From contig PQAM01000005.1 of NCBI GenBank assembly GCA_003104975.1, forward strand, positions 1 through 34,678: a DNA stretch of 34,678 nucleotides, read 5' to 3'. The notes under the pieces are model-generated. The model was not told the origin of the DNA. It searched no databases and saw only the letters and a program-made list of their open reading frames with translations. Both the position numbers and the translations under genes were made by a program. The stretch comes from Candidatus Methylomirabilota bacterium (GTDB lineage: Bacteria; Methylomirabilota; Methylomirabilia; Methylomirabilales; Methylomirabilaceae). Positions 1 to 34,678 of the stretch are shown in pieces (the first letter of the stretch is position 1; every line of letters begins with the position of its first letter).

Positions 1-21
1 CAGGAAACCGGGGGAAGGTCA
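1..21. mobile_element. Terminal inverted repeat of an IS3-family (IS407-like) element, outer end
   Basis: The first 21 bases are the exact reverse complement of positions 34656-34676. Read outwards from the element, the end begins TGACCTTCCCCCGG, the TGACC...CCCCC pattern typical of IS407-group IS3 elements. The body of the element lies outside the window to the left. The IS boundary falls at base 21, and its terminal TCA supplies the stop codon (TGA on the minus strand) of the truncated gene next to it. The family assignment is from memory of IS end patterns; no transposase is visible. Confidence 0.7.
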
Positions 22-117
22 CTCCTCAAGTGCGATGTCTCGTTTGGCGAATGAATAGGTGGGAAAGTGCTGCTTCCACCCAGCATCCGACTCGTCCTCG
101 ATCATCCCTTGAGACAT
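19..117 (-). pseudogene. Truncated gene in a possible second integron cassette, cut by the IS end
   Basis: A 32-residue open frame beginning MSQGMIEDESDAGWKQHF runs on the minus strand straight into the IS end, whose terminal TGA becomes its stop codon. An alternative start lies four codons in, at 105. It starts about 39 bp beyond the crossover point of the attC site, where the gene of a following cassette would be expected. The fragment is too short to assign a family. It could instead be a chance frame in the flank of a last cassette. Confidence 0.35.
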
Positions 118-150
118 ACGCCCTGGATCCTATCCTCTATTCATGTCGCC

Positions 151-231
151 TTCCAACGTGGAGCTGACCGGCGGCCAACGGGTGGCAAAGCCAGCCATTG
201 GACGTCCGGTTGAGCGATGTGTTGGGCGGCA
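151..231 (-). other. attC recombination site of an integron gene cassette
   Basis: Read on the minus strand, the 81-bp site starts with the R'' box GCCCAAC and ends with the R' box GTTGGAA, which pair over five bases. Inside, L'' (ACCGG-A-CG) pairs with L' (CGCCGGT), leaving one extrahelical A, the hallmark that orients strand choice by the integron integrase. The variable terminal part folds again, with CCAA/TTGG and TGGC-TTT-GCCA stems. R'' lies four bases after the stop codon of the neighbouring gene, as in true cassettes. The last base of R' (A rather than a pyrimidine) departs from the GTTRRRY consensus. Confidence 0.72.
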
Positions 232-1094
232 TCATGCGTGGCGAACTTGCAAGGGGAGCACACACCGCATGATATACCGAAGCTTCCGCAGATTTTTTGT
301 CTCAAGCTCCATCGGCGTAAACAAGACACAGAAGAAAATAAACTTGTCGAATTCCACAAAGCCAGTGTATTCAGGTGTGGGATAGCTGGGAACTCGAACC
401 AACCGAAGTTTTGTTTTGGCGCCCTTTCTGATGGGCCCATCTTGAAATTCAATCTCGGTGCCGGGCATGGTCATCAAATAGGACTCCTGCAACTTGCACA
501 AAGATTCAATATCGCTGGCGGTTTCATCTTTCGACCAGAAATTTGTGTACATCCACTCCCTTGCTTCTCCTGCAGATTCCAGGGTACGGCCCCTTTGATA
601 AAGGGTTGCGACCATGCCTTTTCGACGAGTTCCGTCAATAACCCAGCCAAACGGTGCTGGCAATATGACCCCATAGTTGCCCGAGTAGGGGATTGCACCA
701 AAAGCATGAAACTGGCTCAGCTCTTTGAAATTTAGTACATCAAGTTCAATTCCTGAGTCATCGTAATACGCCCGATTCATCGCTGCCGAGGAATAACCTT
801 CCGTAGATATCATTACACCTTTGTCGGCCTCCACGTCTCGCGCCAAGCCCATGAACGCTTCCACATCATTCACATCTATTTTTGTGTTTCGATATTTTCC
901 ATCTACGACGGCACGAAATCGAAACTCCGCCATCTCTCCTTCAATTAGGAGGTCAATCTGTCTTTCGATCTTGGAGTATTTGCCCTTGATCTTTGCGTCG
1001 GGAATCACTGTTGCATCCGGATACTCCGAACGAAAATAGTCAGAAATCTCTTTTTCGTATTGTTTCCAATCCATAAGCCACTTATGCCGTCCAA
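157..1094 (-). mobile_element. Putative integron gene cassette (one gene plus attC)
   Basis: The unit runs from the crossover in GTTGGAC (minus strand, 1095-1089) to the crossover in the attC R' box at 157, 938 bp in all. It contains a single gene starting 15 bp inside the boundary and ending 4 bp before the attC, which is the compact layout of mobile cassettes. No integron integrase gene and no second full attC are visible. It is either a solitary cassette, part of an array lacking an integrase, or the edge of an integron interrupted by the IS. Confidence 0.62.
232..1074 (-). CDS. PD-(D/E)xK (Mrr-like) nuclease-fold protein carried in the cassette
   Basis: The 280-residue protein has a restriction-endonuclease-like N-terminal half. 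Asp41 lies in a hydrophobic strand (ERQIDLLI) and is followed by Asp58-Gly-Lys60 in FRFRAVVDGKYR, a D-x-K version of the usual E-C-K motif. The next stretch, DVEADKGVMISTEGYSSAA at about residues 80-98, matches the KGV-I-S-GFS-A signature of Mrr_cat and related nucleases that act on DNA. The C-terminal half (residues 120-280) has no family I recognise. There is no signal peptide or membrane helix. The ATG at 1074 is 15 bp inside the cassette boundary. A defence or restriction role is inference. Confidence 0.6.
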   Translation of the reverse strand: MDWKQYEKEISDYFRSEYPDATVIPDAKIKGKYSKIERQIDLLIEGEMAEFRFRAVVDGKYRNTKIDVNDVEAFMGLARDVEADKGVMISTEGYSSAAMNRAYYDDSGIELDVLNFKELSQFHAFGAIPYSGNYGVILPAPFGWVIDGTRRKGMVATLYQRGRTLESAGEAREWMYTNFWSKDETASDIESLCKLQESYLMTMPGTEIEFQDGPIRKGAKTKLRLVRVPSYPTPEYTGFVEFDKFIFFCVLFTPMELETKNLRKLRYIMRCVLPLQVRHA

Positions 1095-1337
1095 CTATTA
1101 AGTGAGCTATTTAGACCACTGCAAATCGTAGCTGTCTATCTTCTGACACTGCCGGGCTGTTCAAAGCTACTGTGGCCACAGTATTCCTCACTGAGTCGAA
1201 CCCGTCAAGGACTTTGCGGTCCGCAGCCTTTCTCGTCTGCGCCACCGTCGTACCACCCGAACCCAAAAGAGACCGGCTTCCCCCATCACAGTCCGGTCGC
1301 GCTCCCGTTGTCCTTGTTCCGAAAGTCTCTCGTGTTG

Positions 1338-1433
1338 GTCATTGCGAGGGAGCGTAGCGACCGAAGCAATCTCACAGTCGTTCGGGGCAACTACGATGAG
1401 ATTGCCGCGCTCCCATTGGTCGCTCGCAATGAC
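1338..1433. repeat. Dispersed palindromic (MITE/REP-like) repeat, copy 1
   Basis: The unit is bounded by GTCATTGCGAG and its inverse CTCGCAATGAC. It contains the internal inverted pair GAAGCAATCTCAC / GATGAGATTGCCGC. Related copies lie at 23167-23256, 23262-23304 (half copy) and 24131-24220. It carries no coding capacity. Confidence 0.75.
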
Positions 1434-1501
1434 GGGCAGATGAGTGGTACGAGCTCGATACAGACTTTCATTCCCATGGGCGCGCCAGCGGCGCATGCGG
1501 T

Positions 1502-1547
1502 ATTCCCGCAAAGCTTGTCCCCGCAGGCTTAAGCGGGGAGCGGGAAT
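1502..1547. repeat. Short inverted repeat
   Basis: ATTCCCGC at 1502 is matched by GCGGGAAT at 1540, and an inner CCCCGC/GCGGGG pair strengthens the hairpin. It lies within the repeat-rich gene-free stretch. It is probably part of the same type of small dispersed palindrome as its neighbours. Confidence 0.5.
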
Positions 1548-1566
1548 TCAGAACTCCCCGTATTTC

Positions 1567-1743
1567 CTGGATTCCGGCTCGCGCCCGCGACGCGGGCTTG
1601 GCCGGAATGACGTCCGTAATTATGCAACGAATTTCAGAAACAGGACACTGGTACTTGGTCCCCAAAATACCCGTAATGTCATTCCGCGGTCTTCAAGCGG
1701 AAATCTATCGATTTTACTGGATACCGGCTTTCGCCGGTATGAC
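1567..1743. repeat. Two 'CTGGATTCCGG...CCGGAATGAC' palindromic units
   Basis: The first unit (1567-1613) pairs ATTCCGGC with GCCGGAAT around a GC-rich core. The second (1678-1743) begins GTCATTCCGC and ends in ATACCGGCTTTCGCCGGTAT. The TTGGCCGGAATGACGTC end of the first unit recurs at 12810-12826, so pieces of the family are scattered in this genome. Confidence 0.6.
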
Positions 1744-1796
1744 GATTCATGTGCGCTAACTTTCGCAATTATTCATCGGAGCAGACAATAGCTTAC

Positions 1797-1875
1797 ACCC
1801 CCCTTTCATAAAGGGGGGCGAGGGGGGATTTGAGCGATCACGAAATCCCCCTCAATCCCCCTTTGCAAAGGGGGA
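1797..1875. repeat. C-rich/G-rich inverted repeat
   Basis: CCCCCCTTTCATAAAGGGGGG forms a hairpin at the left. GAGGGGGATTT and AAATCCCCCTC form the central stem. CCCCCTTTGCAAAGGGGG forms a hairpin at the right. The whole unit is a compound palindrome of a type dispersed in many bacterial genomes. No gene overlaps it. Confidence 0.6.
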
Positions 1876-1932
1876 GGTTACGCAGTGGAAGAAACCACGA
1901 TAGCTGCCCGAACGCCCTCGAATTTACTTTCG

Positions 1933-1976
1933 CGTCATTGAGTCTTCACACCGTTGTAACGAATGCCTCCTAGGAT
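1933..1976 (+). promoter_or_regulatory. Candidate Pho box and -10 for the porin operon
   Basis: Three half-sites of the form (C/T)(G/T)T(A/C)A(C/T) start at 1933, 1944 and 1955, exactly 11 bp apart. TAGGAT at 1971 is a plausible -10 hexamer. The distance from the last half-site to the -10 (16 bp start to start) is identical to that in front of pstS. PhoB-type regulators bind 11-bp direct repeats in place of a -35 box, so phosphate-starvation control is inferred. The half-sites are less regular than those of pstS. Confidence 0.48.
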
Positions 1977-2003
1977 GTCGCTTAAAAAGGAAAGGAGGAG
2001 GAC

Positions 2004-2222
2004 ATGTTGATTACGTTGAAGGTGGATGCGGGTGCGTATGGTCGGCTGATCGTCAAGGGCGAGGTGAGGAAGGGTTACCTGTTGGGTCTTTCCCCCTATT
2101 TCGATGATCAATTTGTGTTGAGTCCTATCGATGGAACCATCGAACGGATCTCGTACAACCGAGACGAACGGGCGTTGCGTATCAGTATTCGATCAACAGG
2201 CGAACAGCGACGGGCAGCGTAG
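2004..2222 (+). CDS. Small protein of unknown function, possible barrel-sandwich fold
   Basis: The 72-residue protein has a strong ribosome site (AAAGGAGGAGG, six bases before the ATG). Residues 8-60 (VDAGAYGRLIVKGEVRKGY then LSPIDGTIERI) recall the turn-and-strand pattern of biotinyl/lipoyl-like barrel-sandwich domains, where a PI-G-T/I turn sits between two strands. There is no lysine in the lipoyl position and no signal peptide. It is the first gene after a Pho-type promoter, 22 bp ahead of another small gene and in line with the phosphate porin. I do not recognise a family; a phosphate-related role is inferred from position only. Confidence 0.6.
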   Translation: MLITLKVDAGAYGRLIVKGEVRKGYLLGLSPYFDDQFVLSPIDGTIERISYNRDERALRISIRSTGEQRRAA

Positions 2223-2244
2223 CCGTCACGACGAGGAGCGGAGC

Positions 2245-2610
2245 ATGCGCTACCGGATCAAAGAATTGAATGGCAGTGTAATCGTGAAGGTCGATCGAAA
2301 AGCTCACGAGGATGATACAGCCATTGTGCGCCGCACGCTTTCGGCGTTTCTCAGACGGCCAAAGAACAAGATGACCCTCTGGGTGGCCGGCTGGCACAAG
2401 ATCGCAACCCCGGACCTGGAATTCCTGAAAACGATCCATCGCGAGGCCGCAATGCGCGGCACTACCGTTCGACTCTGCGCCTTCGGCGATACGCTGTGGA
2501 TACAGTTCGACCCGCATCAGCCTTCCTCCCAGGTTGCTACCTTACCGCACCACAACCGGGCGGTCAGCCGATTAGAGTATCAGCCGTTAGCACTGAAACG
2601 GTCCGCGTAA
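2245..2610 (+). CDS. Small STAS-like protein of unknown function
   Basis: The 121-residue protein starts at ATG 2245, preceded by GAGGAG; upstream in-frame codons overlap the previous gene and have no ribosome site. The middle (about residues 28-90) follows the layout of a STAS/anti-anti-sigma domain. A helix RRTLSAFLRR is followed by a strand MTLWVAGW, then a helix ending EAAMRGTTVRL and a strand. The serine that is phosphorylated in SpoIIAA is not evident: the place is occupied by KIATPDLEF. It has no signal peptide. It lies between another unknown small gene and the porin, so it is probably co-transcribed with both. The STAS assignment is weak. Confidence 0.55.
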   Translation: MRYRIKELNGSVIVKVDRKAHEDDTAIVRRTLSAFLRRPKNKMTLWVAGWHKIATPDLEFLKTIHREAAMRGTTVRLCAFGDTLWIQFDPHQPSSQVATLPHHNRAVSRLEYQPLALKRSA

Positions 2611-2633
2611 ATCACACGAGAGGAGCGAGGGTC

Positions 2634-2789
2634 ATGTGTAAGTATCTGCTGCGTCCCCCATCAAGAGCGCAGGCGCCGTCTGTCGACACGCAATCAGCAT
2701 TACAGCCCAACGTCGTCACCCGCAACAACGAAGTCCACACACAACCACTGTCACACAAGGAGGAAAAGGATGAGAGGATTGCTGCGTAA
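2634..2789 (+). CDS. Possible 51-residue small ORF overlapping the porin start
   Basis: An ATG at 2634 follows a good ribosome site (AGAGGAGCGAGGGTC). The frame runs 51 codons and ends 20 bp inside the porin gene. The product is polar, has no recognisable motif, and its last codons coincide with the porin ribosome site. It could be a leader peptide that couples translation to the porin, or untranslated spacer that happens to be open. Evidence is limited to the ribosome site and the overlap. Confidence 0.3.
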   Translation: MCKYLLRPPSRAQAPSVDTQSALQPNVVTRNNEVHTQPLSHKEEKDERIAA

Positions 2790-4188
2790 GATCTTTGCCG
2801 TCGCGACAACACTGACCATTGCGCTAACGGTCGGTTCGTTCTCCGAGACGGCAATAGCAGCCGAAAACAAAGATGACAAGGCGGTTTTGGATGAAGTACT
2901 CAATATCTTGAAGGACAAAGGACACATCACCGAAGAAAAGTATCAGGAGCTCAAAGAGCGAGCGAAGAAGGAAGGCGCAGGAAAGATCCTGGCGGGGTTT
3001 GACGGCGCGACTCCCTACATCAAGTCGGCGGATGGGCAGCACAAGATCGAACTGCACGGGCGCATCAACTTTGACGTGCGGTCCTACGAGGGAGACGCCC
3101 GCGCCCTCGATTCGAAGCGGAGCAATGAAGATCCGAATCGCAGCGATCTGCTGACGAGGTTGCTGGTGCGGAGGGCCAGAATGGGCGTCGATGCGACGTT
3201 CTTTAAGTATCTCGGCCTGAAGTTCGAAGGCGAATTTTCAGAGTCCGGCAGCGCATCGAACGCCGACTCCAGGTTCCAGTTGACGGACGGTTATGGCGAA
3301 TTAAGGTACTGGCCACAATTCCAGGTCCGAGGCGGACAGTTTAAGGTTCCCTTCAGCTTCGAGGAGCTGACCTCGTCCCGATTCATCGACTTTGTGGAGC
3401 GGTCGGTCGTCAATAACCTGGTCCCGGCCCGCGATGTCGGCGCCATGATGCACGGGTCCCTTTTTGATGGGAGCCTCGAGTACTCAGCCGGGATCTTCAA
3501 CGGCGCCGGACAAAACAACCCGGAAACCAACGATTCCAAGGAGTACGCGGGCCGCCTACTGGTGCGCCCATTCAAGTCGATCAACATCCCGCTGCTCCAA
3601 AAGTTCCATGTCGCCGGCCACATGACCTACGGCGATCAGGATAAGGGGGAGAGCCTTCGTGGGCGCACCGATGCCCGATTCGAGTTCTTCCCGCGCGTCG
3701 CAACGCAAGGAGATCGCGTCCGTTACGGATTCGAAGCCGTCCATGCCGTCGGTCCATTCGGGCTGTACGGCGAGTACGTAAAAACCAGAGAAGAGCGTGA
3801 CGGACTGGGAGCCGGAGGGACCAGTCTCGATGATGTGGAAGGTCGAGCGTGGTACGTCGCCGCGACCTGGCTCGTGACGGGTGAGGAAAAGATCCACGGC
3901 AAGGCGCCCAAGGTGAAGAATAATTTTGATCCCCGAACGGGAGGTCTGGGGGCGCTGGAGCTTGTCGCCCGATTTGCCCAGCTCGATTTCATTTCCGACG
4001 ATCCCCTGCCCAGCCCCGGTGAAAACGGCATCGATGCGCTCACTGTGGGCTTTAACTGGTACCTCAGCCCGAACGTGCGGCTGATGTTCAACTATGCCAA
4101 CAACTGGTACGACAACAAGAAGATGACCCCGGTCAAGGGCGACGAGACGTCGTGGGAGATCATGTCGCGGTTGGCGTTTTGGTTCTAA
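2770..4188 (+). CDS. Phosphate/polyphosphate-selective porin (OprO/OprP family)
   Basis: The 472-residue protein has an N-terminal signal peptide (residues 1-30, ending near AIAA). A short helical region (residues 35-70, with KDKGHITEEKYQELKERAKK) is typical of OprO/P-like porins. The rest is a long beta-barrel with many alternating aromatic and charged strands, and the last residue is Phe (LAFWF), the C-terminal signal for outer-membrane assembly. The family admits phosphate or polyphosphate across the outer membrane. A strong AAGGAGG site precedes the ATG. It stands directly before pstSCAB-phoU and behind a Pho-like promoter, so a role as outer-membrane entry for phosphate under starvation fits well. 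Confidence 0.88.
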   Translation: MRGLLRKIFAVATTLTIALTVGSFSETAIAAENKDDKAVLDEVLNILKDKGHITEEKYQELKERAKKEGAGKILAGFDGATPYIKSADGQHKIELHGRINFDVRSYEGDARALDSKRSNEDPNRSDLLTRLLVRRARMGVDATFFKYLGLKFEGEFSESGSASNADSRFQLTDGYGELRYWPQFQVRGGQFKVPFSFEELTSSRFIDFVERSVVNNLVPARDVGAMMHGSLFDGSLEYSAGIFNGAGQNNPETNDSKEYAGRLLVRPFKSINIPLLQKFHVAGHMTYGDQDKGESLRGRTDARFEFFPRVATQGDRVRYGFEAVHAVGPFGLYGEYVKTREERDGLGAGGTSLDDVEGRAWYVAATWLVTGEEKIHGKAPKVKNNFDPRTGGLGALELVARFAQLDFISDDPLPSPGENGIDALTVGFNWYLSPNVRLMFNYANNWYDNKKMTPVKGDETSWEIMSRLAFWF

Positions 4189-4243
4189 GGAGAAGATCCC
4201 ACATCTCCCATACGTTTGGACTGCCCTTGATGACCCGAGAAAG

Positions 4244-4297
4244 GCTCATCGCTGCCTCTTGCGAGAAGTCCTCCCTCCTCGCGGGGCAGCGATGAGC
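4244..4297 (+). terminator. Large hairpin after the porin gene, possible terminator or processing site
   Basis: A 13-bp perfect stem, GCTCATCGCTGCC (4244-4256) with GGCAGCGATGAGC (4285-4297), encloses a smaller GCGAG/CTCGC stem. No U-tract follows, so it is not a classical intrinsic terminator. It may limit read-through or stabilise the porin transcript before the pstS promoter. Confidence 0.45.
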
Positions 4298-4321
4298 TGA
4301 TCCTGGGCTAAACCGGCGGAA

Positions 4322-4376
4322 CGTAACATGGCTGTAACATAGGCGTAACATGACTGTGACATCATCCAGCTAGTTT
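4322..4376 (+). promoter_or_regulatory. Double Pho box and -10 in front of pstS
   Basis: Four direct repeats, CGTAACAT, TGTAACAT, CGTAACAT and TGTGACAT, start at 4322, 4333, 4344 and 4355, exactly 11 bp apart, equal to two adjacent PhoB-type boxes. TAGTTT at 4371 is a suitable -10, placed where a Pho-activated promoter lacking a -35 would have it. The predicted transcript start is about 20 bases before the pstS start codon. PhoB or a similar response regulator is the likely binder; none is encoded in the window. Confidence 0.75.
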
Positions 4377-4402
4377 CGATCGAAAAAAGGAGAGCAACAA
4401 TT

Positions 4403-5407
4403 ATGAAGAACAGTACATCGCGAATGAAAAGGGTACGTGCAGTACTACTGTCAGCGCTGGTCACCGGGACCATCGGACTGTGGTCGGCGATTGGCATCGC
4501 CGAAGTGCTCAAGGTGGACTCAGCGCTGCCGGCCTATAAGGCGGTGAGCGGAGTATCCGGAAACGTGTCCAGTATCGGGTCGGACACGATGAATAACCTG
4601 ATGACCCTGTGGGGCGAGGGCTTCGGCAAGTTCTACCCGAACGTCAAGCTCCAAATCGAAGGGAAAGGCTCCTCCACGGCGCCGCCGGCGCTGATCTCCG
4701 GAACTGCCCAGCTTGGTCCGATGTCTCGCCCCATGAAGGGGACCGAGGTCGATGCCTTTGAAAAGAAGTTCGGCTACAAGCCAACCGGTCTCCGTAGCTC
4801 CGTGGATGCGTTGGCCGTCTTTGTGAATAAGGACAACCCCATCCAGTGCCTGACGATGGAGCAGGTGGACGCCATCTTTTCCAAGTCCCGGCGGTACGGC
4901 TATAAGGAGAACATCACCACCTGGAGCCAGGTCGGCCTGAAAGGCGACTGGGCCCGTCGGCCGATCAGCCTGTTCGGTCGTAACTCGGCCTCGGGGACGT
5001 ACGGCTTCTTCAAGGAGCACGCGATGAAGAACGGCGACTATAAGGACGAGGTCAAAGAGCAGCCGGGCTCGGCCTCTGTTGTTCAGGGGGTCACCGTCGA
5101 TCGGTATGCTATCGGCTACAGCGGGATCGGTTATGCTACGGCCGGCGTTCGAGCGGTGCCGATCGCCGAGAAGACGGGAATGGCTTGTACCGAGGCGACC
5201 GCCGAGAACGCCTACGCCGGCAAATATCCCCTCTCCCGTTTCCTCTACGTCTATGTCAACAAGGCGCCGGGCAAGGGCCTTGATCCGCTGATGCGGGAGT
5301 TCGTGAGGTTCATATTCACCAGCCAGGGCCAAGCGGTCGTCATCAAGGACGGCTACTACCCTGTCCCGAACTCCATCGCGAAAGAGGAACTGGCCAAGGT
5401 CCTCTAA
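4403..5407 (+). CDS. pstS: Periplasmic phosphate-binding protein PstS
   Basis: The 334-residue protein captures phosphate in the periplasm and delivers it to the PstCAB ABC transporter. It has an N-terminal signal sequence (basic start, hydrophobic residues 12-32). It shows the PstS/PBP-like core: GNVSSIGSDTMNNLM at about residues 50-64, a GKGSSTAPPAL phosphate-loop segment near 87-97, and GRNSASGTYGFFKEH near 193-207, where Ser-Gly-Thr contributes ligand contacts. A ribosome site (AAAGGAG) precedes the ATG. It is first in pstSCAB-phoU and follows a double Pho box. Its length is normal for the family. Confidence 0.92.
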   Translation: MKNSTSRMKRVRAVLLSALVTGTIGLWSAIGIAEVLKVDSALPAYKAVSGVSGNVSSIGSDTMNNLMTLWGEGFGKFYPNVKLQIEGKGSSTAPPALISGTAQLGPMSRPMKGTEVDAFEKKFGYKPTGLRSSVDALAVFVNKDNPIQCLTMEQVDAIFSKSRRYGYKENITTWSQVGLKGDWARRPISLFGRNSASGTYGFFKEHAMKNGDYKDEVKEQPGSASVVQGVTVDRYAIGYSGIGYATAGVRAVPIAEKTGMACTEATAENAYAGKYPLSRFLYVYVNKAPGKGLDPLMREFVRFIFTSQGQAVVIKDGYYPVPNSIAKEELAKVL

Positions 5408-5423
5408 GGTCGATTGGATAGTT

Positions 5424-7694
5424 ATGAGGGATGACGCTGACGTTTCGACCGTCTGCGAGCCGCATGACGCGGCTCGCAGACGCGCTACTTCCGCCCAGCG
5501 AATCAGACGACGCTTGCGACTTGATCGACTCGCCGGCCGCCTCGTTACGCTTGGCGGAGTCACGATCATCTTCTCTATCCTCGCGATCTTTTTCGTCATC
5601 GCCGCCGAGGTCTACCCCCTCTTCAAAAAGCCGACGGTCACGCTTGTCGGAACCGTTCCCGGTCAGACAGATGCCGCCGTACTCGGTGTGGGGGTGGACG
5701 AATATCGCGAGATCGCCTACCTGGTCACCGCCGACGGCATCCGGTTCGTGTCTTTGAAACACGGGGCCGCGCCGTCGCCGATCGTTCCGAAAGGACTCAA
5801 CGGGGCCCGGATCGTCGGCATATCGTCGTTGGGGCGCGGTCCCTTCGCGCTGGGACTGTCGGACGGACGCGTGATGCCAGCCGAGATAAGATTCACCGCC
5901 TCCTTCCCCGATGGACAACGTCAAGTCGACGCCGAATTCCTCGAGGGCGATCCCATCAGGGTCGATCCGGATACACGCCCTATTCTGCGGCTCGCCCATG
6001 TCGTCGCGCCGACTGGGCCCATCACCGCAGCGGCCGTCGGTTCCAAAGAGGTCGTGCTCGTGACGGTCACGGCGACAAACGCGCTGATCGGACCGTCGAC
6101 GAAGGAGGAATCGCGCCAACGCTTCTCCCTGCCGATTGACGGCGAGATCACCGCGCTCGCGCTTGACGGCCGCGGTGAGAACCTGTTTGTCGGCACCTCA
6201 TCAGGTCAGGTGCTCAGGGCAGCACTACAGGATTCGATCACCGTGACGGTCGCCGAAACGATCGCCGCCGCCAGCCGGCCGGGCACCGGCGTCAACATCA
6301 TGGGGTTGCTCATCGGCGACCGTACCCTTGTGGTAGGCGACGCCTCGGGCGGCGTTAGCTCGTGGCAACTTCTTCGGAGTAATGGAGGCGAGCAGCGCCT
6401 GACCAGGATCTATGAGTTCGACTCCCATTCCAGGCCGGTCGTCGCATTCGCCCCATCCGGCCGGGATAAGGGTTTCATTACGGCCGATGCGTCAGGAACG
6501 TCACATCTGTACTATGGGACGACAGGAAAAACCCTGCTCTCGGTCAAAACTGAAGCGAGCAGCACCGAAACGGTCGCCTTTGCCCCTAAAGCCGATGGCA
6601 TCATCGCCGTTGATACGGCCGGACGGCTGGCGCACTGGGCCGTCAAGAACCCGCATCCTGAAGTTACCTGGAAGGCCTTGTTCGGCAAGATCTGGTATGA
6701 AGGGTATACCGCTCCGGAGTACGTCTGGCAATCCACGGGTGGAACCGATGACTTTGAAGCGAAGTTCAGCCTGACCCCGCTTCTTTTCGGAACCATCAAA
6801 GGCACGATCTATGCGCTCCTCGTTGCCGTCCCTATGGCGCTGCTCGGCGCGTTGTATGCCTCCCAATTTGTGCATCCGGTCATCAAGGGCATCGTCAAAC
6901 CGGTTGTCGAGATCATGGCCGCCCTTCCGAGCGTCGTACTCGGTTTCCTGGCCGGTCTCTGGCTGGCGCCCCTGGTCGAAACGGTCGTACCCGGGCTTTT
7001 TCTTATGCCGATCGTCACGACGCTTCTGATCCTGCTAACACTTGCGTGCCGGCGATTCGTCCCTATCGGAATCCGCCGACGACTCCGGATCGGTACCGAG
7101 ATCTTCCTGCTGATCCCGGTCGTTATCCTGGGCGGTTGGATCTCCTTCCAGCTTGGCGGTGTCGTGGAGCGTCTGCTTTTGTCGGGCGATTATCGAGGCT
7201 GGCTGCTTGAGGCCCTGGGGCTGACCTACGATCAGCGCAACTCCCTTGTCGTGGGGATCGCGATGGGCTTTGCCGTCATCCCGATCATCTTCACCATTGC
7301 CGAGGATTCCCTCTCCAACGTCCCGCCGCACCTGGTGGCCGGCTCTCTCGCCCTGGGCGCCACCCGGTGGCAGACCGCACTCCGGGTCGTGCTGCCGACG
7401 GCAAGCCCGGGGATCTTTTCGGCGATTATGATCGGCTTCGGCAGGGCCGTCGGCGAAACCATGATCGTCCTGATGGCGACGGGTAATACTCCGGTCATGG
7501 ACTGGAGTATCTTCAGCGGGTTCCGAGCGCTCTCGGCCAACATCGCCGTCGAACTGCCTGAAGCGCCGGAAGGCGGTACACTCTTTCGCATCCTGTTTCT
7601 GGCTGCTCTCTTACTGTTTGTGATGACCTTCATCTTGAATACGATAGCCGAACTGATTCGCCTGAAGCTGCGGCGAAGGTACCGCTATTTATGA
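5424..7694 (+). CDS. pstC: Phosphate ABC transporter permease PstC with large periplasmic domain
   Basis: The 756-residue protein is about twice the length of E. coli PstC. One transmembrane helix (about residues 39-66) is followed by roughly 380 residues outside the membrane. This stretch is rich in beta strands with recurring short motifs (GRGENLFVGTSSGQVL, GDASGGVSSWQL, ADASGTSHLY) that resemble a WD40/beta-propeller. The usual permease core begins near residue 452 and includes the EAA loop AGSLALGATRWQTALRVVLP near 639-658. Long PstC proteins of this kind occur in some proteobacteria. The stop overlaps the pstA start by 4 bp (ATGA), so translation is coupled. Confidence 0.9.
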   Translation: MRDDADVSTVCEPHDAARRRATSAQRIRRRLRLDRLAGRLVTLGGVTIIFSILAIFFVIAAEVYPLFKKPTVTLVGTVPGQTDAAVLGVGVDEYREIAYLVTADGIRFVSLKHGAAPSPIVPKGLNGARIVGISSLGRGPFALGLSDGRVMPAEIRFTASFPDGQRQVDAEFLEGDPIRVDPDTRPILRLAHVVAPTGPITAAAVGSKEVVLVTVTATNALIGPSTKEESRQRFSLPIDGEITALALDGRGENLFVGTSSGQVLRAALQDSITVTVAETIAAASRPGTGVNIMGLLIGDRTLVVGDASGGVSSWQLLRSNGGEQRLTRIYEFDSHSRPVVAFAPSGRDKGFITADASGTSHLYYGTTGKTLLSVKTEASSTETVAFAPKADGIIAVDTAGRLAHWAVKNPHPEVTWKALFGKIWYEGYTAPEYVWQSTGGTDDFEAKFSLTPLLFGTIKGTIYALLVAVPMALLGALYASQFVHPVIKGIVKPVVEIMAALPSVVLGFLAGLWLAPLVETVVPGLFLMPIVTTLLILLTLACRRFVPIGIRRRLRIGTEIFLLIPVVILGGWISFQLGGVVERLLLSGDYRGWLLEALGLTYDQRNSLVVGIAMGFAVIPIIFTIAEDSLSNVPPHLVAGSLALGATRWQTALRVVLPTASPGIFSAIMIGFGRAVGETMIVLMATGNTPVMDWSIFSGFRALSANIAVELPEAPEGGTLFRILFLAALLLFVMTFILNTIAELIRLKLRRRYRYL

Positions 7695-9310
7695 CGCGAT
7701 TCTGGAAAAGCGGCGACCCGTTTGTCTGGCTGACAGGCGGGACACTTGCGCTGAACCTTATCCTGGTAGCCGGGCTTATCATCCTGGTACTGGTCAACGG
7801 GCTCGGTTTCTTCTGGCCGTCGCCGATTGCCCATCTGACGTTGACCGACGGCAGCGCGTTGCTCGGCCAGGTGGTCGAGCGAGAAAAGATTCCGGAGCCA
7901 GGGGCGCCTCGTGGGACTCCGACACACTATCGAATCAAAATCAAGGTCGGGAACCGCGATCTGTACGGCGCTGACTTTATCTGGGTGGATGAGGCGCAGA
8001 TCGCCCGTCGCGACTTTCCCACCGAGGCGCTCGTGGTTGAAAGACAAGAGTGGGGCAACCTCTACGGCTTCATCAAGGAGGTACGCGATCAGGAACGTAT
8101 TGCGGCCTCGGGCCCGGCAGAGGGCTGGCGTGCGCTTCAGCGTGTTCTACCGGAAGAGCAGGCTACGCTGCAGGCAACCAGGCGGATCGAACAACAGGAG
8201 ATCGGAGCCATTAACTACGCCCAGGAGAAGATCCGTCTGGGGATCAAGAAATTGGCGCTGCAGGGACAGACGGCAGGGCCGGACATCAGCCGTCTGGAAA
8301 AAGAGATGGAGACCTGGGCGGCCCGCTATGGAGAACAGGAATCCCGGCTGGTTGATCTGCGCCGGCGTTTCCGACACCACCTCGTCGTCTCCGTCGCCGG
8401 CGGCGCAGAGAAGGAGTTGCCGCTCCACCAGATCGTCCAAGCCTACCGACCCAACGCGATGAGCCTCTGGGCCAAGAGCCAATTCTATTTATCCGGGATC
8501 TGGGGGTTCGTGTCGGGAGAACCCCGCGAGTCGAATACCGAGGGTGGGGTCTTCCCCGCCATCTTCGGCACGGTCTTGATGGTCATCATGATGAGCCTCT
8601 TTGTTACGCCGTTAGGCGTCCTGGCTGCCTTTTACCTGCGGGAGTACGCGAAACAGGGACCGTTCGTCAGCACCGTCAGGATCGCCGTGAATAACCTGGC
8701 CGGCGTCCCCTCTATTGTCTTCGGCGTGTTCGGGGTCGGCTTCTTCATCTACCTGATCGGAGGCAGTGTCGACCGCCTCTTCTACCCTGAGGCGCTTCCG
8801 GCCCCGACCTTCGGGACAGGAGGCATCCTCTGGGCGTCCCTGACGCTCGCGCTCCTGACGGTGCCGGTCGTCATCGTGGCCACCGAAGAGGGCCTGGCAG
8901 CGATCCCGGGCGGGTTGCGTGAGGCGTCGCTGGCGCTGGGCGCAACAAAGTTTGAAACGATGTGGCGGGTCGTGCTTCCCTCCGTCATGCCTTCGATCTT
9001 GACCGGACTGATTCTGGCGATGGCTCGCGCCGCCGGAGAGGTGGCCCCACTTATGATCACCGGGGTCGTCAAGCTGGCCCCCACCCTCCCGATCGACGGC
9101 TACTGGCCGTACCTGCACCTGGAGCGGAAGTTCATGCATCTCGGGTTCCATATTTATGATGTCGGATTTCAATCACCAAACGTCGACGCCGCCAGACCGA
9201 TGGTCTACACCACCGCGCTGTTGCTTCTTCTGGTGGTCATCGCCCTGAATTTGACGGCCATTCTGCTCAGGAACCGGCTGCGGCGACAATATGCCCTATC
9301 GGCGTTTTGA
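7691..9310 (+). CDS. pstA: Phosphate ABC transporter permease PstA with extended periplasmic domain
   Basis: The 539-residue protein is longer than the usual 280-300 residues. A first helix (about residues 20-42) is followed by about 240 residues outside the membrane. These contain an SH3-like start ([15 protein letters not shown]) and a charged, probably coiled-coil segment (about residues 150-225). The permease domain follows from about residue 290, with the EAA loop [20 protein letters not shown] near 411-430. It forms the membrane channel with PstC. The matching enlargement of PstC and PstA suggests their outer domains contact each other or PstS. It overlaps pstC by 4 bp. Confidence 0.9.
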
Positions 9311-9456
9311 GGGATGGACGGATGATCATCGAAACAGGGATCGCTGTTGCGGACCGGCAGATCGTGCTCCCGACAATAGAGACGACGCGGCGAGACAGTG
9401 GTAGAATCATGCTACATGACCACGAAGCGCGAAACGAGGCAGGTGAGTCGAGCGTC

Positions 9457-10215
9457 ATGATGGACCCAATGATCGAGATCCGGAAATTGAGCCTGAAATA
9501 CGGCGCCAAGTCCGCAATCGAGGATATCAGCCTCGATATCCCGAAACACCAGGTGACCGCCTTTATCGGGCCGTCCGGATGCGGGAAAACCACCCTCCTC
9601 CGATGCCTGAATCGCCTGACCGATCTGATCGACGGCGTCACGATCAGTGGGTCCATTCGGATCAGCGGAATCGATGTCTTCGATCCGCACCTGGAGATGA
9701 CCGAACTGCGAAAACGGGTCGGCATGGTCTTTCAGAAATCCAACCCCTTCCCGAAGTCGATCTATGATAATGTCGCATATGGGCCGCGAATCCAGGGGAT
9801 CAAAGGTCGAGCGCAACTGGACGAGATCGTGGAGCGAAGCCTGCGGGACGCCGCCCTCTGGGATGAGGTCCACGACCGCCTGCAGCAGAGCGCCTTGGGC
9901 CTGTCCGGCGGACAGCAGCAACGCCTGTGCATCGCCAGGGCCATTGCGGTCGAACCGGAGGTCCTGTTGATGGACGAACCCTGCTCGGCGCTCGATCCTA
10001 TTGCGACAATGAAGATTGAGGAACTGATCGCCACTCTCAAGCACAACTACACCATCGTGATTGTAACCCATAACATGCAACAGGCGGCCAGGGTCTCCGA
10101 TTACACGGCGTTCCTGTACCTTGGTCAACTGGTGGAGTACGATCTGACCAGGCAACTCTTTGTGAAGCCATCCAAGAAACAGACGGAGGACTATATTACG
10201 GGCCGTTTCGGCTAG
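9457..10215 (+). CDS. pstB: Phosphate ABC transporter ATP-binding protein PstB
   Basis: The 252-residue ATPase powers phosphate import through PstCA. Walker [10 protein letters not shown] is at residues 38-46, the signature LSGGQQQR is near 149-156, Walker B LLMDEP follows near 170, and the switch histidine is in VTHNMQQA near 208. The ATG at 9457 was chosen because it gives the family's usual N-terminus and has a ribosome site (AGGTGAG, nine bases before). The frame stays open upstream to TTG 9307 and ATG 9322, the latter with GAGGGA in front, so a protein longer by about 45 residues cannot be excluded. Confidence 0.92.
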
Positions 10216-10224
10216 GATCACACC

Positions 10225-11583
10225 ATGAGACCGATGCAGCGACATTTCGACGAGCAGTTGCAAGAGCTGAAGGAGCGCGTGCTGACCATGGGCGGTCTGG
10301 CCGAAACCATGATCGCCAAGAGCGTCAAGGCGCTTGTAGAACGGAGCGAGGTATTGGTGCAGGAGGTCTTCGCCCACGAGGAAGAGATGGACCGGTACTG
10401 TATCGATACCGACGAACGCTGCTTTACACTGCTCGCCCTGCATCAGCCGATGGCCGGCGACCTTCGTTTTATCGCCGTCGCCATTAAGATCAACAGCGAC
10501 ATCGAGCGGATCGGCGATCTGGCGGTCAACATCGCTCAGGCGACCACGTCGCTCATTACCCAACCGGCGCTCAAGCCGCTCATCGATATCCCGCGAATGG
10601 CTCAACTCTGTCAGGAGATGGTCAAGAAAAGCCTGGACGCGTTCGTAGCACAGGACCCGGAGTTGGCGCGGATCGTCATCGAGTCGGATGATCCCATCGA
10701 TCGCTTGCGGGACCAGGTCTTCGGGGATCTCCTCAACTATATGACGCATGATCCCGCCGCGGTCCCCAGGGCCTTGGATCTGATTCTGGTCTCACGCTGC
10801 CTCGAACGGATTGCCGACCACGCAACCAATATCGCGGAGGATGTGGTCTATATCGTGCGAGGCGAGGATGTCCGTGAGCGCGGCGACAAAGAGATCCGGA
10901 AGGGCATGAGACGCCGGGCAGAGGTCGCACCGTTGATGTCCGGCACCGATCGCAAGGCGGTCCTTGCGGCGCACAGGCTGATGCCGGAAGAGCGGGAGTT
11001 TCTGACGTTGCTTGAATCCGCCGCACAGAACCTGCTCGGGGCCGCCAGGCTTCTGCAGGCCATGTTCGACGAGTATGTCGACCCCGAGGCGACATGGCGA
11101 AAGATCAGGGAGATCGAACATGAAGGTGACGCCATTACCCACCGCATTATGAAGAAGCTGAACCAGACCTTTATCCCGTTCATCGACCGGCAGGAGCTTC
11201 GCGCGCTCACATCGGCCCTCGATGATGTCGTGGACTTCATCGAGGCGGCAGCCTCCAGGATGGTACTCTATAAGATCGAGCAGCCGACGCAGTCATCCCG
11301 CGAGATGGTCAGCGTCATTACGACCTCAGCCGAACAGGTCGTGAAGGCCGTGGGGCACCTGCCCACATTTGTCGGGGTCAACGAGATCTGCGTGGAGATC
11401 AATCGGCTGGAAAATCTGGCAGACGATCTGTACCGACGGGCCATCGCCTCTCTCTTCGAGGGTGAGCAGCCGATCCTCGAAGTCGCCAAATGGAAAGAGG
11501 TCTACGAACTGCTGGAGGGCGTCACCGACCGATGCGAGGATGTGGCGAACGTCGTCGAGACCATCGTCCTCAAGCATTCATAA
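10225..11583 (+). CDS. phoU: PhoU-DUF47 fusion protein, phosphate uptake regulator
   Basis: The 452-residue protein joins two related helical-bundle domains. Residues 1-215 are a complete PhoU, with both three-helix repeats and the metal-binding motifs (E-x-x-x-D with INSDIERIGDLAVNIA, and SRCLERIADHATNIAED). Residues 245-452 are a DUF47/YkaA-type domain, closely similar along its length to the separate DUF47 protein at 13916-14533 (for example EHEGDAITHRIMKKLNQTFI against EHVGDKITHQIIRKLNRTFI). PhoU represses PhoR and Pst activity when phosphate is ample; DUF47 proteins partner Pit carriers. One polypeptide could therefore link both uptake systems. It is the last gene of the pst operon, nine bases after pstB. 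Confidence 0.88.
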   Translation: MRPMQRHFDEQLQELKERVLTMGGLAETMIAKSVKALVERSEVLVQEVFAHEEEMDRYCIDTDERCFTLLALHQPMAGDLRFIAVAIKINSDIERIGDLAVNIAQATTSLITQPALKPLIDIPRMAQLCQEMVKKSLDAFVAQDPELARIVIESDDPIDRLRDQVFGDLLNYMTHDPAAVPRALDLILVSRCLERIADHATNIAEDVVYIVRGEDVRERGDKEIRKGMRRRAEVAPLMSGTDRKAVLAAHRLMPEEREFLTLLESAAQNLLGAARLLQAMFDEYVDPEATWRKIREIEHEGDAITHRIMKKLNQTFIPFIDRQELRALTSALDDVVDFIEAAASRMVLYKIEQPTQSSREMVSVITTSAEQVVKAVGHLPTFVGVNEICVEINRLENLADDLYRRAIASLFEGEQPILEVAKWKEVYELLEGVTDRCEDVANVVETIVLKHS

Positions 11584-11630
11584 GTCTTGCTACGTCATTC
11601 TGGAACATTGCACGTTGAACGTTGAACGTC

Positions 11631-12431
11631 TCAGACCCCCTCCGTCGTCTCCTGCGAGGTCATGGCTGGTTTCCTGACGAGCAGGCGCGCGGCCAGAATC
11701 CCAATCTCATACAGCAGGTAGATCGGCAACGCCATGAGCGTCTGGTTGAAGACATCCGGCGTGGGGGTGAGGATCGCGCCGATCATAAAGGCGATGAGGA
11801 TCGCGTACTTCCGGTTTCTGGAGAGATATTGGGGCGTCACCAGCCCCATCCTGGCCGCAACGGCAATGGCCAGTGGAAGCTCAAACACCACCCCGAAGCC
11901 TAACAGAAATTTCACCGTAAAATCGATATAGTTGCCGATCGAGATCATCGGCTTCAGATTTTCGGTCTTATAAGTTAACAGGAAGTTCAAGGAAAACGGC
12001 AGGACAAAGTAAAAGCAGAACAGCAGGCCGCAAAAAAAGAAGACCGTCGACAACACCACAAAGGGAAGGGCATAACGCTTCTCATGAGAGAGCAGACCTG
12101 GTGCAATGAATCGCCAGATCTGATACAGGATGATCGGGAGGACCAGCATGAGGCCCGTCACCAGGGCGATCTTCATGTGCATCCAGAAGGCCTCGGCGGG
12201 CGCCAGAAAGATGAGGTCGATGGGGGGGCCGGGGCGCGGGGCGGATTGCAGGAAGGGATAGGTCCTGGTAAAAATCAGATCGGTTGCCAGTGGGCGTTTC
12301 AGAAAACGAAGGATGGTCTCCGAATAGTTGAAGGTGACAAGAAATCCGATCCCGATGGCTGCCAGACAGATAATGAGCCGGCGTCGAAGCTCCTCGAGAT
12401 GGGAGACAAACGACATCTTGTCATCAGACAT
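11631..12431 (-). CDS. tatC: Twin-arginine translocase subunit TatC
   Basis: The 266-residue protein has six predicted membrane helices and the family's features. The N-terminal [15 protein letters not shown] carries the conserved E-L-R-R-R that recognises the twin-arginine signal. [19 protein letters not shown] lies near residues 75-93, and the conserved FxxGxxFxxxxVLP region is present near 134-147. It works with TatA to export folded proteins. It overlaps the end of tatA by 8 bp and is downstream of it. The gene converges on phoU, with only about 47 bp between their stop codons. Confidence 0.95.
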
Positions 12432-12714
12432 TCCGCGTCTCGTGTGTTCCCTTTGACTTTTCCTCCGGGCCTATGGTCGGGGGCGCTTCCTCTTTTTGGG
12501 CGGCAAATGGCTCTTGTTGAGCTGTCGTATCCGTCCTGCCCTCCTCTGCCGACAGTTCGGCAGACAGCCCTTCCTTCAGCTCTTCGGAGGCTCGCTTGAA
12601 CTCCGCGACGCCGCGACCCAGTGACCGCGCAAGCTGGGGCAATTTCTTAGGGCCAAAGACCAGGAGCGCAATCACGAAGATGACGATCAGTTCCTGCATC
12701 CCCAGTCCGAACAT
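12424..12714 (-). CDS. tatA: Twin-arginine translocase subunit TatA
   Basis: The 96-residue protein has the TatA/B plan: a short periplasmic start and one membrane helix ([20 protein letters not shown]). The hinge [16 protein letters not shown] and an amphipathic helix follow, then a polar, disordered tail. The FGPKKLP hinge is characteristic. No separate tatB is visible, so this protein may do both jobs, as in minimal TatAC systems. It is translated just before tatC. Confidence 0.93.
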
Positions 12715-12809
12715 TCTCTGACCTCCCTGCTGACACCTTCAGCGTATCGTTCCTACCGAAGCTGAGGCTACCCTTGACCCGCGCGAAAGTCAAGCTATCC
12801 GTTTCAACC

Positions 12810-12826
12810 TTGGCCGGAATGACGTC
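12810..12826. repeat. Fragment of a dispersed repeat
   Basis: TTGGCCGGAATGACGTC is identical to a piece of the repeat unit at 1598-1614. It lies in the 145-bp gap between tatA and the pit gene. It is probably a residue of a dispersed palindromic element. Confidence 0.5.
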
Positions 12827-12859
12827 GGACGAACCGCAGCGAGGCTCCGAAATAGGAGG

Positions 12860-13855
12860 CTAAAAAAAGAGGAGCAGTTTGATCAGGATGAATGAGGCGG
12901 CCGCAATGGCCGCCGAGAGGGGGATGGTGAGGATCCAGGCCCAGACGATCTGTCTGGCTACCCCCCACCGTACCGCGGAGATCCGCTGTGTCGCCCCGAC
13001 ACCGGAGATCGCGCCGGTAATGGTGTGGGTCGTGCTGACCGGAATCCCCGCAATGGCCGTCCCGATGAGCGTCGCCGCCCCTGCCGTTTCCGCGCAGAAG
13101 CCGCCGACCGGTTTGAGCTTGGTCAGTCGCATCCCCATGGTTTTGACGATACGCCAGCCTCCCGTCAGCGTCCCGAGGCCGATCGCCGCATGGGCCGACA
13201 GGACGACCCACATCGGGACATAAAACTCACTGCCCAGATAGCCCGCGGCGAACAGCAGCCCCGCCATAATCCCCATCGTCTTCTGGGCGTCGTTGGTGCC
13301 GTGTCCCAGGCTGTACAGCGCGGCCGAGACCAACTGCAATCGTCTGAACCAGCGATCCACCCGACTTGGGCGGAAGCGCCAGAACACCCAGATCACGATC
13401 ACCATCATCGCGAAACCCAGGACCAGACCCAGTAACGGTGAAAGGATGATGAACAGGAGGATCTTGTAGATGCCGGCGGGGATCAGGGCCGTGACGCCCG
13501 CATTGACGATCGCAGCCCCCGCCAGTCCGCCGATCAGTGCGTGGGATGAGCTGCTCGGGATACCGTAGTACCAGGTGATCAGATCCCAGATGATGGCGCC
13601 GACGAGGCCCGCCATGATGACATATTCGTTGACGGCCTCAGGCCGGACGACCCCCTTGCCGATCGTAGTCGCCACGCTGACCCCAAAGCCGAACGCAGCC
13701 ACGAAGTTGAAGAATGCGGCCCAGATCACCGCCTGCATCGGCGACAGCACACGGGTAGACACCACGGTCGCAATCGAGTTGGCGGCATCGTGAAAGCCGT
13801 TGATGAAGTCGAAGATCAGCGCAATAACGATACCCAGTACGACAAGCGTCAGCAT
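12860..13855 (-). CDS. pit: Low-affinity inorganic phosphate transporter (Pit family)
   Basis: The 331-residue membrane protein has the duplicated Pit signature: INGFHDAANSIATVVSTRVL near residues 18-37 and GHGTNDAQKTMGIMAG near 184-199, each with the conserved (N/H)-D-A. The substrate-site loops PSSSSHALIGG (100-110) and PVSTTHTITGAI are also present. It imports metal-phosphate coupled to protons. It lies 60 bp downstream of a DUF47 gene on the same strand, the usual Pit-accessory pairing, and opposite the Pst operon. Confidence 0.93.
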   Translation of the reverse strand: MLTLVVLGIVIALIFDFINGFHDAANSIATVVSTRVLSPMQAVIWAAFFNFVAAFGFGVSVATTIGKGVVRPEAVNEYVIMAGLVGAIIWDLITWYYGIPSSSSHALIGGLAGAAIVNAGVTALIPAGIYKILLFIILSPLLGLVLGFAMMVIVIWVFWRFRPSRVDRWFRRLQLVSAALYSLGHGTNDAQKTMGIMAGLLFAAGYLGSEFYVPMWVVLSAHAAIGLGTLTGGWRIVKTMGMRLTKLKPVGGFCAETAGAATLIGTAIAGIPVSTTHTITGAISGVGATQRISAVRWGVARQIVWAWILTIPLSAAIAAASFILIKLLLFF

Positions 13856-13915
13856 AGGCGGGTTGTTACGCAGCGGAACCGTGTGGTATGGGCTCGATGA
13901 GCAGGATCACGGGGG

Positions 13916-14533
13916 TCAGGCACTCTTGAGCGCCACTGATTCGACGATGTTGGCCACATCTTCACATCCGTCGGTGGCCATCTCCATCGTCTCGTAGATC
14001 TCCTTCCACTTAATGACATCCATCGGATCGTGCCCCTTGTCAAAGAGATCGGCAATCGCCTCACGGCTGATCTCATCGGCCATGTTTTCCAGACGATTGA
14101 TCTCGATGCAATGTTCCATCACGTCGTCCATCCGTTCGAGATTCGAGACCGCTTTGACGATCTCCTCCGCTGATTTCAGTATGACGTGAGCCAGTCTGCC
14201 GGCCTCGTCGGTGGGCTGCTTGATCTTGTACTGAGCCATGCGGGCGGCCGATGCCTCAATGAGGTCCATGACGTCATCCAGGGCGACGGCCAGGCTGTGG
14301 ATATCCTCGCGGTCGATGGGCGTAATAAAGGTCCGATTCAGCTTGCGGATGATCTGATGCGTGATCTTGTCGCCGACATGCTCAAGCTCCTCGAGTCGCT
14401 TCCATCGCTCCTGGAAGTTCGCATTGCCCTCCTCCGTCATCTGAACGAGGACGCGCGCGCCTTCCAATATGTTATTGGCCGCCTTCTCAAAGAACTCGAA
14501 GAACTTCTCTTCACGCGGGATCAGTCTGAACAT
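13916..14533 (-). CDS. DUF47 (YkaA-type) Pit-accessory protein
   Basis: The 205-residue all-helical protein is of the DUF47/PhoU-related family found beside Pit transporters. Characteristic segments are EELEHVGDKITHQIIRKLN near residue 48-66, ITPIDREDIHSLAVALDDVMDLIEA near 69-93, and a C-terminal KWKEIYETMEMATDGCEDVANIVE. The ATG at 14533 is preferred over a TTG three codons upstream because the ribosome site (GAGAG) is nine bases before the ATG and directly abuts the TTG. It is the closest visible relative of the C-terminal half of the PhoU fusion at 10225-11583. Its role is probably regulating Pit. Confidence 0.9.
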   Translation of the reverse strand: MFRLIPREEKFFEFFEKAANNILEGARVLVQMTEEGNANFQERWKRLEELEHVGDKITHQIIRKLNRTFITPIDREDIHSLAVALDDVMDLIEASAARMAQYKIKQPTDEAGRLAHVILKSAEEIVKAVSNLERMDDVMEHCIEINRLENMADEISREAIADLFDKGHDPMDVIKWKEIYETMEMATDGCEDVANIVESVALKSA

Positions 14534-14561
14534 GCCGGACAACTCTCGACGATCCGGTCGG

Positions 14562-14981
14562 CTATTGGGAACCCGGTCGGTCGGTAATCATCCCGACCGT
14601 CTCGATCCCCGACGATTTAATAGCATCCATGACATCGATCACAAGGCCGTACGGGACTCGCGCATCACCCCGCAGGTACAGCACCCGCTCCTTCCCGTTG
14701 CCGGTCATCGAGGTGAGGCGGGCTTCAAGCTCTTGCCTGGGCACCTCGTCATTATTAACAAAAATGCGGCTGTCTTTGGTCACCGTCAAGGTGATGCGCT
14801 GCTCCTCTTTCACCTGTGATGCCTGCGCCGTTGGAAGCTGCACGTCGGTCCCCCGTTGCAGCATCGGGGTCGTGACCATAAAGATAATCAGCAGGACGAG
14901 GGTTACGTCCACCAGGGGGGTGACATTAATCTCTGACAGCATTCGCCGATCTTTTCCACCGTTTCCACCGTTCGACTGCAT
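14562..14981 (-). CDS. Biopolymer transport protein TolR/ExbD
   Basis: The 139-residue protein has a single N-terminal membrane helix (INVTPLVDVTLVLLIIFMV) with the essential proton-channel aspartate at position 25 and a periplasmic domain after it. TolR/ExbD use the proton gradient with TolQ/ExbB to energise outer-membrane processes. The ATG at 14981 was chosen: it has an AAGGGG site six bases before and begins 10 bp after the partner gene's stop, whereas a longer reading overlaps that gene. No TolA, TolB, Pal or TonB is nearby, so Tol and Exb cannot be told apart. Confidence 0.9.
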   Translation of the reverse strand: MQSNGGNGGKDRRMLSEINVTPLVDVTLVLLIIFMVTTPMLQRGTDVQLPTAQASQVKEEQRITLTVTKDSRIFVNNDEVPRQELEARLTSMTGNGKERVLYLRGDARVPYGLVIDVMDAIKSSGIETVGMITDRPGSQ

Positions 14982-14991
14982 ATCGATCCCC

Positions 14992-15669
14992 TTACTCCTC
15001 GTGTTGTGCTGCCTGATCCAACAATCGGTCCACCATCTCCGAGGCCGCACTGTCCATTGCCGCGGTAAACAGTTTCACCCTGCCGACGAAATAGTTGTAC
15101 GCAATGACCGCGGGTATCGCGACGAACAGGCCGGCAGCCGTCGCGATCAACGCCTCAGCGATCCCGGCCGATACCGTACCGATCCCGCCGGAACCGGACT
15201 TGGCGATCGCTTCGAAGGCTCGAATGATGCCCAGAACGGTCCCAAACAGACCGACAAACGGGCTGACGTTGCCGAGGGTCGCCAAGGAGCCCAGGTATCG
15301 TTCCAGGCGGGAGATCTCCGCAGAGGTCGTCCGCTGCATCGCCCCCTTGCACGACTCCAAACGACGCGAGAATTGTTTCCCGGCGAACGCCGGGTCCTCC
15401 CGATCGATGACGGCCAGGAGGCCCGCCTCCAGGACCTTGGCAACCGGGCTGCCGTCGCTCTGTCGACACAGACGGAGCGCCTCGGCCATCTTCCCGTCTG
15501 CAATATACTGTAACCCCTTTTCCGCAACCTGCCCTGTCGCCTTCTGCGCCTTATAAAAGGTATAGAATCGCTCGCCGATCACCGCCAGCGAAAAGATAGA
15601 AAATATAGCGAGGATCAGCATCGTGATCCCGCCCTGGGCCATCACCTGTAAGATCCCTTGTCCCATCAT
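14992..15669 (-). CDS. MotA/TolQ/ExbB-family proton channel protein
   Basis: The 225-residue protein has the family layout: one membrane helix near residues 12-34, a cytoplasmic stretch, then two helices near 140-165 and 175-200. The conserved core reads LGSLATLGNVSPFVGLFGTVLGII, followed by AEALIATAAGLFVAIPAVIAYN. It forms the stator of the Tol or Ton system with the ExbD/TolR encoded 10 bp downstream. It heads a minus-strand run of tolQ/exbB, tolR/exbD, DUF47, pit, tatA and tatC; the short gaps suggest at least the first four may share a transcript. Confidence 0.92.
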   Translation of the reverse strand: MMGQGILQVMAQGGITMLILAIFSIFSLAVIGERFYTFYKAQKATGQVAEKGLQYIADGKMAEALRLCRQSDGSPVAKVLEAGLLAVIDREDPAFAGKQFSRRLESCKGAMQRTTSAEISRLERYLGSLATLGNVSPFVGLFGTVLGIIRAFEAIAKSGSGGIGTVSAGIAEALIATAAGLFVAIPAVIAYNYFVGRVKLFTAAMDSAASEMVDRLLDQAAQHEE

Positions 15670-15811
15670 GTCCGATTATCCCCAAAAGCCGACGTTGCGC
15701 TGCGTATTTCCCTTTCGTCCCGTTTTCTGCCGTCTCTTCCGGTCCGTTTGCTCCCGTATACCTGTATAGCATGGAATAGGGGTGAACGAAAGCGGATAGT
15801 CGCCCGACGCG

Positions 15812-16402
15812 TCATGGTGTGCCCCGCCACCGATTCGGGACATCGATGTGAATGCCGATCTGATCCAGTACTCGCGCAACGATCTGATCCGCCAACTCCC
15901 CGACCGTGGCCGCTCTCTGATAGAATGGCGGTACCGGCGGGACGATTCTGACGCCCGACCTGGCCAATGTCAACATCTGTTCGAGATGGATGGCGGTCAA
16001 GGGGCTCTCCCTCACCGCCAGCGCAAGGCGCTTCCCCTCCTTCTGGACCACATCGGCCGCTCGCGCAATCAAGGTCTCGGTATAACCGGCGGCAATCGCC
16101 GCAAGGCTCTTCATTGAACAGGGGGCGATAATCATGGCGCTGACGTAGGGTGAGACGTACGAACCGCTCGATATCGGCGCGCCAAGGTCCCGATCGTCGT
16201 AGAAAAAGGTAGCCAGCCGCTTGAGATCCTCCGGCGAATGGTCGGTCTCCTCTCGCAGGGTCATCTTCGCAGCCTCGGATACGACCAGATGAACAGGCAG
16301 CCCCAGCGCAAGGAGCACCTCCAGCATCCGGACGCCGAGTACGGCCCCACTGGCGCCCGTAATTCCTAGGATATACTCCTGTCTCGTTTCAATCTGTTTC
16401 AT
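15812..16402 (-). CDS. ubiX: Flavin prenyltransferase UbiX
   Basis: The 196-residue protein makes prenylated FMN, the cofactor of UbiD-type decarboxylases used in quinone and aromatic metabolism. The flavin-binding start LGITGASGAVLG is near residues 12-23. APCSMKSLAAIAAG is near 92-105, and LAVRESPLTAIHLEQM near 133-148 contains the conserved R-E-S-P-L. Its length is normal. It stands alone, with 142 bp before tolQ and 123 bp after maf; no ubiD lies in the window. Confidence 0.93.
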   Translation of the reverse strand: MKQIETRQEYILGITGASGAVLGVRMLEVLLALGLPVHLVVSEAAKMTLREETDHSPEDLKRLATFFYDDRDLGAPISSGSYVSPYVSAMIIAPCSMKSLAAIAAGYTETLIARAADVVQKEGKRLALAVRESPLTAIHLEQMLTLARSGVRIVPPVPPFYQRAATVGELADQIVARVLDQIGIHIDVPNRWRGTP

Positions 16403-16525
16403 TCAAGACCGTTTGGGGTGGGCGGCGATTGGCGACGCGTCGTCGATGGCAGGCGAAGCACGGACAGCGCAGCCTGCCGGCGCCGATTCGAGCCGTACAT
16501 GGACGTACAGCGAGATTGAGCGGAG

Positions 16526-17122
16526 TCAATTGCCGCCTACCCCCACGTCCCGTTGAAGCGGATCGATCCCGAACCGCAGGAGCAGCGCACGCAGCCTGCC
16601 GAGCGGCAGCCCCACGACGTTGGTAAAGCTCCCCTTGATTCCCTCAACAAACGTCTCCGCAGCCCCTTGGATCGCGTATCCGCCGGCCTTATCGAAGGGC
16701 TCACCGGTCCGGACATAGGCGTCGATCTCGGCGTCGGTCAAGGCCCGCATCCGCACCTCGGTCGTCTCATGTCCGATCTCTGTTCCGCCGTCGCCGACCC
16801 GCACGAGGGCGAGTCCCGTTACGACCAGATGACGTCGACCGCTCAACTGTTGCAGGAACCGCCGAGCCTCCTCCCGATCTTTCGGCTTGCCCATGGGGCG
16901 ACCATCGCATTCGACGATCGTGTCTGCACCCAGGATTAATTCCTCCTCCACACGGGCCGCAACCTCCGTCGCCTTTCGAAGCGCCAATCCCTCTGCCTGG
17001 CTGACGGTCGTCCCATCGAACGGATCCCCTTCGTCAACCAGGCTGGGAATGATCCGATAGTCTACCCACAGCGCCCGAAGCAGCGCCTCGCGTCTTGGAG
17101 AGGCGGAGGCCAGGATGATCAT
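16526..17122 (-). CDS. maf: Maf-family nucleoside triphosphate pyrophosphatase
   Basis: The 198-residue protein has the Maf start ILASASPRREALL (residues 3-15), the EELILGADTIVECDGRPMGKPKD segment with catalytic Asp-Thr near 68-69, and GGYAIQGAAETFVEGIKGSFTNVVGLP near 146-172. Maf proteins hydrolyse modified or canonical nucleotides (dTTP/UTP or m7GTP types), which limits misincorporation and affects septum formation. Its start overlaps the end of the DUF4321 gene by 4 bp, so the two are probably co-translated. Confidence 0.93.
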   Translation of the reverse strand: MIILASASPRREALLRALWVDYRIIPSLVDEGDPFDGTTVSQAEGLALRKATEVAARVEEELILGADTIVECDGRPMGKPKDREEARRFLQQLSGRRHLVVTGLALVRVGDGGTEIGHETTEVRMRALTDAEIDAYVRTGEPFDKAGGYAIQGAAETFVEGIKGSFTNVVGLPLGRLRALLLRFGIDPLQRDVGVGGN

Positions 17123-17388
17123 ACCTTCCGATACAGCAAGAGGGCCACACCGATCCCCAGCAGACTGGAGAGGTTGATCTTGACATTGAAGCCAAAGGAG
17201 ATACTGAGCACCTTCAGGTCAAGCGTGGCCGGCGGGGAGAGCCCGGGGCTGATGCCCTTACTGAAGATCGTTTCCACGATGCCGCCTGGCGCCATTACGG
17301 CAATGACCTCTCCGATCACGGTGCCGATCAATGCCCCCAGTATCAGGATGACCAGCAGCGCGACGACGCTGCCATCTCGTTTGGCCAA
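17119..17388 (-). CDS. DUF4321 family small membrane protein
   Basis: The 89-residue protein has a hydrophobic helix near residues 9-31 and a second near the C-terminus (LLGIGVALLLYRKV), with LKVLSISFGFNVKINLSS between them. This arrangement is that of DUF4321 proteins, which often sit next to maf. The function is unknown. It overlaps maf by 4 bp and follows the cobA/hemD gene by 77 bp. Confidence 0.8.
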   Translation of the reverse strand: MAKRDGSVVALLVILILGALIGTVIGEVIAVMAPGGIVETIFSKGISPGLSPPATLDLKVLSISFGFNVKINLSSLLGIGVALLLYRKV

Positions 17389-17465
17389 CCGGTCCCCCTT
17401 TATATGATCTTTCCCGCGTCAGAACCTCTCCGGCGCCGGCGATCGACTCGCCCTCGGATTCGGCG

Positions 17466-18986
17466 CTATGCCGCAAAATGGTCGACAATCGCCGCCGTAA
17501 AGGCTGGAATCGTGTACTGCTGCGGCATGATGTCGACCGTCAGGCCGACGCGTTCGGCGGTCTCTTTGGTAATGGGGCCGATGCAGGCGATACGCACCCC
17601 CTCGCAGATCGCCTTCAGGTCTTCCTGCGCCAGCGCCTCGACGAAGTTGGTGACGGTGGAAGAACTCGTAAAGGTGATCAGATCGACCTGCCGATCCTGC
17701 AGGAGCGGCTTCAGCACATCCCTCGCCGTGCCGGACGGCACCGTCCTGTAGACCGGCACGACGTCGACCGTCGCGCCCCGCTGCGCAAGTTCCTTCGGCA
17801 AGAGATCCCGCGCCACCTCGGCGCGCGGGATCAGGACCTTGGCGCCCCGCAGATCATGCGGCCCCAATGCCTCGATGATCCCTTCCGCGCGAAATTCGGC
17901 CGGGACCACGTCGGGGATGATCTGCTGCGCCTCAAGGCCGGCGGCGGTGGCAGGGCCGATGGCGCAGACCCTGGCGGCCCCCAGGCGCCGCGCGTCCTGA
18001 CGCAGTTCCCGCAGTCGCCGGAAAAATGCGTCAACGCCGTTCACGCTGGTGAAGATCACCCACCGATAGCTCTCCAGCCGCTCGATAGCACGATCGAGGG
18101 GCTCCCAGCTCTGTGGCGGGACAATTTCGATCAGGGGGACCTCGACGACCTCCGCCCCTTGCGTCTCCAACAGTTCCGCAAACCGCCCAGCCTGTTCGCG
18201 GGTCCTGGTCACCACGATCCGCCTTCCGAAGAGCGGCCGTCGCTCGAACCAGTTCAGTCGCTCCCGAAGCCGTACCACATCGCCAACGACCAGGATCGCC
18301 GGCGGCCCCAACCCGCGCATCTGGGCCAACGATACGATGGTGTCGAGCGTCCCGACAATGGTCTCCTGCTCGGGCTTCGTCCCCCAGCGCATGACGGCTG
18401 CTGGCGTCTCCTGAGCCCGACCGTGCGCCAGCAGCTTCTCGACGATTGCGGAGAGTTTCGCGTAGCCCATCAGAAAGACCAGTGTCCCGATGCCGGTGGC
18501 CACCTTCTCCCAATCGATCACCGAACCCTGCTTTGATGGATCCTCATGTCCGGTCAGGATCGCCACGGTCGAGGCGTAATCACGGTGGGTCAGGGGGATG
18601 CCGGCATACGCCGGGACGGCAATCGCCGAGGTGACGCCCGGAACGACCTCGAAGGGGATGCCCGCCAGAAACAGCTCCTCCCCCTCTTCGCCGCCCCGCC
18701 CGAACACGAACGGGTCGCCCCCCTTAAGCCGCGCCACGACCTTGCCGGTCCGCGCCTTTTCGATCAACAGCCGGTCGATCTCCGCCTGCATTGCTGCGTC
18801 GGCATGGCCGCCCTTTTTGCCGACATAGATCAGTTCGGCGTCGGGCCTGGCGTGAGACAGCAGACGCGGGTTGGCCAGGTAGTCGTACACCACGACATCG
18901 GCCTCGCGCAGACACGCCACGCCCCGCAACGTAAAAAGGCCGGGGTCACCCGGCCCCGCCCCGATCAGGTAGACCTTCCCTCTCAT
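17466..18986 (-). CDS. cobA/hemD: Uroporphyrinogen-III C-methyltransferase / uroporphyrinogen-III synthase fusion
   Basis: The 506-residue bifunctional enzyme closes hydroxymethylbilane to uroporphyrinogen III and methylates it to precorrin-2, which leads to siroheme or cobalamin. Residues 1-245 are the SAM-dependent methyltransferase: [13 protein letters not shown] at 5-17, [18 protein letters not shown] near 83-100, and [20 protein letters not shown] near 118-137. Residues about 255-506 are HemD ([20 protein letters not shown], then [12 protein letters not shown] and [17 protein letters not shown]). The start overlaps hemC by 4 bp. CobA-HemD fusions are common in Firmicutes, Deltaproteobacteria and related groups. 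Confidence 0.94.
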
Positions 18987-19930
18987 CCGCGCCTCTCCAG
19001 GAGCTGGGCGTTGACATCGCGAAGGATCTCATCGGCCCCCGCGGCGAGCAATGCCTCCGCCAAGGCCTGTCCTGCCTGCTCCGGCGCGTCGGCCTCGCCA
19101 CGAACGGCGTGCCTGAGCAGCCGCGTGCCGTCCAGACCGGCAACCATGCCGGTCAGGACAAGCGCCTCTCCCTCAAGCTCGCCGAAGGCGGCAATCGGGG
19201 TCACGCAACTGCCGCCCAGGTGCCGCAGGAACGCCCGTTCCGCCGTCGTGGCCTGTCGCGTCTCGCGATGGTTGAGCGGCATCACCAACTCGGCCGTTCG
19301 CCGATCGTCCTGTCGAATCTCGATCACCAGCGCCCCCTGACCGATGGCCGGCAGGCATAGATCCGGCTGCAGGCGCTCGGTGATCCGATCCTGCAGTCCA
19401 AGACGGATGAGGCCGGCGGCCGCCAGGATAACGGCCTCAAGATCGAGCGTCTCAAGTTTGTTCAGCCGCGTCTGGACGTTGCCGCGCAGCGCCACAATCT
19501 GCAGATCGGGACGACAATGCAGGAACTGCACCTGTCGACGGAGGCTACTGGTCCCGATCTTCGCGCCGTGAGGTAGATTCATGAACCGACAACCGTTCCT
19601 TGCAATGAGGGCATCCAGCGGGTCCTCGCGGCGCATGACCGCCCCCTCGCACAGACCGGGCGCCAGTTCGGCGGGCAGATCCTTCAGACTATGGACGGCC
19701 AAGTCGATTCGCTGGTCGAGCAGGGCCTCCTCGATCTCCTTAACAAACAGGCCCTTTCCCCCAATCTGTGACAGGACGACGTCAAGGAACCTGTCACCGG
19801 AGGTCTTGATCGGAAGCAGCACGACCTCTAGGTCCGGCCACTGTCGTCTCAGCGATTCCGCCACAAGCCCGGCCTGACAGAGCGCCAGCGGACTACCCCG
19901 CGTCCCTAATTTTACCGAATTGCCGTTCAT
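18983..19930 (-). CDS. hemC: Hydroxymethylbilane synthase (porphobilinogen deaminase)
   Basis: The 315-residue enzyme polymerises four porphobilinogens. It starts with KLGTRGSPLALCQAGLV and shows ISQIGGKGLFVKEIEEAL, HSLKDLPAELAPGL (the catalytic-site D of SLKD) and GTSSLRRQVQFLHCRPDL. The cofactor-bearing cysteine is in HLGGSCVTPIAAFGE near residue 240. All key segments are intact and the length is normal. It lies 39 bp after hemA and overlaps the cobA/hemD start by 4 bp. Confidence 0.95.
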   Translation of the reverse strand: MNGNSVKLGTRGSPLALCQAGLVAESLRRQWPDLEVVLLPIKTSGDRFLDVVLSQIGGKGLFVKEIEEALLDQRIDLAVHSLKDLPAELAPGLCEGAVMRREDPLDALIARNGCRFMNLPHGAKIGTSSLRRQVQFLHCRPDLQIVALRGNVQTRLNKLETLDLEAVILAAAGLIRLGLQDRITERLQPDLCLPAIGQGALVIEIRQDDRRTAELVMPLNHRETRQATTAERAFLRHLGGSCVTPIAAFGELEGEALVLTGMVAGLDGTRLLRHAVRGEADAPEQAGQALAEALLAAGADEILRDVNAQLLERRG

Positions 19931-19969
19931 CTCTTTGCTTTTCCCCTATACCCTACACCCTGTCTTGGC

Positions 19970-21250
19970 TTACTCCTCCTTAATCCCAAAGAGCCTGCGC
20001 AGCACATCGATGTAGAGGTGACTCTCTTTCTGAACCGATTGCCGTTTCAGCTCCACCGTCGGATCGTGCAGGATCTTGTTGACGATCGAACCGGTCATCA
20101 TGGAGATAGCATGACGCTCCTCCGGCGTCAAATCCTGAAGCTTTGCAAAGATCTTGTCGAGCTCCTCTTCGCGTATCGATTCGACCTTCTTACGCATGGC
20201 CACGATGGTCGGTACGACGTGAAGGCCCGCGAGCCATTCGGCAAACTGCTTCGCCTCCCGGTCGATCAACGCCTCCGCCAGCTCCGCCTCGCGCTGCCGC
20301 TCTCGAAGGTTCGCATCGACGACCCCCTTGAGGTCATCGAGGTCGTACAGGTGGACGTGCTCGATCTCACCGGCCGCCGGATCGATATCCCTCGGTACGG
20401 CGATATCGATCACAAAGATCGGACGGTGGTGGCGCTGCGCGATGATCTCCTGGAAGTCGTCCTTGGACAGGATCTGGTGCGGGGCGCCGGTCGAGCTGAT
20501 GACGATGTCGGCCTGGAGCATCTCCAGCTTGGCGAAGTCGTATCGGACGGCCCGACCGCCCCATCGTTTCGCCATTTCGACGGCGCGATCAAAATTTCGA
20601 TTCGCGACGAGCACCGTGCCCACGCCATCCGCCAGCAGATGTTTGGCCGATAGCTCCGACATCTTCCCGGCCCCGATCAGCATCACCGTCCGACCCGTCA
20701 GGTCGCCGAAGACCTTCCTGGCCAGCTCAATGGCGGCGGTCGAGATCGAGACGGCCGAGGTGGCGATTCCTGTCTCGGTTCGGACGCGCTTCGCCACACG
20801 CAACGCCCGATCCATCAGGGCATTAAGAATCTGGCCCGTGGCCCCCCGTTCGAGCGCTACCGCGTACGCCGCCTTCACCTGACCCAGGATCTGAGACTCG
20901 CCGACCACCATGGCGTCAAGACTCGAGGCCACCCGGAAGAGATGACGAACGGCCCGGTCCGCGGTCAACAGATAGAGACAGGACTCAAAGGCCTCCGCCG
21001 GCAGCTTCTGTCGCTCGGCCAGGAACTCGACGAGGAACCGGCGCGCGCCTTCGACCGCGCCCTCTCCGTCGTCGACGACGGCATAGGTTTCGACGCGGTT
21101 GCAGGTAGAGAGGACCATGCGCTCAAGGATCGGCTCGCATCCCGCCAGTTCGTCCAGGACATCCGGCAAGTTGGACTCCGAGATATGAAGTTGCTCTCGA
21201 AGTTCAATTGGCGCTGTTTTGTGGCTCAGACCAAGAACAATGATTTCCAT
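19970..21250 (-). CDS. hemA: Glutamyl-tRNA reductase
   Basis: The 426-residue enzyme reduces glutamyl-tRNA to glutamate-1-semialdehyde, the committed step of the C5 tetrapyrrole route. It has IIVLGLSHKTAPIELRE at the start and the catalytic cysteine in MVLSTCNRVETYAV near residue 50. FRVASSLDAMVVGESQILGQ is near 105-124, followed by an NADPH-binding MLIGAGKMSELSAKHL near 189-204 and a C-terminal dimerisation region. It begins two bases after the nrdR stop. A tRNA-Glu gene, its substrate RNA, lies elsewhere in the window at 32596. Confidence 0.95.
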   Translation of the reverse strand: MEIIVLGLSHKTAPIELREQLHISESNLPDVLDELAGCEPILERMVLSTCNRVETYAVVDDGEGAVEGARRFLVEFLAERQKLPAEAFESCLYLLTADRAVRHLFRVASSLDAMVVGESQILGQVKAAYAVALERGATGQILNALMDRALRVAKRVRTETGIATSAVSISTAAIELARKVFGDLTGRTVMLIGAGKMSELSAKHLLADGVGTVLVANRNFDRAVEMAKRWGGRAVRYDFAKLEMLQADIVISSTGAPHQILSKDDFQEIIAQRHHRPIFVIDIAVPRDIDPAAGEIEHVHLYDLDDLKGVVDANLRERQREAELAEALIDREAKQFAEWLAGLHVVPTIVAMRKKVESIREEELDKIFAKLQDLTPEERHAISMMTGSIVNKILHDPTVELKRQSVQKESHLYIDVLRRLFGIKEE

Positions 21251-21252
21251 CG

Positions 21253-21726
21253 TTACAGGGTGCGCCGACGCTTTCCCCCTTCCCGGAGGCCCTTCACCTC
21301 TTCGACAAACTGACTGACATCCTTGAACTGACGATAGACCGATGCGAAACGGACGTACGCGACCTCATCGATCTCGTAGAGCCGCTCCATGATCAACTCG
21401 CCGATCTCGGCGGACGGCATCTCCCGCTCCGCCTTCTCCGCAAGGCGGCCCTCAATCTCATCCACGATCTTTTCGAGTTGGACCACGCTGACCGGCCGCT
21501 TCTGGGTGGCCTTGAGCAATCCGGTCAGGATCTTGTGGCGGTCGAACGGCTCGCGACGTCCGTCCGCCTTGATGACCATAAAGTGGATCTCCTCGATCCG
21601 CTCGTAGGTCGTAAATCGCTTCAGACACTGTTGGCATTGGCGACGACGACGGACGACCGCGCCATCCTTACCCTCGCGGGAATCGACAACCTTTTCTTCG
21701 AGACTGCCACAGTAGGGACACTTCAC
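21253..21726 (-). CDS. nrdR: Transcriptional repressor NrdR
   Basis: The 157-residue regulator senses ATP/dATP and represses ribonucleotide reductase genes. The zinc ribbon is clear (CPYC at residues 3-6, CQQC near 31-34). It is followed by the RRRRQC...RFTTYERIE linker and the ATP-cone domain (VIKADGRREPFDRHKILTGLLKA from about residue 51). The usual glyA-nrdR neighbourhood is kept: glyA ends 21 bp upstream. No ribonucleotide reductase gene is in the window. Confidence 0.96.
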   Translation of the reverse strand: MKCPYCGSLEEKVVDSREGKDGAVVRRRRQCQQCLKRFTTYERIEEIHFMVIKADGRREPFDRHKILTGLLKATQKRPVSVVQLEKIVDEIEGRLAEKAEREMPSAEIGELIMERLYEIDEVAYVRFASVYRQFKDVSQFVEEVKGLREGGKRRRTL

Positions 21727-21747
21727 ACGCGGGTCCCTCGGAGGATG

Positions 21748-23016
21748 CTACGTGAGGTGGGGCGAAGAGAGGGCAAGCTGCTCTCGGTACAATGGGAAGG
21801 CGTCGCACAGCTCTTTCACGCGGGCCGCAACCCCGGACAAGGCCGCCGTGTTCGACACATCCTTCAGGGCATCGGCGATGAGGTGTGCAATCTCCCTCAT
21901 TTCACCCTCCCGCATCCCCCGGGTGGTGACGGCCGGCGTGCCGATCCGGATACCCGAGGTCACCGTCGGCTTTGCGTCGTCGAATGGAATGGCGTTCTTG
22001 TTCGCCGTAATGCCGGCCTGATCCAATGCGGTCTCTGCCGCCTTTCCGGTCAACCCTTTCCCCCGCAGATCGATCAGCATCAGATGGGTATCGGTCCCCC
22101 CGGACACCAGACGGAAGCCGTGGCCCTGCAGCGCCTCGGCCAACGCCCTGGCGTTCGCCACAACCTGGCGTTGATACGCCGCAAACTCCGGCGTCAGCGC
22201 CTCGGCAAACGCAACCGCCTTGGCCGCGATGATGTGCATTAACGGACCGCCCTGCATCCCAGGAAAGACCTGCTTGTTCAGGACCGGGGCGTACGCGGCC
22301 TTGCACATGATCATCCCGCCCCGAGGTCCCCGAAGCGTCTTATGGGTGGTGGTCGTCACAAACTCGGCGTGGGGGATCGGGCTCGGATGCAACCCGGCCA
22401 CAATCAGACCGGCGATATGCGCGATATCGGTCATCACGAGCGCACCCACCTCTTTCGCAATCTCACTAAACATCGCAAAATCGAGGGTTCTCGGATAGGC
22501 ACTGGCGCCGACAACGATCAACTTGGGTCGGTGCGTGTTGGCCAGCGATCGGAGCACATCAACATCTATCCGCTCCGTCTCCCGATTGACCCCATACGGG
22601 ATCACTTGAAAGAAGCGGCCGGAGAAGTTGACCGGACTGCCGTGCGACAGGTGACCCCCGTGCGACAGGTTCAACCCGAGAATCGTGTCCCCAGGCTCCA
22701 GGACGGAAAAGTAGACCGCCATGTTGGCCTGCGTGCCGGAGTGCGGCTGGACGTTCACGTGGTCGGCGCCGAAGAGCCGCTTAGCCCGCTCGATGGCCAG
22801 GTTCTCCGCCATGTCGACGAACTCGCACCCGCCGTAGTAGCGTCGTCCCGAATAACCCTCGGCGTATTTGTTGGTCAGCGTCGAGCCGGCCGCCTCCATC
22901 ACCGCCGCGCTGACAAAATTCTCCGAGGCGATCAGCTCCAACTTACCGGCCTGCCGCTCGGTCTCGAGCCGAATAATCTCAGCGATTTCCGGGTCCACAT
23001 CGATCAGATGCTTCAC
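21748..23016 (-). CDS. glyA: Serine hydroxymethyltransferase
   Basis: The 422-residue PLP enzyme interconverts serine and glycine with tetrahydrofolate. It shows [38 protein letters not shown] and the lysine that holds PLP in [17 protein letters not shown] near residue 228. The start is GTG, with an AAGGAG ribosome site seven bases before. It heads a likely operon of glyA, nrdR, hemA, hemC and cobA/hemD. Supplying glycine or one-carbon units next to C5-pathway genes is a common but functionally loose arrangement. Confidence 0.96.
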
Positions 23017-23073
23017 ACTCAGGCTCCTTCAACAACCCATAGATATATAAAAAGACGCCCTAAACTTACACGA

Positions 23074-23102
23074 ATAGTAATCCCGTACCCTTCCATTGTC
23101 AA
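23074..23102 (-). promoter_or_regulatory. Sigma70-type promoter of the glyA-nrdR-hem cluster
   Basis: On the minus strand, TTGACA (23102-23097) and TACTAT (23079-23074) are separated by 17 bp, close to the vegetative consensus. The predicted transcript starts near 23067, about 50 bases before the GTG start of glyA. Confidence 0.7.
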
Positions 23103-23166
23103 GGCAAATTGGGCTGCTACGTAACTGCCACATTGGCTTGAATTGATTAGAAAGTGTCCCTCCTCC

Positions 23167-23304
23167 GTCGTTGCGATGGAGCAGAGCGACCGAAGCAATC
23201 TCACCGTTTTTCGCCTCTGTCACTGCGGGATTGCTTCGGCTCCGCCTCGCAACGACACTGCGTGTCGGATTGCCGCACTCCCTTCGGTCGCTCGCGATGA
23301 CGGT
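23167..23304. repeat. Dispersed palindromic (MITE/REP-like) repeat, copies 2 and 2b
   Basis: GTCGTTGCGA at 23167 and TCGCAACGAC ending at 23256 bound a full copy with the inner pair GAAGCAATCTCAC / GGGATTGCTTCGG. A half copy (23262-23304) with GGATTGCCGC...CGCTCGCGATGACGG follows directly. It lies between the glyA promoter and the GrdB-like gene. The 293-bp gap holds nothing else besides that promoter. Confidence 0.75.
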
Positions 23305-23309
23305 GCTGT

Positions 23310-24104
23310 TCACATCAGCGAGGGGTGGGCCATCTCTTCCGCTTCCCAGGCGTCCAGCGGATCGTTGTCGTCCCACTTGTAGGGGAGTTGAAGGAGGGTG
23401 CCCGGCGTGGTCGCCGTTTCGAGCAGATGAAGCGCGTCGAGGATAATCCGGGTCTGCCCCTCCCGGTCAAACGGCTTGCCGGCCTGGTGACCGAGGGGAA
23501 AGTTCACAAAGACGGCTCGTGGCGGCTTAACGGAAGACGTGATGTCAAGAGCCGCCGACAGCATCACGGTCGGGATACCGGCCTCCTCAATGGCGCGGGC
23601 AAACAGTCCCACGGACTGGTGGCACAATTGTCAGACCGGGACCAAAAGGGCCGCATCGGTCCGGAGTTCTCGCAGCCGTCCAATCAGATGCGGCGCCATC
23701 TCTTTCTGAAGCCTGGTCCGCGTGAAGATCCGCCCCATGAAGGTGAAGGCGATAGAGGCCAGCGCGTCGATGCGTCCTTGAGCCTCTAGCTCCCTGAACC
23801 GTTCGAGGGGAAAGATGGTATTGAGGTCTTTGACGTCCCGGGCGTTCCTGGAGTAGTGCGAGATGCGCAGCTCAGCCAGATCGGCCGTTTTCGGGATCTC
23901 CCGAAAGGTCAGGTCGTTCTTGACCGGATTGAACGGCTCCTGGCTTATGTGATAGATCCCCCCTGAGCTGATCAGGGCGATCCGACATTCCCGGACCGGC
24001 TTGACCATCGGCGTCCAGGGACTGGTGAGATTCACCGTCCATTGGTAGGGCGGCTCGTTCGCATACAGCCGCCGAATTTGCTCAATGTAGGCCACCGGCG
24101 CCAT
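23310..24104 (-). CDS. GrdB-family putative selenoprotein (UGA read as selenocysteine at codon 158)
   Basis: Two open frames in the same register (24104-23634 and 23630-23310) are split only by TGA at 23633-23631. Read through as selenocysteine, they give one 264-residue protein. Before the UGA: ECRIALISSGGIYH near 39-52, HYSRNARDVKDLNTIFPLER near 83-102, and DALASIAFTFMGRIF near 113-127. After it: CHQSVGLFARAIEEAGIPTV. The site reads LLVPV-U-QLCHQSVG, a U-x-x-C redox motif where relatives of the glycine/sarcosine/betaine reductase selenoprotein B family carry Sec or Cys. A small hairpin sits 16-30 nt downstream. The start ATG has AAGGAAGG about a dozen bases before it. Substrate unknown; GrdA and GrdC partners are absent here. 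Confidence 0.78.
23604..23618 (-). promoter_or_regulatory. Candidate SECIS hairpin
   Basis: In the mRNA sense, CAGTCC-GTG-GGACTG forms a perfect 6-bp stem with a small loop containing GU. It begins 16 nt after the first base of the UGA codon. Bacterial SECIS elements lie inside the coding region just after the UGA and present a GU-containing apical loop to SelB, so position and loop fit. The stem is short, and bacterial SECIS elements vary widely. Confidence 0.4.
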
Positions 24105-24130
24105 ACTTTTTGCTCGCCTTCCTTCACATC

Positions 24131-24220
24131 GTCATTGCGAGCGACCGGCGGGAGCGTGGCAATCTCGCCGTTGTTGTCTCGCAAGACTGTGAGATTGCTT
24201 CGGCTTCGCCTCGCAATGAC
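24131..24220. repeat. Dispersed palindromic (MITE/REP-like) repeat, copy 3
   Basis: GTCATTGCGAG at the left and CTCGCAATGAC at the right bound the unit, with GGCAATCTCGCC and GTGAGATTGCTTCGG inside. It fills nearly the whole gap between the clpB stop (24232) and the GrdB-like gene. It could affect read-through between them. Confidence 0.75.
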
Positions 24221-24231
24221 ACAGGGGTCTC

Positions 24232-26826
24232 TCAACCTTTACTGAGGATCAACTCACCGCGGGCCGCATCGACCCGCACGGTGTCCCCCTCAGCAAACTC
24301 ATGTTCCAGGAGGCGGCGCGCCAAGGGGTCAAGCAGGACGCGCTGAATGGCCCGTTTCAGCGGCCGCGCCCCAAAGACCGGATCGTACCCCTCGTTCGCC
24401 AGGAACTCCTTGGCCGGCTCGGTCACCTCAAGATCAAGCTTCCGCTCGGCCAATCGCCGCGCCACCCGTTTGAGTTGGATTTCCACGATCGCCTTGATCT
24501 GGGTGAGCGAGAGGGGGTGGAAGATCAGGATCTCATCGACCCGGTTCAGGAACTCCGGCCGAAAGTGGACCCGGACGGCCTCCATCACCTGTCGCCGCAT
24601 CTCCTCCTCGTCCCGGCCGCCCAGTTCCTCAATGACCGGGCTGCCCAGGTTACTGGTCATAATGATGATCGTATTTTTGAAGTCGACGGTTCGCCCCTGG
24701 CCATCGGTCAGCCGTCCATCATCCAAAATCTGCAGCAGGACGTTGAAGACATCGGTGTGCGCCTTTTCGATCTCGTCCAACAGCAGGACGGCGTAGGGGC
24801 GGCGCCGGACCGCCTCGGTAAGCTGTCCCCCCTCCTCGAAGCCGACATAACCCGGCGGCGCGCCGATCAGGCGGGATACGGTGTGCTTCTCCATATACTC
24901 ACTCATGTCCAGGCGGACCATCGCCCGCTCGTCGTCGAACAGAAACTCGGCCAGCGCCCGGGCCAGCTCCGTCTTCCCCACGCCCGTCGGTCCCAGGAAG
25001 ATGAACGATCCGATCGGCCGGTTCGGGTCCTGCAGCCCAGAGCGGGCGCGCCGGATCGCGTCGCTCACCGCGCTGATCGCCTCATACTGCCCCACCACGC
25101 GCTCTCTCAGTTTCTGCTCCATGGTCAGCAGTTTCTGGGTCTCACCCTCCAGCATCCGCGAGACCGGAACCCCGGTCCACTTGGCGACCACCTGAGCGAC
25201 ATCCTCCTCGTCCACCTCCTCCTTGAGCATGGCGCCATCCTGTTGCACCTGCTCAAGGCCGCGCTTCTCGCCCTCCAGTTCCTTTTGGAGCGACGTAACC
25301 AGACCGTAGCGGAGTTCGGCCACCTTACCCAGATCACCCTGCCGCTCGGCGGCCTGTTCCTGCACCTTCGCCGCCTCGATCCGCTCCTTCAGACTCCTGA
25401 TCCGCTGAATGAACCCCTTCTCCTGCTCCCAGCGGCCCTTCAGGTGTTCCTCCTTCGCGCGGATTTCGGCCAGTTCGTTGGCAAGACGCGCAAGCCGTTC
25501 CTGCGACTCCGGATCGGTCTCCTTTTTCAGCGCCTCGCGTTCAACCTCGATCTGTCGAGCTCGGCGACTGAGTTCATCCAGTTCCGTCGGCATACTATCG
25601 ATCTCCATCCGCAGGCGAGACGCCGCCTCATCAATCAGATCGATCGCCTTATCCGGCAGAAACCGGTCGGTAATGTAGCGGTTGCTCAGGACAGCCGCCG
25701 CCACCAGCGCCGAATCCCTGACCCTTACGCCGTGGTGCACCTCGTATCGCTCTTTGAGCCCGCGAAGGATCGAGATCGTATCCTCCACCGACGGCTCGCC
25801 GACGACCACCGGTTGGAAGCGCCGCTCCAGCGCGGCATCCTTCTCCACCCGCTTCCGATATTCGTCGAGCGTCGTGGCCCCCACACATCGAAGCTCCCCC
25901 CGGGCGAGCGCCGGCTTCAGCATATTCGAGGCGTCCACGGCCCCTTCGGCGGCGCCGGCCCCCACAAGGGTGTGCAGTTCGTCGATAAAGAGGACGATCT
26001 GCCCCTCCTGCTCGGTCACCTCACGCAGGACCGCCTTCAGCCGATCCTCGAATTCGCCGCGGTACTTGCTCCCGGCCACCAGCGCGCCGATGTCCAGCGC
26101 CAGCACCCGCTTATTCTTGAGCGATTCGGGCACATCCCCATTGACAATCCGCTGCGCCAGCCCCTCCACGATGGCGGTCTTGCCCACCCCCGGCTCGCCG
26201 ATCAGAACCGGGTTGTTCTTGGTCCGCCGTGCCAGAACCTGGACCACCCGGCGGATCTCATCGTCCCGGCCGATTACCGGGTCCAGTTTCCCCTTTCGGG
26301 CCAGATCGGTCAGATCGCGCGCGTACCGTTCCAACGCCTGATACTTCTGCTCCGGCGTCTGGTCGGTCACACGCTGGCTGCCGCGCACCTCCTGCAACGC
26401 CGCGTAGATGTTGTCCTTTGTGATCCCGACCCCGCGCAGGACCCTCCCCGCTGCGCCGCCGTCATCGGCGATCGCCAACAGGAGATGCTCCGTACTCACA
26501 TATTCGTCCTTCAAACGTTCCGCCTCGGACAGCGCCGCACCCAGCACCTTTTCAAGACGCGTGGTGATATGGACCTGGCCCGGGGACCCGCCGGTCACCC
26601 TTGGCAGTCGTTTGAGTTCTTCCATGAGTTGCGCCGCAACCTGGTGGGGGCCGACCCCCATCTTTCTCAGGATCGGCTGGACCACCCCCTCGGCCTGCTC
26701 CACCAGCGCCAGCAACAGGTGCTCGACATCGATCGTCTGATGGTCCCGCTCCTCGGCCAGCTTTTGGGCCTGCTGGATCGCCTCCTGCGCCTTAAAAGTA
26801 AATTTATCGAATCGCATAAAGGCCAT
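24232..26826 (-). CDS. clpB: ATP-dependent disaggregase ClpB
   Basis: The 864-residue AAA+ chaperone resolves protein aggregates with DnaK. The N-domain begins [21 protein letters not shown]1 has Walker [14 protein letters not shown] near residue 208 and Walker [15 protein letters not shown] long coiled-coil middle domain spans about 400-530. NBD2 has [14 protein letters not shown] near 605 and [10 protein letters not shown]. The ATG at 26826 was chosen: GGAGGAG lies six bases before it and it gives the family's usual length, while the open frame continues upstream through the promoter. No CIRCE or heat-shock-sigma promoter was seen; a sigma70 promoter is present. Confidence 0.96.
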
Positions 26827-26860
26827 AGTCTCTCCTCCGCTGGGACTCTTGGTTTCTTTA

Positions 26861-26889
26861 ATCATAGGCATGGCATTCACGGTTGTCAA
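26861..26889 (-). promoter_or_regulatory. Sigma70-type promoter of clpB
   Basis: On the minus strand, TTGACA (26889-26884) and TATGAT (26866-26861) are separated by 17 bp, nearly perfect consensus. The transcript should start near 26854, leaving a leader of about 28 bases with the ribosome site. Confidence 0.75.
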
Positions 26890-26943
26890 CGCTGCCGAAT
26901 CCCCAGGCAGTGCACCATTCTTCCAACCGCCGGCCCGGCGTGT

Positions 26944-26949
26944 TATGAT
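26944..26949 (+). promoter_or_regulatory. Possible -10 box of the HEAT-repeat lipoprotein gene
   Basis: TATGAT on the plus strand lies about 42 bp before the start codon, with TTCCAA (26921-26926) 17 bp upstream as a weak -35. It would be back to back with the clpB promoter. Confidence 0.4.
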
Positions 26950-26990
26950 TTCGTTAACGAACGCGATTCGCGCAGGAAGGACGGATATCG

Positions 26991-28265
26991 ATGAAGCGGT
27001 CCGGGTATCAGTGGGTCCTGCCGAGCCTGTTGATCGCCTTCCTGTTAGGCTGCGGCACACGCGATGATCGGGTGGTAGCGAGGGCGAAGGCCTTGGCGCT
27101 TGCCGGCAAGAGTTCTCAGTCCCTTCATCTGCTGACCAACTATCTGGTCCAATACCCTCACGCTACCGAACCTCGCCGCGCGAAGATCCTTCTGGCGATC
27201 CAGACCGAGCAATCGGAGGAGGCCCTTATCGATTACGCAGCGATCTCCGATTCGCAAGCGATCGAAGACACCGCCCTCCTTCACTTGCTTGCGCTCGGTC
27301 TGATCCGCGACGCGTGGCAACGCCATGAAGGTGTCCTCCGTGCGCGAGCCGCGGCTGCCATGACCGAACTGGCCGACCCGTCTTCCGATTGGCTTCTGAA
27401 ACGGGGCCTGGACCATCCAGACCCAACGGTCCGAGCGCTTGCCGCAAAGACAGTCGGGCGCACTCATGGGTTGACCTTGCAGGTACACCTGCAACGACTG
27501 CTGGATGATCCCGAACCGTTTGTCAGGGCCGAGGCTGCCTGGGCGATCGGCCAACTTGGCGCCTTGTCCGACCAATCTTTCCTACGACGAGCACTAGTGG
27601 ACCGCGACGCTCAGGTAAGGATCAAGGTCGGCGGCGCCCTTGTCATATTGGGTGACCGGCCCGCGCTCTCTCTTCTTGTCAACGCGCTTGACGCCCACGA
27701 TGCAGCGGTGAGGGCGGAGGCTGCCGAGGTGTTAGGGCTCCTCCTCGAACCGTCTGTTCGGATCCAGCTCGCACAACGGCTCCACGATCCTGATGGGTAT
27801 GTTAGACTCGCTGCCGCCCTCGCCTTAGCCAAGATGCAAGACCCATCGGCGCGTGCCTATCTGCTGACGACGCTCCAAGAAGACAAGACATTCCTCGGGC
27901 TGTTTGCCGGCGAGCTACTATCCAACCTGGGGGACCGCTCGGCGATTCCATTCCTGAAGGAGACAGTGCGGCGTGACGGAGATATCCCAACGCGGCTGTA
28001 CGCCGCATGGACGCTTGGACGGCTGGGCGATCGGTCCGGTCTGACCTCGGTAGCGGAGGCATTGAAACATCCCGATCCGGACCTGCGGGCATATGCCGCC
28101 TGGACCCTTGGAGAAATCGGAGGTGAGGAGGCAGCGGCACTACTGAAAAGCACCCTGCGCGACGAGGCTCCCGCCGTTGTGATGCATGCCGTCTGGGCGC
28201 TGGACCGGATCGCTCGCTCTCCGGCTGATAGCCCTCCCACTCCCGCCGGCAAGAAGCTCTCGTGA
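26991..28265 (+). CDS. HEAT-repeat lipoprotein
   Basis: The 424-residue protein has a lipoprotein signal (residues 1-21; lipobox LLGC with the cysteine at 21), so it is probably anchored in a membrane on the periplasmic side. From about residue 100 to the end it is built of HEAT-like/PBS-type repeats of about 31 residues, with recurring D-P-x-V-R-x-x-A-A-x-x-L-G patterns ([47 protein letters not shown]). Such repeats form protein-binding solenoids. The ribosome site AGGAAGGA precedes the ATG. It is divergent from clpB. The specific partner is unknown. Confidence 0.85.
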
Positions 28266-28309
28266 TGCGCGCGGGAGGCTGTCAGCCGACCTCTTACCGT
28301 ACGCACGCG

Positions 28310-28789
28310 TTAAGGGTAGTTGAGTCTCTCGGGCGTGGGCGGAGCGATGCGATCCTTGTCCGTCGGACCCATGGCCTGACGGCGATTGATCTCGATCTCG
28401 CCCTTCAGGGAGGCGCCCTCTGCGGCGGCGATACTTCCGGTCTTCACATTGCCCGTGACGCTTCCGGTCGGCAGGAGGTCGACACGTCCTGTGGCAATCA
28501 GATTACCCTTTACGTGGCCGCCGACGACGATGTTGGTCGCCGCGATGTCCGCCTCTACCTTGGCCGCCTCGCCGATCACGATCGTGCCGACAAGATCGAT
28601 GGTCCCGTGGAACCCGCCCATAAGCTGAATGTCGCCCTCACCGGTCAAATCCCCGCGAATTTCGATCTTTTCGCCGACGACAAACGCGGTAGGCGTGATC
28701 TCCATCGTTGGCGTCGGCCGCATCGGCTCCGGACTGTTGGAGCCAAAGCCGCCAAAAATCGAGTCGAATACCCCTCGCTTCTCTTGCAT
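28310..28789 (-). CDS. Bactofilin (polymer-forming cytoskeletal protein)
   Basis: The 159-residue protein carries a DUF583/bactofilin beta-helix (about residues 35-135) with the regular pattern of short strands and glycines (GDLTGEGDIQLMGGFHGTI, VEADIAATNIVVGGHVKGNL). Polar tails flank it, and the N-terminal tail contains GVFDSIFGGFG, possibly for membrane contact. Bactofilins polymerise without nucleotide and scaffold cell-shape or envelope enzymes. The ATG at 28789 has GGAGGGGGA directly before it; the ATG four codons upstream has no proper ribosome site. It converges on the HEAT-repeat gene. Confidence 0.88.
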   Translation of the reverse strand: MQEKRGVFDSIFGGFGSNSPEPMRPTPTMEITPTAFVVGEKIEIRGDLTGEGDIQLMGGFHGTIDLVGTIVIGEAAKVEADIAATNIVVGGHVKGNLIATGRVDLLPTGSVTGNVKTGSIAAAEGASLKGEIEINRRQAMGPTDKDRIAPPTPERLNYP

Positions 28790-28851
28790 ATCCCCCTCCA
28801 TCCCTCAACGGTTGAACCCTCTTGCAGAATCACACCCCAAACAGGTAACGG

Positions 28852-29550
28852 TTAAAAGGTTTTCTCGATCGGAACGACCGAAGCACCCCCATCTCCGGAC
28901 CACCCCGTGAGGCCGGCACTCACCGGCTGTAGAAGATAATCGAGCAGCTTGATATATTCCAATAGCACCTCTCTGGCATCGGTGCGGGAATGCCACCACC
29001 CGTCAGAATTAAAGGTGTCGTAACGGGTGGGTCGGCTGATGATGGAAACGGCCCCGCGGGATGCCCTGGCCACGATCTTGCGCGCGCGTGTTGAATGCGA
29101 TCTGTTCGTGACAAGAATCACCGTCCGTATCCGGCGTTGCTCCAGCAGGGATAGAAGCTGCTCGGCTTCGCCTGCGGTGCTGTCGGATCGTTTGTCGACC
29201 TGCAGGACAGCGGAGGCCGGAACCCGCATCGCCTTGAGGACCATCCATTGAATATCCCGCTCCTCCGGGACCGTGATACCCAACCGCGCCAGCGCGTCGT
29301 AGCCCGGCGGGAGCCGCTGGTGGGTCAGGACGATCCTGGACGCATAGCCGTCCTGATACAGTCTTACGGCCTCGAGGGTGCGCGCAACCCCCCCGTCCCC
29401 GGCCAGAACAACAATCGCCTCGGCCTTTTGCAGACGATCCTCTGTGACCAGGTAATGACCGATGGTTCTCAGCAGGAACGGATGACCAAGATACAGTAAT
29501 AGGCCGAGGATCGGGACAACGATCAGCCACCGGATCAGTTTCCCTATCAT
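28852..29550 (-). CDS. DUF218 (YdcF/SanA-like) membrane-anchored protein
   Basis: The 232-residue protein has an N-terminal membrane helix (about residues 7-28) and a DUF218 domain. AEAIVVLAGDGGVARTLEAVRLY is near 43-65, RIVLTHQRLPPGYDALARLG near 72-91, DSTAGEAEQLLSLLEQRR near 122-139, and LVTNRSHSTRARKI near 145-158. Relatives include SanA, YdcF and ElyC, linked to envelope or peptidoglycan-precursor homeostasis; the reaction is not settled. It lies 62 bp upstream of the bactofilin gene on the same strand, so the two may be co-expressed. Confidence 0.82.
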   Translation of the reverse strand: MIGKLIRWLIVVPILGLLLYLGHPFLLRTIGHYLVTEDRLQKAEAIVVLAGDGGVARTLEAVRLYQDGYASRIVLTHQRLPPGYDALARLGITVPEERDIQWMVLKAMRVPASAVLQVDKRSDSTAGEAEQLLSLLEQRRIRTVILVTNRSHSTRARKIVARASRGAVSIISRPTRYDTFNSDGWWHSRTDAREVLLEYIKLLDYLLQPVSAGLTGWSGDGGASVVPIEKTF

Positions 29551-29633
29551 CGCCTCGATGTTGTTCCCGACACCCTCAGCCTCTGTAATCTGTCGGTGAA
29601 GCCGAAACGGCTATCCCGACCGCGATCACCAAT

Positions 29634-30089
29634 TCAGCGCGACGACCCGCGATGCCCATGCTTCTCAGATATAGTGAGGTGATGCGGCTCGGAAGGCGTC
29701 CGGAAGAGTCGACGCAGGCCGTTCTGCAATCGCAGCCGAACGCGCCCGAGCGGAGATCCTGCCAGGCGCTCCAACCTCTGCAGCCGGTCGAGCACGAGGC
29801 GGTGCGCCTCCTCCGCCTCCTCCGCCAACTCCTCCTTCCAGGTACGAGAGACCATCGGTCCCGTAAGCCCACGGACACAGACGGCGTAGTCCAGCGCCAG
29901 CCTCGTCAGCCGATCGTCTCCGATCTCCTCCAGTGCGCAGCGAAGCTCCCGGTCATCCTCTTTGGGGACATGCCCCTCATCACTCTCCAGCAGTTTCGTA
30001 TCGAGTCGCCCAAGGATCTTTCGAACAACGGCCAGTTGCTGTGTCAGCGTACGATGATGCCGTGAATCGCCGCGATCAAATGCAACCAT
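29634..30089 (-). CDS. Uncharacterised helical protein
   Basis: The 151-residue protein is highly charged and mostly helical, with stretches such as KEELAEEAEEAHRLVLDRLQ that could form a coiled coil near residues 85-115 and a basic C-terminal tail. It contains no motif I recognise, no signal peptide and no membrane helix. The ATG at 30089 was chosen for its GAGAGGG site five bases before; upstream in-frame codons have none. It is divergent from the fatty-acyl-AMP ligase gene, sharing a 162-bp gap. Confidence 0.6.
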   Translation of the reverse strand: MVAFDRGDSRHHRTLTQQLAVVRKILGRLDTKLLESDEGHVPKEDDRELRCALEEIGDDRLTRLALDYAVCVRGLTGPMVSRTWKEELAEEAEEAHRLVLDRLQRLERLAGSPLGRVRLRLQNGLRRLFRTPSEPHHLTISEKHGHRGSSR

Positions 30090-30251
30090 GACACCCTCTC
30101 TGTGCGGTCGCATGGTAGAATACTGGTGTGACAACTGCTTGTCAGGCCGAGGATAGTATGCTATGCAAGGTTAGTCAACCTCATTTCCGCACCGCAGAAG
30201 TGGTCACGACAACCTGTCGGCGTCGGATTCCGAACACCCCTGAGTAAATGG

Positions 30252-32156
30252 ATGACCAGACCCATGTCGGCCCAGGCGTCCGGCCTTTTTGACCCCTCTT
30301 CATTCGCCGCGCTCGGCGCGTCGGACACGATCGGCGGGGTCATTGGCTATCAAGCGGAACACCGCGCAGACCAGCCGTGGTGCTCCCTGCTCCACGGAAT
30401 CGATCCTGAGCCGCCGGTCGCGTTCGGCACCTTGCGCCAGGAGGCCGAACGAGTGGCGGCACTGCTCCAGGAACTGGGAGTTCGATCCGGAGATCGGGTC
30501 CTCATCATGCTTCCCACCGGACGACCGATCTTGCAGGCCCTATTCGGAACCTGGCTGGCCGGCGCGGTGGCCGTTCCAACGTATCCGCCGCTTCTGCTCC
30601 CGCACGCGCTCTTGCGCACGCTGGCGGCGGCAACCGCGACCCGTACCTACGCCCCTGCTAAGTGGGTCATCGACCGGCTGCTGCAACAACCGTTGGCCCA
30701 ACACTGGCGACAGGGACGGAAGGGTGGACGGCCAATTCTGGCGGTACTGGAGCAACTGCAGCGCCTCTGCCGTTACGTCGACCAACAGGTTCACGTCTGC
30801 CAGACCGCCCGACCGGCTGTGGTGATCGCCGAACCGGCGTTCGGTCCGGTCTGTCGGGCTGCCGCCCGGTTCCTCCCCGAGGCGCCTACCTTTGTGGCGG
30901 CCTCGAATCTCTTGTGTGGAACCGCCCGGTTTCAGACGCCAGACGTGGACGGCCATACAACCGCGCTCATCCAATTTACCTCTGGTTCAACCGGCGTACA
31001 GAAGGGGGTGATGCTCAGCCATCGAGCAATCATGGCCAACATCCGGGCCTTCGGAGAAGCGATTCGGCCAAGACCTGATGATAGGGTGGTCTCGTGGCTC
31101 CCGCTCTACCATGACATGGGGCTCATCGGGGTCACGCTGGGATCCTTCGCCCTCGGCATGGAGACCTACCTGATGTCGCCCACTGACTTCACCCATGATC
31201 CCATTCGCTGGATCTGGGCGCTCCACCGGTTCAGGGCCACGATCTCGGTCGCTAATAATTCGGCCATCGGCCGACTCGCACGGATGTGTCGAATCGCCCC
31301 ACGACGGTTCGCTCACTACCCGGCCTATGCACCGGAGGGTCGCCTGGATCTCTCCCATCTGCGGATCCTGATGAACGGCGCCGAACCGGTAACGGTACAG
31401 GCCATGGAGGCGTTTCAACGCGAATTCGAGCAGTTCGGGCTGCGCCGGGAGGCCCTCTCCCCGGTCTATGGGCTGGCTGAGATGACGCTCGCTGTCGCCT
31501 TCCCGGATCTCACCACACCCTATCGGGTATACCGGCAGCGGGGCGAGGAGTGGGTGTCTGTGGGCCGGCCGCTGACCGGTTTTGAGGTCCGCATCATCGA
31601 CGGTGAGGGTATGGCACTCCCGACGGGGCGCCTGGGAGAGGTGATCGTGACCGGACCAAGCGTCATGGACGGCTACTTCGGCGACCGGGAGGCGACGGCG
31701 CAGATCATTCGAGAGCGGGATGGACGGCCGTGGCTGCACACCGGCGATGAAGGGATGATCGACCCGGCAGGAGAGCTGTACATCACCGGACGGCTGAAAG
31801 AGATCGTCATCAAAGGGGGCCGCAACTACGCCCCGGCCCACCTGGAAGAGGTCATCGAAACTGTTGAGGGGATCCGGCCGGGTCGAACCGTCGTCTTCGG
31901 CGTCACCGACGCGAGATCCGGAACCCAACGCGTGGTAGCCGTGGTGGAGCTTGCCGAGCCGCACCGTCAAGAGTCGCTGCGGGACGGTCTGATGCGACAG
32001 ATTCGCTCCCGGGTGGATGACGTCTATCGACCGGCCGGCGGAACGGTTCTGGATCAGGTGCTGTTGGTCGCACCGGGAACATTGAGCAAGACCACCAGCG
32101 GCAAGCGGATGCGACTCGACGCCAGAGAACGGTTCCTCCGTGGCGAGTTCGGCTAA
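30252..32156 (+). CDS. Fatty-acyl-AMP ligase (FAAL/FadD32-like)
   Basis: The 634-residue adenylating enzyme has FTSGSTGVQKGVMLSH (residues 242-257) for ATP binding and SWLPLYHDMGLIG (281-293) typical of fatty-acyl-AMP ligases. MSPTDFTHDPIRWIWALHRF is near 308-327, APEGRLDLSHLRILMNGAEPV lies in the middle, and TGRLKEIVIKGGRNYAPAHLEE and the C-terminal KTTSGKRMR complete it. FAALs activate fatty acids as adenylates and usually hand them to acyl carriers of polyketide, peptide or lipid pathways. No carrier protein or PKS/NRPS is nearby, so the acceptor is unknown. Its stop overlaps the next gene by one base (TAATG). The ribosome site before ATG 30252 is weak; ATG 30264 is an alternative. Confidence 0.9.
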   Translation: MTRPMSAQASGLFDPSSFAALGASDTIGGVIGYQAEHRADQPWCSLLHGIDPEPPVAFGTLRQEAERVAALLQELGVRSGDRVLIMLPTGRPILQALFGTWLAGAVAVPTYPPLLLPHALLRTLAAATATRTYAPAKWVIDRLLQQPLAQHWRQGRKGGRPILAVLEQLQRLCRYVDQQVHVCQTARPAVVIAEPAFGPVCRAAARFLPEAPTFVAASNLLCGTARFQTPDVDGHTTALIQFTSGSTGVQKGVMLSHRAIMANIRAFGEAIRPRPDDRVVSWLPLYHDMGLIGVTLGSFALGMETYLMSPTDFTHDPIRWIWALHRFRATISVANNSAIGRLARMCRIAPRRFAHYPAYAPEGRLDLSHLRILMNGAEPVTVQAMEAFQREFEQFGLRREALSPVYGLAEMTLAVAFPDLTTPYRVYRQRGEEWVSVGRPLTGFEVRIIDGEGMALPTGRLGEVIVTGPSVMDGYFGDREATAQIIRERDGRPWLHTGDEGMIDPAGELYITGRLKEIVIKGGRNYAPAHLEEVIETVEGIRPGRTVVFGVTDARSGTQRVVAVVELAEPHRQESLRDGLMRQIRSRVDDVYRPAGGTVLDQVLLVAPGTLSKTTSGKRMRLDARERFLRGEFG

Positions 32157-32536
32157 TGGGCTTTCTTATCCGACTATTGCTGAATGCGTTCGCCCTCCTC
32201 ATTGTGTCGACCGTCATCCCCGGCATCGAGGTGCGAGGGGTACTGCCTGCGCTGGCGGCGGCCTTTTTCCTCGGGATCGTCAACGCTGTCGTACGACCGA
32301 TAATCCTGCTCTTGACGCTTCCCCTCACCATCATGACGCTGGGTCTATTCATCCCGTTGCTGAATGCCGCGCTGCTGAAACTGGTCTCGCTGATCATTCA
32401 GGGGTTCGAGGTGCACGGCTTCTGGTCTGCCGTATTCGGGTCGATCCTGTTAAGCCTGACCAGCGGTCTGTTGAACCTACTGATTAATGACCGCGGCCGG
32501 GTGGAGGTCATTGTCCACCGCCGCAGAAACTTCTGA
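32156..32536 (+). CDS. Small four-helix membrane protein, phage-holin-family-4 superfamily (PF04020-like)
   Basis: The 126-residue protein has four membrane helices (about residues 3-22, 29-50, 52-77 and 88-110). It shows the family sequence features FLGIVNAVVRPIILLLTLPLTIMTLG and LLNAALLKLVS. Despite the holin label, these proteins are widespread in non-phage loci and their function is unknown. The start codon overlaps the FAAL stop (TAATG), so translation is coupled and a shared lipid or membrane role is plausible. No phage genes are near. Confidence 0.85.
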   Translation: MGFLIRLLLNAFALLIVSTVIPGIEVRGVLPALAAAFFLGIVNAVVRPIILLLTLPLTIMTLGLFIPLLNAALLKLVSLIIQGFEVHGFWSAVFGSILLSLTSGLLNLLINDRGRVEVIVHRRRNF

Positions 32537-32595
32537 CTGGCCCTTCCCTGACAATCCGAACTATGCTATAAAGAGCAGCCGATCCTTCCCTCAAC

Positions 32596-32672
32596 GTCCC
32601 CATCGTCTAGCCGGCCCAGGACGCGGCCCTTTCAAGGCCGAAACACGGGTTCGAATCCCGTTGGGGACGCCA
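32596..32672 (+). tRNA. tRNA-Glu (anticodon TTC)
   Basis: Acceptor arms GTCCCCA (32596-32602) and TGGGGAC (32662-32668) pair fully. The anticodon stem CGGCC/GGCCG encloses the loop CTTTCAA with anticodon TTC. The T arm ACGGG-TTCGAAT-CCCGT is intact. The discriminator is G, and CCA is encoded at 32670-32672. It marks the edge of the accessory zone to its right. Confidence 0.95.
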
Positions 32673-32767
32673 AAGACATGCAGTAGTCGTCGATGTCGGA
32701 CGTCCCGTTCTCATGCAATCCTTGCATTTGCGCTGATGCTATGGCATCCTCCAGTTGAAGGTGGAGC

Positions 32768-33019
32768 ATGACAACCATCACGTTTGATTTCGATCCGGCG
32801 ATATTCGGCGCCCTACGTCTGGCGCCGGAGGAATTCGCGCGCGAGATGCGGATCGCGGCGGCGGCGCAGTGGTACGCGCAAGGCGTGATGTCCCAGGCCA
32901 AGGCTGCGGAGATCGCGGGCTTGAGCCGCGCCGAATTCCTAGAGGAGCTCTACCGCCGCAAGACGCCAGCCTGTCAAGTGACGCTCGACGAGATCCGCGA
33001 AGAGATCCATGCCGACTAG
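32768..33019 (+). CDS. UPF0175 family antitoxin-like protein
   Basis: The 83-residue protein matches UPF0175: a strand-rich start, then EEFAREMRIAAAAQWYAQGVMSQAKAAEIAGLSRAEFLEEL, which forms a helix-turn-helix-like core, and a short tail. These proteins are usually the antitoxin paired with a DUF3368 PIN-domain RNase toxin encoded immediately downstream. Here only the first codons of such a toxin remain. AGGTGGAG precedes the ATG. It begins about 95 bp after tRNA-Glu. Confidence 0.85.
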   Translation: MTTITFDFDPAIFGALRLAPEEFAREMRIAAAAQWYAQGVMSQAKAAEIAGLSRAEFLEELYRRKTPACQVTLDEIREEIHAD

Positions 33020-33041
33020 GCATTGGATCGTCAATGCGCAG
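33009..33041 (+). pseudogene. N-terminal remnant of a DUF3368 (PIN-domain) toxin
   Basis: The frame beginning at ATG 33009 overlaps the UPF0175 stop by 11 bp. It reads MPTRHWIVNAQ, resembling the start of DUF3368/PIN toxins (typically a short strand followed by V-N-A/T and an acidic or Ser-Pro segment). After about eleven codons the sequence no longer fits, and a helicase remnant soon follows in another frame. A deletion or insertion therefore probably joined the two. Identification rests on few residues and on the gene order. Confidence 0.4.
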
Positions 33042-33109
33042 GTCGATCTCAATCCCCACCAGGTCCACAGGCCGCCCTGTTCGCCTTCCGGTCTCCCTTA
33101 CAGAGACCA

Positions 33110-33567
33110 CCCGCCGCCTGATCGGCCTTCGGGCGCGCGTCATCACGGAACGTCCGAACGAGATCGAACAGCCCATCCTGAAGGAGATTCTCAGCCGGCG
33201 TCAGGAGACGATCCGGCGGACTATCTCCCAGCGCAATGCCACCTTCTTCGAGGCCGAAGCCGATAAGCTGGGCGGCTGGGCGGATGATTTGAAGGTCGGC
33301 CTGGAACGCGAGATTAAAGACCTGGACCGCCAGATCAAGGAGGCTCGTCGCTCGACCAAGGCTACCCTGACCCTGGAGGATAAGCTGGCGGGTCAGAAAC
33401 AGGTCAAAGCGCTCGAGACCTAGCGCAACGCCAAACGCCGGACCCTCTTTGAAGCGCAGGACGAGATTGACCGCCGTCGCGAACAGCTCATTGCGGAGAT
33501 TGAGAGCAAGTTGCAGCACCGCGTCTCACAGACGCCACTGTTCTCGATTCGGTGGAGCCTGACATGA
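33110..33567 (+). pseudogene. C-terminal remnant of an SNF2/DEAD-type helicase with an in-frame TAG
   Basis: A frame with no start of its own encodes QRNATFFEAEADKLGGWADD, KVGLEREIKDLDRQIKEAR and DKLAGQKQVKALET. After TAG at 33421-33423 it continues in the same frame with RNAKRRTLFEAQDEIDRRRE and ends QTPLFSIRWSLT at 33567. This charged coiled-coil followed by PLF-I-W is the C-terminal end of large SNF2-like helicases found in restriction/defence loci. The TAG replaces a codon that is probably CAG (Gln). The ATPase part is missing, so the gene is a double-damaged relic. The upstream limit is approximate. Confidence 0.65.
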
Positions 33568-33649
33568 TCCGAAGCGTCCACTTGACGTACATTCGCAATA
33601 CTGCGAACATGTGACGTGTCTAACGAGAGAACGACTGAGAGGCTTGACG

Positions 33650-33982
33650 ATGCCTAAAGGTAAGAAACCACCCACCACTGATGCCGTGGAAATTCTCCAC
33701 CGCCGCTATTATGCAGGCCGACCCGAACGGCTTGCGGCGCTTGAGCAGGCACGCGCCAACGATAGCGTGGCCCGAAAAATCGCCGCCCTGCGCGTCAAGG
33801 CCGGGTTGACACAACGCCAACTGGCCAAGCTGGTCGGCACTACGCCCTCCGTCATTTGCCGGCTCGAGAATGCGGACTATGAAGGTCACTCGCTGGCGAT
33901 GTTGAACAGGATTGCCGCCGCGCTGAATCAGCGGGTGGAAATTCGTTTCGTGCAAGCCCGCGAGCGGGTTCAGCACACATGA
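33650..33982 (+). CDS. XRE-family helix-turn-helix antitoxin-like regulator (HigA-like)
   Basis: The 110-residue protein has a Cro/C1-type helix-turn-helix, KIAALRVKAGLTQRQLAKLVGTTPSVICRLENAD, near residues 44-77, followed by SLAMLNRIAAALNQRVEI. This is the HigA-type arrangement in which the toxin gene normally lies just upstream; here the upstream 80 bp is empty and borders a pseudogene. The ATG at 33650 has GAGAGG eight bases before it; the GTG at 33611 has no ribosome site. The stop overlaps the next start (ATGA). Confidence 0.85.
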   Translation: MPKGKKPPTTDAVEILHRRYYAGRPERLAALEQARANDSVARKIAALRVKAGLTQRQLAKLVGTTPSVICRLENADYEGHSLAMLNRIAAALNQRVEIRFVQARERVQHT

Positions 33983-34158
33983 CACGTATTGTTGGCCCTC
34001 GCACGTTGCGTGATGCGATGACTGCCCGCATGACTCGCGTCGAAGAAGCCTGGATCACGGAAGCGGAGCGCCGGTTTTCCGAATGGCGTCGTGGGAAACG
34101 GGTGGGAATTCCAGGTGACCGCGCCCTCAAGCAAATTCGAAGGGACCTTGGCTGGTGA
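33979..34158 (+). CDS. Short Unstab_antitox-like (addiction module component) protein
   Basis: The 59-residue protein contains EEAWITEAERRFSEWRRGKRVGIPGDRAL (residues about 22-50). It follows the pattern W-x-x-E-x-x-R-R-x-x-x-x-x-x-G-K-x-x-x-I-P-G of putative addiction module components (PF09720-type antitoxins), usually paired with a ParE-like toxin. It overlaps the XRE gene by 4 bp (ATGA) and the following zinc-finger gene by 4 bp (GTGA), so all three are translationally coupled. No ParE-like partner is present. Confidence 0.6.
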   Translation: MTRIVGPRTLRDAMTARMTRVEEAWITEAERRFSEWRRGKRVGIPGDRALKQIRRDLGW

Positions 34159-34409
34159 AGGTGCTGTCGGAGAAAGCGCCGATGATGTGCGTGATTTGTA
34201 AGAACAGGACAACTCGATCGGGCAAAGCCACGGTCACTCTGGAGCGTGAAGGCGTGACTCTCGTGATCAAGGGTATGCCGGCACAAGTCTGCGCGAATTG
34301 TGGCGAAGAGTATGTGGATGAGGCCACGACCTCACTCTTGCTCAAAACCGCCGAAGAAGCGGTGCGGACCGGCGTACAGGTAGAGGTTCGCCAATACGCA
34401 GCAGCTTAG
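34155..34409 (+). CDS. YgiT/MqsA-type zinc-finger antitoxin-like protein
   Basis: The 84-residue protein has the YgiT-type zinc finger (CVICKN near residues 12-17 and CANCGEEYVD near 46-55), followed by a short helical tail without the MqsA DNA-binding domain. Such proteins usually accompany a DUF4258 or MqsR-like toxin gene. The start is GTG at 34155, overlapping the upstream stop. No toxin is next to it. Confidence 0.82.
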   Translation: MKVLSEKAPMMCVICKNRTTRSGKATVTLEREGVTLVIKGMPAQVCANCGEEYVDEATTSLLLKTAEEAVRTGVQVEVRQYAAA

Positions 34410-34454
34410 ACGAATCGGCATGTCCGCGAAGCCCAAGTGGAGGTGATATAACGG

Positions 34455-34658
34455 ATGGGACGGCACCCTATGCGGAAACAACCCCCTCCATTCTACCATC
34501 GCATCAGGCAAATCCTGGAGTCTGCTCGGGCTGGCGCCGCCCGTTCGGTCAATACCGCCCAAGTAATGGCCTACTGGCTCATCGGGCGCGAGATCGTGGA
34601 GGAAGAACAAAAGGGGCATAAGCGAGCAGAGTACGGAGAGGCACTACTTCAAGATTGA
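34455..34658 (+). pseudogene. DUF1016 (YhcG-type PD-(D/E)xK nuclease) gene, N-terminus only, cut by an IS end
   Basis: The 67-residue frame contains ILESARAGAARSVNTAQVMA and YWLIGREIVEEEQKGHKRAE, the N-terminal signature of DUF1016 proteins, which are normally about 350 residues with a C-terminal nuclease domain. After EALLQD the reading frame meets the IS end at 34656, whose first three bases TGA act as the stop. The catalytic domain is missing here and could lie beyond the IS outside the window. Confidence 0.8.
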
Positions 34659-34678
34659 CCTTCCCCCGGTTTCCTGGA
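34656..34678. mobile_element. Terminal inverted repeat of an IS3-family (IS407-like) element, outer end
   Basis: TGACCTTCCCCCGG and the following bases are the reverse complement of the first 21 bases of the window. The element itself extends to the right, out of view. It interrupts the DUF1016 gene. The same element ends at both window edges, in the orientations expected for two separate copies flanking the region. Confidence 0.7.

Follow-up and report, generated by a model that had tools for sequence, protein, structure and literature searches.

The window analysed here is a stretch of 34,678 nucleotides from a Candidatus Methylomirabilota bacterium (contig PQAM01000005.1). Positions 23310 to 24104 hold a minus-strand gene which starts with an ATG at 24104, ends with a TGA at 23312-23310 and has a single internal TGA, codon 158, at 23633-23631. 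The initial annotation had proposed a selenoprotein at this place; its coordinates, the codon number and the motif VPV-U-QLCHQSVG, in which Sec158 would lie, were all correct, and the strand, which it did not give, is the minus strand. A plus-strand reading of 23310-24104 was rejected, as the plus strand has no gene there. The features are:

23310..24104, minus strand: PrdB-like gene, predicted selenoprotein; 264 codons including Sec158, ATG start, TGA stop
23631..23633, minus strand: in-frame UGA, codon 158, read as selenocysteine; TGA in 97 of 97 unique homologous sequences
23622..23624, minus strand: Cys161 codon, second residue of U-x-x-C; Asp in one distant subgroup
23602..23620, minus strand: predicted SECIS hairpin ACCAGUCC-GUG-GGACUGUU, beginning 10 nt past the UGA; CAGUC/GACUG stem maintained by covariation
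24015..24104, minus strand: N-terminal extension (PVAYIEQIRRLYANEPPYQW...), also present in Cys-containing alphaproteobacterial relatives and missing from true PrdB
24232..27060, minus strand: ClpB, upstream neighbour; start probably over-extended (942 aa by the first start codon vs 865 aa in orthologues)
21748..23016, minus strand: GlyA (serine hydroxymethyltransferase), downstream neighbour

Gene calling with translation table 11 yields two ORFs in one frame, of 157 aa (23631-24104) and 105 aa (23310-23627), which are the two broken genes that had been expected. Here, in a lineage of methane oxidisers, standard gene calling breaks up a conserved enzyme. The terminal TGA is the true gene end, because three orthologues of the genus have a TAA at exactly the same place.

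Eleven orthologues in the genus, with 80-90% identity, have a TGA at codon 158 and an intact downstream half. We scanned 84,980 species genomes for homologues with a query that carried Cys at the Sec158 position and so did not favour TGA. It returned 80 loci from about eight phyla, judged by record titles, with TGA at the Sec158 codon in all 81 homologous places that cover it, and again the part downstream of the codon is intact. Homologues are found in 68 of the 95 genomes of the phylum, and almost every full-length one has exactly one TGA. Among more distant relatives, Roseomonas and Haematobacter have the Cys codon TGC at this position. The PrdB proteins of Terrisporobacter, Acetoanaerobium and Enterococcus have TGA at the Sec position and that of Paraclostridium has TGT (Cys). 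The alignment with homologues suggested in the initial annotation therefore shows a conserved TGA with Cys in some relatives, and neither an unrelated sense codon nor decay of the downstream half, both named beforehand as fatal to the selenoprotein reading, was seen.

Downstream of the UGA, comparisons within the genus gave 29-42 codons with synonymous differences vs 9-15 with replacements (of 105 codons), and synonymous differences likewise outnumber replacements upstream. This purifying selection on both sides, together with the fixation of the UGA across phyla and the covarying hairpin described below, argues against a true stop at codon 158, by which the gene would be a pseudogene or give a 157-aa product only. 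Such a reading has on its side that mechanical gene calling yields two ORFs, and we consider it barely conceivable.

The hairpin has a core stem-loop that begins 12 nt past the UGA and reads CAGUC(CGUGG)GACUG or a variant in which pairing is kept. The variants of the core stem are CAAUC/GAUUG, CAGAC/GUCUG, CAGGC/GCCUG and CAAGC/GCUUG. Across 44 distinct sequences the stem is paired in 94% of cells, compared with 7-49% when the partners are slid. Its covariation score is 0.174 vs 0.070 +/- 0.010 for shuffles, none of the 500 being equally high, and RNAalifold recovers the same stem unprompted. In five rows CAG/CTG is replaced by CAA/TTG, and since these changes are synonymous on both sides of the stem, protein constraint cannot account for them. 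Codon choice within the hairpin is also distinctive: its Gly codon is GGA in 82 of 97 sequences vs 165 of 1282 Gly codons (13%) elsewhere in the same genes, and its Ser codon is TCC in 86 of 89 vs 304 of 1038 (29%). Folded as a single sequence, the hairpin of the window has no greater stability than its shuffles (z -0.54), so the case for a SECIS is one of sequence comparison. On that comparison, the conserved hairpin after the UGA is a predicted bacterial SECIS element.

The initial annotation held that the genome must encode SelA, SelB, SelD and tRNA-Sec. A search of the genome containing the window (3.0 Mb, 99.99% complete), whose close relatives bear the name Candidatus Methylomirabilis, found all four. 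The tRNA-Sec with UCA anticodon scores 65 bits with RF01852 and is called tRNA-SeC by ARAGORN; SelA, SelB and SelD were detected with 591, 380 and 412 bits. SelD has an in-frame TGA of its own, in the motif HGAG-U-ACK and followed by a hairpin at similar spacing, and is itself a selenoprotein. SelA is above the cut-off in all 15 genomes of the genus. In the proposed decoding, SelB bound to the hairpin after the UGA would deliver Sec-tRNA-Sec to codon 158.

A second gene resembling tRNA-Sec is present in the genome (G000:C3:50105-50202, minus strand; L002). It has a UCA anticodon, U73, a 7-bp acceptor stem, a 5-bp T-stem and a long variable arm, and scores 54 bits, above the Rfam tRNA-Sec cut-off; ARAGORN does not call it. 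Syntenic copies (L172, L173, L174) were found in three further genomes (G031, G033 and G034), two of which are near-identical. The copies are 95-98% identical over about 100 nt, with flanks at 76-88%, and the acceptor stem shows a compensatory change from C3-G70 to U3-A70. Since it is conserved above its flanks and has this compensatory pair, we take the second tRNA to be real. G031 has SelA and SelB, and the second-type tRNA is the sole UCA tRNA found there by search. It may be a tRNA-Cys of the selC* type or else another tRNA-Sec; selC*-like tRNA-Cys genes have been reported from other phyla, and Methylomirabilota is not among the phyla named there (PMC7609411).

Such a tRNA could in principle place another residue at UGA. 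The gene at 23310-24104 might then encode a Cys enzyme, this tRNA (UCA anticodon, U73) reading the UGA as an ordinary residue, of which Cys is the likeliest. The conservation of the second tRNA and the precedent of selC* tRNA-Cys with these same features in other phyla (PMC7609411) fit this idea. However, the second tRNA is found in only four of the 15 genomes of the genus and UGA orthologues are kept in genomes without it, one of them the complete single-contig G025; as most orthologue-bearing genomes do not have it, it does not explain the UGA in the PrdB-like gene. Moreover, decoding by EF-Tu would have no use for a SECIS hairpin, and UGA also serves as an ordinary stop in this genome (clpB, hemC and the PrdB-like gene itself). 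We regard decoding as Cys as very improbable.

The sequence features by which bacterial selenoproteins are recognised were found, namely conservation on both sides of the UGA, a SECIS after it, tRNA-Sec with SelA, SelB and SelD, and Cys homologues. We are highly confident that the gene encodes one intact 264-residue selenoprotein with Sec158, and the selenocysteine assignment appears as secure as computation permits. The original proposal of a Sec158 in a U-x-x-C motif is backed by the machinery, the conserved UGA, the Cys relatives and the covarying SECIS.

The family assignment of the initial annotation, GrdB, was right for the superfamily and not for the nearest family. The GRDB model (Pfam: PF07355) gives 21.2 bits (E=2e-4), just below its gathering cut-off of 22, and the best profile is PrdB (TIGR04483) with 160.6 bits, which covers 219 residues (28-246) and lies below the equivalog cut-off of 300. 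With TIGR04483 PrdB the protein is homologous over these residues and has the Sec/Cys and the Cys of U-x-x-C in the same column; its identity to the PrdB proteins of Terrisporobacter, Enterococcus and Acetoanaerobium is 34-38%. Unlike PrdB, it has a 28-residue N-terminal extension, its motif is VPV-U-QLCHQSVG vs LTAG-U-GTCHRSA in PrdB, it scores about half the family cut-off, and it has no prdA, no prd operon and a separate position in the tree. GrdB, the selenoprotein B of glycine/sarcosine/betaine reductase, is homologous in its C-terminal half, with the Sec motif in the same column. It differs in length (models of about 431-435 positions vs 264 aa), in its motif U-x-x-C-x-x-C and in its partners GrdE and GrdA, neither of which is encoded here. 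Two alphaproteobacterial proteins named 'Glycine/sarcosine/betaine reductase selenoprotein B family protein' (WP_207415257.1 and WP_035710215.1) share the N-terminal extension and full-length homology at 34-37% identity and likewise have no partner nearby, but carry Cys (TGC) instead of Sec.

We defined a stand-alone N-extended PrdB-like group by the extension PxxYIxxxRxxY...PPYxW and the motif U-x-x-C-HQSVG, and the protein has both. In a tree of 104 rows it lies outside the PrdB group, beside proteins of Methylomirabilota and Rokubacteria, and all of these nest within a wider set that also takes in Chloroflexota and Syntrophaceae. In the same tree, two further paralogues from this genome, both with Sec, fall with true PrdB. 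These two PrdB-like selenoprotein genes (G000:C6:10842-11510, L052, and G000:C10:319032-319700, L053) have one TGA each, and a membrane protein and a MerA/lipoamide-dehydrogenase-like flavoprotein are encoded downstream of both.

A whole-genome search found no PrdA, no GrdA and no protein with PF09338 (pyruvoyl precursor) in this 99.99% complete genome, so the absence of reductase partners noted earlier for the window holds genome-wide. Both the GrdA and the PF09338 searches work, because elsewhere in the phylum they detected GrdA in 16 other genomes and PF09338 in 20. The GrdA and GrdE-type partners that mark a GrdB were not found in the genome either. The known PrdB/GrdB mechanism, with the substrate on a pyruvoyl subunit, is unavailable because the genome encodes no such subunit.

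As PrdA, GrdA and all PF09338 relatives are missing, the protein is unlikely to work as one of the known D-proline or glycine reductases. The TIGR04483 homology over 219 residues (E=4e-47) would fit a true PrdB of D-proline reductase or a subunit of a glycine-type reductase, but the score of 160.6 bits against a cut-off of 300, the missing partners and the place in the tree apart from PrdB make this quite improbable. We infer instead a stand-alone PrdB relative which may act alone on its substrate.

The genomic neighbourhood was compared over 92 loci and no constant partner was found, the clpB/glyA context being confined to the genus. Outside the genus the neighbours are CoA-transferases, SDR, GST, nitrilase, RNase III and exonuclease. 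As they differ between lineages, the neighbours give no substrate, and glyA and clpB were dropped as pointers to function because only the genus has this context. Related palindromic intergenic repeats (GATTGCTTCGGC...CTCGCAA(T/C)GAC) flank the gene at 23190-23305 and 24127-24222. These are up to 84-89% alike, and a further match with one mismatch lies near 1360, giving four matches vs 0.28 expected.

In the fold model (pLDDT 92, pTM 0.91), Sec158 comes after a strand (151-155) and directly before a helix (159-174). A sequence search of the PDB gave one chance match only and a fold search of the PDB with this model gave no match at E<=0.001. Because these searches found no solved relative, the chemistry is proposed by analogy. 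The Sec158 selenolate, at the N-terminus of the helix after the beta-strand, would reductively cleave a C-X (or S-S/S-X) bond of a small substrate. The oxidised Sec would next be resolved by Cys161, giving a selenenylsulfide that would be reduced by a dithiol system of the cell. This step would not apply to the whole family, because a distant subgroup has Asp in place of Cys161. In this U-x-x-D subgroup (L088 9419-10189, L126, L127, L135, L148 and L150) the Cys at Sec+3 is replaced by Asp in the motif U-PLDHQ(S/T)VG.

By analogy with PrdB and GrdB, we give C-X reductase chemistry about an even chance. The selenoprotein claim is shared by another reading, in which the protein is a general thiol/selenol oxidoreductase (oxidised-thiol repair, peroxides or electrophile detoxification) and not a metabolic C-X reductase. 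A U-x-x-C at the N-terminus of a helix is typical for redox proteins, and the variation of the neighbours by lineage (GST, CoA-transferase, SDR, nitrilase) would suit such a role. The characterised homologues, however, are substrate reductases, and the PDB search gave no thioredoxin-fold match (none at E<=0.001). We hold a general oxidoreductase to be quite possible, though short of an even chance.

Selenoproteins of this kind and selenium-rich Methylomirabilota are already known. Those of the PrdB/pfam07355 type rank with the most abundant selenoproteins both in the Sargasso Sea, with 42 genes (PMC1088965), and in the GOS metagenomes, with 235 sequences (PMC2398784), and Methylomirabilota are reported to be rich in selenoproteins, with up to 63 genes (PMC13188914). 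Less noticed is that the partner-less group stands apart from true PrdB and has Sec in nearly all cases. The Sargasso Sea and GOS 'PrdB' (PMC1088965, PMC2398784) are likewise pfam07355 proteins with U-x-x-C and more Sec than Cys forms, and many of them may belong to the stand-alone group and not to true PrdB. It is an evenly balanced proposition that the N-extended partner-less PrdB-like proteins are a selenoenzyme class of their own, nearly always with Sec, present in about eight phyla and reducing its substrate without a pyruvoyl subunit, and that this class includes many 'PrdB' of oxic seawater misnamed as D-proline reductase. That a stand-alone protein is labelled 'PrdB' or 'GrdB' does not mean that its host ferments D-proline or glycine. 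Because the group consistently has Sec and not Cys, it is a promising place to look for a new selenium-dependent reaction.

In two relatives, a piece of 22-29 codons that resembles the C-terminus (66-70% identical) lies about 1-1.5 kb downstream of the gene (L023 3265-3345 / L055 9381-9461, and G024:C138:8917-8982). These pieces are probably the remnant of a tandem duplication.
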